Source: Lachnospiraceae bacterium
GTDB lineage: Bacteria > Bacillota > Clostridia > Lachnospirales > Lachnospiraceae
DNA length: 63,341 nt
Direction: 5' to 3'
Assembly: GCA_017450065.1 (NCBI GenBank)
Contig: JAFSYI010000042.1
Span: 1 to 63,341, forward strand
Made by a program: the position numbers and the translations under genes. Shown here one piece after another: positions 1 through 63,341 of the stretch. The notes under the pieces are model-generated. The model ran no database searches, had not been told where the DNA came from, and saw only the letters and a program-made list of their open reading frames with translations. Positions within the stretch are counted from its first letter, which is position 1. Every line of letters begins with the position of its first letter.

Positions 1-1
1 G

Positions 2-166
2 GAAGGATCCTACATAAACAACGTGAACAGGGGAACTGCCAAGGTTACCATACACGGACTCGAAGGCGGGGAATACGGACTTGGCGGATACAAGACAGTA
101 ACCTTCAGGATAGGAACAAGACCCGTAAGTGAGTGGTGGAATGGAATCTTCAGTAATCTTAGATAA
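2..166 (+). CDS. C-terminal end of a repeat-type cell-surface protein (5' end outside window)
   Basis: Frame 2 is open from the window edge to a TAA at 164-166, giving the last 54 residues of a protein. The visible part contains a NNVNRGTAKVTIHG stretch followed by GG..TVTFRIGT, which resembles the short beta-sandwich repeats (N-x-G-T-A-x-V-T-I-x-G ... K-T-V-T-F-x-I) common near the C-termini of large secreted Lachnospiraceae proteins. It ends in a tryptophan-rich tail (EWWNGIFSNLR). A strong hairpin follows at once. The family resemblance is from memory, and the function of the whole protein cannot be told from this end. Confidence 0.7.
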   Translation, partial: EGSYINNVNRGTAKVTIHGLEGGEYGLGGYKTVTFRIGTRPVSEWWNGIFSNLR

Positions 167-172
167 CAGATG

Positions 173-199
173 GGCTCCGGAGTGAATAACTCCGGAGCC
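173..199 (+). terminator. Terminator hairpin after the surface-protein gene
   Basis: An 11-bp perfect stem (GGCTCCGGAGT at 173-183 with ACTCCGGAGCC at 189-199) closes a 5-nt GAATA loop, seven bases after the stop codon. The following T-run is poor, so it may act in both directions between this gene and the convergent GH28 gene. A related CTCCGG-core hairpin occurs at 9140-9164. Confidence 0.7.
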
Positions 200-230
200 T
201 CTGTAGTTAATAGAAACAAATCTTCAAGAT

Positions 231-250
231 AGGAACCGTCCCTGTGTCTT
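231..250. repeat. Possible half-copy of a GC-rich REP-like palindrome
   Basis: The short stretch AGGAACCGTCCCTGTGTC resembles one arm of the palindromes found whole at 20991 and 54043, which share the core GAACCGTCCC. It lies between two convergent genes. Only one arm is visible, so this is a weak call. Confidence 0.3.
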
Positions 251-260
251 TCCTGCAGGT

Positions 261-1499
261 TCAATCCTCAAATAGTACATTCACCGCATTACGGACAAAG
301 AAACGTTCGAAAGCGGCAGATACAAATGGAATATCATCACAGGGGCGAAGATCACGTTCATCCCTTCCTTCCTTGTCCCCATCCTTTATCTGCAGGGTCA
401 GATCCTTAAATGAAATATCCCTTATATTTATCGTTTCGTCGCCGTAGATAAGTATGCCGTTATCGGAATTACAGCGGATATTGTTAAAACGGATGTTGCT
501 TATGTGTCCTATCTTGGTCCCGGCATTACGCTTTACCGCGGTAATAGCTATGGGCTCCGCATCTCCCCACCAGTGCTTTTTGGATACGAAATGGGTATCG
601 ATGGTAATATTGTCAAAGCTCACATCTTCGATGCTTCCTCTGTCTCTTAACTGAAGCGATATACCACGGTTTGTATCCGTAATACGGATATTACTGATGC
701 GGATATTTCTGAACACTTCCTCACTTTCGGTGCCGAATTTGATCGCAGCGCTCGTTGATGACAGATCGCAGTCCGTAACCGTAATATCCTCGCATGACCC
801 GTAAGCCATACCGTATTCCGTGTTCTTGAAAACAATACAGTCATCTGCCGTACTGATCCTGCATTTGGTGATACTTACATTTCTGCAATGGTCGGGATCG
901 ATGCCGTCGCAGTTGGCCAGAAGCCGGTTGTTGTCTATGGTTATACCCTCGATACGGATATTTCGACAGCCTACCGGATGAATGGTCCAGAAAGCACTTC
1001 GCCGCAGGGTGATACCGGTAATTGTCAATCCTTCGATATTCTCCAGAAACAGCATCGGAACGCGTGGATAAAATGCCCCGTCGATGTGCCACTCAGTTAC
1101 CGTTCCGTAGAATATCTCTTCATTTCCGTCTATTGTACCTTCGCCGGATACGGTTATGTCGGTCGCATCCTTTGCATACAGAAAAAACAGGGTAGGATTG
1201 CCCGAATATTCGCAGCTTTCATATGTTGGAACAGTCACTTTTGATTCATCCGGATCGTAATCTCCGTCCGGGGCAAAGTCACTAATATTGTTACTTGCCA
1301 TAAGCACGGTATGTTTATCAATATGAAAGTCAATGTTGGAGCGTAAAACGATGGTTCCCGATCTGTAAATATGTGAACCTGACAATAACACCCTGCCTCC
1401 GCCTGAAGCAAAACATGCATCGATCGCAGACTGAATGGCAGATGTGTCATCATGGACACCGTTGCCGACCGCTCCGTAATCCTGAACATTATAAATCAT
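261..1499 (-). CDS. Glycoside hydrolase family 28 (polygalacturonase-like)
   Basis: A right-handed parallel beta-helix enzyme of the pectin-active GH28 family, 412 residues. The N-terminus has the usual D-Y-G-A-V-G-N-G-V-H-D-D-T-S-A-I pattern. The catalytic signature N-C-D-G-I-D lies near residue 198 and A-D-D-C-I-V-F-K near 219, giving the expected Asp and Asp-Asp. The classical G-H-G segment is replaced by G-T-E-S-E-E, common in bacterial exo-acting or rhamnogalacturonan-type members. There is no signal peptide, so it should act on imported oligogalacturonides in the cytoplasm. The ATG at 1499 is chosen because GGGAG sits 7 nt upstream; a longer GTG start at 1526 lacks this. It lies downstream of the AraC gene on the same strand. 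Exact substrate is not resolved. Confidence 0.85.
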   Translation of the reverse strand: MIYNVQDYGAVGNGVHDDTSAIQSAIDACFASGGGRVLLSGSHIYRSGTIVLRSNIDFHIDKHTVLMASNNISDFAPDGDYDPDESKVTVPTYESCEYSGNPTLFFLYAKDATDITVSGEGTIDGNEEIFYGTVTEWHIDGAFYPRVPMLFLENIEGLTITGITLRRSAFWTIHPVGCRNIRIEGITIDNNRLLANCDGIDPDHCRNVSITKCRISTADDCIVFKNTEYGMAYGSCEDITVTDCDLSSTSAAIKFGTESEEVFRNIRISNIRITDTNRGISLQLRDRGSIEDVSFDNITIDTHFVSKKHWWGDAEPIAITAVKRNAGTKIGHISNIRFNNIRCNSDNGILIYGDETINIRDISFKDLTLQIKDGDKEGRDERDLRPCDDIPFVSAAFERFFVRNAVNVLFED

Positions 1500-1609
1500 A
1501 GGAATTCTCCCGATATAATAATTCACAGCCGGCGGTCCGGTTCCGGTATGTGTAAATGAATATTAGCATCACGTATCTTGTTTTGTCAATCCAAAACATT
1601 AAAAATATG

Positions 1610-2440
1610 CTATTGTTTGTATATTTCACGAAAGGCACGGGGAGACATATCGTGTTTCTTCCTGAAGCAGTCCTTGAAATAGTTCGAGCTGTTGAAACCG
1701 CAGCTAAGAGCGATCTTTGTTATTGAGTCATCGGTCGTTATGAGCATCTGGGCTGCCTGCTTCATGCGAATGTAATTAAGATATTCCTTAAAGGTGGAAC
1801 CGGTCTGTGCCTTGAACTTCTTGGAAAAGTAGGAGGGGCAGAGGCTGAATTCCTCGGCCAGTTCATCAAGGGTGACCGGGTAGGCGTAATTGAGCGCTAT
1901 GTAATTGATCGCCTGTTCAATGTCGGAGCTGATATCCATACTGCCTTCAGGGTGTTCATGAACAAATACGCCGCCTCTCTGCAGTGTCAGCAGAAAAGAC
2001 ATCATTAAGAGGCGCATGAAATCCGAAGTGAAATCATCGGGTGTCTGTGTCTCTGACAGCATCTGTTCAAATATATTCTCTATCTTCTGACGGAGTCCCT
2101 CACTGAGTACTACCTTCATTGTGGAAGAGAGCATATTACAGATATCCTCATGCGCTTCCATAAAGGTTTCGGGCAGGGCATTTAATTCGCAGGATATAAC
2201 GATCCGTTCCGAATTGACGGTGCCTTCATAATAAGATCTGTGCGCATCCCCGGCCTTCACTATGAACAGATCACCCTTACGTAAATGGAAAGAACGTCTG
2301 TTGACGGTATATGTGCAGGCTCCGCTTTTGAGATAGTATATTTCGCAGTAGCTGTGGGTGTGGTCGTAGTCCATGCCGAAGGACGGCCGCCTCATTTTTT
2401 TGTCAATATATATTCCACTCTGATTGTAATTGGATTCCAT
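1610..2440 (-). CDS. AraC-family transcriptional regulator
   Basis: A 276-residue AraC/XylS regulator. The first 150 residues look like a cupin-type sensing domain (H-x-H-S-Y-C-E-I-Y-Y-L, then G-D-L-F-I-V-K-A-G-D-A-H). The last 105 residues carry two helix-turn-helix motifs, from LDELAEEFSLCPSYFSKKFK through the IALSCGFNSSNYFKDCFRK motif that is diagnostic of the family. It is divergent from the sugar importer and upstream of the GH28 gene on its own strand. By family habit it would sense the imported sugar or a breakdown product and switch on both arms of the locus. An extended -10 lies upstream at 2497-2505. Confidence 0.92.
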   Translation of the reverse strand: MESNYNQSGIYIDKKMRRPSFGMDYDHTHSYCEIYYLKSGACTYTVNRRSFHLRKGDLFIVKAGDAHRSYYEGTVNSERIVISCELNALPETFMEAHEDICNMLSSTMKVVLSEGLRQKIENIFEQMLSETQTPDDFTSDFMRLLMMSFLLTLQRGGVFVHEHPEGSMDISSDIEQAINYIALNYAYPVTLDELAEEFSLCPSYFSKKFKAQTGSTFKEYLNYIRMKQAAQMLITTDDSITKIALSCGFNSSNYFKDCFRKKHDMSPRAFREIYKQ

Positions 2441-2496
2441 ATCACAGACACCTTACCTTTATCAGATTATGCTTGCATACTAATATACTTGTTAAA

Positions 2497-2505
2497 ATTA
2501 TAACA
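2497..2505 (-). promoter_or_regulatory. Extended -10 promoter element for the AraC regulator
   Basis: On the minus strand the sequence reads TGT TATAAT, a full TGnTATAAT extended -10, about 57 nt before the AraC start. No good -35 is visible at 16-18 nt, which is tolerable for extended -10 promoters. The same element type recurs before the tRNA and cpsB genes here. Confidence 0.5.
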
Positions 2506-2672
2506 CACGAAAGACAAAAAATCTGTAGTATTTTCAAAAAACAGCTAATTTTTTGGTATTATTGAACCGGATCCGGCTCTAAAATCAAAAACATCAAAAG
2601 CTTACATGACATTCGTCACGGTCCGGGGAATGTCTGATAAGTGACACGGGAGAGGGAAAGGAGCAATACATT

Positions 2673-4100
2673 ATGATGAAGAAACTATTGGTTACACTGC
2701 TCAGCGCATCCATGATCGCAGGGATGACCGGATGTGCGGGAAGCACGGCAGCCGCACCTGCGGCCGCACAGCCTGCAGAGGAGACAGCGGAGTCCCCGGC
2801 AGAAGACAGTTCGGAAGATGCACAGGAAGCGGAAGCTTCAGAAGACGGTGCGGAAGCCGATACAGCATCTGCTGCGGAGGGAGAGCCGGTTACACTGCGT
2901 ATGGCATGGTGGGGTTCACAGACAAGACATGATATAACCGTAGAGGTTATCGAGATGTACGAAAAGGAGAATCCCAACGTAAAGATCGAGTACGAGTTTT
3001 ATGATTTCGACAGTTATTTTACGAAGCTCAAGACACTGGTGGCTTCGGACCAGGTGTGGGATATCTTCCAGCTGGGAGGTAACTTCCCTGAGTATCTTGA
3101 TAAGATTTATTATATGAATGAGTTCATAGACAGCGGAGTAGTTGATACATCAGGTATTTCCAACGCATATCTTAAGATAACCCAGGATACCGAGGGAAAT
3201 CAGATAGGTCTTTCCAACGGACTTAACACCTATGGAATCGCTTATGATGTGGATATGTTCAATGAGGCGGGAGTTCCGCTTCCGACAGATGACTGGACAT
3301 GGGATGATTTCGCCGATGCAGCAATGAAGATCCATGAGCATACCGGTAACTTCGGTTCTTCGGGCTTCACATCCAGTGAGTTTATTTCGGGATGTTCGAC
3401 CTACATTGCACAGCAGGGTAAGGTTGGTGAGAACAGCTTCTTCAATCTTAATCTTGACGGTATGGGCTTTGATGACGCACAGATGCTTACACCTTACATC
3501 AAGATGAGAGCCGACCTTATAAAGGCAGGAGCTTCACCTGATGCCGGAGCAGAGATGGAGATCACGGATATTGAGAATGATTTCCTTGTAACAGGTGAGG
3601 CAGCAATGACATGGGTGGCTGTTAACCAGTTCCCGACGATCTACGATATCTGTGCCCAGGAGGGACGTACACTTGCACTTGCAACGGTTCCGCGTGTTAA
3701 GAAGGACGGACCTTCAGGAACAGTGATCCAGTCATCCCAGATGCTCTGTGTATCACAGGACAGTCAGTATAAGGAGGAGGCTGCAAAGTTCATAAGCTGG
3801 TTCCAGAACAGTGTTGAATGCAACAACGTTCTTAAGGGCGAAAGAGGTATCCCCATCAATGATGAGGTGCGTAAGGCCCTTGAAGCTGAGGCTACCGACG
3901 GCCAGAAGGAAATGTATGATTACGTATCTCTTGTAGGTACCTTCGAAACACCCGAGAAGATCAATGTATTAAGCCCGGCCGGACAGGACGAGGTTGTTGA
4001 CAATTACCGTAATTATATCCAGCAGGTTGTAGCGGGAGACATTACCCCGGAAGAAGCGGCAGACAAGACTTATGCCGATGCGAAGAAGCTCTTCGAATAA
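2673..4100 (+). CDS. ABC transporter sugar-binding lipoprotein
   Basis: An extracellular family 1 solute-binding protein of 475 residues. It has a lipoprotein signal with lipobox M-T-G-C and lipidated Cys21, an acidic Ala/Glu-rich tether to about residue 75, then the SBP_bac_1 fold beginning with V-T-L-R-M-A-W-W-G and E-M-Y-E-K-E-N-P-N-V-K-I-E-Y. It would hold an oligosaccharide outside the membrane for the two permeases that follow. The start ATG at 2673 has AAAGGAG 9 nt upstream; a second ATG follows directly and cannot be excluded. A 12-bp hairpin between this gene and the permeases probably lets it be expressed above the membrane subunits. Substrate is inferred from the neighbouring GH28 and GH43 enzymes. 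Confidence 0.93.
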   Translation: MMKKLLVTLLSASMIAGMTGCAGSTAAAPAAAQPAEETAESPAEDSSEDAQEAEASEDGAEADTASAAEGEPVTLRMAWWGSQTRHDITVEVIEMYEKENPNVKIEYEFYDFDSYFTKLKTLVASDQVWDIFQLGGNFPEYLDKIYYMNEFIDSGVVDTSGISNAYLKITQDTEGNQIGLSNGLNTYGIAYDVDMFNEAGVPLPTDDWTWDDFADAAMKIHEHTGNFGSSGFTSSEFISGCSTYIAQQGKVGENSFFNLNLDGMGFDDAQMLTPYIKMRADLIKAGASPDAGAEMEITDIENDFLVTGEAAMTWVAVNQFPTIYDICAQEGRTLALATVPRVKKDGPSGTVIQSSQMLCVSQDSQYKEEAAKFISWFQNSVECNNVLKGERGIPINDEVRKALEAEATDGQKEMYDYVSLVGTFETPEKINVLSPAGQDEVVDNYRNYIQQVVAGDITPEEAADKTYADAKKLFE

Positions 4101-4182
4101 ATGCGGAGGATCGGTCATACCCGGCAATACATGGGTTAAAACGAAAAATACAGTAACTGAATAGTTACAAGATACAAAACAG

Positions 4183-4215
4183 CACAGGTACACTTCACGA
4201 AGGAGTGTACCTGTG
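4183..4215 (+). promoter_or_regulatory. Intercistronic stem-loop between binding protein and permease genes
   Basis: CACAGGTACACT (4183-4194) pairs perfectly with AGTGTACCTGTG (4204-4215) around a 9-nt loop. Two more outer pairs (G-U, A-U) are possible. There is no T-run, so it is less a terminator than a 3'-end stabiliser or processing site. Such hairpins after binding-protein genes are known to raise their transcript level over the permeases. It also lies 44 nt before the permease start. Confidence 0.65.
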
Positions 4216-4258
4216 TTATAAAAGAAACAGTACAGGGTGTACGAAGGAGGGTTTTATC

Positions 4259-5179
4259 ATGGCGGAGAAGGCTGAAAAAACGTCCGCGTTTTCAAGATTT
4301 ATGAACAGCAACCAGACGGTTGGATATGTCTTTGCGTTTCCGTTCATATTCGGCTTCATATGCTTTTCTTTTATTCCGATAGTTACTTCTTTCTATTATT
4401 CCTTTACGGATTACTCCATGGGATCGAAAACGCTTACTTATGTCGGATTTAAGAATTTCCTTCAGTTGTTTTCTGATGATGTATTCATTAAATCACTTGG
4501 CATAACAATTAAATACGTGCTTTTATCCGTACCGCTCAAGCTTGCCTTTGCACTGCTGGTCGCATTTGTGCTGACAAGGAAGAGCAACATGGTCACTCTT
4601 TACCGTTCACTTTACTATGTTCCGTCGCTTGTCGGAGGAAGTGTTGCGGTTGCACTTGTCTGGAAACAGCTGTTTGCGCGGAAGGGACTTATCAATGTGG
4701 TTCTTGCGGATATGGGACTTAAGACGGTTAACTGGTTCGGAGACCAGAAGCTTGCCCTGTACCCGCTCATACTTATGACGGTATGGCAGTTTGGTTCATC
4801 AATGATCATATTTGCGGCAGGTCTTAAGGAAATACCGGTTACCTATTATGAGGCGGCCAGGATCGACGGTGCTAACGGTCCACAGACCTTCGCACGGATA
4901 ACCCTGCCCTGTCTGTCACCGATAATCCTGTACAACCTGGTCATGCAGACGATACAGGCGTTCATGTCCTTCACTCAGGCGTTTGTAATAACGCAGGGCG
5001 GTCCGAACAACGGAACCATGCTGTATGCACTCAATGTTTACAATCAGGCATTCAAGTACAATCATATGGGTTACGCCTGCGCGATGAGCTGGTTTATGCT
5101 TATTGTGATGAGCATCATAACTCTTGTGATCTTCAAGACATCCAGGTTCTGGGTATTCTCGGAAGGGGGTGAGGACTGA
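4259..5179 (+). CDS. ABC sugar transporter permease, MalF/UgpA type
   Basis: Integral membrane subunit of the carbohydrate importer, 306 residues and about six membrane segments. The first is near G-Y-V-F-A-F-P-F-I-F-G-F and the conserved EAA loop reads Y-Y-E-A-A-R-I-D-G-A-N-G-P-Q-T-F, which docks the ATPase. ATG at 4259 is preceded by GAAGGAGG 8 nt upstream; an in-frame GTG at 4205 lies inside the hairpin and lacks a ribosome site. It overlaps the next permease gene by one base (TGATG), so the two are translationally coupled. No ATPase gene is nearby, so a shared MsmX-type ATPase elsewhere is likely. Confidence 0.94.
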   Translation: MAEKAEKTSAFSRFMNSNQTVGYVFAFPFIFGFICFSFIPIVTSFYYSFTDYSMGSKTLTYVGFKNFLQLFSDDVFIKSLGITIKYVLLSVPLKLAFALLVAFVLTRKSNMVTLYRSLYYVPSLVGGSVAVALVWKQLFARKGLINVVLADMGLKTVNWFGDQKLALYPLILMTVWQFGSSMIIFAAGLKEIPVTYYEAARIDGANGPQTFARITLPCLSPIILYNLVMQTIQAFMSFTQAFVITQGGPNNGTMLYALNVYNQAFKYNHMGYACAMSWFMLIVMSIITLVIFKTSRFWVFSEGGED

Positions 5180-6021
5180 TGTATACCGCTAAGGTTACAA
5201 GAAAAGTCATATATCATGTGCTTGTAGTGATCTTCGGCTTTATTATGATATATCCCGTTTTATGGATGATCGCAGGTTCGTTTAAGGATAATTCGGAAAT
5301 CTTAAGAGGTTCACTCAGTCTGATCCCGAAGGCGGTAAAAGCAAGCAATTATTCTACCGGATGGAAGGGGTTTGCGGGAACCTCATTCGCAAGGTTCTTT
5401 CTTAATTCATTCATCATTACGGTAGTAGCGACTCTGGGAACGGTCATAAGCTCATCACTTGTCGCCTATGCCTTCTGCCGTATCAATTTCAAGGGCAGGA
5501 AATTCTGGTTTACCTGTATGCTGGCTACAATGATGCTCCCGAGTCAGGTGATAATGATCCCTTCATTTCTTATCTGGTACAGGATAGGGCTTGCAGACAG
5601 CTATGTGCCGCTGATCCTTCCGTATTATTGCGGGCAGGCCTTCTTCATATATCAGATGATGCAGTTCATGAAGGGGATCCCGAGGGAGCTTGATGAGGCG
5701 GCAACGATAGACGGATGCAGCAAATATACGATATATACCAACATAATCCTGCCTCTGCTCAAGCCATCGATCGTTACGACAGTTATCATCCAGTTTTACT
5801 GGAAATGGGATGATTATATGGGACCGCTCCTTTATCTCAGCAAGCCCGAGTCATATACGGCTTCTCTTGCCATCAAGATGTTTGCGGACGCCGCGAGCAA
5901 GACGGATTACGGAGCTATGTTTGCAATGTCCACACTGTCGCTTGTGCCTGTATTTCTGATTTTCCTTATCTTTAACCGATATCTTGTCGAGGGTATAGGA
6001 ACCAGCGGTCTGAAAGGATGA
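5179..6021 (+). CDS. ABC sugar transporter permease, MalG/UgpE type
   Basis: Second membrane subunit of the importer, 280 residues. It has an N-terminal membrane segment (I-F-G-F-I-M-I-Y-P-V-L-W-M), further helices, and the EAA loop E-L-D-E-A-A-T-I-D-G-C-S-K-Y-T-I-Y near residue 175. It starts within the stop of the first permease and is followed four bases later by the GH43 gene, so importer and hydrolase appear to be one transcript. Confidence 0.94.
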   Translation: MYTAKVTRKVIYHVLVVIFGFIMIYPVLWMIAGSFKDNSEILRGSLSLIPKAVKASNYSTGWKGFAGTSFARFFLNSFIITVVATLGTVISSSLVAYAFCRINFKGRKFWFTCMLATMMLPSQVIMIPSFLIWYRIGLADSYVPLILPYYCGQAFFIYQMMQFMKGIPRELDEAATIDGCSKYTIYTNIILPLLKPSIVTTVIIQFYWKWDDYMGPLLYLSKPESYTASLAIKMFADAASKTDYGAMFAMSTLSLVPVFLIFLIFNRYLVEGIGTSGLKG

Positions 6022-6025
6022 TAAT

Positions 6026-7561
6026 ATGATAAAAAATCCCATACTCAGGGGCTTTTGTCCCGATCCGAGCATAATAAAGGCAAATGGGAAGTATTACATT
6101 GCTACTTCTACTTTTGAATGGTGGCCGGGTGTTTCGCTGTTTGAATCAACCGATCTCAAACACTGGAAACAGATCCGGTCGCCCCTCCACAGAGAATCAC
6201 AGCTTAACTTAAAGGGCGATCCTGCATCCGGTGGGGTGTGGGCGCCCTGTTTGAGTTTTGACGGAGAAAGATTCTATCTTGTGTATACCGATGTTAAGAC
6301 CAAGAAGGGACGCTTCTACAATACCAACAATTATGTAGTCACTACGGATGATATTTATGGGGAATGGTCAGATCCTTTATATCTTAACAGTATTGGTTTT
6401 GATCCATCACTGTTTCATGATGAGGATGGAAAGAAATACCTTGTAAATATGATAAACGGATTTAAGGGGATAACCGTACAGGAGCTTGATCCCGTAACAC
6501 TCAGACCCGCCGGGGAGCGTATTAAAGTGTATGACGGCTCCGGAATCGGATGCTGTGAAGGACCCCACATCTATCATATAGGAAAATATTACTATCTTAT
6601 AACAGCGGAAGGCGGTACGGGATACGATCATGTGGTGACTGTCGCAAGAGCAGAGAACGTGTACGGTCCGTATGAAACCTGTCCCGACAATCCGCTGCTT
6701 ACCTCGGACAAAAACAGGGGTCTGCAGAAATGCGGTCACGCAGACATTGTGAAGGCGGATAACGGAGAATGGTATCTTGTTCACCTTTGTGCCAGACCGT
6801 CAAAAGAAGCGGGAGGATGTATTCTCGGAAGAGAGTGCGCCATACAGGAAATCGTATTGGATGATGACGGTTTCTTCAGAACAAAGAGCGGGAGCAGGTA
6901 CTGTATGGATGAAATAAAGGAGCCTTCGGGACTTCCGCCGTATCCTTACGGTGATGCATGGGACTTCCTTGATGATTTCACAGATTTACAGATAGATGTC
7001 AGATACAGATCTCCCAGGCGGGATTACAACACCTTTGCACATATAGATACAGATAGCTGCAGGCTTATCATCAGGGGAGAGGAATCCATTAATTCACTGC
7101 ATGATGTTTCCCTTCTTGCAATAAGCCAGTGTGAGAAGGCATGTACTGTCACGACAAGGATGTATTTTAAACCGGAAGCACCGGAACACCTTGCGGGACT
7201 TGTTTATATGTATGACAATATGAATTTCTATATTCTCGGAAAGAGTGCTGATGAAGCAGGAACCCCTGTTCTTATCCTTCTTAAGAGTGATAAGGGCGAT
7301 ATTACGGATATTATCGAACCGGTCGGGCTTACCGGTAACGGGGCTCTTGACTTAAAGATTGAAACAGACGGTGTGAACATCCGCTTTTTCTACGGCTTTG
7401 ACGGCGATTACGTAGAACTGCCGGTAAGGGGCAGTACCGGGATACTGACGGATGAATACTGCAGAGGCTTCACCGGTGCCCACTTTGGAATGTACGTACA
7501 TGATATGCTCGATAAAAAGGCAGAGGCGCAGTTTGAAAGCATCAGGATCATTTATTCATAA
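6026..7561 (+). CDS. Glycoside hydrolase family 43 (beta-xylosidase / arabinofuranosidase type)
   Basis: A 511-residue five-bladed beta-propeller enzyme with a C-terminal beta-sandwich. The N-terminus N-P-I-L-R-G-F-C-P-D-P-S-I gives the general base Asp13. Asp126 in G-F-D-P-S-L-F fits the pKa modulator, and Glu178 in C-C-E-G-P-H-I-Y fits the general acid. Residues from about 315 to the end (W-D-F-L-D-D-F-T-D-L) match the XynB-like C-terminal domain. No signal peptide, so it is cytoplasmic and acts on imported oligosaccharides. It is cotranscribed with the permeases (AAAGGA before the start). GH43 subfamily, and hence xylose versus arabinose specificity, cannot be fixed by eye. Confidence 0.9.
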   Translation: MIKNPILRGFCPDPSIIKANGKYYIATSTFEWWPGVSLFESTDLKHWKQIRSPLHRESQLNLKGDPASGGVWAPCLSFDGERFYLVYTDVKTKKGRFYNTNNYVVTTDDIYGEWSDPLYLNSIGFDPSLFHDEDGKKYLVNMINGFKGITVQELDPVTLRPAGERIKVYDGSGIGCCEGPHIYHIGKYYYLITAEGGTGYDHVVTVARAENVYGPYETCPDNPLLTSDKNRGLQKCGHADIVKADNGEWYLVHLCARPSKEAGGCILGRECAIQEIVLDDDGFFRTKSGSRYCMDEIKEPSGLPPYPYGDAWDFLDDFTDLQIDVRYRSPRRDYNTFAHIDTDSCRLIIRGEESINSLHDVSLLAISQCEKACTVTTRMYFKPEAPEHLAGLVYMYDNMNFYILGKSADEAGTPVLILLKSDKGDITDIIEPVGLTGNGALDLKIETDGVNIRFFYGFDGDYVELPVRGSTGILTDEYCRGFTGAHFGMYVHDMLDKKAEAQFESIRIIYS

Positions 7562-7572
7562 TTATCACAGCT

Positions 7573-7620
7573 ATTCGAAACAGGCTCAAAATAGTACATA
7601 TTTTGCAGACCGGGATTCAT
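7573..7620 (+). repeat. Extragenic repeat, family shared with 14189-14240
   Basis: The stretch beginning ATTCGAAACAGGCTCAAAATA and ending GGGATTCAT matches the start and end of the intergenic sequence at 14189-14240 (ATTCAAAACAGGCTCAAAATA ... GGATTCATCC), with a divergent middle. Both lie just after a stop codon and contain an A/T-rich self-complementary core. Confidence 0.5.
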
Positions 7621-7639
7621 AACAGAACGGAGAATGAGA

Positions 7640-9040
7640 GTGAATACGATATCGCGGGTGACTTTTAAAACATCTGATGAGCAATTACAGCATCTATATG
7701 ATGAGGCGGAGAGAAAATGCCTTCTTAATATAAAAGATTTCGGCGGAAAGAATGTACTGGTCGAGGGTGGAGGCTATGAGAAGATATGGCTGGAGACACA
7801 GCCAATGGGCGGTGAGATGTATGCCAAGCGCAATATCGAGGTCGGCCTTAACAACCAGCTGATGTTCATGGAGCATATAAGGGAGGACGGAAGGCTTCCC
7901 GGCTCAATAGCGCTCATAGACGGTAAGGCGGTTCCTCAGTATAACAAGTTCCAGGGGTACTGCTTTCCGGCACCGGCCCTGAACATGTACTATCTGGCCG
8001 GGCTTGATGATGACTATCTGGAGCTTCTTTATTCAACTCTCGAGCGCTTCGACGATTATCTGTGGAGGGTGAGGGATTCCGACGGGGACGGCTGTCTTGA
8101 GTCCTGGTGTAAATATGATACCGGTGAGGATAATGCTCTACGTTACTCAGATGCGCCTGATGCATGGAGCGAGGAGTATCCGCCGGGAGGCTGTTCGGTG
8201 GTACCTATGGCTTCTCTTGATGTTATGAGCTACTCATATTCGGGAAGGGAGACTCTTGGCAAGGTAAGCCGTCTGCTCCATAAAGACGAGATGGCAGAAG
8301 AATGGGATAAGAAGGCTGCCGGGGTCAGGCAGAAGATAAGGGAATATCTGTGGAGTGAAGGAAGGGGAACCTGCTTTGACAGAGACAATAAGCACAGGGA
8401 GATGGAGGTTCTTTATCACAATACATTAAGGGCAATGTATTTTAACAGCATAGATGATGATATGGCGAAACGGTTTGTTAATGAGCATCTGCTGAATACG
8501 GATGAATTCTATACAAAAATGCCGCTTCCTTCCGTTTCTGTAAGCGATCCGCTGTTTCGGAATATAACGACCAATAACTGGAGCGGGCAGTGTGAAGCTC
8601 TTACATATCAGCGTGCGATAAGAGCCTTGGAGAATTACGGATACAATGAGCTTATACCGAAGCTTGGAAGCTGCCTGTTTGATGCGCTTAAGGATGAATG
8701 CAGGTTCGTTCAGCAGTTTGATCCCTTTACCGGCGAGATATCAAGGGTATCGCTTGACTCTGAAATGGATGCGTACGGTCCGGCAATGTTGTCGGTACTT
8801 GAGTATATATCAAGAATATACGGTGTACACAGGGAAGGTAATCTTATGTACTGGGGATGTACGACTAAGGCCGGATGTATATATGAACAGGAGCTTGCCG
8901 GACATATTTACCGGATTGAGAATTCACCTGCAGGTATAAAAGCGGAGATTGACGGGAAGGAGATATTTACTACCAGAGCGAATGTTAAGCTGGTAACGGA
9001 TCTTGAGGGAGAGATAATAACAGTCTGTGAATTACATTAA
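7640..9040 (+). CDS. (alpha/alpha)6-barrel glycoside hydrolase, GH63/MGH1-like
   Basis: A 466-residue enzyme of the six-hairpin glycosidase superfamily. Recognisable segments are L-E-T-Q-P-M-G-G-E-M-Y near the N-terminus, D-S-D-G-D-G-C-L-E-S-W then G-E-D-N-A-L-R-Y in the middle, and N-I-T-T-N-N-W-S-G-Q-C-E-A-L-T-Y-Q near the C-terminus. These match the mannosylglycerate-hydrolase-like / GH63-like clan, where the D-x-D-G and W-S-G-Q regions line the active site. The GTG at 7640 is preferred because CGGAG lies 7 nt upstream; the ATG at 7634 sits only one base from it. No signal peptide, so it is cytoplasmic. Substrate unknown; it presumably trims a linkage left by the GH43 or GH28 enzymes. Confidence 0.75.
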   Translation: MNTISRVTFKTSDEQLQHLYDEAERKCLLNIKDFGGKNVLVEGGGYEKIWLETQPMGGEMYAKRNIEVGLNNQLMFMEHIREDGRLPGSIALIDGKAVPQYNKFQGYCFPAPALNMYYLAGLDDDYLELLYSTLERFDDYLWRVRDSDGDGCLESWCKYDTGEDNALRYSDAPDAWSEEYPPGGCSVVPMASLDVMSYSYSGRETLGKVSRLLHKDEMAEEWDKKAAGVRQKIREYLWSEGRGTCFDRDNKHREMEVLYHNTLRAMYFNSIDDDMAKRFVNEHLLNTDEFYTKMPLPSVSVSDPLFRNITTNNWSGQCEALTYQRAIRALENYGYNELIPKLGSCLFDALKDECRFVQQFDPFTGEISRVSLDSEMDAYGPAMLSVLEYISRIYGVHREGNLMYWGCTTKAGCIYEQELAGHIYRIENSPAGIKAEIDGKEIFTTRANVKLVTDLEGEIITVCELH

Positions 9041-9133
9041 AACATAAAAAATATTGATGCAGTTACCGATGCCATAAAGAAAAGTGAAGGATTTGAAAAT
9101 ACAACTCGTGAAATGGTAGAGAAGTATTGGTAA
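9041..9133 (+). pseudogene. Coding remnant: C-terminal fragment without a start
   Basis: Directly after the TAA of the glycosidase and in the same frame, 30 codons stay open to a TAA at 9131-9133. They read like a protein C-terminus (AVTDAIKKSEGFENTT, then REMVEKYW). There is no ATG, GTG or TTG start and no ribosome site. It is followed six bases later by a terminator hairpin, as a real gene end would be. It is most simply the tail of a deleted gene. Readthrough of the upstream stop is a less likely reading. I do not recognise the family. Confidence 0.45.
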
Positions 9134-9139
9134 GACGAA

Positions 9140-9164
9140 GCTCCGGGGTGATTACTTCCGGAGC
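9140..9164 (+). terminator. Terminator of the glycan-utilisation operon
   Basis: GCTCCGG (9140-9146) pairs with CCGGAGC (9158-9164) around an 11-nt loop, followed by CTTTGATTTTATCT. It closes the importer/hydrolase transcription unit. The stem core matches the hairpin at 173-199, which ends the preceding locus. Confidence 0.65.
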
Positions 9165-9214
9165 CTTTGATTTTATCTCTTCAAGATTGATTTTTTCTGA
9201 TTTTTAAAAACAGT

Positions 9215-9341
9215 ATAGAATCCTGAATTTCATCAGAAATTCGGGATTCGTACTCGACCAGGTTCTGCTAAAAGCAGGACCGTGTCATGCGGAACGCATG
9301 ATTTCTGAATGCATTTCCTTGTTTGCATTCAGAAAGTCATA
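9215..9341 (+). repeat. 127-bp structured element, copy A (four hairpins)
   Basis: Identical base for base to 46865-46991. Hairpin 1: 9218-9231 with 9236-9249 (14 bp, one G-T, loop ATCA). Hairpin 2: 9261-9268 with 9274-9281 (8 bp, one G-T). Hairpin 3: 9285-9291 with 9295-9301 (7 bp, GAA loop). Hairpin 4: 9302-9313 with 9324-9335 (12 bp). A conserved 11-nt single-stranded linker separates hairpins 1 and 2. No coding potential is seen. It lies about 108 nt before the first prepilin start. It may be a small non-autonomous mobile element with subterminal hairpins, or a structured RNA. I do not recognise a known RNA family. Confidence 0.85.
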
Positions 9342-9449
9342 CCCAGGTGAATGAATTAGTTTCCTGCCGCGAAAACAAACTAAGTTATTCTTGTTTTCTG
9401 CCGATACAATTTATAAAGTATGGAACTTTATTAAGAGGTGAACAGGGGT
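9342..9449 (+). other. Leader region of the prepilin locus
   Basis: Between the 127-bp element and the prepilin start there is an 8-bp hairpin (GAAAACAA ... TTGTTTTC, about 9369-9396) and a TATAAA-type A/T-rich stretch near 9413. I searched for c-di-GMP riboswitch signatures, which often control clostridial pilin genes, and found no convincing match. Confidence 0.35.
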
Positions 9450-10172
9450 ATGATACGCCATAGAGCGAAAAAAGATAAAAGGAATAAGGGATTTACTCTG
9501 GTTGAGCTGCTGGTAGTGCTTACTATATTGGCTGTTTTAGCGGCTATTGCTGTGCCTGCATTGCTTGGATATATTGACAGAGCCCGGGCTAATGCAGATA
9601 TAGTGCATGCACGTAACTGTATGCAGGCAATGCAGACAGAACTGATGGAATTATACGCTTTTGACCGTTCCGGAGAAAGACGTTCAACCAGGGAGGGAGA
9701 CAAAAGTTCGGTATTTCCCGGATATGCAGGAGTGGACAGTAATAAGAATGCAGATATAGATCTTAGAAATTCAGCCGGAAAAAAGACAGATTATGCCGGG
9801 AAGATACTTAAAAGTGCAGATGAAGACCCATATTTACTTATCATAGGTGTGGGAAGCTGGGGGATATATGAAGCAACTGATGATTCCCGTAAAGCATATA
9901 CCTGTTATATATGCATGTACATGAAGGATGAGAATTCAAGACCGATTTTCTTCGATGGTGAGAGATGGACCACAGACTATCCTGATAAAGCGGGTAAGAG
10001 CCCCAGAGCGGCGAATGAAGTATATAAAGCAGGCACTAATGAGATCAATAAAGGCAGAAAATATGCGGGAACCTTTATTCAGTATTACGTGCTGGCCGGT
10101 CCTAAGGATAAAGTTGTTACCGGAAATTCTATCTGGCAGTGGATCAGAGACCAGGTAGCTAAATTTAAGTAG
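9450..10172 (+). CDS. Type IV prepilin-like protein 1
   Basis: A 240-residue protein with a basic leader (MIRHRAKKDKRNKG) and a perfect class III prepilin signal, K-G/F-T-L-V-E-L-L-V-V, with Glu5 of the mature protein. A 20-residue hydrophobic helix (A-V-L-A-A-I-A-V-P-A-L-L-G-Y) follows. Cleavage would fall between G and F by a PilD-type peptidase not encoded here. The globular part has a late F-F-D-G-E-R-W motif that recurs in the two other prepilins of this locus. The ATG at 9450 has AAGAGGTG 9 nt upstream. First gene of the pilin/FIST-kinase locus. Whether it is a major or minor subunit, or a pseudopilin, cannot be said. Confidence 0.85.
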   Translation: MIRHRAKKDKRNKGFTLVELLVVLTILAVLAAIAVPALLGYIDRARANADIVHARNCMQAMQTELMELYAFDRSGERRSTREGDKSSVFPGYAGVDSNKNADIDLRNSAGKKTDYAGKILKSADEDPYLLIIGVGSWGIYEATDDSRKAYTCYICMYMKDENSRPIFFDGERWTTDYPDKAGKSPRAANEVYKAGTNEINKGRKYAGTFIQYYVLAGPKDKVVTGNSIWQWIRDQVAKFK

Positions 10173-10242
10173 AAGAGTATAAATTGCGTACACTCATCGG
10201 TGTGATTTTTTTAATGATTTAGGATTTGATCAGGAGCATATT

Positions 10243-10842
10243 ATGTGTATAAGCTTCCAAAAACGACAATTCAATAATAGCAACAGCGGTTTTACCCTGG
10301 TGGAGCTTATTATAGGGGTTACAATTCTTGCAATCCTTGCCGCTATTGCCGTGCCTACTCTTCTTACGTTTCTTGACAGTCAGAATGCTGAGAAAAATGT
10401 GGCGGAAGCCAAGACCATATTGGCATATATGCAGGCGGAAGCCACCAAAAGCTATGACAGGGCAGTAGGTGAGAAGATCAATGATGTATTTGACAGCAGC
10501 GATTTTATGATGAAGGCTGCCAGTAATACGGATTTAAGGGGAGACACCTTCGTTCTTGTGGTTATGAAGGATTCAGTACCCAAGATTGCAACGCCGCAGA
10601 ATAAAGATGCATGGACGGTAGGAGAGCTGTATTATTATGATAAGACAGGTTCGCTGGGGGTCAGCTGGGACGGAGAGAACTGGACCTGTGAGAGACTTCA
10701 AAAAAGAATCTGGAATGGCAGGGATCTGTCTAAAATAGAAACAGGTGAGAAATTTAAGGAGGTTATGGGGTTGGAGGGTTATGCCTTTGAAGGCAGCCTG
10801 AACATGAACCATGTCTGGGACACCGGCTGGAACAAGCCCTAA
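10243..10842 (+). CDS. Type IV prepilin-like protein 2
   Basis: A 199-residue protein with a short leader ending N-S-G/F-T-L-V-E-L-I-I-G-V and the hydrophobic helix I-L-A-A-I-A-V-P-T-L-L. It keeps Glu5. The globular domain has paired aromatic segments (E-L-Y-Y-Y-D-K) and the motif S-W-D-G-E-N-W-T-C, parallel to prepilin 1. AGGAG precedes the ATG by about 7 nt. It ends 15 nt before the FIST-kinase gene, which carries its own AGGAGG, so pilin and kinase are almost certainly cotranscribed. Confidence 0.85.
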   Translation: MCISFQKRQFNNSNSGFTLVELIIGVTILAILAAIAVPTLLTFLDSQNAEKNVAEAKTILAYMQAEATKSYDRAVGEKINDVFDSSDFMMKAASNTDLRGDTFVLVVMKDSVPKIATPQNKDAWTVGELYYYDKTGSLGVSWDGENWTCERLQKRIWNGRDLSKIETGEKFKEVMGLEGYAFEGSLNMNHVWDTGWNKP

Positions 10843-10857
10843 AGAATCAGGAGGCAT

Positions 10858-13800
10858 ATGCTACAGAAGAATTACTATTTAAAAACTCCCCTTTCCATGG
10901 GGCAGGCATTATCGGATATTAAGAAGACACTTGAGAATACACCTCACAAATCGGCACTTCTAAACATTTTTGAGTCGGGTTTTCCGGGAGCACATGTTAA
11001 GAGAATGATCGACATCATAAGATCGGCTCTTCCCGATCTTGAGATGGCGGGTATTTCCCTGTATACAATGGTCGATATGCCCGGTGGGATAGGAGTGAAG
11101 GCTAACCTTATTGTATTCGAAGAGTCAGGTATCGAGGTCGTATCAATGGGCTGTGGTCCGGGAGAAGAGGATGCGGCTATAGGAGCAATGCGCTCAAGAC
11201 TTAGGGAGCACCCTGACGCCAAGGCTGTTGAACTGTTTGCTTTTGACAATGGCCTGAATGTGACGGAATTCATGAAAGGCATATCCGAAGGAAATGAGAA
11301 TATAGGGATATTCGGTACGATAACCTCAAACAGTATACAGGGTGCTGCCAATATTCATGGATTAAACAAATATAATCTGTTCAGGTTTTCGGGTGATCAT
11401 CTGGAAAACAATCAGCTTATCATCGGTGATAATATATATACATCCGGGATCGTAGCAGTGATCTTCTATGGATCTTCCCTTAAAGTGGAAATAAATTATG
11501 CCCTTGGCTGGCATCCGATCGGACGTGAGATGGAGATAGTTAAGGGAGAGAAGGGCAGGTTCGGTGAGACAACGGTCACCAATATAGACGGTATGCCGGC
11601 AGTGGATCTGTACAGGGAATATCTGGGTGTCTGTCCTGATGAGAATCTTATTACCAATATCTGCGAGTTCCCGCTCATGGTACAGAGAGACGGAGTTGAT
11701 ATATGTCTTATACCGTGTAATTACGGCGCTGATAAGGAGCTATATTTCAGTATGGCACTTAATGATGATGATAAGGTCCGGTTCTCGTTTGCAACACAGG
11801 GTGAAGTGCTCTCTGCAATGCGAGCATCCTTAAGGTCATTGCGATCGTTTCAGCCCGAGGCTCTGTTTCTTGTATTATGCGGAAACCGGCTTAATTTTCT
11901 CCGCGAAGAAGCGAAGCTTGAATGGGAGGAATTCGGTGAACTTATCCCTGATTATGCACTGATGCACGGTGGAAGTGAACTGCTGTATAAAAACGGAGCA
12001 GGCGGTGTGTTGAACAGCGCCCATCTTGCGATCGGAATGCGTGAAGGTGAACCGGAGACTGTTGCGGAACGGACCGGTGAAACAGAGACTGGTCGTCAGA
12101 CCGTAGAGGAGAATTCCGAACCGGATAACGGTAACAGAGAAGACGGAAATAATGCCCATAATCAGTCAGTGATCCCGCTGGCCGAAAGAATGTCCGTGTT
12201 CTTAAGTAAGATGACTGGACAGCTTATTGAGATGGCAGAGGATGCCAATGCCGCCAATCTGGCGAAATCAGCCTTCCTTTCCGCCATGTCGCACGAGATA
12301 CGTACGCCCATCAATGCCATACTCGGGATGGATGAAATGATCTTAAGGGAAAGTAATGAATCTCAGGTAATAGGCTATGCCGAGGATATCCGTTCTGCAG
12401 GGAATACACTGCTTGGGATAGTAAATGATGTTCTTGATTTTTCCAAGATAGAAGCCGGGAAGATGGATATTCTGCCTGTGGAGTATGAACTTTCATCTGT
12501 CATAAACGATCTGTATAATGTAATATGGAAGAGAGCTGAGGATAAGGGTCTTAAGCTTGTTCTTGATATTGATCCCGCAATACCGTCGATACTGTACGGT
12601 GACGAGATCAGGATCAAACAGATAATTACGAATATCCTTACGAATGCAGTTAAATATACGGAAGAGGGAACGGTAACCTTAAAGGCGGAATGCAGGAGGC
12701 TTGGCAAGCCGGTAACCCTTGATAACAAACCATGTGAGGTTCATGGAACGGAATGTCTGAGAAACCCGATGATGCTTATTGTAGCGGTTACCGATACGGG
12801 AATAGGGATCAGGGAAGAGGATCTTAAGAAGCTTTCCACTGCCTTTACCAGAGTGGATGAGAGAAGAAACCGTACTATAGAAGGGACAGGGCTTGGACTT
12901 AATATAACAAGAAGACTGTTGTCTCTTATGGGGAGCGATCTTCAGGTCGAAAGTACATATGGGAAGGGTTCGACTTTCTCATTCGAGATCGTCCAGGGGA
13001 TCGTCAGGGATGAACCGGTAGGTGAGGTGACCGAGAGGTTCTTAAGGTCGGCTGCCGTACGAAGGAAATATAAGGAGAGCTTTACCGCTCCGTCCGCAAG
13101 GATATTGGTAGTTGATGATACCAGGATGAATCTTGACGTGATCGTTAATCTTCTGAAGAGAACACGTATCACTGTTGATACTGTCGAAAGTGGGATGGAG
13201 GCGCTTGAAGCTGTTAAAAAGACTGCTTATGATGCGATCTTTCTTGATCACCGTATGCCGAATATGGACGGTCTGGAATGCTTTAAGAGGATGCGGGAGC
13301 TTAATGATAACATAAGTAAGGACGCCCCGGTTATCGCTCTTACGGCCAATGCGGTTTCGGGAGCCAGGGAGGAGTATTTAACACTCGGATTCGCGGATTA
13401 TCTTACGAAGCCTATTGATTCGCATAAGCTGGAGGAGATGCTTATAAGGTATCTTCCTGAGGATAAAGTCAATATAATAAAAGAGGAAGATAAAGAGACC
13501 GGTAATAACAGAGGAAACTCAGTAAAGGAAGCTGTATCCGGTGAAGCGGTTTTAAAGAGTTCGGAAGAAACGGAAGCAGCAGAGGTATCAGTAGAGGAAG
13601 CAATACCTGACTGGCTTAAGAAATGTGAGGATATCGATACAGAGAGCGGAATCGTAAACTGCGGGTCGACAGAAGGATATATTCAGATACTCACGGGCTT
13701 CTATGAGAATATCGATGCTAAGGCAGATGAGATAAAGAATCTGTATGAAGAGGGTAATTATAAGGATTATACGGTGAAAGTACACGCCCTTAAATCATCT

Positions 13801-14184
13801 GCCCGTATAGTCGGGCTGACAGAGCTGTCACAAATGGCAGAGGCGTTGGAGGCAGCAGGCGATGCAGATGACACGGATACGATCTGCAATGGTACACAGC
13901 CTCTGCTTGATAAGCTTATATCATATAAGGATGTACTTAACGGGCTGGCTAGTGACACCAGTGATGAGGATCTTCCTGAAGCTCCGCAGGCGGTGATCGA
14001 TGATGCATATGCCGGTATCGGTGAGTTCGCTCAGATTCAGGATTACGATCTTACACAGATGGTGCTTGATTCATTAAAGGAATATCGTCTCGCCGGTAAG
14101 GATAAGGAGAACTTCGACAGGATAGGTGATATGCTCTATAAGCTTGACTGGGATGGAATTCTTGAAGTTATAAAATACAGGTAA
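10858..14184 (+). CDS. Cytoplasmic FIST-domain hybrid sensor histidine kinase (HisKA-HATPase-REC-Hpt)
   Basis: A 1108-residue multidomain kinase. Residues 1 to about 395 form a FIST sensor: FIST_N, then FIST_C with the hallmark Y-A-L-G-W-H-P-I-G-R-E-M and I-D-G-M-P-A-V-D-L-Y-R-E-Y-L-G. A low-complexity acidic linker (about 400-440) leads to HisKA (S-H-E-I-R-T-P-I-N, His479) and a HATPase with D-T-G-I-G-I and G-T-G-L-G-L-N-I. A REC domain follows (F-L-D-H-R-M-P-N-M-D-G, Asp797), then an Hpt domain (V-H-A-L-K-S-S-A-R, His976). There are no membrane segments, so it senses a cytoplasmic small molecule. FIST domains are proposed to bind amino acids or similar ligands. It lies between prepilin genes and upstream of a response regulator, its likely phosphorelay target. 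Confidence 0.92.
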   Translation: MLQKNYYLKTPLSMGQALSDIKKTLENTPHKSALLNIFESGFPGAHVKRMIDIIRSALPDLEMAGISLYTMVDMPGGIGVKANLIVFEESGIEVVSMGCGPGEEDAAIGAMRSRLREHPDAKAVELFAFDNGLNVTEFMKGISEGNENIGIFGTITSNSIQGAANIHGLNKYNLFRFSGDHLENNQLIIGDNIYTSGIVAVIFYGSSLKVEINYALGWHPIGREMEIVKGEKGRFGETTVTNIDGMPAVDLYREYLGVCPDENLITNICEFPLMVQRDGVDICLIPCNYGADKELYFSMALNDDDKVRFSFATQGEVLSAMRASLRSLRSFQPEALFLVLCGNRLNFLREEAKLEWEEFGELIPDYALMHGGSELLYKNGAGGVLNSAHLAIGMREGEPETVAERTGETETGRQTVEENSEPDNGNREDGNNAHNQSVIPLAERMSVFLSKMTGQLIEMAEDANAANLAKSAFLSAMSHEIRTPINAILGMDEMILRESNESQVIGYAEDIRSAGNTLLGIVNDVLDFSKIEAGKMDILPVEYELSSVINDLYNVIWKRAEDKGLKLVLDIDPAIPSILYGDEIRIKQIITNILTNAVKYTEEGTVTLKAECRRLGKPVTLDNKPCEVHGTECLRNPMMLIVAVTDTGIGIREEDLKKLSTAFTRVDERRNRTIEGTGLGLNITRRLLSLMGSDLQVESTYGKGSTFSFEIVQGIVRDEPVGEVTERFLRSAAVRRKYKESFTAPSARILVVDDTRMNLDVIVNLLKRTRITVDTVESGMEALEAVKKTAYDAIFLDHRMPNMDGLECFKRMRELNDNISKDAPVIALTANAVSGAREEYLTLGFADYLTKPIDSHKLEEMLIRYLPEDKVNIIKEEDKETGNNRGNSVKEAVSGEAVLKSSEETEAAEVSVEEAIPDWLKKCEDIDTESGIVNCGSTEGYIQILTGFYENIDAKADEIKNLYEEGNYKDYTVKVHALKSSARIVGLTELSQMAEALEAAGDADDTDTICNGTQPLLDKLISYKDVLNGLASDTSDEDLPEAPQAVIDDAYAGIGEFAQIQDYDLTQMVLDSLKEYRLAGKDKENFDRIGDMLYKLDWDGILEVIKYR

Positions 14185-14188
14185 CTAT

Positions 14189-14325
14189 ATTCAAAACAGG
14201 CTCAAAATACTTCGTATTTTTCGCTGCTTTGGATTCATCCAATACATATATTTATAAAATATGTCCCTTACAAGCAAGCTTGACGGTTCATATTTTAAAA
14301 TATATGTGCTGTTCTGAATAGTTAC
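14189..14325 (+). repeat. Composite extragenic repeat (two modules)
   Basis: Module 1 (14189-14240) contains a hairpin with a CTTCG loop (AAAATA-CTTCG-TATTTT) and resembles 7573-7620. Module 2 (14265-14325) matches 39512-39572 at 59 of 61 positions and holds the palindrome ATATTTTAAAATAT. The element fills the gap between the FIST kinase and the response regulator, so it may end or attenuate transcription there. Nothing in it looks coding. Confidence 0.75.
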
Positions 14326-14402
14326 AAATTCAAATTGACACATTAGATATAATTTTCTACGATAGATACAGATATAGATATAAGAGAGCAAGAGGAGATA
14401 AG

Positions 14403-15167
14403 ATGGCTGATAAGGCACTGGTTATATGCTCATCCGAGACCTTTACCGTAAGGGGTCTGGAGATGAAGCTTAATACTGTAGGAGTTGAGTCCGTAAATGT
14501 AAGACCTAAGATTAAGGAGATAGCGTCTTCAATAGAGGGGACAGAGCTTGTAATCCTTTATACAGACGATACCTTCAGTGGGGCATCGGAAATTCTCGTA
14601 TACGTTAAGGACAGATGTCTCGGACAGGAAAGAAAGGTTGTTGTAATAGGAAGCGAAGCTGAGTACCGGGAAGTTAAGCAGTTCATTCCCGATGAATGTA
14701 TGCTGGCTTTCTATGAGAGGCCGCTTAAGATGGATAAGTTCCTGGATGATGTATCCGAATACTTCGATGAGGAGGCTGTGTTTAAGAGGCGTAAGAGTAT
14801 CCTTATAGTGGATGATGATATGTCGTATCTTAAGATGGTATATGACTGGCTCAAGGATAAATACCATGTATCGATGGCAGGCTCCGGGATGCAGGCTATT
14901 ACCTGGCTTGCGACCAATCATGCAGACCTTATTCTCCTTGATTATGAGATGCCGGTGACCAGCGGGCCGCAGGTGCTTGAAATGATCAAATCGGAACCGT
15001 CAACGGAAGCGATCCCCGTTATGTTCCTGACAGGAAAGAACGACCGTGCGAGCATAATGAAGGTATTGGAACTAAAGCCTGCCGACTATCTGCTTAAGAC
15101 CATTACTAAGGATGCTCTCCGCGAGAAGCTGGAGCAGTTCTTCTTAATGCATGATGCAGATGTGTGA
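14403..15167 (+). CDS. Response regulator with degenerate N-terminal and intact C-terminal REC domain
   Basis: A 254-residue protein without a DNA-binding output. Residues 1-120 look like a receiver fold whose phosphorylation site has decayed (I-L-Y-T-D-D-T-F). Residues about 130-254 are a standard CheY-like REC: I-L-I-V-D-D-D-M-S, phospho-acceptor in L-I-L-L-D-Y-E-M-P-V, then M-F-L-T-G-K and L-K-P-A-D-Y-L. AAGAGGAGATAAG precedes the ATG. Placed right after the FIST hybrid kinase, it is its probable partner, signalling by protein contact rather than by DNA binding. The next gene is a third prepilin, so the target may be pilus assembly. Confidence 0.85.
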   Translation: MADKALVICSSETFTVRGLEMKLNTVGVESVNVRPKIKEIASSIEGTELVILYTDDTFSGASEILVYVKDRCLGQERKVVVIGSEAEYREVKQFIPDECMLAFYERPLKMDKFLDDVSEYFDEEAVFKRRKSILIVDDDMSYLKMVYDWLKDKYHVSMAGSGMQAITWLATNHADLILLDYEMPVTSGPQVLEMIKSEPSTEAIPVMFLTGKNDRASIMKVLELKPADYLLKTITKDALREKLEQFFLMHDADV

Positions 15168-15170
15168 GGT

Positions 15171-15232
15171 GTGATTTGCTGTCCTTGAGAACAGTATCAC
15201 TGCAGGTATGCATCCGTTGTTTTCCCCGGATG
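15171..15232 (+). promoter_or_regulatory. Two hairpins between response regulator and prepilin 3
   Basis: GTGAT...CTGT pairs with ACAG...ATCAC at 15171-15200, and CATCCG pairs with CGGATG at 15211-15232. Neither has a T-run. They may set the relative expression of the prepilin against the regulator. Confidence 0.4.
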
Positions 15233-15274
15233 TAAATGAGTAGATTTATTTGTGCTTTACACATGGAGGTGTAT

Positions 15275-15865
15275 GTGAATAAGGATAAGTTGCGCACCTA
15301 CAGGAAATATTGCAATAATAAAGGCTTCACATTGGTGGAACTGATTGTTGTTTTGGTGATTCTTGCTGTTCTGGCATCGATCATCATACCTCAATTACTG
15401 GGATTTATTGCTAAGGCAAGAGGATCAAAGATACTGATCAAAGCAAAGAGTATAATGAATGCGGTTCAAACACAGTATCTTACCTTATATGCTCAGGCAC
15501 CGCCTGCAGATGTTAATGGAAATCCGTATACAATTGAGACTGCATATCTTGGAGAAATAAATGGAACCGAGACTCCGTATCTTAAGAAAGCGGCGTCCCT
15601 TGCGGATATGCCGGAGTCGAATGCCGGTTTTTTCTTTATGACAGCTCAGCCGCAGCAAACGGCAGATTTGGATTACGTTACGGTCAAACATGAATCATGG
15701 AAGATAAAATACTTTATGTATTTTGAAGGAAATGATGCAGTATATTATAATGGTGAATCATGGGAAGATAATCTTAGCTTTTATACTGCATACAACAAAA
15801 TAAAGGATTTATCGGAAGATGATTCGGTTCCGCATGGAACTCTGTTTAGATATCCCAAGTTATAA
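15275..15865 (+). CDS. Type IV prepilin-like protein 3
   Basis: About 196 residues. Leader ends N-N-K-G/F-T-L-V-E-L-I-V-V-L-V, Glu5 present, helix continues A-V-L-A-S-I-I-I-P-Q-L-L-G-F. The globular domain shares the locus motif as Y-Y-N-G-E-S-W-E-D, preceded by paired aromatics (K-Y-F-M-Y-F). The GTG at 15275 is preferred because GGAGG ends 5 nt upstream. In-frame ATGs at 15236 and 15263 would add a leader without a ribosome site, so the start is uncertain by up to 13 codons. It completes a set of three prepilins around one kinase/regulator pair. Confidence 0.8.
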   Translation: MNKDKLRTYRKYCNNKGFTLVELIVVLVILAVLASIIIPQLLGFIAKARGSKILIKAKSIMNAVQTQYLTLYAQAPPADVNGNPYTIETAYLGEINGTETPYLKKAASLADMPESNAGFFFMTAQPQQTADLDYVTVKHESWKIKYFMYFEGNDAVYYNGESWEDNLSFYTAYNKIKDLSEDDSVPHGTLFRYPKL

Positions 15866-15889
15866 ATTTTAAATTATAAGGAGAAACAC

Positions 15890-17059
15890 ATGAAGATCAC
15901 AGATGACATTAAGTACATAGGAGTGGATGATCACGACATTGACCTGTTCGAGGGGCAGTATGATGTTCCGGAGGGTATGGCGTATAATTCGTATATCATA
16001 ATCGATGATAAGATTGCCGTAATGGATTCGGTGGACGGGAACTTTACGGCAGAGTGGATGGACAACATAGCCGGTGCTCTTGGAGACAGAGAGCCGGATT
16101 ATCTGGTAGTTCATCATATGGAACCTGATCATTCAGGTGGAATACAAACCTTTATGGATAAATATACCGGTGCTAAGATCGTTTCGGGGAAAGCTGCATT
16201 CAATATGATGAAGAACTTCTTTGGAACCGATTATGCCGACAGACAGGTGGTGGTATCGGAGGGCTCCACGCTCGGGCTTGGAAGCCATGAGCTTCAGTTC
16301 ATATCTGCGCCCATGGTTCACTGGCCCGAGGTCATGATGAGCTATGACACAAAGGATAAGGTATTGTTCTCAGCTGATGCTTTCGGCAAGTTCGGAGCCG
16401 GTGATGCAGAGGATGAAGAAGGCTGGGCATGTGAGGCCAGACGTTATTACTTCGGTATAGTGGGTAAGTTCGGGCAGCAGGTTCAGGCGCTTCTTAAGAA
16501 GGTATCTTCGTTGGACATAGCAGTGATCTGCCCTCTGCATGGTCCTGTTCTTAATGAGGATCTCGGTTATTATCTGGATCTGTATGATAAGTGGTCGGCA
16601 TATAAGCCGGAAGACAGTGGAGTGACCATCGCTTATACATCTGTATACGGGAATACCAAGATGGCTGCTATGATGCTGCATGACATGCTTAAGGATAAGG
16701 GTGTTGAGCATATTGAGATCTTCGACCTTGCAAGGGATGATATGGCAGAGGCTGTTGAAGCGGCTTTCAGATATGACAGGATAGTGCTTGCAACGACCAC
16801 ATATAACGGAGATATCTTCCCGTTTATGAAGAACTTCATAGATCACCTTAAGGATCACAATTACTGTAACAGAAAAGTGGCATTCATCGAAAACGGTGCA
16901 TGGGCACCCATGGCTGCCAAAAAGATGAAGGACCATATGGAAGGTATGAAGGATATAACCTTCTGTGACACGGCTGTTAAGATCACGGGTTCGCTGAATG
17001 ATGTGAGTGAGGCGCAGATAAGAAGGCTGGCCGATGAACTTGCAGGAATACAAGGGTAA
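15890..17059 (+). CDS. fprA: Flavodiiron protein (oxygen / nitric oxide reductase)
   Basis: 389 residues in two domains. An N-terminal metallo-beta-lactamase-like domain carries the diiron ligands H-x-E-x-D-H at residues 76-81 (H-M-E-P-D-H-S-G-G) and the later S-A-D-A-F-G-K-F-G-A. A C-terminal flavodoxin domain from about residue 245 starts V-T-I-A-Y-T-S-V-Y-G-N-T-K for FMN binding. In anaerobes these cytoplasmic enzymes reduce O2 to water, or NO to N2O, using rubredoxin or reduced flavin. AAGGAG precedes the start. It lies 24 bases after the third prepilin, though its role there is probably independent oxygen defence. Confidence 0.95.
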   Translation: MKITDDIKYIGVDDHDIDLFEGQYDVPEGMAYNSYIIIDDKIAVMDSVDGNFTAEWMDNIAGALGDREPDYLVVHHMEPDHSGGIQTFMDKYTGAKIVSGKAAFNMMKNFFGTDYADRQVVVSEGSTLGLGSHELQFISAPMVHWPEVMMSYDTKDKVLFSADAFGKFGAGDAEDEEGWACEARRYYFGIVGKFGQQVQALLKKVSSLDIAVICPLHGPVLNEDLGYYLDLYDKWSAYKPEDSGVTIAYTSVYGNTKMAAMMLHDMLKDKGVEHIEIFDLARDDMAEAVEAAFRYDRIVLATTTYNGDIFPFMKNFIDHLKDHNYCNRKVAFIENGAWAPMAAKKMKDHMEGMKDITFCDTAVKITGSLNDVSEAQIRRLADELAGIQG

Positions 17060-17060
17060 G

Positions 17061-17090
17061 ACAAGAGAAGACAAGACAAGACAAGACAAG
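17061..17090 (+). repeat. Pentanucleotide tandem repeat (ACAAG)n before rsmE
   Basis: Six five-base units directly after the flavodiiron stop codon: one ACAAG, one variant AGAAG, then four perfect ACAAG. It sits 55 nt before the rsmE ATG. Such tracts can change length by slipped-strand pairing. Confidence 0.8.
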
Positions 17091-17145
17091 GGGATGTGTC
17101 TGGTGTCTTATGGTTTTCTTTGGAACTGTAAAGGAGCAGCCCGGG

Positions 17146-17976
17146 ATGTATCAGTTCTTCACAGACCCCGGAAATATATGCGGTAAAGACATATATATTG
17201 AAGGCCGGGATTACAACCATATAAGGAATGTATTAAGGCTTCGCATCGGTGAAGAGGTGTCTGTGATAGCGTCCGACAAAGATGGCGGCCCGGAAGGCAC
17301 CGTACCCACGAAATGCGCAGAATCAGCCGGTGACAGTACTAAGGATATCACTAATAGCGGTACCAGGGAATACCGCTGCGAGATCGCGGACTATGAGGAT
17401 GACAGGGTGCATCTTAAGCTGCGTTTCATAAAGGAAGACAATGTCGAGCTTCCCAACAGGATATACCTCTTTCAGGGACTTCCCAAGAGTGATAAGATGG
17501 AGCTTATCATACAGAAGGCTGTGGAACTGGGGGCATATGAAATAATACCTGTTCAGATGGCCAGATCGGTGGTTAAGTACGATAAGAAGAAGGAAGCAAC
17601 CAAGATCACAAGGTTCAACGGAATATCGGAGGCGGCTGCAAAACAGAGTAAGAGGCGTATAATCCCTGAGGTTAAGCCGGTTATGAGCTTTAAGGAAGCG
17701 GTGGAATACAGCCGGAATATGGATTTAAAGCTCCTTCCCTACGAGCTTGCGGATATGGATTCCATGGATAAGACGCGGAAGCTGTTTGAAGGTATTAAGC
17801 CCGGACAGGATATAGCGGTATTTATCGGACCGGAGGGAGGTTTCGATGAACCGGAGGTGTTGCTTGCCGTTGATAACGGATTTAAGGCAATAACTCTTGG
17901 ACGCCGGATCCTGCGTACCGAGACGGCGGGAATGACCGTGCTGTCGTGGCTGGTATATATGTGTGAGCAGTCCTGA
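17146..17976 (+). CDS. rsmE: 16S rRNA (uracil1498-N3)-methyltransferase
   Basis: 276 residues, SPOUT-fold methyltransferase that methylates U1498 of 16S rRNA in the decoding region. Family markers: N-terminal M-Y-Q-F-F, then H-I-R-N-V-L-R-L-R, Q-K-A-V-E-L-G, and the C-terminal knot G-P-E-G-G-F near residue 230 with L-G-R-R-I-L-R-T-E-T-A. The ATG at 17146 is chosen for AAGGAG 9 nt upstream and for the family's start; an upstream ATG at 17110 gives an atypical extension. About 30 hydrophilic residues (G-G-P-E-G-T-V-P-T to S-G-T-R-E-Y) are inserted in the PUA-like domain relative to the usual 245-residue form. PrmA, a common neighbour, is instead 27 kb away here. Confidence 0.92.
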   Translation: MYQFFTDPGNICGKDIYIEGRDYNHIRNVLRLRIGEEVSVIASDKDGGPEGTVPTKCAESAGDSTKDITNSGTREYRCEIADYEDDRVHLKLRFIKEDNVELPNRIYLFQGLPKSDKMELIIQKAVELGAYEIIPVQMARSVVKYDKKKEATKITRFNGISEAAAKQSKRRIIPEVKPVMSFKEAVEYSRNMDLKLLPYELADMDSMDKTRKLFEGIKPGQDIAVFIGPEGGFDEPEVLLAVDNGFKAITLGRRILRTETAGMTVLSWLVYMCEQS

Positions 17977-18098
17977 TTTATTTTGGGCAGTTGTGAGATC
18001 CGGACTTTTGTGGTAGGATTGTGTGAGTTCGGTTCACGGAACGATCCGCTGTCAAAAGAGAGACAGTAATCATACAAAATAAGAGGATAAACAGTCAA

Positions 18099-19289
18099 AT
18101 GACAATATACCTGGACAACTCTGCAACGACAAGGTGCTTTGACGAAGTTCGTGAGCTTATGTCCGATATTATGGACAGACATTACGGAAATCCGTCAAGC
18201 ATGCACATGGCCGGTGTGGAGGCTGAAAAATATGTAAAGAATGCTGCCGATACATTCGCAAGGCTGCTGAAGGCAAACGCGAAAGAGATACTGTTTACCT
18301 CAGGAGGCACGGAATCGGACAACATGGCGCTTATAGGCTGTGCGAGAGCCAATCAAAGAGTGGGGAAGCATATCATAACCACGAAGATCGAACATCCCGC
18401 AGTATTGGAACCATGTGCATATCTTGAGAAGGAGGGCTTCGAGGTCACATATCTTGATGTGGATGAGAAGGGATGTGTCAGACCGGAGGAGCTTCTCGCG
18501 GCATTGCGTGATGATACGATACTGGTTTCGGTTATGTATGTAAATAATGAGATAGGATCTCTCCAGCCGATAGCAGAGCTCGGAAGCATAATAAAGGAGC
18601 ATGATCCCGGTACACTGTTCCATGTTGATGCGGTACAGGGCTTCGGGAAGGTTAAGATCAATCCAAAGAAGGAGCATATTGATCTTCTGTCTGTAAGCGG
18701 ACATAAGATACACGGGCCCAAAGGGGTCGGTGTACTGTATATAAATGATAAAGTCAAGATCCAGCCGGTTATATTCGGGGGCGGGCAGCAGAGAGGACTG
18801 CGTTCGGGGACCGAAAATGTTCCGGGTATAGCAGGTATGGCTAAAGCAGCGGAGCTGTTATATGATGATTTTGATGAAAACATCGATAAGCTGTATGAAC
18901 TTAAAGCTTATTTTACCGGTGAACTTAAGCAGCTTGACGGGGTGAGTGTGAACGGAATTCCGGATATATGTGATAAAGCGGATAACCTGTATGAAGCTGT
19001 AAGGACAACGGCTCCTCACATCATAAGCGCTTCGGTCGAAGGTGTCCGCGCCGAGGTTCTGCTCCATGCTCTTGAAGATAAGGGAATATATGTTTCATCA
19101 GGCTCGGCCTGTGCCAGCAACAAGCCGGCAATAAGCGCAACGCTTAAGGCGATAGGGGTAAAACGCGAACTTCTTGACTCGACCATAAGGTTCAGCATGA
19201 GCGTGGAGACAAGCCGGGAGGAGATAGATATAGCATTGGAAGCGCTAAGAGAACTTCTTCCGCGTTTGAGAAAGTTTACGAGAAGGTGA
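18099..19289 (+). CDS. Cysteine desulfurase (NifS/IscS family)
   Basis: A 396-residue PLP enzyme that takes sulfur from cysteine as a persulfide. It begins Y-L-D-N-S-A-T-T-R, carries the PLP lysine in S-V-S-G-H-K-I-H-G-P-K-G and the catalytic cysteine in S-S-G-S-A-C-A-S-N-K. The neighbouring ThiI gene starts 77 bases downstream, a pairing found in Firmicutes where the desulfurase feeds ThiI for 4-thiouridine in tRNA. AGAGGA lies 11 nt before the ATG. Confidence 0.95.
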   Translation: MTIYLDNSATTRCFDEVRELMSDIMDRHYGNPSSMHMAGVEAEKYVKNAADTFARLLKANAKEILFTSGGTESDNMALIGCARANQRVGKHIITTKIEHPAVLEPCAYLEKEGFEVTYLDVDEKGCVRPEELLAALRDDTILVSVMYVNNEIGSLQPIAELGSIIKEHDPGTLFHVDAVQGFGKVKINPKKEHIDLLSVSGHKIHGPKGVGVLYINDKVKIQPVIFGGGQQRGLRSGTENVPGIAGMAKAAELLYDDFDENIDKLYELKAYFTGELKQLDGVSVNGIPDICDKADNLYEAVRTTAPHIISASVEGVRAEVLLHALEDKGIYVSSGSACASNKPAISATLKAIGVKRELLDSTIRFSMSVETSREEIDIALEALRELLPRLRKFTRR

Positions 19290-19365
19290 GCGCGAGAAGG
19301 CAGACAGAAGAAGACGGACGAAGTTCGGGGGGGTTCATCGCCGGGTATAAAGAGAGGAAATACAG

Positions 19366-20601
19366 ATGACATATACATCATTTTTGATAAAATACGCAGA
19401 AATAGCCATAAAGGGCAAGAACAGATATGTCTTTGAGGATGCGCTTATTAAACAAATGAGGTACGCCCTTAAGAAGGTGGAGGGTGAATTCGAAGTCAGC
19501 AAGACCCAGGGCAGGGTTCATGTGGAGTGCCTGAGCGATTATGATTATGACGAGGTTACACAGGCTCTGTCGCGTGTTTTCGGGATCACGGGTATCTGTC
19601 CGGTCGTCCATGTTAAGGATGAGGGCTTTGACAGGCTTGCAGAGGACGTTATCCGGTATATGGAAGACGAGTACAGGTTAAAGAGGACAGACGGTGAGCA
19701 GGCCGGCAGCAGTGGAGAAGCCGACGATAAGGAGAAGCTGACATTCAAGGTTAACTGCCGCCGGGCAAGAAAGAATTATCCCATGGATTCACAGGAAGTG
19801 AACATGGCAATGGGCGAACGAATCCTCGATGCTTTTTCCGGTGTGAAGGTTGATGTCCATGCTCCCGAGGTTCTTCTTACCATAGAAATAAGGGATGAGA
19901 GCATATATATTTATTCGAGGATCATCCCGGGTCCCGGGGGAATGCCGGTTGGAACAGGCGGCAAGGCCATGCTGCTCCTCTCCGGCGGTATCGACTCACC
20001 GGTTGCGGGTTATATGATAGCAAAGAGGGGCGTTAAGCTGGAGGCTGTATATTTCCATGCTCCGCCCTACACAAGCGAGCGTGCAAAGCAGAAGGTTGTG
20101 GATCTGGCCGGGCTTGTTGCACGGTATGCGGGACCGATCACTCTTCACGTTATCAATTTTACCGACATACAGCTTGAAATATATGAGAAATGCCCGCATG
20201 ACGAACTTACGATCATCATGCGCAGATATATGATGAGGATAGCCGAGCACATCGCCGGGGAAAGTCAGTGCCTGGGCCTTATAACGGGTGAGAGTCTCGG
20301 ACAGGTGGCGTCCCAGACAATGCAGTCACTGGCAGCGACCAATGAGGTGTGCACGATGCCTGTTTACCGACCGCTTATAGGCTTTGACAAGAATGAGATC
20401 ATAAAGATTTCGGAGAAGATCGACACCTATGAGACTTCCATCCTTCCCTTTGAGGACTGCTGCACGATTTTTGTGGCCAAGCATCCCGTGACCAAGCCGA
20501 ATGTAAATATAATCAGGCGGTCGGAGACCAAACTTACGGAGACAATAGATGAGCTCTTCAGAAAAGCGATCGAGACAGACGAGGTCATCGTCGTTTCATA
20601 A
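19366..20601 (+). CDS. thiI: tRNA 4-thiouridine synthetase ThiI
   Basis: 411 residues: an N-terminal ferredoxin-like region, a THUMP domain to about residue 170, and an adenylation PP-loop domain with the P-loop L-L-S-G-G-I-D-S-P-V near residue 207. It adenylates U8 of tRNA for thiolation with sulfur from the cysteine desulfurase upstream. It has no C-terminal rhodanese domain, normal for Firmicutes. A short hydrophilic insertion (Q-A-G-S-S-G-E-A-D-D-K) breaks the THUMP region. The last 53 bases overlap the next gene. Confidence 0.95.
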   Translation: MTYTSFLIKYAEIAIKGKNRYVFEDALIKQMRYALKKVEGEFEVSKTQGRVHVECLSDYDYDEVTQALSRVFGITGICPVVHVKDEGFDRLAEDVIRYMEDEYRLKRTDGEQAGSSGEADDKEKLTFKVNCRRARKNYPMDSQEVNMAMGERILDAFSGVKVDVHAPEVLLTIEIRDESIYIYSRIIPGPGGMPVGTGGKAMLLLSGGIDSPVAGYMIAKRGVKLEAVYFHAPPYTSERAKQKVVDLAGLVARYAGPITLHVINFTDIQLEIYEKCPHDELTIIMRRYMMRIAEHIAGESQCLGLITGESLGQVASQTMQSLAATNEVCTMPVYRPLIGFDKNEIIKISEKIDTYETSILPFEDCCTIFVAKHPVTKPNVNIIRRSETKLTETIDELFRKAIETDEVIVVS

Positions 20602-22444
20602 AGACAGGCTTATACTGTTCCTTACAGGCTGCGCTTTGGGTGTGGCCTGTTTTTTATGGGTATACGGAGCTTCGGTCATCAACCCTTTGTATGATGCGTG
20701 GCTGTTTAATACGGATATGGATCTTAAGCAGCACTATATAGGCTGGTGTCATTACCGTATGAGTGACTGGCATTTTCCTGTGGGTCTTATCGATACCCTG
20801 AGCTATCCGACGAGCGTATCCGTGATATACACGGATTCAATACCTCTTGTTGCTTTGATATTTAAGCTTTTCAGGAATATACTGCCCTTAAGATTCCAGT
20901 ATTTCGGTATGTTCGGTCTGTTTAGCTTCATGCTCATGGGAGGGATATCCTCACAGCTCATTTACGAGCTTATCTGTGATTACGCCGTTAGAGGGACCGG
21001 GGGACGGTTCTCTGGTCCCTTCAGCTCGGGACCAGAGAACCGTCCCCCGGTCCCTCCCCCGGTCCCTCCTGAATATACAGTAAGCGCGGCTGCTTCGCTT
21101 GTCTACATCCTTGGCTTTACCGTGCTGCAGCGTATGTTTTACCATACCGCGCTCGGGGCTCAGTGGATCATTGTGCTTGCATTGTATATATGGGTTAAAC
21201 GAAGGAAACGGGAGTATACGGGATTTCTGTCTTCTTCACTGGTATATGCGATGATGGGGATCCTGTGCGTGGGCATACATACCTACTATGTTCCTATGGT
21301 AGGGAGTATACTGCTTGCAGCCTCTGTAGAGCGGATCATAAAGTTAAACAAGGATTTAACAAATAAAAAAAGCCCGGAGATACAGGCATCCGGCGGGTTC
21401 GGCGGGCCGATTCTGTCTGAGGCTGTGAATCTTGCAGCCTTCTGCATTGCCGGTATCCTTACACTCTATGTATTCGGAGGTTTTTACGGAGCCTCATCGG
21501 GCTACGGAGAAGGCTTCGGCAGTTTTATAAGCAATCTTAATACTTTTATAAATCCGATGTACGGAAGCATAGTGTTAAGACCCATGAAGCTTTATTATGA
21601 CTGGCAGTATGAGGGATACGGATATCTGGGAATCGGGGTACTGATCTGTATTTTTATCATCATATGGGGCTGCATCTATAATATACATATTAAAAGTATA
21701 GCCGAGTCGGAGAAACCGGCCGGTATCATCAGGGCTTTCATGGCCGGGCATAGTGGATTATGCACCGGAGCCGTGCTCCTGGCCCTGGATCTTCTGCTTG
21801 CCGTTCTTCCGACAATGACGTTCTCGGATAAAAAGATCATAGGAATACCCATGCCTCAGCTTATAAGGAATGTATTTGGCATATTCAGATCAAACGGCCG
21901 GTTTATCTGGGTGCCGGTCTATCTTGTTATGACCGGGGCAATAGTATATACCTACCGGATCCTGTGTCCGTTTATACTTAATTTAAGAAAGGGTAAGAGC
22001 ATCCTGATAAAGACCATGCTGCTTATTATGCTGCTGCAGGTCCTTGATACGACAAAGGCAGTGAAGACAAAGCAGGAATATTTCAGGACTCCGCAGATTT
22101 ATACCAATATCTGGACCAAAGCTCCGTTCCCTGCCGGAGATATTAAATACAGAGAATTTGCATTCCTGTACAATGACAACGATATAATGATGGATACCGC
22201 ATTTTATGCTTATCTTACCGATAAGAGGCTGAATAATTACTATTATGCCAGAAATATCGATGATGAGATCAATAAAAACATACAACAGTGGAGGAACGAG
22301 ATCCTCTCGGGCTTTATAAGGGATGATGTAATATATATCTGTAAGCAGGGAGATCCTCTGGCCGGACTCTTGAAATCGGAAAGTAAGGAAAACGGACTTA
22401 AGCTGTATGATCTGGACGGAGAGCATGTTGTATTTGTGCGTTAG
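20549..22444 (+). CDS. Large multi-pass membrane protein, DUF6311-like
   Basis: 631 residues with roughly ten hydrophobic segments and a soluble C-terminal part of about 100 residues. Early sequence (N-P-L-Y-D-A-W-L-F-N-T-D-M-D-L-K-Q-H and W-H-F-P-V-G-L-I-D) recalls DUF6311/GT-C-like membrane glycosyltransferase-type proteins of Gram-positive bacteria. Function unproven; a role in cell-envelope glycan transfer is possible. The ATG at 20549 lies inside thiI and has GGAG 7 nt upstream. An in-frame 29-bp palindrome at 20991-21069 adds about 26 Gly/Pro/Arg-rich residues to a loop after a membrane segment. Confidence 0.7.
   Translation: MSSSEKRSRQTRSSSFHKDRLILFLTGCALGVACFLWVYGASVINPLYDAWLFNTDMDLKQHYIGWCHYRMSDWHFPVGLIDTLSYPTSVSVIYTDSIPLVALIFKLFRNILPLRFQYFGMFGLFSFMLMGGISSQLIYELICDYAVRGTGGRFSGPFSSGPENRPPVPPPVPPEYTVSAAASLVYILGFTVLQRMFYHTALGAQWIIVLALYIWVKRRKREYTGFLSSSLVYAMMGILCVGIHTYYVPMVGSILLAASVERIIKLNKDLTNKKSPEIQASGGFGGPILSEAVNLAAFCIAGILTLYVFGGFYGASSGYGEGFGSFISNLNTFINPMYGSIVLRPMKLYYDWQYEGYGYLGIGVLICIFIIIWGCIYNIHIKSIAESEKPAGIIRAFMAGHSGLCTGAVLLALDLLLAVLPTMTFSDKKIIGIPMPQLIRNVFGIFRSNGRFIWVPVYLVMTGAIVYTYRILCPFILNLRKGKSILIKTMLLIMLLQVLDTTKAVKTKQEYFRTPQIYTNIWTKAPFPAGDIKYREFAFLYNDNDIMMDTAFYAYLTDKRLNNYYYARNIDDEINKNIQQWRNEILSGFIRDDVIYICKQGDPLAGLLKSESKENGLKLYDLDGEHVVFVR
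20991..21069. repeat. GC-rich palindromic element inserted in frame in the DUF6311-like gene
   Basis: A perfect 29-bp inverted repeat: 20991-21019 pairs with 21028-21056 around an 8-nt loop, then a partial second copy of CCCGGTCCCTCC to 21069. It encodes G-T-G-G-R-F-S-G-P ... P-E-N-R-P-P-V-P-P-P-V-P-P. The same sequence recurs in mutS2 at 54043. Length and frame keep the host gene open. Confidence 0.9.
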
Positions 22445-22520
22445 GACACAAAAAAAGGACCTCTGTCTGGTGACAAATAGCCCTTTGGTTGTTTAACTAC
22501 CATCTTGAACTGAACAAATA

Positions 22521-22751
22521 CTAGATCATGTATGGCTTAATAACAGCCAAAACGTCATCAGCATTGTCCTCAGCATGGATGTTAAGATCGATAGGCTTAG
22601 AAAGATCTAAGCTGAAAATACCCATGATGGATTTCGCATCAATTACGTACCTTCCCGATACAAGATCGAAATCATAATCGAACTTGGTGATGTCATTAAC
22701 GAAAGACTTTACCTTATCGATGGAGTTAAGTGAGATCTGTACTGTCTTCAT
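22521..22751 (-). CDS. Crh-like HPr-fold protein lacking the active-site histidine
   Basis: 76 residues with the HPr fold. The site of catalytic His15 reads L-N-S-I-D-K-V-K-S-F, with no histidine, so it cannot pass phosphate from PEP. The regulatory serine region is kept (A-K-S-I-M-G-I-F-S-L, Ser41, equivalent to HPr Ser46). This is the pattern of Bacillus Crh, which acts only as a Ser-phosphorylated corepressor partner of CcpA. AAAGGAGG lies before the ATG. Convergent to the membrane-protein gene. Role as a catabolite-control protein is inference. Confidence 0.8.
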   Translation of the reverse strand: MKTVQISLNSIDKVKSFVNDITKFDYDFDLVSGRYVIDAKSIMGIFSLDLSKPIDLNIHAEDNADDVLAVIKPYMI

Positions 22752-22868
22752 GTTGAATCCTCCTTTTCTGTTAAATTTATTTAATCCCTTGGTTTAAACA
22801 CAATATATGATAATTCCGCTTTTTATAAAAGTCAACCGAAAATATGCTGAAAAAAAGAGAGGTAATAT

Positions 22869-24278
22869 ATGCAAACAGTCGCATTTCACAATCTGGGATG
22901 TAAGGTGAATGCTTACGAGATGGAACTAATGCAACAAAAATTCCGTGATAACGGCTTTGAAATTGTACCATTTAGTGAAAAGGCAGATATTTATATTGTA
23001 AACACATGTACGGTAACGAATATTGCGGACAGAAAGTCACGTCAGATGTTACACAGAGCCAGGGCGCTTAATCCCGAAGCTCTTGTCGTGGCTGCGGGAT
23101 GTTATGTTGAGACAGACAGGGAAGGTGCAGTGAACGACGAGTGTATAGACATTGTGGTGGGAAATAAGGAAAAACCGGATATTCTGAATATAATAAGAGA
23201 GTATATCGCGGGGACGGGGACCAGGGGACGGGGGACCAGGGCTCCAAACTTTCTCACTACCCTGACAGAGCATACCCGAGCCTATATAAAGATACAGGAC
23301 GGGTGCGACCAGTACTGCAGCTACTGTATCATACCTTATTCAAGGGGACATGTTACGAGCAGGCCGGAGGATGAGACCATACGGGAGATAGGTGCCCTGG
23401 TGCAGGCCGGATGCCGGGAATTCGTTATAACGGGGATACATCTGAGCTCATATGGCCTGGACATGCCATATAATATGGCGACGAAGGACGGAAGCCTTCA
23501 TAACAGGGCGCTGACCGATATCATTAAGAAGGCAGACAGAGTGGAGGGCGTGGAACGTATACGCCTGGGATCGCTTGAACCACAAATAATAACAGATGAT
23601 TTTCTTAAAGAAATGGCCGGAATAAGGTCGTTTTGTCCCCATTTTCACCTGTCTTTGCAGAGCGGGAGTGATTCGGTGCTAAAGAGGATGAACCGCCGCT
23701 ATACAGCGGAAGAATACTATGAAAAGGTACAGCTTATAAGGAAATATTTTGAGCATCCGGCAATAACAACGGATGTTATTGTAGGTTTTCCGGGTGAAAC
23801 GGAGAGTGAATTCGAACAGACAAGACAGTTCCTTGACAGGGTCGATTTCTATGAAACACATATTTTTGCATATTCAAGGAGGAAGGGTACCGTGGCTGAC
23901 AGACTGCCGGGACAGCTGACACGCAGGGAGAAGAATGAAAGGTCGCAGATATTGATTTCGGATTCGGCAGCAAGAGCCCGGCGCTTCCGGGAATACTATA
24001 TTGGAAAGCAGGATGAGATCCTTGCGGAGGAGACCGTAATTCTTAACGGTGAGCGGTATCATACCGGATATAACAGGGAATATGTAAAATACGCATGTAA
24101 ACCTTTGGTTAATGGCTCCGGAAAGAGTCCTGCGGGGAATAATACGGCAGGGTTTACACCTGAAGTTATTGGGGAAGGTCCGGTAAATCGTAATGAGGAT
24201 TATTCGGGAAGACTTATTACAGGCAGGACAGAAGGTTTTCTGAATGATGAGTTATTGCTGATGCAGTTTTCCCGCTGA
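22869..24278 (+). CDS. mtaB: tRNA t6A37 methylthiotransferase MtaB
   Basis: 469-residue radical-SAM enzyme that converts t6A37 of ANN-decoding tRNAs to ms2t6A. N-terminal UPF0004 domain starts F-H-N-L-G-C-K-V-N-A-Y-E (first cluster cysteine), with N-T-C-T-V-T later. The radical-SAM motif is C-D-Q-Y-C-S-Y-C-I-I-P-Y. The N-x-x-R-R and V-G-F-P-G-E-T-E regions are typical. Two departures: a Gly/Arg-rich insertion G-T-G-T-R-G-R-G-T-R just before the radical-SAM domain, from a GC-rich repeat, and a low-complexity stretch in the C-terminal TRAM-like part. Both sit at domain borders and probably do not break function. Confidence 0.92.
   Translation: MQTVAFHNLGCKVNAYEMELMQQKFRDNGFEIVPFSEKADIYIVNTCTVTNIADRKSRQMLHRARALNPEALVVAAGCYVETDREGAVNDECIDIVVGNKEKPDILNIIREYIAGTGTRGRGTRAPNFLTTLTEHTRAYIKIQDGCDQYCSYCIIPYSRGHVTSRPEDETIREIGALVQAGCREFVITGIHLSSYGLDMPYNMATKDGSLHNRALTDIIKKADRVEGVERIRLGSLEPQIITDDFLKEMAGIRSFCPHFHLSLQSGSDSVLKRMNRRYTAEEYYEKVQLIRKYFEHPAITTDVIVGFPGETESEFEQTRQFLDRVDFYETHIFAYSRRKGTVADRLPGQLTRREKNERSQILISDSAARARRFREYYIGKQDEILAEETVILNGERYHTGYNREYVKYACKPLVNGSGKSPAGNNTAGFTPEVIGEGPVNRNEDYSGRLITGRTEGFLNDELLLMQFSR
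23209..23240. repeat. Partial GC-rich repeat inside mtaB
   Basis: Alternating GGGGAC and GGGACCAGG units (CGGGGACGGGGACCAGGGGA, then CGGGGGACCAGG) share the GGGGGAC and GGACCAG cores of the palindromes at 20991 and 54043, without the second arm. It encodes A-G-T-G-T-R-G-R-G-T-R and keeps frame. Confidence 0.6.
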
Positions 24279-24323
24279 TGTGTTCATGCAGCCCTTTAAT
24301 TGATGTTTTAATAAATGGCGGTG

Positions 24324-24352
24324 TTGTCTTTTTTGGTTATTTAGAGTAAAAT
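24324..24352 (+). promoter_or_regulatory. Promoter of the ireB-ruvX-rnj cluster
   Basis: TTGTCT (24324-24329) and TAAAAT (24347-24352) with a 17-nt spacer, ending 34 nt before the ireB start. This is a good sigma-A match and the only clear one before the housekeeping run. Confidence 0.6.
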
Positions 24353-24386
24353 ATAGATAATTGTATGTAGAGACAGGAGAGCAAAA

Positions 24387-24650
24387 ATGCAGGATTTTGG
24401 AAATACTCAGCATTTCAATGTTCAGGTGGAACCTGAAACGGGGGTTAAGGTGGTGCTGTCATCGGTATATGAAGCACTGAATGAGAAGGGGTATAATCCC
24501 GTAAACCAGATAGTAGGATACATAATGTCAGGTGATCCGACTTACATTACCAGTCATAATAATGCAAGAAGTCTGATAATGAAGGTCGAGAGAGATGAAC
24601 TGGTTGAGGAGCTGCTGACACAGTATATCAGGAATAACGGCTGGGCTTGA
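24387..24650 (+). CDS. ireB: IreB family regulatory phosphoprotein (UPF0297)
   Basis: 87 residues, the usual length. It shows [26 protein letters not shown] and [13 protein letters not shown]. In Enterococcus the homologue is phosphorylated on N-terminal threonines by the PASTA kinase IreK and limits cephalosporin resistance. It is one base upstream of ruvX, the classic pairing. CAGGAG precedes the ATG. Confidence 0.96.
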
Positions 24651-24651
24651 T

Positions 24652-25098
24652 ATGAGAATACTCGGTCTTGATTATGGAACCAAAACAGTGGGGGTAGCTG
24701 TGAGCGATCCTCTGTTTCTTACTGCCCAGGGAATTGAGATAATAAGACGTGAGCGTGTGGATAAGCTCCGAAGGACCTACGCCAGGATAGAAGAGCTGTG
24801 CGGGGAATATGAAGTCGGAAGGATAGTGCTCGGGTACCCGAAGAATATGAATAATACCGAGGGTGAGCGGTGCGAGCGGACGAAGGAATTCAAGGAAGCG
24901 CTTGAGAGAAGAACAGGTCTGCCGGTCATTCTCTGGGATGAGAGGCTTACAACGGTCGCAGCCGATAATGCCATGATGGAAAGTGGCATACGCAGAGAGA
25001 ACCGTAAGGATTACGTTGACGAGATCGCGGCAATGCTTATCCTGCAGGGATATCTGGAATACCTTCGTAATACGGGTGATGAATCTGTGGAAAGCTGA
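24652..25098 (+). CDS. ruvX: RuvX/YqgF: pre-16S rRNA nuclease / Holliday-junction resolvase family
   Basis: 148 residues of the RNase H fold. It opens [18 protein letters not shown], supplying the first metal-binding Asp, has [11 protein letters not shown], then [10 protein letters not shown], and ends with the acidic [10 protein letters not shown]. The enzyme matures the 5' end of 16S rRNA in E. coli; resolvase activity has also been proposed. Translationally coupled to ireB. Confidence 0.96.
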
Positions 25099-25182
25099 CA
25101 TTTCAGGAAGGTAACGTTTGGGAAATCTGCCCGGAAATCGCAAGACTTTCAGATAAAAAGGCAGTATACAGGGATAATATAT

Positions 25183-25473
25183 ATGGAAGAAACGAAGACA
25201 AAGGCAGCGGATAAGCAGAGCCTTAAGATTGTATTTGAAACGGATGAAGGTCCGTCTGAATGGTATGTGATCGATGAAACGAGAATAAGCGGCTGCAACT
25301 ATATCCTTGTGGCCGATGCACCGGATGGAGATGCCGAGTGCATGATACTTAAGGATACGGCAGCGCCCGAGGATAAGGAAAGCATTTATGAAGAGATAGA
25401 AGACGAGAATGAGCTTAAGATAGTTGCCGCGATGTTTGAGGAGTCCTTATCCGATACAAGTATCGTAGACTGA
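25183..25473 (+). CDS. DUF1292 protein
   Basis: 96 residues, acidic. It contains the family's beta-strand pattern (W-Y-V-I-D-E-T-R-I-S-G-C-N-Y-I-L-V-A) followed by the E-D-E-N-E-L tail and V-A-A-M-F-E-E. Function is unknown. Its position between ruvX and the RNase J gene is conserved across Clostridia. Confidence 0.9.
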   Translation: MEETKTKAADKQSLKIVFETDEGPSEWYVIDETRISGCNYILVADAPDGDAECMILKDTAAPEDKESIYEEIEDENELKIVAAMFEESLSDTSIVD

Positions 25474-25500
25474 TCGGACCGGACCGGTGGAGGAATAGAA

Positions 25501-27180
25501 TTGGCAAGAAGAAAAAGCGGCGGTAAGGCGCTTAAGATAATCCCTCTGGGAGGACTTGAGCAGATAGGAATGAATATTACCGCCTTTGAATACGGAAACA
25601 GTATCGTGGTAGTTGACTGCGGACTGTCATTTCCCGAGGATAATATGCTCGGGATAGATCTGGTAATACCGGATATTACCTATTTGCAGGATAATGCGGA
25701 TAAGGTGGAGGCGATCGTGATCACTCACGGTCATGAGGATCATATCGGAGCGCTCCCATATGTTTTAAAGGAATTAAATGTTCCGGTTTATGCAACAAGA
25801 CTGACGACGGCTCTTATAGAAGGAAAGCTTAAGGAGCACGGTCTGCTGGATGTCGTAAGCAGAAATGTGGTATCGGCCGGAGATATAATAACGCTGGGTG
25901 CCTTTAAGGTTGAATTTATAAGGACAAACCACAGTATAGCCGATGCCTGTGCGCTGGCCATTACATCACCGGCCGGCACGGTCGTTCATACGGGAGATTT
26001 TAAAGTCGATTACACCCCTGTTTTCGGTGATGCCATAGACCTTCAACGCTTTGCCGAGCTCGGACGTAAGGGTGTTCTGGCTCTTATGTGTGATTCCACC
26101 AATGCCGAAAGACCGGGATTTACCAATTCGGAGAAGACGGTCGGTAAGAAGATCGACGCACTGTTTTCAGAGCATGAGGATTCGAGGATAATAGTATCGA
26201 CCTTTGCGAGCAATGTAGACAGGGTGCAGCAGATAATCGATGCCGCATACAGGCACGGACGCAAGGTGGTGCTTGAAGGACGCAGCATGGTAAATATAAT
26301 CCAGGCAGCAGCAGAGCTCGGTTATATAGACGCCCATGAAAATACTCTGATAGATATTGAGGATCTTAAGAATTATCCCGACAAAAAGACGGTAATAATA
26401 ACTACCGGTTCACAGGGCGAAACAATGGCTGCGCTTAACAGAATAGCCAACAGCACTCATAAGATATTGCAGATCAAACCCGGAGATACGGTGATCTTTT
26501 CATCAAACCCCATACCGGGCAATGAGAAGGCTGTTGCCAGGCTTATAAACGAGCTCAGCATGAAGGGCGCCGATGTAATATTCCAGGATGCCCATGTTTC
26601 GGGGCATGCCTGCCAGGAAGAGATCAAGCTGATATATACGCTGGTTAAGCCTAAATATGCGATACCCGTTCACGGCGAGTACAGGCATCTTAAGGCTCAG
26701 GCCGGTATAGCAAGGGAGCTTGGCATACCCAAAGAAAACATAATAATGATGGCAGCAGGCAAGGTCCTTTCCATAAATAAGAACGGCGCAAGGATAACAG
26801 ATGAGGTACAGACGGGCGCCGTCTTTGTGGACGGACTCGGTGTGGGTGATGTCGGCAATGTGGTCATCCGTGACAGGCAGCAGCTGGCGGAAGACGGTAT
26901 ACTTATGGCTGTTATGACCCTTGAACGCGGAACCAATATGGTGGTATCCGGTCCCGATATAGTTACACGCGGGTTTATATATGTTAAGGAATCCGATGAG
27001 GTCATGGATGAGATGCGGGAAGTCCTTAACAATGCCATGGATAAGATACATGAGAAAAACATCATGGACTGGGGCAAGATGAGAAATATCATCAAGGATG
27101 CCCTGTCAGGATATGTCTGGAAGAAAATGAAGAGACGACCTATGATAATGCCGATAATCATGGAAACGGACCAGGAGTAG
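25501..27180 (+). CDS. rnj: Ribonuclease J
   Basis: 559-residue metallo-beta-lactamase/beta-CASP ribonuclease with 5'-3' exonuclease and endonuclease activity, central to mRNA decay and rRNA maturation in Firmicutes. The zinc motif H-G-H-E-D-H is at residues 76-81. The beta-CASP region has C-D-S-T-N-A, S-T-F-A-S-N, G-R-S-M, T-T-G-S-Q-G-E and H-V-S-G-H. The start is TTG at 25501, with GGAGGA 5-8 nt upstream; the protein reads A-R-R-K-S-G-G-K from there. The following gene starts three bases after the stop. Confidence 0.96.
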   Translation: MARRKSGGKALKIIPLGGLEQIGMNITAFEYGNSIVVVDCGLSFPEDNMLGIDLVIPDITYLQDNADKVEAIVITHGHEDHIGALPYVLKELNVPVYATRLTTALIEGKLKEHGLLDVVSRNVVSAGDIITLGAFKVEFIRTNHSIADACALAITSPAGTVVHTGDFKVDYTPVFGDAIDLQRFAELGRKGVLALMCDSTNAERPGFTNSEKTVGKKIDALFSEHEDSRIIVSTFASNVDRVQQIIDAAYRHGRKVVLEGRSMVNIIQAAAELGYIDAHENTLIDIEDLKNYPDKKTVIITTGSQGETMAALNRIANSTHKILQIKPGDTVIFSSNPIPGNEKAVARLINELSMKGADVIFQDAHVSGHACQEEIKLIYTLVKPKYAIPVHGEYRHLKAQAGIARELGIPKENIIMMAAGKVLSINKNGARITDEVQTGAVFVDGLGVGDVGNVVIRDRQQLAEDGILMAVMTLERGTNMVVSGPDIVTRGFIYVKESDEVMDEMREVLNNAMDKIHEKNIMDWGKMRNIIKDALSGYVWKKMKRRPMIMPIIMETDQE

Positions 27181-27183
27181 ATT

Positions 27184-27525
27184 ATGTCTAATGAACGCTT
27201 TGAAAGGGCGCTTGACGACCTTCTTGAGATTTTAAGAAATACTGAAGAATATGTAAATTACCGGAATACGTTTTCGGCCATAAGGGATGATGAGGGGGCA
27301 ATGGAATGCGTCGACAGGATAAGGGAGCTTAACGTGGCCGTACAGGGAATGAGCGAGGATGAGTACGAGCGCGAATCAGACAATATTTCGGCGAAGATGG
27401 AAGAGCTGTGCAGTGATTCCAAAGTATCGGATTTCATACTGGCGGAAGTGGATTTCTCAAGACTGTACCAGTATATTACAGACCGTATCGTAAGTACCTT
27501 GGATGAGGAGACGTCATCCTATTAA
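27184..27525 (+). CDS. YlbF-family protein
   Basis: 113 residues, mostly helical, with the Com_YlbF pattern of alternating charged and hydrophobic positions (D-L-L-E-I-L-R-N-T-E-E-Y to Y-Q-Y-I-T-D-R-I-V). In Bacillus YlbF works with YmcA and YaaT to steer RNase Y. Its place directly after RNase J fits a role in RNA turnover. Identification rests on length, helix pattern and context. Confidence 0.75.
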   Translation: MSNERFERALDDLLEILRNTEEYVNYRNTFSAIRDDEGAMECVDRIRELNVAVQGMSEDEYERESDNISAKMEELCSDSKVSDFILAEVDFSRLYQYITDRIVSTLDEETSSY

Positions 27526-27551
27526 CAGGAGGCCTTAAATAGGGTTTTTAT

Positions 27552-28145
27552 ATGAAAGCAGTAGATTTAACAGTCAGTTTTATGGGAACAGTGGTGCGCG
27601 GAGTGCTGTTGGTAGTCTGCGCGGTTGTTGTCATTAATGTAGGAAAGAAAGCATATGATTTCGGCTTCAGGATATTTACCGAGGGACCGGTAGCCGAAGC
27701 TCCCGGCAGGGATATAATAATGTCGGTGGACAAGGGTGAAGGCCTGACCGATGTATCAAAGAAGCTGGAAGAGAAGGGTATAACCAGCGATTGGATGCTC
27801 TTCTTCATACAGGCCAAGCTGTCGGAATACAAGGGCAAGATAGAACCCGGTACCTATACTCTTAACAATTCACTGACAACGGATGAGCTCATGGCGATAC
27901 TGACAAAGGCCGAAACTGAGAAAAAAGAAGGGGAATCGGATGAATACATACCTGATGAGCTTACCGAGAACCTGAATGAGGCCGATCAGGTATATGACAG
28001 TACAATGCCTGTCCAGTCAGGTTCCGATCTTGTCGAAGGTGACTTAGAAGAGGGCGAAACGCCTTACGAGGGTGAAGACGGAGAGATCGATATAGAGATA
28101 ATGACGGATGATTCCGCAGAACCTGCCGGAGAGACGGGAGAGTGA
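27552..28145 (+). CDS. MltG-like membrane protein without the lytic domain
   Basis: 197 residues. One N-terminal membrane segment (V-L-L-V-V-C-A-V-V-V-I-N-V-G), then a LysM-like domain with the MltG pattern I-M-S-V-D-K-G-E-G-L-T-D-V-S-K-K-L and G-K-I-E-P-G-T-Y-T-L. After residue 125 only an acidic tail follows. The catalytic YceG domain of endolytic transglycosylase MltG is absent, so it should not cleave glycan. It may bind peptidoglycan or scaffold division proteins. No frameshift is evident, so this short form looks genuine. Confidence 0.8.
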   Translation: MKAVDLTVSFMGTVVRGVLLVVCAVVVINVGKKAYDFGFRIFTEGPVAEAPGRDIIMSVDKGEGLTDVSKKLEEKGITSDWMLFFIQAKLSEYKGKIEPGTYTLNNSLTTDELMAILTKAETEKKEGESDEYIPDELTENLNEADQVYDSTMPVQSGSDLVEGDLEEGETPYEGEDGEIDIEIMTDDSAEPAGETGE

Positions 28146-28149
28146 CACG

Positions 28150-28821
28150 GTGGGAGACGGATATATTGAAGATGAAAGAGTCGGCGCCTATATAGAATCG
28201 TTAAATGCCGGAAATGAAGGCTTCCTTGCAGAGCTTGAGACAAAAGCAAGGCAGGACCGCATCCCTATAATAAGACCGCAGGTACAGAGCCTTCTTAAGA
28301 CGATAATTACGGGACTCAGGCCGGCAGAGATCCTTGAGGTGGGAACGGCCGTGGGTTTCTCGGCCATAATGATGGCACAGAGCTCATCTCCGTCCTGCAG
28401 GATAACAACAATAGAGAATTACGGGAAACGGATCCCCCTGGCTCTTGAGAATTTCAGGGCATCGGGATATTCAGACAGGATAACGCTCATGGAGGGCGAT
28501 GCGGCCGGAGTACTGAAGGACCTTAAGGATGTAACCTATGACCTTGTTTTCATGGATGCAGCCAAGGGACAGTATCTTAATTTCTTTGAGGATGTCATGA
28601 GAGTGTTAAGACCGGGCGGCGTACTTGTTTCCGACAATGTGCTTCAGGACGGGGACATCATACAGTCGAGGTTCGCGGTGCGCAGACGTGACAGGACCAT
28701 ACATTCGAGGATGAGAGAATATCTGTATGTTCTTACACATGATGACCGGCTGAGTACAACGATACTGCCGATGGGTGACGGAGTCACGGTCAGCGTTAAA
28801 CGGTTCTGTCCGGAAACGTGA
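28150..28821 (+). CDS. SAM-dependent O-methyltransferase (family 3)
   Basis: 223 residues. It contains E-I-L-E-V-G-T-A-V-G-F-S-A-I (SAM-binding motif I), E-G-D-A-A-G-V-L, and D-L-V-F-M-D-A-A-K-G-Q-Y (metal and substrate region) as in catechol O-methyltransferase-like enzymes; bacterial members also include TrmR, which methylates tRNA wobble 5-hydroxyuridine. GTG at 28150 is preferred (GGAG 9 nt upstream); an upstream ATG at 28108 overlaps the previous gene and lacks a ribosome site. With the U32 peptidase-family protein next door, a tRNA wobble-modification (TrmR with TrhP) role is plausible. Confidence 0.85.
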   Translation: MGDGYIEDERVGAYIESLNAGNEGFLAELETKARQDRIPIIRPQVQSLLKTIITGLRPAEILEVGTAVGFSAIMMAQSSSPSCRITTIENYGKRIPLALENFRASGYSDRITLMEGDAAGVLKDLKDVTYDLVFMDAAKGQYLNFFEDVMRVLRPGGVLVSDNVLQDGDIIQSRFAVRRRDRTIHSRMREYLYVLTHDDRLSTTILPMGDGVTVSVKRFCPET

Positions 28822-28899
28822 ACGGTAAAAGGCAGAGAAGCATAAAGCAGTAAAAAGCAGTAAAAGACTGCAAAATACAGAGAAATTGAAAAATCAAGA

Positions 28900-28929
28900 C
28901 AGGATTTAATAAATCAGGATTTAATAAAT
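28900..28929 (+). repeat. Tandem duplication of a 15-nt AT-rich unit
   Basis: CAGGATTTAATAAAT occurs twice head to tail just before the U32 gene, about 29 nt upstream of its start. A looser AAGCAGTAAAA repeat lies at about 28844-28864. It looks like local slippage in an untranslated gap. Confidence 0.7.
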
Positions 28930-28957
28930 TGGTCATATAACGGAGTGAACTGAGGAA

Positions 28958-30247
28958 ATGATCAGAAACAGGAAGCCGGAGCTTCTGGTACCTGCCGGCA
29001 GTCCGGAGGTACTGAAAACAGCAGTGGTGTTCGGCGCCGATGCGGTATACATAGGCGGAGAGGCATTCGGACTTAGAGCCAAGGCCAGGAATTTTTCTGC
29101 ACAGGAGATGGCAGACGGGATTGATTTTGCCCATGAACACGGGGTCAGGGTGCACGTAACCGTCAATATCCTGGCACATAATGCCGATCTTAAGGGAGCG
29201 GAGGAATATTTAAGAGAACTTAAGGAACTGAAACCGGACGCGCTTATAATAGCGGATCCTGGGATATTCACACTGGCAAGGGAAATATGCCCGGAAATTG
29301 ATATACATATAAGCACTCAGGCAAACAATACCAATTATATGACTTATGATTTCTGGTACAGACAGGGTGCGAAGAGAGTCGTGTCTGCCAGGGAGCTCTC
29401 ACTTAAGGAAATAAAGGAAATAAGGGAGCATATACCTGAGGATATGGAAATAGAGAGCTTCATTCACGGAGCAATGTGCATATCCTATTCCGGAAGATGC
29501 CTTCTGAGCAGCTTCCTTACGGGAAGAGACGCAAACAGAGGGGCATGCACCCACCCGTGCAGATGGAAATATACCCTTATGGAAGAGACAAGACCCGGTG
29601 AGTATATGCCGGTGTTTGAGAATGACAGAGGCACCTTCATATTTAATTCCAAGGATCTGTGCATGATAGAGCATATCCCGGAAATGATAAATGCCGGTAT
29701 CGACAGCTTCAAGATAGAAGGCAGGATGAAGACGGCGCTGTATGTTGCCACGGTGGCCAGGACTTACAGGAAGGCAATAGACGATTATCTTGAATCGGAA
29801 CGGAAATATCAGGATAACATGGACTGGTACAGGCATGAAATAGGCCAGTGTACCTACAGGCAGTTCACGACCGGCTTCTATTTCGGAAAGCCGGATGAGA
29901 ACACCCAGATTTATGATAACAGCACATATGTGAGGGAATCGGTATATCTGGGTATGATAGAGGGTGTTACGGGAAGCGGTGCCGAAGGAAGCGGCAGGCA
30001 GACAGTCTCCTTAAGGCAGAAAAATAAATTCTGTACCGGCGATGAGATAGAGGTTATGAAGCCGGATGGACGTGATATCAGGGCGAAGGTCGTGCGTATA
30101 GCGGATGAAGAGGGAAATCCGCAGGAATCTGCCCCTCATGCAGGGCAGAAGCTGTCCGTGACTCTTGAGCCGGTGGAAGACACCGAAGCTTCGGGAACGT
30201 CAGGATTCCTGTCGGAATATGATATCTTGAGGGCATCAAAGGCCTGA
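28958..30247 (+). CDS. Peptidase U32 family protein (TrhP/RlhA-like)
   Basis: 429 residues. Family markers: E-L-L-V-P-A-G-S-P-E-V-L at the start, G-A-D-A-V-Y-I-G-G, the cysteine-bearing G-A-M-C-I-S-Y-S-G-R-C-L-L-S and R-G-A-C-T-H-P-C-R-W, and I-E-G-R-M-K. Though named for collagenase PrtC, characterised members hydroxylate RNA bases using prephenate (TrhP for tRNA U34, RlhA for 23S C2501). Next to a family 3 methyltransferase like TrmR, a tRNA U34 5-methoxyuridine pathway is the best guess. Confidence 0.88.
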   Translation: MIRNRKPELLVPAGSPEVLKTAVVFGADAVYIGGEAFGLRAKARNFSAQEMADGIDFAHEHGVRVHVTVNILAHNADLKGAEEYLRELKELKPDALIIADPGIFTLAREICPEIDIHISTQANNTNYMTYDFWYRQGAKRVVSARELSLKEIKEIREHIPEDMEIESFIHGAMCISYSGRCLLSSFLTGRDANRGACTHPCRWKYTLMEETRPGEYMPVFENDRGTFIFNSKDLCMIEHIPEMINAGIDSFKIEGRMKTALYVATVARTYRKAIDDYLESERKYQDNMDWYRHEIGQCTYRQFTTGFYFGKPDENTQIYDNSTYVRESVYLGMIEGVTGSGAEGSGRQTVSLRQKNKFCTGDEIEVMKPDGRDIRAKVVRIADEEGNPQESAPHAGQKLSVTLEPVEDTEASGTSGFLSEYDILRASKA

Positions 30248-30311
30248 CCTTGATAATAAGCCGGATACCGCGGCATATGCGGGCAATCCTGCGGATGAGG
30301 TGCAGTACATA

Positions 30312-31250
30312 ATGAGTTTACTGACAATAGTCGTACCATGCTATAACGAAGAGGCGGCTCTTCCGCTGTTTTATGACGAGATCAGCAGGACGATTGATGA
30401 TTTTAAAAATACAGAGCCGGATCTGTCATTTGAGCTGCTGTTTATAGATGACGGCTCCAAAGACCGGACTATCGAGATAATAAAAGAATTAAGAGCCGGG
30501 GACGAGAGAGTGCATTATGTGTCTTTCTCAAGGAATTTCGGCAAGGAAGCAGGTATTTATGCCGGACTTGAGAACGCGGCCGGGGATTACGTCGTGATAA
30601 TGGATGCCGATCTTCAGGATCCGCCATCGCTCCTGCCGGAAATGTACGCTGCGGTCACCAGGGAAGGCTATGATACGGCAGCGACAAGGAGAGTCACCAG
30701 ACAGGGAGAACCTCCGGTGCGTTCATTCTTTGCAAGACAGTTCTATAAGATAATGAACAGTGTGACCGACCTTGAGATAATGGATGGTGCCAGAGACTAC
30801 AGGATCATGACCAGAACCATGGTGAATGCAGTACTCGGCATGAAGGAATACAACCGTTTTACCAAGGGAATATACAGCTGGGTCGGGTTTAAGACCAAGT
30901 GGATAGATTATGAGAACAGAGAACGTGTGGCGGGAGAGACGAAATGGAACTTCTGGAAGCTTCTGCTGTATTCGATAGAGGGCTTTGTAGGGTTTACCAC
31001 CGCACCGCTTACCATTGCGGCTGTGATAGGACTGTTCTTTACCCTTGCGGCCTTTATAATGATAGTTTTCATTATAATAAGAACCCTGATCTACGGTGAT
31101 CCCACAAGCGGCTGGCCGTCAATGATCTGTATTATGGTCTTTATGGGCGGAGTGCAGCTCTTCTGCATAGGCCTTGTAGGCGAATATCTGGCCAAAACCT
31201 ATCTTGAAACAAAGAACAGGCCCATATACATAGCCCGTGAAAAAGAATGA
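30312..31250 (+). CDS. Family 2 glycosyltransferase, DPM1/GtrB type with two membrane helices
   Basis: 312 residues. GT-A fold at the N-terminus (T-I-V-V-P-C-Y-N-E-E), nucleotide-sugar motifs D-D-G-S-K-D and D-A-D-L-Q-D-P-P, then two C-terminal membrane helices (A-A-V-I-G-L-F-F and I-C-I-M-V-F-M-G). This architecture makes undecaprenyl-phosphate-linked sugar for wall or polysaccharide decoration. ATG at 30312 has GAGGTG 9 nt upstream; a GTG at 30300 is less likely. First of three glycosyltransferases in a row. Confidence 0.9.
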   Translation: MSLLTIVVPCYNEEAALPLFYDEISRTIDDFKNTEPDLSFELLFIDDGSKDRTIEIIKELRAGDERVHYVSFSRNFGKEAGIYAGLENAAGDYVVIMDADLQDPPSLLPEMYAAVTREGYDTAATRRVTRQGEPPVRSFFARQFYKIMNSVTDLEIMDGARDYRIMTRTMVNAVLGMKEYNRFTKGIYSWVGFKTKWIDYENRERVAGETKWNFWKLLLYSIEGFVGFTTAPLTIAAVIGLFFTLAAFIMIVFIIIRTLIYGDPTSGWPSMICIMVFMGGVQLFCIGLVGEYLAKTYLETKNRPIYIAREKE

Positions 31251-31273
31251 AAAGATTATACAGGAGATGATGG

Positions 31274-32320
31274 ATGAAGCTTATAATCCAGATCCCGTGT
31301 CTTAATGAGGCAGAAACCCTGGAGATCGCACTTAACGATCTTCCGAAGCACATTGACGGGATAGATGAAATAGAAATCTTAATAATCAATGACGGAAGCG
31401 TGGATAATACGGTTGAGGTAGCCAGAAAATGGGGTGTTAACCATATAGTCAGCTTCACGAAGAATAAGGGCCTGGCCAAGGGATTCATGGCGGGAATAGA
31501 TGCGTGTCTTCGAAACGGCGCAGACATAATCGTCAACACCGATGCCGATAATCAGTACTGCGGAGACGATATAGAGAAGCTGGTACGTCCGATACTTGAT
31601 AAGAAGGCCGATGTAGTGATAGGAGAGAGACCGATAGATGCAACGGAACACTTCTCTCCCCTTAAGAAGAAGCTCCAGCATTTCGGAAGCTACGTAGTAA
31701 GAGTGGCTTCAAAGACCGATATACCGGATGCGCCCAGCGGTTTCAGGGCATTCTCGAGAGATGCGGCGATGCATCTTAATGTGATGAATAATTATACATA
31801 TACGCTTGAGACTATTGTTCAGGCAGGCCGGACCAGCATGGCCATAACCTCCGTTCCCATAAGGACCAACGGAGAGCTTAGGAAATCAAGGCTGTTTCAC
31901 TCCATGTTCGGCTATGTCAAGAGGTCTATGCTGACCATAGTCCGTGCATTTATGATGTACAGACCGCTGACTTTTTTCTCAATATTGGGACTTATTCCTT
32001 TTACGATCGGCTTTGCGGTTGCGGTCCGATTCCTGATATATTTTATAAAAGGCGCGGGGAACGGCCATATCCAGTCACTGGTGCTTTCATCAACGCTCAT
32101 GCTTCTTGGTTTTGTTACTTTTGTAATGGGTATGCAGGCGGATCTTATAGCCAATAACCGTAAGCTGCTTGAAGACATACAGTACAGGGTGAGAAGGCTG
32201 GATTACGATGAAGAGGCGCGGGAGGCCTTAAAGGAAGCCATGGATCCGGTACTGAAGGATATAAAGGAAGTAAAACCGGAAGGATCGGAGACTAAGACCC
32301 GGGAAACAGGGAATCTGTAA
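31274..32320 (+). CDS. Family 2 glycosyltransferase with C-terminal membrane helices
   Basis: 348 residues. GT-A domain with I-Q-I-P-C-L-N-E-A, I-I-N-D-G-S-V-D-N-T and N-T-D-A-D-N-Q-Y, then two membrane helices (about 235-300) and a charged cytoplasmic tail. Similar in plan to the previous gene but not a close copy. AGGAG precedes the ATG. Likely builds a lipid-linked saccharide; donor and acceptor unknown. Confidence 0.88.
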   Translation: MKLIIQIPCLNEAETLEIALNDLPKHIDGIDEIEILIINDGSVDNTVEVARKWGVNHIVSFTKNKGLAKGFMAGIDACLRNGADIIVNTDADNQYCGDDIEKLVRPILDKKADVVIGERPIDATEHFSPLKKKLQHFGSYVVRVASKTDIPDAPSGFRAFSRDAAMHLNVMNNYTYTLETIVQAGRTSMAITSVPIRTNGELRKSRLFHSMFGYVKRSMLTIVRAFMMYRPLTFFSILGLIPFTIGFAVAVRFLIYFIKGAGNGHIQSLVLSSTLMLLGFVTFVMGMQADLIANNRKLLEDIQYRVRRLDYDEEAREALKEAMDPVLKDIKEVKPEGSETKTRETGNL

Positions 32321-32356
32321 GTATATTTCTAAGGAAAGGGATATCTGCGGCAGAAT

Positions 32357-33589
32357 ATGCGAGATGAAGGAAGGGAAGATATATCGGAAACAAAGAAGTG
32401 GGTGCTCATAGGTCCGGTTTATCCGTATAAGGGAGGCATATCCCATTATACCGGCCTTATGTACAGAGCGCTGAGTAAGGTACATGATACCATTATGATC
32501 TCGTATAAGATGCAGTATCCAAGGCTCCTGTTTAAGAAGGAGCAGAGAGATTATGACAATGATACCTTCAGGGTTGAGAATACCCGGTTCCTTATAAATA
32601 CTGCGAACCCGTTTAATATACTTGCGACTGCGCGCAGGATAGTTAAGCTTGATCCCGGAAAAGTTATAATACAGTGGTGGCATCCATATTTCGCACCGTG
32701 CTATGTACTGCTTGCCGGAATGCTTAAGAAAGCAGGGATACAGGTGATCTATATATGTCATAATGTATTCCCGCATGAGAGATTTCCGCTTGATAAGCAG
32801 CTTACGAAAATGGCACTTAAGAGAGGAAATAAATATGTGCTTCACGCACAGGATGAGGTTAAGGAACTCCTGTCCATACGCCCCGATGCGGATTACAGGG
32901 TAACGGTGCATCCCACATACAGCGCTTTTAATTTTGAGAACATGGATATCCTTACGGCAAGGAAGAAGCTCGGGATTCCGGAGGATGAGCAGGTGATGCT
33001 CTTTTTTGGCTTTGTCAGGGAATATAAAGGATTAAAGCATCTTATCAATGCAGAGGCCATACTGGCGGACCGGTACAATAAGAACAGACAGGAATCGGCA
33101 GGAGACGATACAGATAACGGGAATGCTTCTGCAGAAGGAACCGAAGTATTACCGGGGATCCCGAAATTATATATAGTCGGAGATTTTGACGGAAACAGGG
33201 ATGAATATCTTGAGCTTATAGACAGGCAGGGTATAAGAGACCATGTAACCGTAATAGACGGATATGTACCGGATAAGGAAGTAGAGAAATACTTTTCGGC
33301 CGCAGATCTTGTCGTACTTCCGTATGAATCCGCAACACAGAGCGGTATAGTTCAGATAGCTTACGGCTTCAGAAAGCCTGTTATCGTTACCAATGTGGGA
33401 GGGCTTCCCGAGGTGGTTGATGACGGGGTTACGGGCGATATCATAGAGCCGTTTGATGACAATGCGCTTGCAGAAGCAATTTACAGATATTTTGCCGAAG
33501 GCAGACAGGAAGCATATACGCAGGGAATCATTGAAAGAGAATACAGATTTTCGTGGGACAGAATGGCAGAACTTCTGTCCGGGATGTAG
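32357..33589 (+). CDS. Family 4 glycosyltransferase (GT-B fold)
   Basis: 410 residues. The N-terminal Rossmann domain shows G-P-V-Y-P-Y-K-G-G-I-S-H-Y. The C-terminal domain has F-G-F-V-R-E-Y-K-G, A-D-L-V-V-L-P-Y-E-S and G-L-P-E-V-V-D-D-G-V-T-G, the donor-binding E-x7-E-type region of GT4. A hydrophilic 25-residue insertion (E-S-A-G-D-D-T-D-N-G onward) breaks the C-terminal domain. The start ATG lacks a good ribosome site and may be off by a few codons. Confidence 0.88.
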   Translation: MRDEGREDISETKKWVLIGPVYPYKGGISHYTGLMYRALSKVHDTIMISYKMQYPRLLFKKEQRDYDNDTFRVENTRFLINTANPFNILATARRIVKLDPGKVIIQWWHPYFAPCYVLLAGMLKKAGIQVIYICHNVFPHERFPLDKQLTKMALKRGNKYVLHAQDEVKELLSIRPDADYRVTVHPTYSAFNFENMDILTARKKLGIPEDEQVMLFFGFVREYKGLKHLINAEAILADRYNKNRQESAGDDTDNGNASAEGTEVLPGIPKLYIVGDFDGNRDEYLELIDRQGIRDHVTVIDGYVPDKEVEKYFSAADLVVLPYESATQSGIVQIAYGFRKPVIVTNVGGLPEVVDDGVTGDIIEPFDDNALAEAIYRYFAEGRQEAYTQGIIEREYRFSWDRMAELLSGM

Positions 33590-33618
33590 TTAACCTGTGT
33601 CCGGATTTATGATATAAT
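33590..33618 (+). promoter_or_regulatory. Promoter of the cpsB-yveK-cpsD operon
   Basis: TTAACC (33590-33595), 17-nt spacer, TATAAT (33613-33618) preceded by TGA, giving an extended -10. It lies 36 nt before the TTG start of cpsB, so the regulatory genes can be transcribed separately from the glycosyltransferases. Confidence 0.6.
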
Positions 33619-33653
33619 CCTGTTTTGCCGGCTATACTGACAGGAGACAGAAC

Positions 33654-34385
33654 TTGTATTACCTTGATATGCACAATCATATAATCCCGGGGGTCGATGA
33701 CGGATCCAGGAATATGGAGATGTCGCTTCAGATGCTCGATCATGCATATAATGAAGGGATAAGAGCCCTGATACTTACGCCTCATTACCATGGTGGTTAT
33801 GTTGAGACGGAAAGATCCAGGATAGACGAGGTATTTGCACAGCTTAAGGAACTGTCCGCAAAGGTACATCCTGAGCTTAAGCTTTTTATCGGAAGTGAGA
33901 TATATTATTATCCCAGCGTGCCCGAATGGATAGAGGAGGGCAGGGTACATACTCTGGCCGATTCAAGTTACGTACTCATAGAATTCTCGCCTGCGGTTGA
34001 AAAAAGAGAGCTGACGGACGCGGTTAAGAATATCTGCAGCTTCGGCTACCGTCCGGTACTGGCTCATGTTGAGCGGTATGACTGTCTGGTCCGTGATCCC
34101 GGTCTTATAGAAGACCTTATAGGAAGAGGAGCATACATACAGGTGAATTCAAGATCCGTAACCGGAGAAGGCGGGATGAGGATCAGGCGTTTTATAAAAA
34201 AGCTTCTTAAGGAAGAGTGGATACACTTTATCGGAACGGACGCACACAGTATGGGGTCAAGAAAGCCGGATATGGCTGAATGTGCCGAATATATACTTAA
34301 GAAGTGTGATGAGGAATATGCATCGGCCATACTGTTCGGGAACGCGGTAAACATAGTGAATAATAAGTCTGTTAGAAGGCTTTAG
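33654..34385 (+). CDS. Capsular polysaccharide tyrosine-protein phosphatase CpsB/YwqE (PHP family)
   Basis: 243 residues. PHP metal motif D-M-H-N-H-I-I-P-G-V-D-D-G-S at the N-terminus, T-P-H-Y-H, then S-E-I-Y-Y-Y-P and I-G-T-D-A-H-S-M-G-S-R near the end. It dephosphorylates the tyrosine kinase encoded two genes on. Start TTG at 33654, with AGGAG 7 nt before. The CpsB-YveK-CpsD trio is the standard bacterial tyrosine-phosphorylation switch for exopolysaccharide chain length. Confidence 0.93.
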   Translation: MYYLDMHNHIIPGVDDGSRNMEMSLQMLDHAYNEGIRALILTPHYHGGYVETERSRIDEVFAQLKELSAKVHPELKLFIGSEIYYYPSVPEWIEEGRVHTLADSSYVLIEFSPAVEKRELTDAVKNICSFGYRPVLAHVERYDCLVRDPGLIEDLIGRGAYIQVNSRSVTGEGGMRIRRFIKKLLKEEWIHFIGTDAHSMGSRKPDMAECAEYILKKCDEEYASAILFGNAVNIVNNKSVRRL

Positions 34386-34442
34386 ATACAGTAACTGTAC
34401 AGAACACGGAATAACAGAGAATATGATCCGGAAAGGGATTTG

Positions 34443-35282
34443 ATGGAGACCAATAATCAGATACAATCAGAAGAGATAGAAATAGACCTTGTGGAGCTTA
34501 TAGGAGTCATAGTCAGCAAGCTGTGGATAATCGTTATCTGTTCAGCTCTTGCAGGCACGATAGCATTTCTGCTCTCGGAATATGTGATGACTCCGCAGTA
34601 TATATCCACGACCAAGATGTATATCATAAACAGGCAGAGTAATGAGCAGCTTACCTATTCCGACCTGCAGACAGGTACCCAGCTTACCAAGGATTACCAG
34701 GAGCTTGTTACCAGCCGCCCGGTGCTTGATGAGGTACGCAAGGAGCTGGCACTTGCCATGGATAATAAAGAGCTTAAGAGTAAGATCACGGTAAGCGTTC
34801 CCACAGATACCCGTATTGTCACGATCACGGTTCAGGATTCCAGTCCGGATCTTGCCAGGGCGATCGCGGACGAGATCAGGAATTCGGCATCGAATCACAT
34901 ATCCGCTGTTATGAACACGGAGGCCGTAAATGTGGTTGAAGAGGCGGATCTTCCTCTTGAACCCTCGTCACCCAAGATCGTCAAGAATACGGTAATAGGC
35001 GGTGCGATAGGTGCATTTATTTCCATGGCTTTCATAATCCTTGTATATATAATGGATGATTCGGTCAAGAATCCGGATGATGTAGAGCATTATCTTAAGG
35101 TAAGCGTACTCGGATCCATACCTTATGAGGAGGAGAATGAGGAAGAGGATGAATCTGCGGCCGAGAAGAAGAAAAAGAAGGCCGGCAAACATAAACGGAG
35201 CAGCTACGGCAGACGGAGCCAGACGCCGGTAAATATGGATATGCTTTCGTCGGGGAAGGAGATGAACAGAAGTGGATACTAA
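34443..35282 (+). CDS. Chain-length determinant / kinase activator (Wzz, YveK type)
   Basis: 279 residues. Two membrane helices flank an extracytoplasmic domain: I-G-V-I-V-S-K-L-W-I-I-V-I-C near residue 25 and G-A-I-G-A-F-I-S-M-A-F-I near 190. A cytoplasmic tail rich in Glu and Lys activates the partner kinase. ATG at 34443 follows AAAGGG by 6 nt. Its last 11 bases overlap the kinase start, showing coupling. Confidence 0.93.
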   Translation: METNNQIQSEEIEIDLVELIGVIVSKLWIIVICSALAGTIAFLLSEYVMTPQYISTTKMYIINRQSNEQLTYSDLQTGTQLTKDYQELVTSRPVLDEVRKELALAMDNKELKSKITVSVPTDTRIVTITVQDSSPDLARAIADEIRNSASNHISAVMNTEAVNVVEEADLPLEPSSPKIVKNTVIGGAIGAFISMAFIILVYIMDDSVKNPDDVEHYLKVSVLGSIPYEEENEEEDESAAEKKKKKAGKHKRSSYGRRSQTPVNMDMLSSGKEMNRSGY

Positions 35283-36003
35283 GGTTATAACGATAAACAG
35301 AAGGAATAAGTTAAGCTTCCAGACCAATGAAGCATATAAGTCGCTTAGATCCAATATGGAATTCTGCGGAAATAACGTAAAGGTTATAGCAATAACAAGC
35401 TGTGTGCCCAATGAAGGAAAATCATCCGTATCCTTTAATCTTGCGATCTCAATGGCAGAAGCCGGAAAGCATGTGCTCTTTATTGACGGTGATATGAGAA
35501 AATCGGTTATCCTCGGACGATATCAGATAACGAGAATAACCTCCGGGCTCAGCCATTTCCTGGCAGGAAAGAGAGATATTCAGGACGTTATCTATTCGAC
35601 CAACGTTAAGGGCCTGCATATCATCCCCACAGGACCGGTTCCGCCCAACCCCTCCGAGCTTCTCGGAACATCAAGATTTAAGCTTGTACTGAGTAAGTTC
35701 AGGGACATATATGATTATGTGATCATAGATACGCCCCCTATCGGAAGCGTTATAGACGGTGCCATAATAGCCCAGAGCTGTGACGGCGTGGCTCTTGTGC
35801 TTGAAGCAAGATCGATAAGCCGTAAATTTGCCGAGCGTGTACTCGACCAGATTAGAAAAACCGGATGCCCGATACTGGGCGTGATACTTAATAAGGTCGA
35901 CATGGGCGGTAAATACGGCAAATACTACGGCAAATATTATGGTAAGTATTACGGCAAGTATTATGGCAAGTATTACGGTAATTACTACGGTAAGGAAGAG
36001 TAA
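35272..36003 (+). CDS. Bacterial tyrosine kinase CpsD/YveL with an extended tyrosine tail
   Basis: 243 residues. Walker A C-V-P-N-E-G-K-S-S at about 44-52, Walker A' V-L-F-I-D-G-D-M-R at 68-76, Walker B Y-V-I-I-D-T-P-P. The final 30 residues are KYG followed by five KYYG units, one NYYG and KEE, giving 13 tyrosines, many more than the usual three to seven of the autophosphorylation cluster. Start GTG at 35272, AGGAGA upstream inside yveK. Phosphorylation by this kinase and removal by CpsB would cycle to control polysaccharide export. Confidence 0.95.
   Translation: MDTKVITINRRNKLSFQTNEAYKSLRSNMEFCGNNVKVIAITSCVPNEGKSSVSFNLAISMAEAGKHVLFIDGDMRKSVILGRYQITRITSGLSHFLAGKRDIQDVIYSTNVKGLHIIPTGPVPPNPSELLGTSRFKLVLSKFRDIYDYVIIDTPPIGSVIDGAIIAQSCDGVALVLEARSISRKFAERVLDQIRKTGCPILGVILNKVDMGGKYGKYYGKYYGKYYGKYYGKYYGNYYGKEE
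35911..36000 (+). repeat. 12-bp tandem repeat coding the tyrosine tail of CpsD
   Basis: Seven near-identical units of the type AARTAYTAYGGY encode the YYGK series. Third codon positions vary (TAC/TAT, GGC/GGT, AAA/AAG), so the protein repeat is more conserved than the DNA, pointing to selection rather than fresh slippage alone. Confidence 0.85.
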
Positions 36004-36009
36004 CTGTAA

Positions 36010-37410
36010 ATGGCAAACAATCAGCTGTTCAATGAAATAGGAGATGAAATAAAGGAAGCGCTCAAGGAAGGCCTGGCCAAGGGTGATTTTTCAGGGCTTA
36101 ACAATGCCATTATGGGCTCGGTTAACAGAGTGATCGATGACGCCACCGATCAGCTGGAGAGAAGCACCGGCATTAAGACGGGCAGAGCGCAGAATGTCTC
36201 CACACATACCTACAGCACCTATTCCCGGGGAACTGCGACCAGGGAACGGCAGAAGCAGCTCGAGAGAGAACGGAAGGAAAGACAGCAGCGTCTTGAAAGG
36301 GAACGCGAGGAAAGACAGAAAAGACGTGAAACGGAGAAGGAACAAAGACGTCAGCGCCAGGCCGTATTTTCTTCAAGACCCGATGCGACCGAGGCCAGAA
36401 GGAAGAGCCTTGAGGAAAGAAGGGCGAAGAATGAGCTTGCAAGAAGGATGAAGAGTCCCAATGCGATAGTAGTGGGAGGCAATCTTCTGCCCACTAAATT
36501 TGTGGCAGTGGATGACACGAGGAGCATCCTCGATATAGTGTTCGGTGCTATCGGGGTGATGCTGTTTTTCACGCTTGCCATTGTACTTGGAACAGTAAAG
36601 GGCTTTGTTCCGGGACTTATCTTCTCACTGCTTACCGCTGCAAGTGCGGGTCTTGGTATTCTGGGGATCCAAAAAAGAAAGATAACAGAAAGGGCCAAAC
36701 GTTATGCGAGGATCTGCGGAGAGAAGATGTATGCTAAGCTTTCACAGATATCCTCAGCCACCGGTATGAGTGAAAAGGCTCTTAAGAAGGATATAAAGAA
36801 GATGCTCAGGACGGGCTATTATCCTGAAGGATATATGGATGAGGAAGAGACCACCCTGATGCTTTCCGAAGATGTATACAGGGAGTATTCATCCATGAAG
36901 AGCAGGATGAAGACGGAGGAGGAAGAGAAGAGAAAAGAGGCTGAAAGCAGGCTTACAGGAGAGGAAAAGTCAGAGCTTGATATTATGGTCGGTGAAGGAA
37001 TGGATGCCGTAAACAGGCTTCATAAGCTCAATGATGATATTCCGGGAGAGGTGATAAGTGCCAAGCTTGATCTTCTGGAGGATCTTCTGAAGCAGATATT
37101 CAACCGTGTAAGCGAACATCCCGAGCAGATGGACAGAATGCACAAGCTTATGGACTACTATCTTCCGACCATGCTTAAGCTTGTTGAAGCCTATGCGGAA
37201 TATGATAAAGTGAGTACTCCCGGTAAGGAGCTTATCCAGGCCAAATCGGAGATAGAGAACACGCTTGATACGATAAATGAAGCCTTTGTGCAGCTGCTTA
37301 ACAACCTGTTCCAGGATTCGGTATGGGATGTGACGAGCGATGCACAGGTACTTACGACCATGCTTACACAGGAAGGACTTGCGCAGGAAGCGGCGCTTAA
37401 GACACAGTAA
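36010..37410 (+). CDS. XpaC-family (5-bromo-4-chloroindolyl phosphate hydrolysis) protein
   Basis: 466 residues. N-terminal amphipathic region, then a long Arg/Glu/Gln-rich stretch from about 75 to 150 (repeated E-R-E-R-E-E-R-Q type, predicted coiled coil), two membrane helices near 180-215 (G-V-M-L-F-F-T-L-A-I-V and P-G-L-I-F-S-L-L-T-A-A), and a helical C-terminal half of the XpaC type. Paired with TelA downstream, the usual partnership. Biochemical role unclear. It follows cpsD by six bases. Confidence 0.85.
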   Translation: MANNQLFNEIGDEIKEALKEGLAKGDFSGLNNAIMGSVNRVIDDATDQLERSTGIKTGRAQNVSTHTYSTYSRGTATRERQKQLERERKERQQRLEREREERQKRRETEKEQRRQRQAVFSSRPDATEARRKSLEERRAKNELARRMKSPNAIVVGGNLLPTKFVAVDDTRSILDIVFGAIGVMLFFTLAIVLGTVKGFVPGLIFSLLTAASAGLGILGIQKRKITERAKRYARICGEKMYAKLSQISSATGMSEKALKKDIKKMLRTGYYPEGYMDEEETTLMLSEDVYREYSSMKSRMKTEEEEKRKEAESRLTGEEKSELDIMVGEGMDAVNRLHKLNDDIPGEVISAKLDLLEDLLKQIFNRVSEHPEQMDRMHKLMDYYLPTMLKLVEAYAEYDKVSTPGKELIQAKSEIENTLDTINEAFVQLLNNLFQDSVWDVTSDAQVLTTMLTQEGLAQEAALKTQ

Positions 37411-37436
37411 AGACAAAAAGTAGGAGGGTTACAAAA

Positions 37437-38654
37437 ATGGATGAAAACATGAATGCAGCAGTAATGGGAGGAACACAGGCAGCGGTCGCGGCGGAGCCTG
37501 TTACGTCGGCTATACCGGAAGCGACTCTGTATGAGTCGCCGTTTGCACCGATCGAGGAAACCAAGCCTGCCAATGCCGGTATAAACTTCGGTACGGAGCT
37601 TGCAGATATTAAGACAAAGACAGATCTGACGCCTGAGGAACAGAAGGTAGTTGACAGTTATGTTTCCCAGATAGATCTTAACAATACACAGCTGGTGATC
37701 CAGTATGGAGCGGGAGCCCAGAAGAAGATAGCCGATTTCTCGGAGGGAGCGCTTAACAATGTCCGTACCAAGGATATGGGCGAGATCGGTGAGATGCTTA
37801 CAGGCCTTGTTGCCGAGCTTAAGGGCTTTAACAGCGAAGAAGAGAAGAAGGGCTTTCTCGGGATATTCAAGAAGGGTCAGGCCAAGGTTAACGATCTTGT
37901 GGCCAGATATGACAAGACAGAGGCCAATGTAAACAAGGTTGTCAAGATAATGGAAGGACATCAGGTGACACTGCTTAAGGATGTTGCAATGCTTGACAAG
38001 ATGTATGAGACCAATCTTACATATTACAAGAATCTTACCCTCTATATAATCGCAGGTAAGGAGAAGCTCGCCATAGCCAAGCAGCAGGAGCTCCCCAGGC
38101 TGCTTAAGAAGGCTGAGGAGTCGGGACTTCCCGAGGATTCACAGGCTGCTTCGGATTACGCTTCAATGATAGAGCGTTTTGAGAAGAAGATATATGACCT
38201 TGAGCTTACAAGGAACATTTCAATGCAGATGGCACCGCAGATAAGGCTCATCCAGAACAATGATACGATGATGTCAGAGAAGATCCAGAGCACACTTGTC
38301 AATACCATTCCTCTGTGGAAGAGCCAGATGGTAATTGCCATAGGACTGAACCATTCGACAGAGGCTGCCAAGGCACAGAAGGATGTTACGGATATGACCA
38401 ATGAACTTCTTAAGAAGAACGCTGAGGCACTTAAGATAGCGACTGTTGCGTCGGCAAAGGAGGCGGAGAGAGGAATCGTGGATATCGAGACTCTTACACA
38501 TACAAACCAGACTCTTATCGATACGCTTAATGAGGTTGTACAGATACAGGCAGACGGCCGAACCAAGAGAGCTGAGGCCGAGAAGGAGCTCTCAAGGATT
38601 GAGACGGAGATGCATAATAAGCTCATAGAGCTCAGCAAGGTCAGCCTTCAGTAG
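37437..38654 (+). CDS. TelA / KlaA family toxic-anion-resistance protein
   Basis: 405 residues, helical throughout. Shows the family's centre: G-F-L-G-I-F-K-K-G, V-T-L-L-K-D-V-A-M-L-D-K-M-Y-E, I-A-G-K-E-K-L, and P-L-W-K-S-Q-M. Named for tellurite resistance but widely linked to envelope stress with XpaC. GTAGGAGGG precedes the ATG and a strong terminator follows. Confidence 0.93.
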   Translation: MDENMNAAVMGGTQAAVAAEPVTSAIPEATLYESPFAPIEETKPANAGINFGTELADIKTKTDLTPEEQKVVDSYVSQIDLNNTQLVIQYGAGAQKKIADFSEGALNNVRTKDMGEIGEMLTGLVAELKGFNSEEEKKGFLGIFKKGQAKVNDLVARYDKTEANVNKVVKIMEGHQVTLLKDVAMLDKMYETNLTYYKNLTLYIIAGKEKLAIAKQQELPRLLKKAEESGLPEDSQAASDYASMIERFEKKIYDLELTRNISMQMAPQIRLIQNNDTMMSEKIQSTLVNTIPLWKSQMVIAIGLNHSTEAAKAQKDVTDMTNELLKKNAEALKIATVASAKEAERGIVDIETLTHTNQTLIDTLNEVVQIQADGRTKRAEAEKELSRIETEMHNKLIELSKVSLQ

Positions 38655-38677
38655 AAAATGTACCGGCAACGGAAAAC

Positions 38678-38709
38678 AAAACCCCGGCATTAATGTCTGC
38701 CGGGGTTTT
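38678..38709 (+). terminator. Rho-independent terminator after telA
   Basis: AAAACCCCGGCA (38678-38689) pairs with TGCCGGGGTTTT (38698-38709), loop 8 nt. It has an A-run before and a T-run after, so it serves both telA and the convergent MgtC-like gene. Confidence 0.92.
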
Positions 38710-38753
38710 GATCTGTCTGTATTTACCTTGTCTCTGTTTTATATTGCTCTGTA

Positions 38754-39500
38754 TCATTTAATGTGGTTATACTGCAGATTGCTTCTGTAGGAGAGTACAT
38801 CCGCACGTCTGCTCACGAATTCTTTAAGCGCCTCGTAGCCAAGTTCATTTTTCCTCCGGATATGTAAATTGTAATCTATAGTCCCGTCTTCATTTACGCA
38901 CACATCATTCTCAACGATCTTGACATCCCACATGTCGATCTGATCGAGAAGGTCATGATAGAATGCGTCATCCGTACCGGCTTTTATCTTAAAATGAAGT
39001 TCATTGTCGTAATAAGAATCAAGACCTTTAAGGGATTTGCGTATGGTAAGCTGCATAATGCAAAGCAGGAGCAGGGAGAAGATGCCGACAACATACATCC
39101 CGGCACCGAAACAGAGTCCCAGCGCTCCTGTAAGCCACAGGCCTGCGGCTGTTGTAAGTCCTCTTACATTGCTTCCCGTCTTGAAGATAACGCCCGCACA
39201 CAGAAAGGAAATACCGCTTACTGCCTGGGCTGCAACACGTGCTGCATCCACTCCTCTGGTTCCGTTAAAGTTACTGCCGTCAGGCAGGGTGAGATCTGCA
39301 AAGCCGTATTTTGATATTATCATAACTACTGCAGTCGTAACGCATACAATTACATGAGTCCTTATACCTGCTTCCTTGAAACGGTGGCTTCTTTCGTAAC
39401 CGATTATGCCTCCGGCAAGAGCGGATACTATTATCCGTATGCAGAAATCCAGATTCTGCATGATATCAAACTGACTGTTTAAATATGTTGACAAAGCCAT
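38754..39500 (-). CDS. MgtC/SapB family membrane protein
   Basis: 248 residues. The N-terminal 140 residues form the four to five helix MgtC domain (L-A-G-G-I-I-G-Y-E-R-S, G-I-R-T-H, V-S-G-I-S-F-L-C-A-G-V-I-F, G-L-T-T-A-A-G-L-W). The last 100 residues form an ACT-like cytoplasmic domain. In other bacteria MgtC proteins adjust membrane ATPases under magnesium or acid stress. GGGGAGG precedes the ATG by 7 nt. Its 5' leader contains the 61-bp repeat shared with 14265-14325. Confidence 0.92.
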   Translation of the reverse strand: MALSTYLNSQFDIMQNLDFCIRIIVSALAGGIIGYERSHRFKEAGIRTHVIVCVTTAVVMIISKYGFADLTLPDGSNFNGTRGVDAARVAAQAVSGISFLCAGVIFKTGSNVRGLTTAAGLWLTGALGLCFGAGMYVVGIFSLLLLCIMQLTIRKSLKGLDSYYDNELHFKIKAGTDDAFYHDLLDQIDMWDVKIVENDVCVNEDGTIDYNLHIRRKNELGYEALKEFVSRRADVLSYRSNLQYNHIK

Positions 39501-39511
39501 GGTATGTCCTC

Positions 39512-39572
39512 CCCTTACAAGCGAGCTTGACGGTTCATATTTTAAAATATATGTGCTGTTCTGAATAATTAC
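39512..39572 (-). repeat. 61-bp extragenic repeat in the mgtC-like leader
   Basis: Matches 14265-14325 at 59 of 61 positions; only two transitions differ. It contains the palindrome ATATTTTAAAATAT and ends where the ribosome site of the MgtC-like gene begins, so it would form part of that mRNA's leader. In relation to its neighbour gene it is reversed compared with the copy at 14265. Confidence 0.85.
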
Positions 39573-39728
39573 TATATATTATATGGCATGAGTACTGTGG
39601 GTGCAAGATAAGAAATGAACAGGCTGCCCATACCGAGACTCTGATTGATAATTATGCCTGTATATGGTATCTTTAGAAACAGGCGGCAGTAAACGAAATA
39701 AACGCATAAGAGAAAAAGGAGAAATACA

Positions 39729-40721
39729 ATGAGTGAAAAGATAAAGGTGGCATTCTTTGATGCCAAGGATTACGATATGGCTTCTTTTGATGAGGCAAAC
39801 AGTGATGGCAGGTTCAAGATCAAATATTTTGAGACCAAATTGGATGAGGATACGGTCAAGCTTGCCAAGGGTTATGATGCTGTCTGCGTATTTGTGAATG
39901 ATACGGTTGACGCGAAGGTTGTCAATGCACTGTACAAGAAGGATGTCAGGCTGATAGCATTAAGATGTGCGGGATTTAACAACGTTGATGCGGAGGCAGC
40001 AAAGGATAAGATAGGAGTAGTGAGAGTTCCCGCATATTCGCCCTATGCCGTTGCAGAGCATGCAATGTCACTCCTGCTTACTTCCGTAAGACGTATACAT
40101 AAGGCTTATATCAGGACCAAGGATTTTAACTTCTCCCTTAACGGTCTTATGGGCTTTGACCTCCACGGCAAGACTGTCGGAGTGGTAGGTACAGGTAAGA
40201 TAGGACGTGTGTTCATTGATATTTGCAGGGGTTTTGGAATGAATGTGATCGCATATGATAAATTCCCCGCAAAAGATGCTGATTTTGAATATGTGGAGCT
40301 TAAGGAAATATGGAAGAGAAGCGACATCATATCCTTCCACTGTCCTCTTACCGAGGAAACCTATCATATGGTGGATGCCAAGAGTATTAAGAGCATGAAG
40401 AAGGGGGTTGTGCTTGTAAATACTTCAAGAGGAGCTCTGATCGATGCCGAAGCATTGCTTGACGGTATCAGGAAACGTCATATCGGTGCAGCCTGTCTTG
40501 ATGTGTATGAAGAGGAGGCAGATGTATTCTTCGAGGACAGATCCGGACATATTTTTGAGGATGATACACTGGCAAGGCTTATTTCCATGCCCAATGTGAT
40601 AGTGACCTCACATCAGGCATTTCTCACAAAAGAGGCGCTTACGAACATTGCCCATACGACTCTCAACAATATAAGCGAGTATCTTGAAACGGGGAAGTGT
40701 GCCAACGAAGTAACTGTGTAA
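39729..40721 (+). CDS. D-2-hydroxyacid dehydrogenase (D-lactate dehydrogenase type)
   Basis: 330 residues. NAD-binding motif V-G-V-V-G-T-G-K-I-G-R-V near 150, catalytic Arg in V-N-T-S-R-G-A-L-I-D, Glu in L-D-V-Y-E-E-E-A-D, and His in T-S-H-Q-A-F-L-T. The long acidic loop D-V-F-F-E-D-R-S-G is typical of fermentative D-lactate dehydrogenases, which regenerate NAD+ from pyruvate. AAAAGGAG precedes the ATG. A strong terminator follows. Confidence 0.93.
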   Translation: MSEKIKVAFFDAKDYDMASFDEANSDGRFKIKYFETKLDEDTVKLAKGYDAVCVFVNDTVDAKVVNALYKKDVRLIALRCAGFNNVDAEAAKDKIGVVRVPAYSPYAVAEHAMSLLLTSVRRIHKAYIRTKDFNFSLNGLMGFDLHGKTVGVVGTGKIGRVFIDICRGFGMNVIAYDKFPAKDADFEYVELKEIWKRSDIISFHCPLTEETYHMVDAKSIKSMKKGVVLVNTSRGALIDAEALLDGIRKRHIGAACLDVYEEEADVFFEDRSGHIFEDDTLARLISMPNVIVTSHQAFLTKEALTNIAHTTLNNISEYLETGKCANEVTV

Positions 40722-40750
40722 ACAGAATTTATAACCGTTTCATTATATAC

Positions 40751-40781
40751 AAAAAGCCGCCTGTAACAAAAGCGGCTTTTT
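40751..40781 (+). terminator. Terminator between dehydrogenase and FliM-motif gene
   Basis: AAAAAGCCGC (40751-40760) pairs with GCGGCTTTTT (40772-40781), loop 11 nt, usable on both strands for the two convergent genes. Confidence 0.93.
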
Positions 40782-40805
40782 GTAATATGCGGAAATGAAA
40801 TCATG

Positions 40806-41171
40806 TCAGTTATGTATGGCAAGAAGCTTGTCGATAAGGATATCGATATCCTCCTGGGACATGATGGCCTGATTGCTTACAAGGTCTGCATTAAGCTCAT
40901 CAAGCTGCCCGTATTCCCTGTAGGTATTAAGAGCATCAATAAGTGAATCGATCTCGGCCTGGGACAGAACGGCATTGGCCTTGGGCTTGTAGGCGGGAAG
41001 CCCCTTGGCATTATTGAGGGATTCAATGAGCTTATCGATCTCGCTCTGGGAAAGGACCACCTGACTGTTTAGAACATCCTCGGAAATAACTTCATCATCC
41101 GAGTAACCTTTAATGGCTCTTAAGGCATCGACCAGAGAATCTACTTCAGCCTGAGATAATACTTTTTCCAT
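40806..41171 (-). CDS. Small protein of four FliM-N-terminal (CheY-binding-like) motifs
   Basis: 121 residues, acidic. Four copies of L-S-Q-x-E-I-D-x-L-I-(D/E)-x-L start at residues 5, 40, 69 and 104 (the last as M-S-Q-E-D-I-D-I-L). This is the consensus of the FliM N-terminal peptide (L-S-Q-x-E-I-D-A-L-L), which binds phosphorylated CheY at the flagellar switch. There is no FliM, FliN or CheC body, no signal peptide and no membrane helix. Linkers are 15-22 residues. It stands alone, with CATGTAAGC and AGGAGCATG context before the ATG. I infer a soluble multivalent response-regulator-binding protein; no characterised counterpart is known to me. Confidence 0.75.
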   Translation of the reverse strand: MEKVLSQAEVDSLVDALRAIKGYSDDEVISEDVLNSQVVLSQSEIDKLIESLNNAKGLPAYKPKANAVLSQAEIDSLIDALNTYREYGQLDELNADLVSNQAIMSQEDIDILIDKLLAIHN

Positions 41172-41359
41172 GCTTACATGCTCCTTTATGTGAATGGTGT
41201 GTTTTCGTAACCTGTATATGCTGACGTGAACAGTCCTGATTACAGTATATCACAGATTTATGCAGGAAAAAACAAAATATGAAAATCTCTGTTTTTCTCT
41301 CTGTTTTACGCCGGTCCGGGGAAAAACGGAGATAAGATCCGCAACAGAATAAAAACAGA

Positions 41360-41388
41360 TACACAATCCGGGAAAAGTGTGATATAAT
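41360..41388 (+). promoter_or_regulatory. Promoter of tRNA-Gly
   Basis: TGATATAAT at 41380-41388 is an extended -10, with a weak -35 (TACACA) 17 nt upstream. It lies 12 nt before the mature tRNA 5' end. Confidence 0.6.
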
Positions 41389-41400
41389 CATTACTGTGCC

Positions 41401-41471
41401 GCACGGTTAGTACATCGGTAGTATATCAGCTTCCCAAGCTGAGGAGGCGGGTTCGATTCCCGTACCGTGCT
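41401..41471 (+). tRNA. tRNA-Gly (anticodon CCC)
   Basis: 71 nt. Acceptor GCACGGT (41401-41407) pairs with ACCGTGC (41464-41470), discriminator T. The anticodon arm is TCAGC-TTCCCAA-GCTGA, giving CCC, which reads GGG. The T arm is GCGGG-TTCGATT-CCCGT with one G-T pair. The CCA end is not encoded. A terminator follows. Confidence 0.95.
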
Positions 41472-41483
41472 TGATCTTTAACG

Positions 41484-41509
41484 TCCGGGTTGTTGTATTA
41501 CAACCCGGA
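41484..41509 (+). terminator. Terminator of tRNA-Gly
   Basis: TCCGGGTTGT (41484-41493) pairs with ACAACCCGGA (41500-41509), loop 6 nt, then TTTTG. Confidence 0.92.
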
Positions 41510-41634
41510 TTTTGTAAAAGGCAGTAATATTTTTTTCGGATTTTATTTCCATTACCGGTTTCATATCGTATAAATATATGTAAGAATAAAAAGAGATGAT
41601 CCAGACATAAACAGTTTAGGAAAGGAGACCCGGT

Positions 41635-41865
41635 ATGATAGAAAAGAAAGATGGGATTATTGCGGATGAATCATTAGAGAAGGTTAACGGTGGATTCTAT
41701 GAGGAGGATGTAGGAGTAATACCCAAGGATTATCATAAGACCATTAAATGTCCCAACTGCGGAAATGAGGACAGAAGCAAGATTAAATATGAAAAGTCAG
41801 GTGATATCCTGCTTCCCGGCGATTACCATTGCCTGCTTTGCGGAAAATACTTCGATGCGGTTTAA
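41635..41865 (+). CDS. Double-glycine-leader peptide with a zinc-ribbon tail
   Basis: 76 residues. The N-terminus reads A-D-E-S-L-E-K-V-N-G-G, the typical bacteriocin or RiPP double-glycine leader (L-x-x-V-x-G-G) cut by PCAT-type ABC transporters. The remainder has C-P-N-C-G-N and C-L-L-C-G-K, a four-cysteine zinc-ribbon-like pair. AAAGGAG precedes the ATG. No transporter, modification enzyme or immunity gene is nearby. It could be an orphan secreted peptide or a small zinc protein that merely carries the leader. Confidence 0.7.
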   Translation: MIEKKDGIIADESLEKVNGGFYEEDVGVIPKDYHKTIKCPNCGNEDRSKIKYEKSGDILLPGDYHCLLCGKYFDAV

Positions 41866-41935
41866 GAGACTTCTCATTACGTAAGAATGCGGGGTATTAT
41901 AACCTGCCTGGACAGCTTCATAAAATGTATGACAG

Positions 41936-41966
41936 ATTCCCGGGATCGGTATATGATCCCGGGAAT
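41936..41966 (+). terminator. Terminator after the double-glycine peptide gene
   Basis: TTCCCGGGATC (41937-41947) pairs with GATCCCGGGAA (41955-41965), loop 7 nt, with one further A-T pair and a short TTT tail. Confidence 0.88.
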
Positions 41967-42069
41967 TTCTATGGATATACCATGAGATTTTCACTTGTTG
42001 AGGAACAGGGTACAATATGGTACAATCCTTAGATGTAAATAAAACAGTAACAAAAGTGAGGTAAATACA

Positions 42070-42324
42070 ATGACTAATCATTCATACACACCCAAGGGCG
42101 TATGCTCAAGGAACATTTCCTTTGATATTGATGATGAGGGCAGGATCCATAACTTAAGCTTTGCAGGAGGCTGTAACGGAAATCTTAAGGCTATCGGCAG
42201 GCTTCTTGAGGGAGCCGATGCAAAGCAGTCCGCGGATATCCTTAAAGGTAACGACTGTAACGGAAGAGGAACCTCCTGCGCAGACCAGCTGTCAAGAGCC
42301 ATATATGAGGCCATGGGAATCTGA
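42070..42324 (+). CDS. TSCPD domain protein (TIGR03905 type)
   Basis: 84 residues, the normal length. Four cysteines are well placed: G-V-C-S-R, A-G-G-C-N-G-N-L, D-C-N-G-R and T-S-C-A-D-Q-L. TSCPD domains also occur at the C-terminus of vitamin B12-dependent ribonucleotide reductases, where the cysteines bind metal. The stand-alone form has no known role. GTGAGG precedes the ATG. Confidence 0.9.
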   Translation: MTNHSYTPKGVCSRNISFDIDDEGRIHNLSFAGGCNGNLKAIGRLLEGADAKQSADILKGNDCNGRGTSCADQLSRAIYEAMGI

Positions 42325-42410
42325 CCGGGTCTGATATAAGTTGATTTATGGGCATGAATAAACTATAATCGACTTATATATCGTTCTGAAGCTGAGAGGA
42401 AAACTGGTAA

Positions 42411-43604
42411 ATGAACGCATTAAAGAAGACAAGGATATGGACATATTCAGTCATAGCATTTTTCTTTATTGTTGCTTTTGGCATAATAGTTTACGCTTAC
42501 ACCGGAACAGGTGAAGATACTGTAGCCTCTACAGGTGATAAGACTGATACGGCCGAACCCACGATGACACCGACGCCTACGCCAACGCAGAGCCCTGATT
42601 CCAGGAAAGAAGATAAGGCGGAAGAAGACACCGGAGAAAAGGACGACGGTTTAAAGGAAGGTCAGATGAGGAGTTATCTGTCCGGACTTCCCGTGAAAGA
42701 GGAAATAGCACAGAGAAGACCGATAGCGGTAATGCTTAATAATCTGAAGGCCGCACAGCCTATGTGCAGCGTGTCAAGAGCCGATGTTGTATATGAATAT
42801 GTGGTGGAGGGAGCCATAACGCGTCTTATGGCCCTGTTTGATGAGTATGAGGATCTTGACAAGATAGGATCTGTAAGGAGCTGCCGTGAGTATTTTGTAT
42901 ATACGGCACTTGAGTTTGACGCTATCTACTGCCATTACGGTCAGGCTGCCTATGCCGTGGATCTTCTTAACAGTGATTATGTGGACAATCTTAACGGTCT
43001 TGGCAAGGAGGGTGATATCGTGTATTACCGGACCTCCGACAGAAAGGCACCGCATAATGCATATACCAGTGCTGCCGGTATAGATGCCGGAATAGAAATG
43101 CTGGGATTCAGGAGAAATCACTATGAGGATTTCCAGCGAAAGTTCAAGTTCTGTGATCTCGGTGATACCGTAACCAATGAAAACGGCCTGGAAGTTACCC
43201 ACATGGAGCCGAATTACAGGATAAACAAGCCGTGGTTTGACTATGACCCGGACAGAGAGCAGTATGGACGTTATCAGTATGACGGTCCGCAGATAGACGA
43301 GCTTACGGGAGAACAGCTGTTTTACGATAATGTAATCTTCCAGTATAACAAATGGGCCCAGCTTGACGAAAAGGATTATCTGGCATTTGACTGTCATTCG
43401 GGCGGTGTTATCCAGTATTTTACCAAAGGAAAAATGGTGGTGGGAACATGGAAGAGAGAAGGCCAGCTGGCACATGACGGAAATTACGATCTGTGTCCCA
43501 TCAGATATTATGACCTTCAGGGAAATGAGATAACAATAAACAACGGAAAGACATTTATCTGTGTTATTCAGGATACGGCAATCCAGGATATAGTTATTGA
43601 GTAG
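42411..43604 (+). CDS. DUF3048 (YerB-like) membrane-anchored protein
   Basis: 397 residues. One N-terminal membrane helix (Y-S-V-I-A-F-F-F-I-V-A-F-G-I-I-V-Y), a Thr/Pro-rich linker (T-P-T-P-T-P-T-Q), then the DUF3048 domain: R-P-I-A-V-M-L-N-N, Y-E-Y-V-V-E-G-A-I-T-R-L-M-A-L-F, G-S-V-R-S-C-R-E-Y, and H-Y-G-Q-A. Exposed outside the membrane. The homologue YerB is a putative lipoprotein of unknown role; here the anchor is a transmembrane segment without a lipobox. Confidence 0.9.
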   Translation: MNALKKTRIWTYSVIAFFFIVAFGIIVYAYTGTGEDTVASTGDKTDTAEPTMTPTPTPTQSPDSRKEDKAEEDTGEKDDGLKEGQMRSYLSGLPVKEEIAQRRPIAVMLNNLKAAQPMCSVSRADVVYEYVVEGAITRLMALFDEYEDLDKIGSVRSCREYFVYTALEFDAIYCHYGQAAYAVDLLNSDYVDNLNGLGKEGDIVYYRTSDRKAPHNAYTSAAGIDAGIEMLGFRRNHYEDFQRKFKFCDLGDTVTNENGLEVTHMEPNYRINKPWFDYDPDREQYGRYQYDGPQIDELTGEQLFYDNVIFQYNKWAQLDEKDYLAFDCHSGGVIQYFTKGKMVVGTWKREGQLAHDGNYDLCPIRYYDLQGNEITINNGKTFICVIQDTAIQDIVIE

Positions 43605-43716
43605 TTATGCAGATTGACATCAGTATGATTCATCAGTAAACAGCAAAAAATGTGTTTATGGATGAGTTACTTCAGAGTATGTGTTCATCCATATGTATAA
43701 AGGAGATATATTATAA

Positions 43717-44787
43717 ATGAAGATTACGGCTCTTATCATGGCCGGCGGACGCGGAGAGCGTTTCTGGCCGAGAAGCAGAAAGAAGCTGCCCAAGCAGTTC
43801 CTGTCACTGACTGATGATGACAGGACCATGATACAGCTTACAGTTGACAGGATCCTTCCGCTTGTTGACATGGAAGACATTTACATAGCGACCAACAGGG
43901 ATTATAAACCGCTGGTAAGAGAGCAGCTGCCCGGAATTCCCGGGGAAAACATACTGTGTGAGCCTGTAGGCAGGAACACAGCACCATGCATAGGACTCGG
44001 AGCCACTCATATTTCTAAAAAATATGAGGATGCGGTAATGATGGTGCTGCCATCGGATTCGCTGATCAAGAATGCTGACAGATACCTTGAACTGGCTGGC
44101 GAGGCCTGCGGTATAGCAGATGAAGGTAATAACCTTGTGACAATGGGTATAAGACCGTCGTACCCCGAAACAGGATACGGATATATTAAGTTCCGTAAGG
44201 AAGAAAGAAGAGGCAGTGCATACAAGGTAGACCGGTTTGTCGAGAAGCCTTCTACAGATAAGGCAAGAGAGTATCTTGATTCCGGTGATTATCTGTGGAA
44301 TGCAGGTATGTTTGTTTGGAAGGTATCTACAATACTTGAACTTTTTAAACAGTATCTTCCTGATATGAAAGAGGGGCTTGACAGAATAGGGGAAGCGATC
44401 GGAACCGGGGCACAGGATGAGACCCTTGAAAACATTTTTCCCGGGCTTGAATCCATATCCGTCGATTACGGGATAATGGAGAAGGCTCAGAGCATATATA
44501 CCATACCGGGTGATTTCGGCTGGGATGATGTGGGATCGTGGCTTGCGGTTGAGCGTATCAGGGCTGTGAATGAAGAGAATAATGTAGTAAGCGGAAATGT
44601 CGTGACGATAGATACAAAAGACTGTATAATAGAGGGCAGCGATAAGCTGATCGCAGCAGTCGGACTTAAAGATACCGTTATAGTCGATACAGAAGATGCC
44701 ATACTTATCTGCGATAAGAACAGCACTGCAGATATTAAGAAGGTACTGGCCTCGCTAAGAGACAGCGGACATGATGAGGTTCTCTGA
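43717..44787 (+). CDS. manC: Mannose-1-phosphate guanylyltransferase
   Basis: 356 residues. Nucleotidyltransferase signature M-A-G-G-R-G-E-R-F-W-P-R-S-R and P-K-Q-F-L at the N-terminus, E-P-V-G-R-N-T-A-P-C-I, F-V-E-K-P, and W-N-A-G-M-F-V-W. It makes GDP-mannose, a donor for polysaccharide synthesis such as the glycosyltransferases at 30-33 kb. AAAGGAG precedes the ATG. The next gene starts three bases after its stop. The C-terminal phosphomannose isomerase domain of bifunctional forms is absent. Confidence 0.93.
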   Translation: MKITALIMAGGRGERFWPRSRKKLPKQFLSLTDDDRTMIQLTVDRILPLVDMEDIYIATNRDYKPLVREQLPGIPGENILCEPVGRNTAPCIGLGATHISKKYEDAVMMVLPSDSLIKNADRYLELAGEACGIADEGNNLVTMGIRPSYPETGYGYIKFRKEERRGSAYKVDRFVEKPSTDKAREYLDSGDYLWNAGMFVWKVSTILELFKQYLPDMKEGLDRIGEAIGTGAQDETLENIFPGLESISVDYGIMEKAQSIYTIPGDFGWDDVGSWLAVERIRAVNEENNVVSGNVVTIDTKDCIIEGSDKLIAAVGLKDTVIVDTEDAILICDKNSTADIKKVLASLRDSGHDEVL

Positions 44788-44790
44788 TAA

Positions 44791-45747
44791 ATGAAATATA
44801 ACAAATATACGATCACAACTACAACCGAAGCTGAAGATGTTATAAGCGCATCGCTCATGGAACTGGGCATTGAGGGTGTTGAGATAGAGGACAAAACCCC
44901 GCTTTCAGAGCAGGATAAGGCTGCCATGTTTGTTGACATCCTTCCGCAGACGGAAGAGGATAACGGTGTGGCATATCTCAGCTTTTATCTGGACGCAGCG
45001 GAGGACAATAAGCAGCTTCTGGACAGTGTCAGGGAAGAGCTTGAAGACATTAAGAGCTATATGGATGCGGGAGACTGTACCATTAACTGTACCGAGCTTC
45101 AGGATACGGATTATCTTAATAACTGGAAGCAGTATTTTCATCAGTTTTATATAGGGGATGATATACTGATAGTTCCGTCCTGGGAGGAAGTAGCCGATAA
45201 AGATAAAAGCAAGCTTATCATACACATAGATCCCGGAACAGCCTTCGGTACCGGGATGCATGAAACCACACAGCTGTGTATAAGAGCTCTTCGCAAATAT
45301 GTTAATTCCGATACCAGGATGCTGGATGTGGGAACGGGAAGCGGTATACTCTCGATCATGGCTTATAAATTCGGGGCAGCATCGGCAACGGGAACTGATC
45401 TTGATCCATGTACCATAGAGGCCGTACAGGATAATATGGAGAGTAACGGGCTGTCGGAAGCAGGCTTTAATCTGATCATAGGGAACATTATAGACAGTAA
45501 GGAGATTCAGGATGAGGTCGGATATGGCTGCTATGATATCGTAACCGCGAATATCCTTGCGGAAGTACTTATCCCCCTTACTCCCGTAATAGTAAACCAT
45601 ATTAAACCCGGCGGGATATATATTACTTCCGGTATCATTGATGATAAGGAACAGGCAGTAACTGAAGCTGTCAAAAAAGCGGGATTTGAAATTCTGGATG
45701 TCGATCATCAGGGTGAATGGGTCGGGATCACGGCGAAAAAGCTTTAA
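44791..45747 (+). CDS. prmA: Ribosomal protein L11 methyltransferase
   Basis: 318 residues. N-terminal substrate-binding domain with the late N-W-K-Q-Y-F motif, D-P-G-T-A-F-G-T-G-M-H-E-T-T-Q, SAM motif L-D-V-G-T-G-S-G-I-L-S, and the N-I-L-A-E-V-L active-site region. It trimethylates L11. Coupled to manC by a three-base gap. Confidence 0.95.
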   Translation: MKYNKYTITTTTEAEDVISASLMELGIEGVEIEDKTPLSEQDKAAMFVDILPQTEEDNGVAYLSFYLDAAEDNKQLLDSVREELEDIKSYMDAGDCTINCTELQDTDYLNNWKQYFHQFYIGDDILIVPSWEEVADKDKSKLIIHIDPGTAFGTGMHETTQLCIRALRKYVNSDTRMLDVGTGSGILSIMAYKFGAASATGTDLDPCTIEAVQDNMESNGLSEAGFNLIIGNIIDSKEIQDEVGYGCYDIVTANILAEVLIPLTPVIVNHIKPGGIYITSGIIDDKEQAVTEAVKKAGFEILDVDHQGEWVGITAKKL

Positions 45748-45797
45748 TTATCATATATACGGAACACCTATGATTGTGTTTCATAAGGGAGAAACGG

Positions 45798-46868
45798 ATG
45801 CCTGGTGACATAGCGGAAGATATGAAGACTCTTCCCGTATTTATAAGAAGATATAACGACTCAAAAAGCTTTGCGGACATGATACATGGTTACAGGGAGC
45901 TGACAGGAGGGTATAACTATGCAATAGAGAACCTGACGGAGCTTCCTGCAGATGAGAGATTTATGCGTATCAGTTCTGTCATTATAGCTAAAAAGAAGGC
46001 GCTGTATCCGGCGTATAAAATGTCCGAGGTATGTCCTGTTAACTGTAATGCATATCTGGTGGAGAAGAATAATTATATTGTTGTGCTATCGACAGATGCC
46101 AACCACATTTACGGTAAGAGAGTGCTTAAGTCTACATTCAGGACGACGGAATATGAACCGATCGGAGTGCTTGGAAAGAAGAAGGTGCACGTATATCTTA
46201 CCACAAGGTTTTACCAGGGAATACTGCCTAAGATAGGTTCTGATATAGCAAGGTTTAAGGATGAACGCAATAAGAACAGAAGCAATGTGAGAACCGAGGC
46301 AAGCTTTACTGTCAGTCCTGAACTTGCAAAGGCCATGCTGGAATACAACAAAAGAGGTCCTGACAGCCTTAAAGCATGTGTGGTTGTAACTCTGGGAAAG
46401 ATCGTCTGTAAGCTCATACAGAGAGATGCGATAATAATAAAAACAAGACATGAAGGAGGCATGCTCAGATGGGTGCCCATGATCTTCAACAGTGATGATG
46501 ATTACAGCGAGCAGTATAATGATATCAAGGATCTGTATGAAAAGGCAGAGACCTTTGACAGCTGCAGCGTTGATATACTTAATGCGGAGTTAAGATACGA
46601 CTGCGAGGAGTATTCAACACTCTCTTATGAATTCCTGACGGATGATACGTATAACGATTTCATAAGAAGAGTGGAGAGTGATACGACATATTTCATTGAT
46701 GCTTACGGCAGGGATGTGGCACCGATCTCTGTCCGCCTTGAGATAAACCGGGATTCAATGAACATAATCTATTCATGTGATAAGGGATATCTTGGGAATG
46801 TGGATGTAAGTAAGATAAACGATATGTTTACCGTACTTATTTCAAGGATAGTAGCACCTAAATCATAG
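45798..46868 (+). CDS. Conserved-looking protein of unknown function
   Basis: 356 residues, soluble. ATG at 45798 has AAGGGA 7 nt upstream; a longer start at 45774 is less supported. I do not recognise it. It has charged helices, an E-A-S-F-T-V-S-P-E-L-A-K-A-M segment, and a C-terminal Y-S-C-D-K-G-Y-L-G-N-V-D-V-S-K-I-N-D-M-F that recalls the closing segment of condensation / acyltransferase folds, though no H-H-x-x-x-D-G active-site motif is present. The TAG stop lies inside the first four bases of the 127-bp repeat, so the repeat defines its C-terminus. Confidence 0.6.
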   Translation: MPGDIAEDMKTLPVFIRRYNDSKSFADMIHGYRELTGGYNYAIENLTELPADERFMRISSVIIAKKKALYPAYKMSEVCPVNCNAYLVEKNNYIVVLSTDANHIYGKRVLKSTFRTTEYEPIGVLGKKKVHVYLTTRFYQGILPKIGSDIARFKDERNKNRSNVRTEASFTVSPELAKAMLEYNKRGPDSLKACVVVTLGKIVCKLIQRDAIIIKTRHEGGMLRWVPMIFNSDDDYSEQYNDIKDLYEKAETFDSCSVDILNAELRYDCEEYSTLSYEFLTDDTYNDFIRRVESDTTYFIDAYGRDVAPISVRLEINRDSMNIIYSCDKGYLGNVDVSKINDMFTVLISRIVAPKS

Positions 46869-46991
46869 AATCCTGAATTTCATCAGAAATTCGGGATTCG
46901 TACTCGACCAGGTTCTGCTAAAAGCAGGACCGTGTCATGCGGAACGCATGATTTCTGAATGCATTTCCTTGTTTGCATTCAGAAAGTCATA
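46865..46991 (+). repeat. 127-bp structured element, copy B
   Basis: Perfectly identical to 9215-9341, 37.6 kb away, with the same four hairpins (46868-46899, 46911-46931, 46935-46951, 46952-46985). Identity ends sharply on both sides (flanks AAATC and GGAAT versus ACAGT and CCCAG), which gives exact element borders and shows no clear target duplication. It begins inside the last codons of the upstream gene. Confidence 0.88.
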
Positions 46992-47017
46992 GGAATCAAA
47001 ACATGGTCTGTTGCAGA

Positions 47018-47050
47018 TAACGGGGATACATTTTCTTTGTATCCCCGTTA
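47018..47050. terminator. Bidirectional terminator
   Basis: TAACGGGGATACA (47018-47030) pairs with TGTATCCCCGTTA (47038-47050), 13 bp, loop 7 nt, followed by TTATTTAT. It separates the unknown-protein gene from the convergent GLUG gene. Confidence 0.88.
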
Positions 47051-47095
47051 TTATTTATGGTATAAACCAAACCGTGCTGTATCCTGAGGCTCAGC

Positions 47096-50000
47096 TTACA
47101 GATCCATCATCTCTATATCACTGTCATTTTCTATATCCGTACTGTTCTTTTTGCCGGTTTTATTATTTTTGCTGTTCTTATCATTCTTATTTTTAATCTT
47201 TTTATTCCCGTTATTCTCAGCTTTATCCGTATTATTTCCGGAGTTGTTGCTGTATGAGACGTTCCCCTTATTTCCGGTTTTTGCTTTTTTGTTTTTATTC
47301 CTGTGTAACAGGATCGCCATGATGGCTGCCAGGAGGGCAGCGCCTCCACCGATCTCATATTTGGCATATTTTTCAATCGGGCTGACATAAGCATTTTCAA
47401 CAAGGAATTTCACATTATATCCCGGCGCCATGAACGTATAGTATTTGCCCATGGGCTGACATTCTGCTTCGGTCTTTTCGTCTCCGCTCAGGAGCCATAT
47501 CCTTACATCGCTTATGTTTTCGGGAGGACAGTATCTTATAAGATGTTCATCGGAGAAGTCCTCCGGTATGGTAAGCTCCCAGCATTCAAAGATATCGGGA
47601 TCTTCATTTTCACCCGTAACCCTTGAATCGAGAGTATCTTCCGATATGAATTTACCGTCTGCAAGAACAGCCGACTGTCCGTTTTCCCGAAGCTGTGATC
47701 CCGCAAGCGTTGTTATATACCGTGCTTTTGTTCCTGACAGTTCGCTATCGGCGTGAAGATTAAGGAGATTGGCATTATCCCAGTCCCAGAGTATGTATTC
47801 ATCATCCGTAAGTTCTATAGGAAGTGATGTGATGCTGTCTCCGTAATTATATTCCTTAACGGAAATGGTTTCATCATCAACCACAAAGCTTACCTTGATC
47901 GATCTGAATTCGGATGGTATGCCGTCAGCACTGAGCAGCTGCTCATACGGAATGGGTTCAGCCTTACCACTGTAGCTTACCCTGTCTATTCCCGCATGAT
48001 CATCACAGACAAAGTAATTTGACTTAAGGCGTCCCTTCTGGCTGTTGTCACCTGCGATAGCCCCGAGACAGGAACCTTTACTGTTTATGGAAGGAAGGCT
48101 GTAACATCCGCTTATATCATACCCAAAACCTGTAATTCCTCCAATGTTATCATTGCCCTGCATGATGCATTTTGCCTGACAGTCCTTGATGGTTGAGAGT
48201 GATTTGCCGCTGATCCCACCGACATAATCACCTGACTTGCTGACCAGCTTGCCGTAGTTCTGGCATCTTAATATGGTACCCATTTCCTGAAGTCCGCAGG
48301 CACCGCCGATATAACTCTTCAGTCCTTCAATATATCCGTTGTTTTTGTTGTTCCTTAGCACACACTTGGAACGGTAGGTTGTTCCGGCGGCGGCATCCCT
48401 GATACCTGTGATGTCGCTCTCTAAGTCAAAGTCATATTCTATGGCCATTGTCCCGGCTATTCCTGCCGTGTTTATGTCTCCATGAACCGGACCGTTGTTC
48501 AGGGAATCTGCTATGGTTGCATCCGTTGAACTGTCGGCAACGGACAGGGAATCGTCCTCGTACAGATCTGTGTAATCCTCGTCCAGTACGCCGTCAATCG
48601 CATCTGCGATGAGAAGCATGATGACATTAAACTGGTCGTTTACCTTTATCATGTCATCCACCAGCTGCTGATTGGAAGAGTTCATTTCATTGTTCAGATA
48701 TCCGAGATTGTCGCTCATTCCCTGAATGTTTGCTATAAGTGAATTGGAGCGGTTCCTGTATTCGTCCGAAAGCTTGGGGAAGGTAATCCTTCCTCTTGAA
48801 TTAATGTCCGATACTATGGACTTAACATCCCCGGCAGCACTACCGAGATTATTGATCGACTGTTTTGTACTGTCAACGGCATAACGGATGTCTCTGCGTG
48901 TGTTTTCGGCCATTTCGGGCTCATGAGACAGCAGGATGCCGGCCATCGTATCCACATTTACCTCGAGCCATTCCGGATAACTCATTCCATCATGCTCATT
49001 TTTGAATTCTTCATTTGCCAGTTCCTCTACAACAATATCGGCCCGGGCGGAGGCTGTGTCGCTAAGAGATCTGTCCTTCACAGCGTATTCCTCATCGGAC
49101 GAAGGGAAATCGGTATATTCCGGAGGATCCATGCTCGTGTCCTCATGGACTATACATGATATGTTATCATATTCTTCCTTTGTTCCGGCACCGGCAGAAG
49201 GCCAGCTTATTATATTTCCCGACACATCCAGTGGAACGAGGTTTGAGCTTGTCCCGTAGTAGATCGGATCGTTACGGTGCTGGTCAATAAATTTATAATA
49301 GTTGTACCTGTAGTCGCTCTCATAGTATTTTTCCCGAAGATTGTGATATTCATCCGTGCCTTTATCAATATTCTGTTTTGCGGCGTTATAGCTCAGACTT
49401 TCATCAGGAGAAAGGTATTTCTGTATATCAAGATCATTAACTGCGTTTGACAGATTGCTTATAGCCTTAGAGGCGTTATCGGCAGCCTGCTTTGTATGAT
49501 CCAGTGCACCACCGCTTTTTGCCGCTTCTTCAAGAGCATAGTCTATCCTGCCCGTGATCTCGGTTCCGCTGTCCATAACCCCGTTTATCCAGTCCTCGGT
49601 CTCGTTGCTTAAGTATGAGGTGTCGGTGAGCGCCTTGTCGGTAAAGCTCTTAACCATATTGAGACGGGCACTTACTATTTCCGATTCACCGCCTGCATCA
49701 TTAAGAGTTACATTGACAAGATCGTGCAGTGTGTTCATATTCGTTGTAAGCTGTCCCACGATATCTTTGGTAATGTCTATGATCACATAGGGCTCTGCCT
49801 GTCCTGCGATACCGCCTACGTCCTTACGCCCGAATACTTCACCGTTGTTAACACACATCTGAACATAACCGTTCTGGCGTCCTACAATACCTCCCACATT
49901 ATATCCGACATGCTCATAACCAACGAGGGATTCATTGGTACAGCTTACTATCACTCCCTGTGAATAACCGCAGATACCGCCTATATCCACCGTGCTGTTT

Positions 50001-50992
50001 AAAACACTGGTAGAATCCTGCTTATTGTTATCTCCGAATATATTGAGTAAATTGTTGGTATATTTGCTGACATCAATATCCTTAAAGGAAATGGTTTCAT
50101 CCATACTGGTTATATTGATCCTTGCTTCATTGGTGCATCCGTTCACTATACCAAGGTTATATCCTGTTATTCCGCCGGTGAAGTGACGTCCTATTACATG
50201 TCCCTTGCTTACACAGCTGCTGATAGTGCCTGTCTGCTCGTTATATCCTGCGATACCGCCGGTATAGTCATAACCTTCCACGCTGCCGTTAAAACGGCAG
50301 TTGCTTATAAGTCCGTAGTTATCTCCGACTATACCCCCGGTGGCGAGCTGCTTGTCCGAAGGCATAACGCTTCCCGTAACTGTAAGATTTTTGATAACGG
50401 CACTTGCCTGTGTTATACAGAACAAACCTGTATAGCTTTCCTCCGATGATATGTAAAGTCCCGATATGGTATGTCCGTTACCGTCAAAGATACCACCGAA
50501 AATAGGTATATATTTAAAACTGCTTCCGCCAAGATCTATATCTTCTTTAAGAATTACATTTTTATCTCTTGACCAGATATCAAGACTGCAGTTATCGGCA
50601 AGAGCGATAAGATCATCAACACTGGAAATGTAAATATCGGTTAGCTCTGTGATATCTGCAGCCGCCGTTGTGCCGCGGATGTCGCTTTCATAGGTTCCGG
50701 CTTTTGAAACGGGAAGGTCCGTCTTCTTTCTGCCGTAAGGATCTTTGGTGCTCTCTTCTCCGGAATCCTCAGAGCTGCCGTCTGCAGTGCTTTCGTCATA
50801 TTCATCCTCCGGAGTAATTTCATTTCCGTTTTCGTCTGTGTGAATGATCTGTATATCGGGAGCCATACCGGTTCCTTCTGTCACGGTCAGTCTGGTGCTG
50901 GCCATGGTCCTTACCGTGAAGAGCGGATCCGATATACATGAAATAACCGTAAGTATAGCAAGAAGGGCAGCCGCATGCTGTTTATTTCTCAT
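47096..50992 (-). CDS. Giant GLUG-repeat surface protein with internal helical domain
   Basis: 1298 residues. N-terminal hydrophobic signal, acidic spacer, then GLUG-type beta-solenoid repeats from about 150 to 400 (T-G-G-I-V-G-D-N-Y-G, T-G-G-I-A-G-Y-N, V-G-G-I-V-G-R-Q-N-G). Residues about 400-820 are helical and coiled-coil-like, rich in Asn, Asp and Ser. GLUG repeats resume at about 835-985 (I-G-G-A-C-G, V-G-G-I-S-G-K-S). A further domain is followed by one membrane helix near 1217 and a Lys/Asn-rich cytoplasmic tail. It overlaps the transporter gene by 11 bases with GGAGGTG before its ATG, so both are coupled. Role unknown; adhesion or transporter partnership is likely. Confidence 0.8.
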   Translation of the reverse strand: MRNKQHAAALLAILTVISCISDPLFTVRTMASTRLTVTEGTGMAPDIQIIHTDENGNEITPEDEYDESTADGSSEDSGEESTKDPYGRKKTDLPVSKAGTYESDIRGTTAAADITELTDIYISSVDDLIALADNCSLDIWSRDKNVILKEDIDLGGSSFKYIPIFGGIFDGNGHTISGLYISSEESYTGLFCITQASAVIKNLTVTGSVMPSDKQLATGGIVGDNYGLISNCRFNGSVEGYDYTGGIAGYNEQTGTISSCVSKGHVIGRHFTGGITGYNLGIVNGCTNEARINITSMDETISFKDIDVSKYTNNLLNIFGDNNKQDSTSVLNSTVDIGGICGYSQGVIVSCTNESLVGYEHVGYNVGGIVGRQNGYVQMCVNNGEVFGRKDVGGIAGQAEPYVIIDITKDIVGQLTTNMNTLHDLVNVTLNDAGGESEIVSARLNMVKSFTDKALTDTSYLSNETEDWINGVMDSGTEITGRIDYALEEAAKSGGALDHTKQAADNASKAISNLSNAVNDLDIQKYLSPDESLSYNAAKQNIDKGTDEYHNLREKYYESDYRYNYYKFIDQHRNDPIYYGTSSNLVPLDVSGNIISWPSAGAGTKEEYDNISCIVHEDTSMDPPEYTDFPSSDEEYAVKDRSLSDTASARADIVVEELANEEFKNEHDGMSYPEWLEVNVDTMAGILLSHEPEMAENTRRDIRYAVDSTKQSINNLGSAAGDVKSIVSDINSRGRITFPKLSDEYRNRSNSLIANIQGMSDNLGYLNNEMNSSNQQLVDDMIKVNDQFNVIMLLIADAIDGVLDEDYTDLYEDDSLSVADSSTDATIADSLNNGPVHGDINTAGIAGTMAIEYDFDLESDITGIRDAAAGTTYRSKCVLRNNKNNGYIEGLKSYIGGACGLQEMGTILRCQNYGKLVSKSGDYVGGISGKSLSTIKDCQAKCIMQGNDNIGGITGFGYDISGCYSLPSINSKGSCLGAIAGDNSQKGRLKSNYFVCDDHAGIDRVSYSGKAEPIPYEQLLSADGIPSEFRSIKVSFVVDDETISVKEYNYGDSITSLPIELTDDEYILWDWDNANLLNLHADSELSGTKARYITTLAGSQLRENGQSAVLADGKFISEDTLDSRVTGENEDPDIFECWELTIPEDFSDEHLIRYCPPENISDVRIWLLSGDEKTEAECQPMGKYYTFMAPGYNVKFLVENAYVSPIEKYAKYEIGGGAALLAAIMAILLHRNKNKKAKTGNKGNVSYSNNSGNNTDKAENNGNKKIKNKNDKNSKNNKTGKKNSTDIENDSDIEMMDL

Positions 50993-53531
50993 TGCCGCTC
51001 ACCTCCGTTCCGTTTACTGTCTGTATGGCAGATGCGTCCGGATTTTTGCTGTTATCCGCTATTCGTGTGGGCATGCTGTCTATCAGGGCATCCGCCTCTT
51101 CCTGAGACAGAGGGATGATATTACCTGCTTCCACGAATGCGCTTACACTTCCTCTGACAATGGCACGCATTGTACCTGTGACAACACCGTTCACATGGCC
51201 GCGGACTATGCCGTTTACACGGATAAGACCTGAGGCCTCTTTCGTCCTTATCGGCATATTCATTACAAAGGCGGTCTTGCTGATTATGGTATCACCTACC
51301 AGCAGTATCTGCGGAAGCACGAACATTGTTATTCCTATGGATATTATGGTACCACGGCCTAAACACTGTCCGATACCGTAGATCGCTCCGTCAGATGTAA
51401 GGCGTCCTATCAACATTCCGGCAACGGCAAGCATTGTTCCCGATGTGACGATGGTAGGGAAGGATGCGTTCATGGTTTCTATTATCGAATCACGTCGTCC
51501 TTTGGATTCGCGAAGCTCCGTATATCTGCCCGCAATGACTATAGCATAGTCAATATTGGCACCCATCTGTATGGAGCTCACGATAAGCTGGCTCAGGAAG
51601 AAAATGTTATCTTTTTCAAGTGCCGGGACAGCGAAGTTGATCCATATGCTTCCCTGTATGACCGCAATAAGAAGTACAGGCATTCCGGCGGACTTAAATG
51701 TAAACAGGAGCACAACCAGCACGACAAGGATTGAGACGATGTTAACCACCAGATTATCTCTTGCAAAGGTTTTCTTAAGATCATACTGGCTCATCGATTC
51801 CCCGACAGTATATATTTTTTCACTGTAGATATCCCCTGCCATCTCATGTATCTTATCGATAAAGTCAAAGGTTTCCGGGCTTTCCTCGGGGAGGTTCAGG
51901 TATACGAGCATCCTGGAATAATCTTCACCCTGAAGCTGTTCTTTGGCAAAGTTCATCAGCTTATATGCGTCATCAAGCTTTTCCATTGCGTCTTCATCAA
52001 GGGTAACGTAACCCTCATCCACTTCGTTATGGATAAACATGAACATATCAATGAGGGGTACCTTATAGGAGGACAGTCCGTTGACGGCCTTTGCGTAGTC
52101 TTTATCATTTACGGCATAGGCGGTATATATCAGTTCAGCTATCTCATAATCGAGATCGATAAGCTCGGAGAACTGTCTCGGACTCAGTCTGTCGGTCAGA
52201 GTGTATCCGTTCATTGCTTCTGTATTTGCAAGACCTGTACATGATTTTACCTCAGGAGAGCTTTCAAGCTTTCGCAGGAGGCGGGCTTCCTTATCGTAAC
52301 TGCCTGCCGGCACTACGATGGCAAGAAGGTTCTCATCGCCGAAGTTCTCCGTAAGCATATCCTCAGCTATCTGTACATCATTCTTTATGGGAGTTTTCAG
52401 AGTGGAATATCCGAATACGTAAGAGGTATCGCGCTGAATGATATAGGCGCTTATTATGGCCAGCAGGAACAGCGGTGCGATGATAAATCTTGTATCGTAA
52501 TCGAATTTACCTACGAAGGGAATATCCGGTATAAAGTTCTTATGTTTTGTCTTCTCCATCAGAGGCGCAAACAACATGATGATTCCCGGCATGAGGAAGA
52601 AAACGGCGATAAGACTTAGGATAATGGCCTTGATAAGTACGACGCCAAGATCGGGACCGATACCGTACTGCATAAAGGTCATTGCTACAAGACCGCCGAT
52701 CGTTGTCAGTGAGCTGCCGCTTATTTCAGGTATCGCCTTGGTAAGGGCAGTGATGATCGCTTCACGGACATCCTTATCCCTGTGTTCTTCCTTATAACGG
52801 TTAAGGAAGATGACTGCGTAATCTACAGACAGCGCAAGCTGAAGTACTATTGTTACCGAGTCGGATACGAAGGAGATGGTACCTAAAAGGAAATTGGTAC
52901 CCATCTGCAGTACTGCGCCTGCTCCGAAAGTGATGAGCAGAACAGGTATCTCGGCATACGCCTCGGTGGTAATAAGCAAAACCGTAAGGACGACGATCAC
53001 AACCAAAACGGAAATGACCTTCATTTCTTCATCTATAAGTTCTGCCTGGATATTGCCGAGAGTTGTTGACAGATAATGGTCATAGGGTGCTATCAGAGCT
53101 TTTACATCATCAAGATAGGTAAGGCACAGATCGTCCTTCTCATCCCGGTCAAAGGTTATGTCAAACCTTGCGGATCCGTTGTTGTAGTGCTCATCCGAAT
53201 CATCAAAGTCAACCATGAATACTCCGTTTATTTTTTCAAGCTTTGCCTTGATATCCTCTGCCTGGGCATAGGATATATTGGCGATCATAACCTTGCATGA
53301 GCCATAGGTTACGAACTGCTCCTCCATAAGGTCAAGGCCCTGTTTTGTTTCGGTTGATTGAGGAAGGTAGGCTGCCAGGGAATTTTCGACACTTACCCAG
53401 TTACGGGAGAAAGCTGAAAACACAGATAGTAATACGAAAATAAGAAAGAAAAGATTACGTTTGTCTACAATAAAGCCACAGATCTTGAGCAATGCTCCGC
53501 TGCCGCTCTTTGGTTTGGTCTCGGGTTCCAT
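50982..53531 (-). CDS. MmpL/YdfJ-type RND transporter
   Basis: 849 residues with the RND pattern: one N-terminal helix, a large outer domain, five helices, and the same again. Helix 4 carries L-A-L-S-V-D-Y-A-V-I-F-L-N-R-Y, with the buried Asp used for proton relay; its second-half match is M-G-A-N-I-D-Y-A-V-I. The HAE3/MmpL families export lipids, peptides or drugs across the Gram-positive membrane using proton motive force. The C-terminal 100 residues are cytoplasmic. First gene of a two-gene operon with the GLUG protein. Confidence 0.9.
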   Translation of the reverse strand: MEPETKPKSGSGALLKICGFIVDKRNLFFLIFVLLSVFSAFSRNWVSVENSLAAYLPQSTETKQGLDLMEEQFVTYGSCKVMIANISYAQAEDIKAKLEKINGVFMVDFDDSDEHYNNGSARFDITFDRDEKDDLCLTYLDDVKALIAPYDHYLSTTLGNIQAELIDEEMKVISVLVVIVVLTVLLITTEAYAEIPVLLITFGAGAVLQMGTNFLLGTISFVSDSVTIVLQLALSVDYAVIFLNRYKEEHRDKDVREAIITALTKAIPEISGSSLTTIGGLVAMTFMQYGIGPDLGVVLIKAIILSLIAVFFLMPGIIMLFAPLMEKTKHKNFIPDIPFVGKFDYDTRFIIAPLFLLAIISAYIIQRDTSYVFGYSTLKTPIKNDVQIAEDMLTENFGDENLLAIVVPAGSYDKEARLLRKLESSPEVKSCTGLANTEAMNGYTLTDRLSPRQFSELIDLDYEIAELIYTAYAVNDKDYAKAVNGLSSYKVPLIDMFMFIHNEVDEGYVTLDEDAMEKLDDAYKLMNFAKEQLQGEDYSRMLVYLNLPEESPETFDFIDKIHEMAGDIYSEKIYTVGESMSQYDLKKTFARDNLVVNIVSILVVLVVLLFTFKSAGMPVLLIAVIQGSIWINFAVPALEKDNIFFLSQLIVSSIQMGANIDYAIVIAGRYTELRESKGRRDSIIETMNASFPTIVTSGTMLAVAGMLIGRLTSDGAIYGIGQCLGRGTIISIGITMFVLPQILLVGDTIISKTAFVMNMPIRTKEASGLIRVNGIVRGHVNGVVTGTMRAIVRGSVSAFVEAGNIIPLSQEEADALIDSMPTRIADNSKNPDASAIQTVNGTEVSGNEK

Positions 53532-53630
53532 ATTTCACACCTCTAAAAATATATCCCCTTTATCGTACATGCTCCCCTTCTGCATGTCTGTTATTTAAAC
53601 CGTCCGTCTTAGGACGTCTTTATATTGTAA

Positions 53631-53670
53631 CACTTTAAAAAAATAATACAAGCCCTATTTAAAGTGACAA
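53631..53670 (-). promoter_or_regulatory. Promoter with flanking inverted repeat for the transporter/GLUG operon
   Basis: On the minus strand, -35 TTGTCA (53670-53665) and -10 TATTAT (53648-53643) are 16 nt apart. A 9-bp inverted repeat, CACTTTAAA at 53631-53639 and TTTAAAGTG at 53658-53666, brackets the -10. This is a good operator candidate for a dimeric repressor. No regulator gene is adjacent. Confidence 0.55.
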
Positions 53671-53727
53671 AACGGAGTCTAATTACTTTAATGCTTTTTT
53701 TCAGTAGATATGGTATGATGTTATATT

Positions 53728-56208
53728 ATGAATGAAAAAGTACTTAAAACACTCGAATATGACAAGATTATATCAATGCTTGCCGAAAGGGCAGGTTCAG
53801 AACCGGGACGGAAGCTGTGTCTTGAGCTTAAGCCGGTATCACAGATAGATGAAGTCAGGGATCTTCAGCAGGAGACCTTCGATGCGGTCGGAAGGCTGCT
53901 TCGTAACGGAAGCATAAGCTTTGGAGGCAACAGGACTGTAGAAGCAAGCCTCATGCGCCTTGACATAGGAAGCAGCATTAATACTGAGGAACTTCTTAAC
54001 ATTGCCTCATTACTGGAAAATACCGCAAGGGTTAAGGCATACGGAGGGACCGGGGGACGGTTCTCTGGTCCCTCCTTTGGGGAACCAGAGAACCGTCCCC
54101 CGGTCCCTCCCCCGGTCCCCACTCCTCTGGCTCCGCTGTTCGAAGGTCTTACACCATTAAATTCAGTATCAACAGAGATACGAAGGTGTATAACTGCTGT
54201 TGATGAGATAGCCGATGATGCAAGCCCAGGACTTAAGAATGTAAGAAGGCTTATTAAGGTTACCCGGGACAGGATACATTCAAGGCTCAACAGCATGGTG
54301 AACAGTACTTATAAGGCATATCTGCAGGATAGTGTCGTGACTATGCGTGAGGGAAGATACTGTATTCCGGTTAAGGCCGAGTACAAGGGAAACGTTCCCG
54401 GAATGATACATGACAGATCTTCTACTTCATCAACCTTCTTCATCGAACCTTCGGAGATAGTTAACCTTAATAACGAAATAAGAGAGCTTGAGATAAAAGA
54501 AGCAAAGGAGATAGAGACCATACTGGCCACTTTGTCCGTATCATGTGCGGAACATACGGATGAGATACGGACGGACCAGAATATCCTTACCCGGCTTGAT
54601 CATATATTCGCAAGGGGAAGGCTTGCTCTTGATATGAATGCAAGCACTCCCGAGTATAACGAAGAGGGTATCATAAACCTTAAGAAAGCAAGACATCCGC
54701 TTATTGATAAAGATAAGGTGGTGCCTATAGATATAGCTCTCGGCAGGGATTATGACCTGCTGGTAATAACCGGACCGAATACGGGAGGCAAGACAGTATC
54801 GCTTAAGACGCTTGGCCTGCTGACTCTTATGGGACAGGCCGGACTTATGATACCGGCGCTCGATCACTCTTCACTGAGTATATTTGATGAGGTATTTGCG
54901 GACATAGGAGATGAGCAGAGTATAGAACAGAGTCTGTCGACTTTCTCGTCACATATGAAAACGATCGTCAATATACTTGACAATGCCGATGAGCATTCGC
55001 TGTGCCTGTTTGACGAGCTGGGAGCGGGAACGGATCCGACAGAAGGAGCCGCACTGGCGGAAGCAATCCTTGACAACCTTCATAAGCAGGGAATAAGGAC
55101 GGCAGCCACCACTCATTACAGTGAGCTTAAGGTATATGCGCTCAGGGAAGAAGGCGTATGCAATGCCAGCTGTGAATTTAATGTGGAAACACTGGCGCCT
55201 ACATACCGTCTGCTCATAGGTGTTCCGGGTAAGAGTAATGCCTTTGCCATAGCCGGGAAGCTGGGACTTCCTTCATATATAATCGAGAATGCAAAGGAAA
55301 GGATAGGAGAGGCTGATGAGAGCTTTGAAGATGTGATCGCACAGCTTGAAGAGAACCGCGTGATCATGGAGCAGGAGAAGCTTACGATAGCCCGGCTGAA
55401 GGAAGAGACACAGCGGCTTAAGGCCGATTATGACGAAAAGAAGAATAAGCTTAACGAACAGAGGGAAAGGATACTGGGGGAAGCCAGGGAGGAAGCGCTT
55501 GCCATCTTATCCGAAGCCAAGGAAAGTGCGGATGAGGCTATCCGTAATTTCAGGAAATACGGAACCATTCAGGAAATGGAAAATGAGCGGACGAAGCTTA
55601 GAAATAAACGTGACAGGGTTCGCGGAGAAACCGGAGCGGGACATGCGGATGCCTCATCTGCCCAATCATCCGGTTCACGTCCAAGGCTTTCTGATTTCAG
55701 ACTGGGAGAGAGCGTGCGGATCGTTTCCATGGGACTTAAAGGTACCGTAAGTTCGCTGCCCGACAATAAAGGTAATCTTTTTGTGCAGTGCGGCATAATG
55801 CGGATGCAGGCGAACATGAACGACATTGAGTTCATTATGACAGATGATATAACCGGACCGGGAATAGCACCCGGAACAGGGAAGAAACGCGGACGGGGAA
55901 ACGGAGGAAGCAACGGCAGGGGCGGCAGCGGATATGGAAGCAGCGGACTGAGCAAGGCATCGACCATATCCATTGAACTGAACCTGATAGGATGCACTAC
56001 CGATGAAGCTGTCCCGAAGCTTGAGAAATACCTTGATGATGCATATCTGTCCCATCTGGAGACAGTAAGGATAGTGCATGGGAAAGGAACCGGTGCACTT
56101 CGTAACGCGGTCTGGGACAGACTGAAAAAGATCAAGTATGTTAAATCGTACCGATTGGCCGAATATGGCGAGGGTGATGCGGGTGTAACGGTTGTGACGT
56201 TTAAGTAA
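53728..56208 (+). CDS. mutS2: MutS2 ATPase with Smr endonuclease domain
   Basis: 826 residues, somewhat longer than the usual 780-790. MutS core and lever regions, Walker A G-P-N-T-G-G-K-T near 349, D-E-L-G-A-G-T-D-P-T-E-G, a charged coiled coil about 520-640, then a Gly-rich linker (R-G-N-G-G-S-N-G-R-G-G-S-G) and the Smr domain with V-H-G-K-G-T-G-A-L-R. MutS2 suppresses recombination or rescues collided ribosomes in Firmicutes. An in-frame palindrome at 54043-54120 adds about 26 Gly/Pro/Arg-rich residues in the N-terminal region, explaining most of the excess length. Confidence 0.94.
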   Translation: MNEKVLKTLEYDKIISMLAERAGSEPGRKLCLELKPVSQIDEVRDLQQETFDAVGRLLRNGSISFGGNRTVEASLMRLDIGSSINTEELLNIASLLENTARVKAYGGTGGRFSGPSFGEPENRPPVPPPVPTPLAPLFEGLTPLNSVSTEIRRCITAVDEIADDASPGLKNVRRLIKVTRDRIHSRLNSMVNSTYKAYLQDSVVTMREGRYCIPVKAEYKGNVPGMIHDRSSTSSTFFIEPSEIVNLNNEIRELEIKEAKEIETILATLSVSCAEHTDEIRTDQNILTRLDHIFARGRLALDMNASTPEYNEEGIINLKKARHPLIDKDKVVPIDIALGRDYDLLVITGPNTGGKTVSLKTLGLLTLMGQAGLMIPALDHSSLSIFDEVFADIGDEQSIEQSLSTFSSHMKTIVNILDNADEHSLCLFDELGAGTDPTEGAALAEAILDNLHKQGIRTAATTHYSELKVYALREEGVCNASCEFNVETLAPTYRLLIGVPGKSNAFAIAGKLGLPSYIIENAKERIGEADESFEDVIAQLEENRVIMEQEKLTIARLKEETQRLKADYDEKKNKLNEQRERILGEAREEALAILSEAKESADEAIRNFRKYGTIQEMENERTKLRNKRDRVRGETGAGHADASSAQSSGSRPRLSDFRLGESVRIVSMGLKGTVSSLPDNKGNLFVQCGIMRMQANMNDIEFIMTDDITGPGIAPGTGKKRGRGNGGSNGRGGSGYGSSGLSKASTISIELNLIGCTTDEAVPKLEKYLDDAYLSHLETVRIVHGKGTGALRNAVWDRLKKIKYVKSYRLAEYGEGDAGVTVVTFK
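54043..54120. repeat. GC-rich palindromic element inserted in frame in mutS2
   Basis: A perfect 27-bp inverted repeat (54043-54069 with 54084-54110, loop 14 nt) plus a partial copy of CCCGGTCCCC. Arms are identical to those at 20991-21056. The loop differs. It encodes G-G-T-G-G-R-F-S-G-P ... E-N-R-P-P-V-P-P-P-V-P in the same reading frame as the first copy. Confidence 0.9.
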
Positions 56209-56238
56209 AGAAAACCGGGCTCTTAAGGAGAGAAAACA

Positions 56239-56937
56239 ATGGCAAATAAACAGAAGATACTGATAGTAGATGATGATAATAATATAGCGGAGCTTATATC
56301 CCTGTATCTTACGAAGGAGTGCTTCGATACACAGATCGTAAATGACGGAGAGGCGGCGCTTAAAGCATTCGATACCTACAGGCCTAATCTTATTCTCCTT
56401 GACCTGATGCTTCCGGGGATGGACGGATATCAGGTATGCAGGGAAATACGGGCAAGGGAACAGACGCCGATAATCATGCTGTCTGCAAAGGGTGAGATAT
56501 TCGATAAGGTTCTGGGTCTTGAACTCGGAGCGGATGATTATATGGAGAAACCTTTTGACAGCAAAGAGCTTGTAGCAAGAGTTAAGGCTGTATTAAGGAG
56601 GACTACTCCCGCTAAGCCCGCAGAGGTTCCGTCGGATGTTAAATGTGTGGAATATCCCGATCTTGTGATCAACCAGACCAATTATTCGGTAATGTATTTC
56701 GGCCGGCCTGTGGAAATGCCTCCGAAGGAGCTTGAGCTGTTGTATTTTCTTGCTTCATCACCCAATCAGGTATTTACAAGAGAACAGCTTTTGGACCATA
56801 TATGGGGTTATGAATACATAGGCGATACGAGGACCGTGGATGTCCATATCAAGAGACTCCGTGAGAAGATCAAGGATCATGATGTGTGGAGACTGTCCAC
56901 GGTATGGGGCATAGGATACAAATTCGAGGTAAAGTAG
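56239..56937 (+). CDS. OmpR/PhoB-family response regulator
   Basis: 232 residues. Receiver domain with I-L-I-V-D-D-D-N-N and phospho-acceptor in L-I-L-L-D-L-M-L-P-G-M-D-G, Lys in Y-M-E-K-P-F-D, then a winged-helix DNA-binding domain ending R-T-V-D-V-H-I-K-R-L-R-E-K-I. AAGGAG precedes the ATG. Its kinase partner is next, after a hairpin. Confidence 0.95.
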   Translation: MANKQKILIVDDDNNIAELISLYLTKECFDTQIVNDGEAALKAFDTYRPNLILLDLMLPGMDGYQVCREIRAREQTPIIMLSAKGEIFDKVLGLELGADDYMEKPFDSKELVARVKAVLRRTTPAKPAEVPSDVKCVEYPDLVINQTNYSVMYFGRPVEMPPKELELLYFLASSPNQVFTREQLLDHIWGYEYIGDTRTVDVHIKRLREKIKDHDVWRLSTVWGIGYKFEVK

Positions 56938-56960
56938 AGGCAGACTGCCCGGATCAGACT

Positions 56961-56995
56961 TATAGTAAACGAAATAAATAATTTCGTTCACTATA
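56961..56995 (+). promoter_or_regulatory. Hairpin between response regulator and kinase
   Basis: TATAGTAAACGAAAT (56961-56975) pairs with ATTTCGTTCACTATA (56981-56995), one mismatch, loop AAATA. No real T-run. It may attenuate kinase expression or stabilise the regulator mRNA. Confidence 0.55.
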
Positions 56996-57021
56996 AAAGA
57001 TCTGTGGAGCGAAAACATTGA

Positions 57022-58449
57022 ATGAAATACAGAAAAACTTTATATCTTAAATTAATACTTGCATATCTTGCTTTCGGACTTATCAGCTTCATACTGATCG
57101 CGACTCTGTTTTCGAAGCTTACCTTCGAGCATCTTCTGAACGATAAGGCGGCAGCGCTGTACAAGGAGGCCACACTCATATCAACAAGGTATGCGGACAG
57201 CTTCTACAGGGATTCCCTTGAGGCTGAGGATGTACGAGGCCAGCTCGAGGCAATAGACACTTTTACCCAGGCCGCCATATGGATAATAAATCCCGATGGA
57301 GAATTACTGTACAATTCAACGGACACATCTGTGGATCAGGAGAATACGGTTGAAATACAGAGCTTTAATCCTACGGATACGGGGAATGATTATTATATGG
57401 TAGGAAAGTTCTATAATTCCTTTGATGAGGATGTCCTGAGCGTCTTTTCACCCATCAATTCCAACTTCAGGGTTCAGGGTTATGTTGTCATGCATTACAG
57501 CATAGAGAACATTGAAAGAAGCCGTGACAGTCTTATGAACATTTACTATCTGGCGCTCGGCATAATGTTTGTACTTTCATTGCTTGTCCTGCTGGTTTTC
57601 ACCCTTGCTGTTTACAGACCGCTTAAGAAGATAACCAGGGCGACCGAGGAGTATGCGGACGGTAATCTTACACATACAATAGAGGTGAACAAGGATGATG
57701 AGATAGGCCATCTTGCAGCTTCGCTTAATTACATGGCTTCCGAGCTGTCGAAGGGTGAGGATAACCAGAAACAGTTCATAGCAAATGTCTCGCATGATTT
57801 TCGATCTCCCCTGACCTCCATTAAAGGCTATATAGAGGCGATGGAGGATGGGACCATACCTCCCGAGATGATGGATAAATACCTTAAGATAGTGCTCAAT
57901 GAGACAGAGAGGCTTACGAAGCTCACCAATTCGCTCCTGTCGCTTAACAATCTGAATACAAGAGGGATGCATCTGGATATAAGTGATTTTGATATCAATG
58001 CCGTGATAAAGAATACGGCAGCGACCTTTGAAGGAACCTGCAAGGCCAAACGTATCAGATTTAAGCTTGTGCTGTGCGGTGAGAGACTGTTTGTTACGGC
58101 AGATATGGGTAAGATCCAGCAGGTCCTGTATAATCTGATCGATAACGCGATCAAGTTCAGTGAACAGGGCTCGGATATAAAGCTTGAGACTTCCGAGAAG
58201 AACGATACGGTCTTCGTATCCGTCAAGGACAGCGGGATCGGTATTCCAAAGGAAAGCCAGAAGCTGGTTTTTGACCGTTTCTATAAGACCGATCTTTCAA
58301 GAGGCAAGGACAAGAAGGGAACAGGGCTCGGACTGGCGATCACGAAGGAAATAATAAATGCCCATCATGAGAACATAAATGTAATAAGTACTGTCGGGGT
58401 GGGTACGGAGTTTATTTTTACACTGCCAAAGAGCAGGGTTGAAGAGTGA
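57022..58449 (+). CDS. Sensor histidine kinase
   Basis: 475 residues. Two membrane helices (about 9-32 and 175-200) flank an extracellular PAS-like sensor. HAMP follows (R-P-L-K-K-I-T-R-A-T-E-E-Y-A), then HisKA with V-S-H-D-F-R-S-P-L-T and HATPase with N-A-I-K-F, D-S-G-I-G-I-P and G-T-G-L-G-L-A-I. It presumably phosphorylates the OmpR-type regulator upstream. Signal unknown. Confidence 0.94.
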   Translation: MKYRKTLYLKLILAYLAFGLISFILIATLFSKLTFEHLLNDKAAALYKEATLISTRYADSFYRDSLEAEDVRGQLEAIDTFTQAAIWIINPDGELLYNSTDTSVDQENTVEIQSFNPTDTGNDYYMVGKFYNSFDEDVLSVFSPINSNFRVQGYVVMHYSIENIERSRDSLMNIYYLALGIMFVLSLLVLLVFTLAVYRPLKKITRATEEYADGNLTHTIEVNKDDEIGHLAASLNYMASELSKGEDNQKQFIANVSHDFRSPLTSIKGYIEAMEDGTIPPEMMDKYLKIVLNETERLTKLTNSLLSLNNLNTRGMHLDISDFDINAVIKNTAATFEGTCKAKRIRFKLVLCGERLFVTADMGKIQQVLYNLIDNAIKFSEQGSDIKLETSEKNDTVFVSVKDSGIGIPKESQKLVFDRFYKTDLSRGKDKKGTGLGLAITKEIINAHHENINVISTVGVGTEFIFTLPKSRVEE

Positions 58450-58455
58450 GGCCCC

Positions 58456-58523
58456 ATCATGCGCAGCATGATTCTGATGCACCGAGTGATAGGCCGCCGA
58501 ACGAAGGTGAGGGGGCGTCACCC
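58456..58523 (+). promoter_or_regulatory. Two short hairpins between kinase and trmL
   Basis: ATCATGC (58456-58462) pairs with GCATGAT (58466-58472), and GGTGA with TCACC near 58507-58523. No T-run follows either, so termination is doubtful. Confidence 0.35.
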
Positions 58524-58537
58524 GCAGGAGGTTGGAA

Positions 58538-59059
58538 ATGCCGCTTAATATAGTGTTACATGAACCGGAGATCCCGGCTAATACCGGAAATATCGGACGT
58601 ACCTGTGTCGCAACGGGAGCGGTTCTGCATCTGATCGAACCGCTTGGATTCCGGCTTACGGAGAAGAATATCAAACGTGCGGGACTGGACTATTGGGATA
58701 AGCTGGATGTGCGAAGATATATAAACTACAGGCAGTTCATCGAGCTTAACAATGCTCCGCGTGTATATATGGCAACCACCAAGGCTCACAGGATGTATTC
58801 GGAGGTTTCCTATGAAGAGGATGCATACATCATGTTCGGAAAGGAAAGCGCAGGAATACCGGAAGAGATACTTGTGGATAATGAAGAAACATGTATCCGG
58901 ATACCGATGCTTAAGGATATAAGGTCGCTGAACCTTTCCAATTCGGTTGCGATAGTGCTTTATGAAGCACTTAGGCAGCAGGGGTTTGGATCACTGCAGA
59001 CAGAGGGAGAGTTACACAGACTTTCGTGGAACCGGGGCAGCAGACCGGAGATTATATAA
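58538..59059 (+). CDS. trmL: tRNA (cytidine/uridine34-2'-O)-methyltransferase
   Basis: 173 residues, SPOUT fold. N-I-V-L-H-E-P-E-I-P-A-N-T-G-N-I-G-R-T at the N-terminus, I-M-F-G-K-E-S-A-G-I-P and R-S-L-N-L-S-N-S-V-A-I at the C-terminal knot. It methylates the wobble ribose of tRNA-Leu isoacceptors. ATG at 58538 follows AGGAGGT by 5-6 nt; a TTG six bases earlier is part of that ribosome site. Confidence 0.94.
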   Translation: MPLNIVLHEPEIPANTGNIGRTCVATGAVLHLIEPLGFRLTEKNIKRAGLDYWDKLDVRRYINYRQFIELNNAPRVYMATTKAHRMYSEVSYEEDAYIMFGKESAGIPEEILVDNEETCIRIPMLKDIRSLNLSNSVAIVLYEALRQQGFGSLQTEGELHRLSWNRGSRPEII

Positions 59060-59072
59060 CGGGAGACAGGGC

Positions 59073-60563
59073 ATGGGTGATATAAAAGAAGACATCAGAA
59101 ATGAAAACAAACAGTCAGCAAACAGCAGCGAGCAGAATTTTGAATTTATAACGGAAACAATAAAGGAAAAGCCGGTAAGCAAAAGGAAGGTGATATTAAA
59201 GACAATATTTACCTGTATTCTTGCACTGGCCTTTGGAGCTATCGCCTGCTTTACCTTTGTATCACTGTATCCTGTTTTCAACGAATGGCTGCATCCGGTT
59301 GATGATACCAAGGTAGTGAGCCTGGGGCAGTCCGATGATGAAAACGGGACGGAAGAGGTTTTACCTGCTGACGGTAAGGAAGAGACCGATAACGTTTCGC
59401 CAGAAGATGCGGACGGAACGGAAACGGATACTTCGGGTGATGAAGGAGGGGAGCAGACGGATGAAAGCATTACAAAGGATACACCTGAAGATAAGCCGGA
59501 AAATAGTGAAAACAGCAATGTCGAGGAAGCATTACCGGCACCCGAGGTCATAACGCAGGTGGTTGAAACAGTAGAAAAGGATCTGGAGCTTGATGATTAT
59601 GCACAGCTGTATCAACAGATAAGTGATGTCGCCGCCGAGGCAAGGAGAGCAGTGGTGACTGTAACCGGAGTCAGTGCCAATAAGGACTGGTTTATGAATG
59701 TTTATGAGAATAAGCATACAAGTGCCGGACTCATACTTGCGGAGAACGGAAAAGAGATGCTTATATTAACCAAGACCTCTCCTCTGAGCGGGTCCGATAA
59801 AATAGCGGTTACCTTCTGTGACGGAGCCAGATACAATGCGGCCATGAAGAAATCGGATCCCAACACGGATCTGTCTGTGATAGCGGTAGACCTTGAGGAT
59901 ATGAGTGCGGAGACCAAGGAGGCATGTAAGCTGGCAGAACTTGGAAGCTCAAAGAATTCGTCTATTGACGGAACCCCTGTCATAGCGGTCGGGGATCCGC
60001 TTGGTGCAACAGAATCGATGGCAGTGGGACAGATAACATCACATACCATTAAACGTGATATGACGGATACCAACGTATCAATCCTTACGACCGATATATA
60101 CGGCAGTTCAAATGCCAGCGGCGTTATCATCAATCTTGCCGGAAGGGTTCTCGGGATCATAACCCAGGACGGAGCATCCATGGATGCGAAGAATCTGATA
60201 CGCGGTTATGCGATCTCGGATATGAAGGATAAGCTTGAAAAGCTAAGCAACGGACAGGAGCTGGCATACCTTGGCATAGTGGGAATGGATGTTACCCGGG
60301 AGGCTGCGGATGAATACGGAGTGCCCATGGGTGCCTATGTCAAGCAGGTTGTGATCGATTCACCTGCGATGGAAGCAGGAATCCAGAACGGAGATGTTAT
60401 CGTTAAGCTCGGAACAACGGATATAACATCCTTCACGGATTATAAGGATGCGATGCTCAAATGTCAGCCTGAGGATCTGATGATGGTAACTGTCAAGCGT
60501 ATGGGCCGGGATGAATATGTTGAACTGTCATATGAAATAACCCTGGGGAAATTAAGCAGGTAA
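59073..60563 (+). CDS. HtrA-like PDZ protein with degenerate protease site
   Basis: 496 residues. Cytoplasmic N-terminus, one membrane helix (41-65), a long acidic Thr/Glu/Asp-rich linker to about 165, a trypsin-like HtrA domain, and a C-terminal PDZ domain (A-G-I-Q-N-G-D-V-I-V-K-L-G). The Asp region is kept (N-T-D-L-S-V-I, Asp266). The T-N-x-H-V site reads L-I-L-T-K-T-S, so the catalytic His is missing, and G-N-S-G-G-P reads G-S-S-N-A-S-G (344-350), so the Ser appears replaced. It is probably a pseudoprotease scaffold. ATG at 59073 follows GGGAG by 7 nt; upstream codons overlap trmL and are not protein-like. Confidence 0.85.
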   Translation: MGDIKEDIRNENKQSANSSEQNFEFITETIKEKPVSKRKVILKTIFTCILALAFGAIACFTFVSLYPVFNEWLHPVDDTKVVSLGQSDDENGTEEVLPADGKEETDNVSPEDADGTETDTSGDEGGEQTDESITKDTPEDKPENSENSNVEEALPAPEVITQVVETVEKDLELDDYAQLYQQISDVAAEARRAVVTVTGVSANKDWFMNVYENKHTSAGLILAENGKEMLILTKTSPLSGSDKIAVTFCDGARYNAAMKKSDPNTDLSVIAVDLEDMSAETKEACKLAELGSSKNSSIDGTPVIAVGDPLGATESMAVGQITSHTIKRDMTDTNVSILTTDIYGSSNASGVIINLAGRVLGIITQDGASMDAKNLIRGYAISDMKDKLEKLSNGQELAYLGIVGMDVTREAADEYGVPMGAYVKQVVIDSPAMEAGIQNGDVIVKLGTTDITSFTDYKDAMLKCQPEDLMMVTVKRMGRDEYVELSYEITLGKLSR

Positions 60564-60654
60564 GATGGTAATTATCCAACAGGGCCACAAACGATGAATA
60601 GCCGGAAATATGGGATATATATTGGCCATATAGTAAGAAAGTGAGGATGCAGAC

Positions 60655-61602
60655 TTGAAATACATAGAGGCATACAGGGAAAGCGACAATATAATGGATA
60701 TCTATCTTATCAAACACAAGCAGTCGGCAGTGACGAAGAACGGCAAACCGTACGAAAATGTCATTCTTCAGGATAAGACCGGCACGCTTGACGGTAAGAT
60801 ATGGGATGTTAATTCAGGGGGAATAGAAGATTTTGAGGCAATGGATTACTGTCTGGTCGGTGGAAGCGTAACCAGCTTTAACGGACAGCTTCAGGCTAAT
60901 ATTAAGAGGATACGCAGGGTTTCAGAGGGTGAATACGATCCGGCCGATTATCTTCCCGTATCATCATACAGTATAGAAGAGATGTATAAGGAACTTCTTG
61001 GTTTTATCGGGAGTCTTAAATCAGAATATCTGAAAAAACTGTGTGAAGCATTCTTTACGAAGGATGAGGATTTTATAAAGAGATTTAAGAAAAATTCGGC
61101 TGCAAAGAGTGTACATCATGGTTTTGTGGGCGGTCTGCTTGAGCATACACTCAGTGTTACAAAGCTGTGTGACTTCTATTCAAAAAGATATCCGATGCTT
61201 AAGCGGGATCTGCTTTTGTCAGCCGCGATGCTTCATGATATAGGCAAGGTTAAGGAGATAAGCCTGTTTCCCGAGAATGATTATACCGATGACGGACAGC
61301 TCCTCGGACATATAGTGATGGGGTGTGAAATGGTCGGTGAAAAGATAAAGAATATAGATGGCTTTCCACACAGACTGGAGGCAGAAATAAAGCATTGCAT
61401 CCTGGCACATCATGGGGAGTACGAATTCGGTTCACCCAAAAAACCTGCACTTATGGAAGCTCTGGCACTTAATATGGCAGACAACCTTGATGCCAAGATG
61501 GAAACCCTGACGGAGCTTTTTAATTCAACAACGGAAACCGGCTGGCTTGGTTTTAACCGTCTTATTGATTCAAATGTCAGAAAGACCGGCGACACGGAAT
61601 GA
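60655..61602 (+). CDS. 3'-5' exoribonuclease YhaM family
   Basis: 315 residues. N-terminal OB-fold (V-I-L-Q-D-K-T-G-T-L-D-G-K-I-W-D) and C-terminal HD domain: H-H-G-F-V-G-G-L-L-E-H-T, then M-L-H-D-I-G-K-V-K-E and H-C-I-L-A-H-H-G. Acts in RNA decay. TTG start at 60655 with GAGGA 7 nt upstream. Confidence 0.93.
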   Translation: MKYIEAYRESDNIMDIYLIKHKQSAVTKNGKPYENVILQDKTGTLDGKIWDVNSGGIEDFEAMDYCLVGGSVTSFNGQLQANIKRIRRVSEGEYDPADYLPVSSYSIEEMYKELLGFIGSLKSEYLKKLCEAFFTKDEDFIKRFKKNSAAKSVHHGFVGGLLEHTLSVTKLCDFYSKRYPMLKRDLLLSAAMLHDIGKVKEISLFPENDYTDDGQLLGHIVMGCEMVGEKIKNIDGFPHRLEAEIKHCILAHHGEYEFGSPKKPALMEALALNMADNLDAKMETLTELFNSTTETGWLGFNRLIDSNVRKTGDTE

Positions 61603-61653
61603 GCCGGGTGAGCTGCAATTCCTTATAGTGAAAGGACAGAGGAAATTATATAA

Positions 61654-63087
61654 GTGGAACATAAAAAGAATGATATAGTAAGACTTGAAATAACAGATAT
61701 GACAGCTGAGGGTATGGGAGTCGGCAAGTCCGGCGGCTATGCCCTTTTTGTTAAGGATGCAGTAATAGGCGATGTGTTGGATGCACGTATTGTAAAGATA
61801 AAGAAGAATTACGGGTACGGACGGGTTGAAAAGATAGTCAGTCCGTCATCCCTGCGTGTCAGTCCGGAATGTCCGATCGCAAGACAGTGCGGCGGCTGCC
61901 AGATACAGGAATTAAGCTACGAGGGACAGCTTGATCTTAAACAGAATAAGGTCAGAAACAGTCTTATAAGATTAGGTGGATTTACTCCGGAACTTATAGA
62001 TTCCGTTACGGAACCTGTTATCGGAATGGATGATCCCCGGAGATACAGAAACAAAGCTCAGTATCCTGTCGGAACAGACAAGTCCGGCAGAGCGGTTGCG
62101 GGATTCTATGCAGGGAGAACTCACAGTATCATTCCATGTACAGACTGCGTACTGGTTCCGGAGGAAAACAGTACAATACTTGATACTGTTTTGAAACATA
62201 TGGGGAAATATAATATTGCGGCATATAATGAATCGGATGGCAGCGGTATGATGCGTCATGTGATGATCAGAAAGGGTTTCAATACCGGTGAGATAATGGT
62301 GTGCCTTGTGATAAAATATAAGGCCGGCGGAAACCGGAATTACTGCATAGACAGTACCGCATATGAGAATCCTTCCGAAATCACCGTATACATACCGGGG
62401 CAGAAGGAACTGACAGATAAGCTCTGTGAAATTCCGGGAATGAGATCGGTCTGTGTTTCAATAAATAATGATAATACCAATGTGATCATGGGAAATGAGA
62501 TACATACGATTTACGGAAGTGACAGAATAAATGATATTCTGCTTGGTAAGAAATTTGAGATATCTCCTCTTTCGTTCTATCAGGTTAATCCGGTACAGGT
62601 AGAGAAGCTGTACGGTACAGCCATTGAATATGCGGGCCTTACCGGTAATGAAGAGGTCTGGGATATATGCTGCGGTATAGGTACCATATCGTTATGTATG
62701 GCGGATAAGGCCGGGATCGTGCATGGCCTTGAGATAGTTCCGGAAGCAATAAATGATGCAAAGAGGAATGCACAGCTTAACAATGTGGATAATGCAGAGT
62801 TCATATGTGCCGCTGCTGAGGAATATCTTCCGCATCATAAGGATGAGATCCGGGCGGATGTGGTTGTTCTTGATCCACCGCGCAAAGGAATGGATGAAGC
62901 GGCACTTGCTGCCGTTGCCGGTATAGCACCGGACCGGATTGTATATGTCAGCTGCGATCCCGCAACCCTTGCCCGCGATCTTAAATACTTAACCGGCTGT
63001 GGCTATGAACTTAAAAAAGTCAGATGCACAGATATGTTCTGTCAGACTGTGCATGTCGAGACTGTCTGCTTGCTGACGAAGAAATAG
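61654..63087 (+). CDS. 23S rRNA (uracil-C5)-methyltransferase, RlmD/RlmCD family
   Basis: 477 residues. TRAM domain (1 to about 60), [4Fe-4S] cysteines C73, C79 and C82 (C-P-I-A-R-Q-C-G-G-C) with the fourth in C-T-D-C-V, SAM motif D-I-C-C-G-I-G-T-I-S, and catalytic Cys in Y-V-S-C-D-P-A-T-L-A-R-D-L. It methylates U1939 and, in Gram-positive forms, U747 of 23S rRNA. Start GTG at 61654 with AGAGGA upstream. Which uridine it modifies cannot be told by eye. Confidence 0.93.
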   Translation: MEHKKNDIVRLEITDMTAEGMGVGKSGGYALFVKDAVIGDVLDARIVKIKKNYGYGRVEKIVSPSSLRVSPECPIARQCGGCQIQELSYEGQLDLKQNKVRNSLIRLGGFTPELIDSVTEPVIGMDDPRRYRNKAQYPVGTDKSGRAVAGFYAGRTHSIIPCTDCVLVPEENSTILDTVLKHMGKYNIAAYNESDGSGMMRHVMIRKGFNTGEIMVCLVIKYKAGGNRNYCIDSTAYENPSEITVYIPGQKELTDKLCEIPGMRSVCVSINNDNTNVIMGNEIHTIYGSDRINDILLGKKFEISPLSFYQVNPVQVEKLYGTAIEYAGLTGNEEVWDICCGIGTISLCMADKAGIVHGLEIVPEAINDAKRNAQLNNVDNAEFICAAAEEYLPHHKDEIRADVVVLDPPRKGMDEAALAAVAGIAPDRIVYVSCDPATLARDLKYLTGCGYELKKVRCTDMFCQTVHVETVCLLTKK

Positions 63088-63341
63088 CGTATTTACGGGC
63101 TTTATCGGCATTTCAGAAGGGAATTAATCGATAAAATATAAGGCGAAAAAAATGTACTTTTGGCTCTGGCAGGGGTCGGGGTGTAAAAGAAATATACTTA
63201 CTAGTATAACGATTCTTAAATACCTGGACCGTATTCTCGCCTGCTTAACCCGATTGCACATATCTGAAAGCCTCGACGTAGCCCGCTACGCCTGCGTTTT
63301 CAGCCATGTACACTCGGGCAAGCATTCATCGAATAAGTCCA
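63088..63341. other. Non-coding tail with a long imperfect inverted repeat
   Basis: No supported gene is seen in these 254 bases. From about 63242 to 63324 the sequence folds back on itself: TGCTTAACCCG... pairs with ...CGGGCAAGCA, then CTGAAA (63264-63269) with TTTCAG, and an inner CGTAG-CCCG-CTACG hairpin (63277-63290), with several mismatches along the stem. The window ends soon after. It could be an extragenic repeat or a terminator region of rlmD. Confidence 0.5.

Follow-up and report, generated by a model that had tools for sequence, protein, structure and literature searches.

What might a stand-alone protein do that repeats, four times over, the motif found at the N-terminus of the flagellar switch protein FliM? 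The question is raised by a 121-aa open reading frame (ORF P0001) at 40806-41171 on the minus strand of a 63,341-nucleotide stretch of Lachnospiraceae DNA (contig JAFSYI010000042.1, the window from here on), which has homologues in rumen bacteria and is under purifying selection. Its stop codon lies at 40806-40808, and the plus strand across the same interval contains stops in the corresponding frame. A sequence-only reading of this DNA had reported four such motifs in 121 residues, with no strand given, had seen no switch-complex domain beside them, and had taken them for the CheY-binding type of FliM; all three points hold, the last by the profile comparisons described below. Motif 1 (residues 5-13, LSQAEVDSL; 41133-41159, minus strand, as are all features of the gene) begins at residue 5, like that of FliM from the same genome. 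It is followed by motif 2 (residues 40-48, LSQSEIDKL; 41028-41054), motif 3 (residues 69-77, LSQAEIDSL; 40941-40967), which resembles the FliM of this genome most (10 of 14 residues agree), and motif 4 (residues 104-112, MSQEDIDIL; 40836-40862), which is the least FliM-like and is missed by an HMM of the FliM N-terminus (FliM_N). The pattern L/M-S-Q-x-E/D-I/V-D-x-L thus matches four times in this protein, and is absent from every other ORF of at least 20 aa in the six-frame translation of the window (93,758 residues). Among 300,000 shuffles of the 121-aa protein, 299,984 contained no copy of the pattern, 16 contained one and none contained more; the looser core S-Q-x-x-I/V-D occurred twice in 22 of the same shuffles and never more often.

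The absence of a switch-complex domain is seen in a Pfam search at E values up to 10, in which none of the 15 matches reached the cut-off or belonged to a flagellar family. Neither the FliM middle domain (PF02154) nor FliMN_C (PF01052) was among these matches, nor were CheC (PF04509) and CheX (PF13690), and the protein therefore lies outside the FliM, FliY and phosphatase families. Its best NCBIfam match was FliM itself (TIGR01397, E 6e-5, model positions 2-24, cut-off not reached), with a whole-protein score far under the cut-off.

The protein belongs to a real family in which selection is strongest within the motifs. Compared with its counterpart in a related genome (G005), synonymous divergence is near saturation (pS 0.79) at a pN of 0.05. 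Pooled over ten sequences (the partial L014 and L009 and L019, a near-copy of the window protein, being set aside), pN/pS amounts to 0.21 for motif columns as against 0.48 elsewhere, values that saturation makes rough. That the ORF is spurious, or a decayed fragment of fliM, consequently has a vanishingly small probability: the divergence from G005 refutes it, shuffling never yields a second full motif, and the genome has an intact fliM with a motif of its own. The sole point in its favor concerns two of the ten carrier genomes of the genus, G007 (L014/L018) and G035 (L009/L017), in which contig ends split the gene into two pieces; these assembly breaks are perhaps due to the internal repeats of the gene.

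In excerpts from four papers, the CheY-binding motif at the N-terminus of FliM is named as LSQxEIDxLL, LSQXEIDALL or "EIDALL" (the last in PMC9126983), and two of the four, PMC9126983 included, assign it to FliY as well. The residue after the last motif leucine is V or I in the 121-aa protein, in contrast to the second L of LSQxEIDxLL. Excerpts from the literature also describe a salt bridge between Asp12 of Escherichia coli FliM and Lys119 of CheY, with FliM residues 8-15 forming a helix; a Caulobacter FliM in which replacement of the Ile/Asp pair of the motif preserved swimming and abolished reversals; and a crystal structure, 4IGA, of Thermotoga maritima CheY in complex with FliM residues 1-16. 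By the numbering of our PDB profile match, FliM Asp12 corresponds to the motif D of the repeats, which is invariant in all four motifs of 10/10 sequences tallied. The residue preceding it is I everywhere except for V in motif 1 of three of the ten sequences, and Q, D and both L residues are invariant apart from the first L, which is M in half of the copies of motif 4.

Profile tests in both directions support the identification of the repeats as FliM N-terminal motifs. A profile of the repeats, built from 33 of 39 distinct 20-mers after removal of six near-duplicates by hand, was compared with 177,635 PDB sequences, where the T. maritima FliM peptide 4IGA_B ranked first (E 0.0097), followed by residues 4-14 of FliM in 8UMD, which we take to be from Salmonella (E 0.17), and by a folate synthesis protein, 7MPY (E 0.29), so that the margin beyond rank 1 is thin. 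With a profile of the whole protein, an unrelated lipoprotein (E 0.048) took first place ahead of 4IGA_B (E 0.08), which was next. The FliM_N HMM, built from ten distinct FliM N-termini, was run over 5,942 ORFs; FliM rows apart, which were filtered from the listing, it recovered the family of the 121-aa protein, ORFs next to fliM that are short or occupy the FliY position, and a single other motif protein. In the reverse scan, an HMM of the 39 repeats placed FliM at 12.0-19.5 bits and the top unrelated ORF at 8.2 (two FliM ORFs of G171, a genome from another genus of the bacterial family, were tallied under "other"); ORF counts in both scans contain duplicates from overlapping loci. For six proteins searched against NCBIfam, the FliM model was the best match for five and the second best for one (E 8e-9 to 9e-4), always through its N-terminal positions, and some members of the family also gave a weak match to an unrelated Plasmodium model, TIGR01639.

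A FliM_N search for stand-alone multi-motif proteins had been suggested as a check, and the family is among the matches of the scan above. A different, two-motif protein is encoded in genome G280. This protein (L058, 1462-2061, plus strand; also L069, 9747-10346) has 190 residues, of which the motifs LSQSEIDTL and LSQESIDKL precede about 140 without a Pfam match over the cut-off. It represents another, distinct case of FliM_N motifs in a stand-alone protein, and its genome too is flagellated.

The earlier description of the protein as built only from motifs is right as to the four motifs and is modified by their arrangement. In 11 of 11 full-length members, the motifs are spaced 35-(29 to 33)-35. 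The first pair forms a unit (residues 5-52; 41016-41159) to which the second (residues 69-116; 40824-40967) aligns with no internal gaps, and the two have the connector residues Y23 and Q37 in common. The fixed 35-residue spacing, together with these shared residues, indicates a duplicated two-motif unit rather than four separate motifs strung together without constraint, and the family most likely originated by doubling of a two-motif unit with a constrained inner distance. The same features suggest a folded unit in which the motifs are possibly buried, which would count against a role as a ligand. AlphaFold2 placed a helix on each motif of the whole protein (pLDDT 50, pTM 0.22, from eight sequences) and modeled a single unit as helix, short helix, helix, with no confident packing (pTM 0.31, from 15 sequences); the helices of the unit start at residues 7 and 42, in blocks of pLDDT 79 and 80 within a model of low overall confidence.

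A sequence of the form hydrophobic-S/T-x-x-E-hydrophobic is a common way to start a helix (the capping box), and the S-x-x-E of the repeats fits it. The likeness to FliM could then be generic, and the protein a small helical-repeat fold with a different role, as the conservation of spacing and connectors and the modeled helical unit would allow. We consider this quite improbable: the invariant Q, D and leucines (save for the M in motif 4) exceed what a cap needs, the specific neighbors of the repeats are FliM, both in the scans of 5,942 ORFs and in the first ranks of the 177,635 PDB sequences, and the low pTM values, albeit from few sequences, amount to no confident fold.

Matches to the protein occur in 12 of 37 genomes of the genus, ten of them genuine and two aminotransferase-like. 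A draw of 397 genomes from the bacterial family returned the window's genome, G171, which has all four motifs, G280 with its different two-motif protein, and a chance match in G417. A contig scan gave eight loci, all titled as Lachnospiraceae metagenome-assembled genomes (MAGs), among which L024 and L026 represent two additional MAG genomes. Draws from the class (391 genomes) and phylum (398) contained no further motif-bearing match beyond the window's genome; three matches there all lacked the motif. Candidate relatives in G003, G009 and the window's own genome (C52:10238) were rejected as aminotransferase-like ORFs, and those in G417, G482, G662 and G677 because the motif is missing. No genuine match was found in 27 of the 37 genomes of the genus, several of them 98-99% complete, and since the genus is flagellated, the gene must be dispensable for chemotaxis in general.

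A mobile origin was considered and rejected, as there were zero matches in phages, plasmids and viral contigs; PHROGs and PADLOC gave weak partial matches only (best E 2.7e-4 and 0.021). On a FliM tree of 36 rows (G003, G013 and G035, where FliM was not found, have no row, and the genomes of L024 and L026 have none either), carriers are clustered: they require 4 changes, whereas shuffling gives 8.9 on average, with 0/500 shuffles as low. Such clustering is better explained by inheritance with losses than by scattering. In the tree of the protein itself, G027 groups with G001 (support 100/99) and the window's genome with G019 (86/84), in agreement with FliM, and the deeper nodes are poorly supported.

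The gene had been described as isolated and transcribed alone; its solitary position and the hairpin at its 3' side favor this by anatomy. Its neighbors are a 2-hydroxyacid dehydrogenase gene, in convergent orientation, and a divergently oriented tRNA-Gly gene, and it lies outside the flagellar and chemotaxis (fla/che) cluster. A Shine-Dalgarno-like AAGGAG, read from the sequence, precedes the ATG (41181-41186), and a possible extended -10 element, TGATATACT, is found at 41244-41252, where the promoter scan listed none; an extended -10-like TGATATACT also lies upstream of the gene in the close relatives G019, G005 and G035. Downstream of the gene, folding predicts a terminator-like hairpin with a 15-bp stem, on whose 3' side the U-run lies (40748-40784; -21.3 kcal/mol for the stretch, z -5.4). 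A terminator consensus scan listed none at the gene, and a hairpin also follows it in G005, G171 and L024. Membership in a flagellar regulon was rejected, as no sigma-28-like site (TAAA, 13-17 bases, CCGATA; one mismatch allowed, CCGATA only) was found in the upstream regions of 13 genes (at most 300 bases each). We also rejected a conserved partner gene, given that none adjoins the gene in all 14 stretches compared (13 loci plus the window, several of them short). The dehydrogenase is adjoining or one gene away in 4/14 (the window, L019, L021 and L023), and the remaining shared neighbor ORFs are shared between near relatives or form three clusters of two stretches each. Elsewhere in this part of the window, a 76-aa ORF (41635-41865) has a CxxC pair, a PF08273 match just below cut-off and an N-terminus that, to the eye, resembles a double-glycine leader.

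As for the putative receptor, contig C52 of this genome carries the flagellar and chemotaxis cluster, in which FliM (G000:C52:61082) starts MGEVLSQNEIDSLLQALSSGELD, with its motif from residue 5, and FliY starts MDGMLSQDEINALLSG; cheY directly follows fliY, and CheC and CheD lie further along (other gene names of the cluster were assigned by reading of the sequences). The best PDB match of this CheY (G000:C52:63276) is 4IGA_A, the CheY of the 4IGA crystal (E 2.9e-52), so that each partner in that crystal structure has a relative encoded in this genome. Whether or not a genome carries the gene, the FliM ORFs listed keep their own motif intact, which indicates that the 121-aa protein adds to the motor docking site and does not replace it. 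Flagellation of carriers is indicated by FliM in nine of the ten genus genomes and by FlhA in the tenth (G035), and extends to G171 (the genomes of L024 and L026 lay outside this check). Co-occurrence with flagella was rejected as proof, being too weak against a baseline of FliM in 34/37 genus genomes and 206/397 family genomes.

The genome contains 42 receiver matches, among them CheY-type paralogues of 129 and 142 aa (45-46% identity) and of 145 aa (35%), and the motifs may instead bind one of these single-domain proteins, or another receiver, in a pathway outside motility. The position of the gene outside the flagellar cluster and the lack of a detected sigma-28-like site would suit this reading, which we nevertheless hold to be decidedly doubtful, as the motif is that of FliM, the CheY of the flagellar operon is of the type partnered in 4IGA, and all carriers checked are flagellated, although the baseline in the family is high. 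Two such single-domain CheY-type proteins of the same genome are encoded at L083 (5370-5756) and L084 (4916-5341), and next to each lies an ORF that gave no Pfam match above the cut-off in the first 141 and 137 residues searched, respectively.

A specific target suggested earlier, the REC protein at 14403 in the window, is not supported as a partner to be tethered. It has 254 residues with a REC domain only at 133-243, bears a weak likeness to the motor CheY (29% identity), and its gene directly follows that of a FIST-HisKA-HATPase-REC-Hpt hybrid kinase (the two together spanning 10852-15167), and it therefore looks like part of the phosphorelay of that kinase. By reading, these two genes lie amid ORFs with N-termini like type IV pilin signals. 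Further along the window, an ORF pair at 36010-38654, matching PF10112 (E 2e-12) and TelA PF05816 (E 1e-120), is situated downstream of what read as polysaccharide-type genes.

Taken together, binding of the motifs to phosphorylated CheY (CheY~P) is strongly implied by the sequence comparisons. That the protein acts as a soluble multivalent ligand of CheY~P, in competition with FliM and FliY, we judge to have an even chance of being correct. The observed part of this reading comprises the specific FliM_N likeness, the conservation, the spacing and the presence of cognate CheY, FliM and FliY; from it we infer binding, phospho-preference, stoichiometry, sequestration and an effect on switching. 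Each motif would form an amphipathic helix in the alpha4-beta5-alpha5 groove of CheY~P, like the N-termini of FliM and FliY, and the two duplicated units would offer up to four CheY~P sites per chain. CheY~P so held would be kept from FliM or FliY, and its free concentration would be lowered and buffered, with the result that motor switching is shifted or smoothed. According to the excerpt of PMC9126983, a FliM_N peptide binds activated CheY at 27 µM, compared with 39 nM for a longer piece of T. maritima FliM. At the affinity of the peptide, sequestration would need micromolar amounts of protein or a multivalent gain. In a toy equilibrium with this affinity and general-knowledge inputs (3 µM CheY~P and a Hill coefficient of 10), 2 µM of protein reduces free CheY~P from 3.0 to 2.36 µM. 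Motors switch steeply with CheY~P, and because of this even a modest competitor could reset the bias, within a toy model and inputs of this kind that show sequestration only as possible.

The same motifs might act as a scaffold instead, holding two to four CheY~P together for cooperative switching or local turnover, or bringing them close to the C-ring, or handing them to FliY and CheC for dephosphorylation. The invariant 35-residue spacing suggests a defined geometry over loose capture, and FliY and CheC are both encoded in the genome. We nonetheless think a scaffold unlikely, and equally so its delivery variants: Pfam and NCBIfam reveal no second domain type or recognizable targeting element, and there is no obvious partner among the neighbors, where beyond near relatives only the dehydrogenase recurs. 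The boldest reading is that of a dedicated CheY~P sponge, an evolutionarily maintained stand-alone motif array that would set the level of free CheY~P by competing with the motor stoichiometrically and through several sites at once, and its prospects seem to us a little short of even. If true, it would represent a level of control distinct from phosphatases, phosphate sinks and adaptation.

The known means of controlling CheY~P are, to our knowledge, its synthesis, its hydrolysis and phosphoryl transfer to another receiver. Among the matches listed for the open PMC literature (titles and the starts of abstracts; most subscription papers and all preprints lie outside it), no such protein is named. 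New here is the constant 35-(29 to 33)-35 spacing; the protein is a stand-alone array of a known FliM docking motif. Should the proposed capture be correct, the protein would also offer a natural tool for CheY~P capture and a means of testing how far the N-terminus of FliM matters as a tether.

Among known systems, the nearest is FliM_N itself, as in T. maritima 4IGA and the genome's own FliM, which has in common with the repeats LSQxEIDxL followed by xxAL, and a start at residue 5 as in the genome's FliM. Unlike FliM, the 121-aa protein lacks PF02154 and FliMN_C, has four motifs instead of one, and is encoded away from the flagellar cluster. FliY, the CheC-like C-ring phosphatase, carries an N-terminal LSQDEINALL in this genome, together with CheC and FliMN_C domains that the 121-aa protein does not have. 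The phosphatases CheZ, CheC and CheX would share with it the same target molecule, CheY~P, if binding holds, and an excerpt of PMC3774744 states that CheZ uses the same face of CheY as FliM. The 121-aa protein, in contrast, has no such domain (Pfam, E up to 10), and its action would accordingly be by binding, not hydrolysis. Phosphate-sink CheYs, as suggested for Vibrio cholerae CheY4 in the same excerpt, would likewise divert the signal from the motor; being receivers, these accept the phosphoryl group themselves, whereas the 121-aa protein is proposed as a ligand that holds CheY~P, and would, if true, add titration to the control of CheY~P as a novel means of adjusting how bacteria swim.
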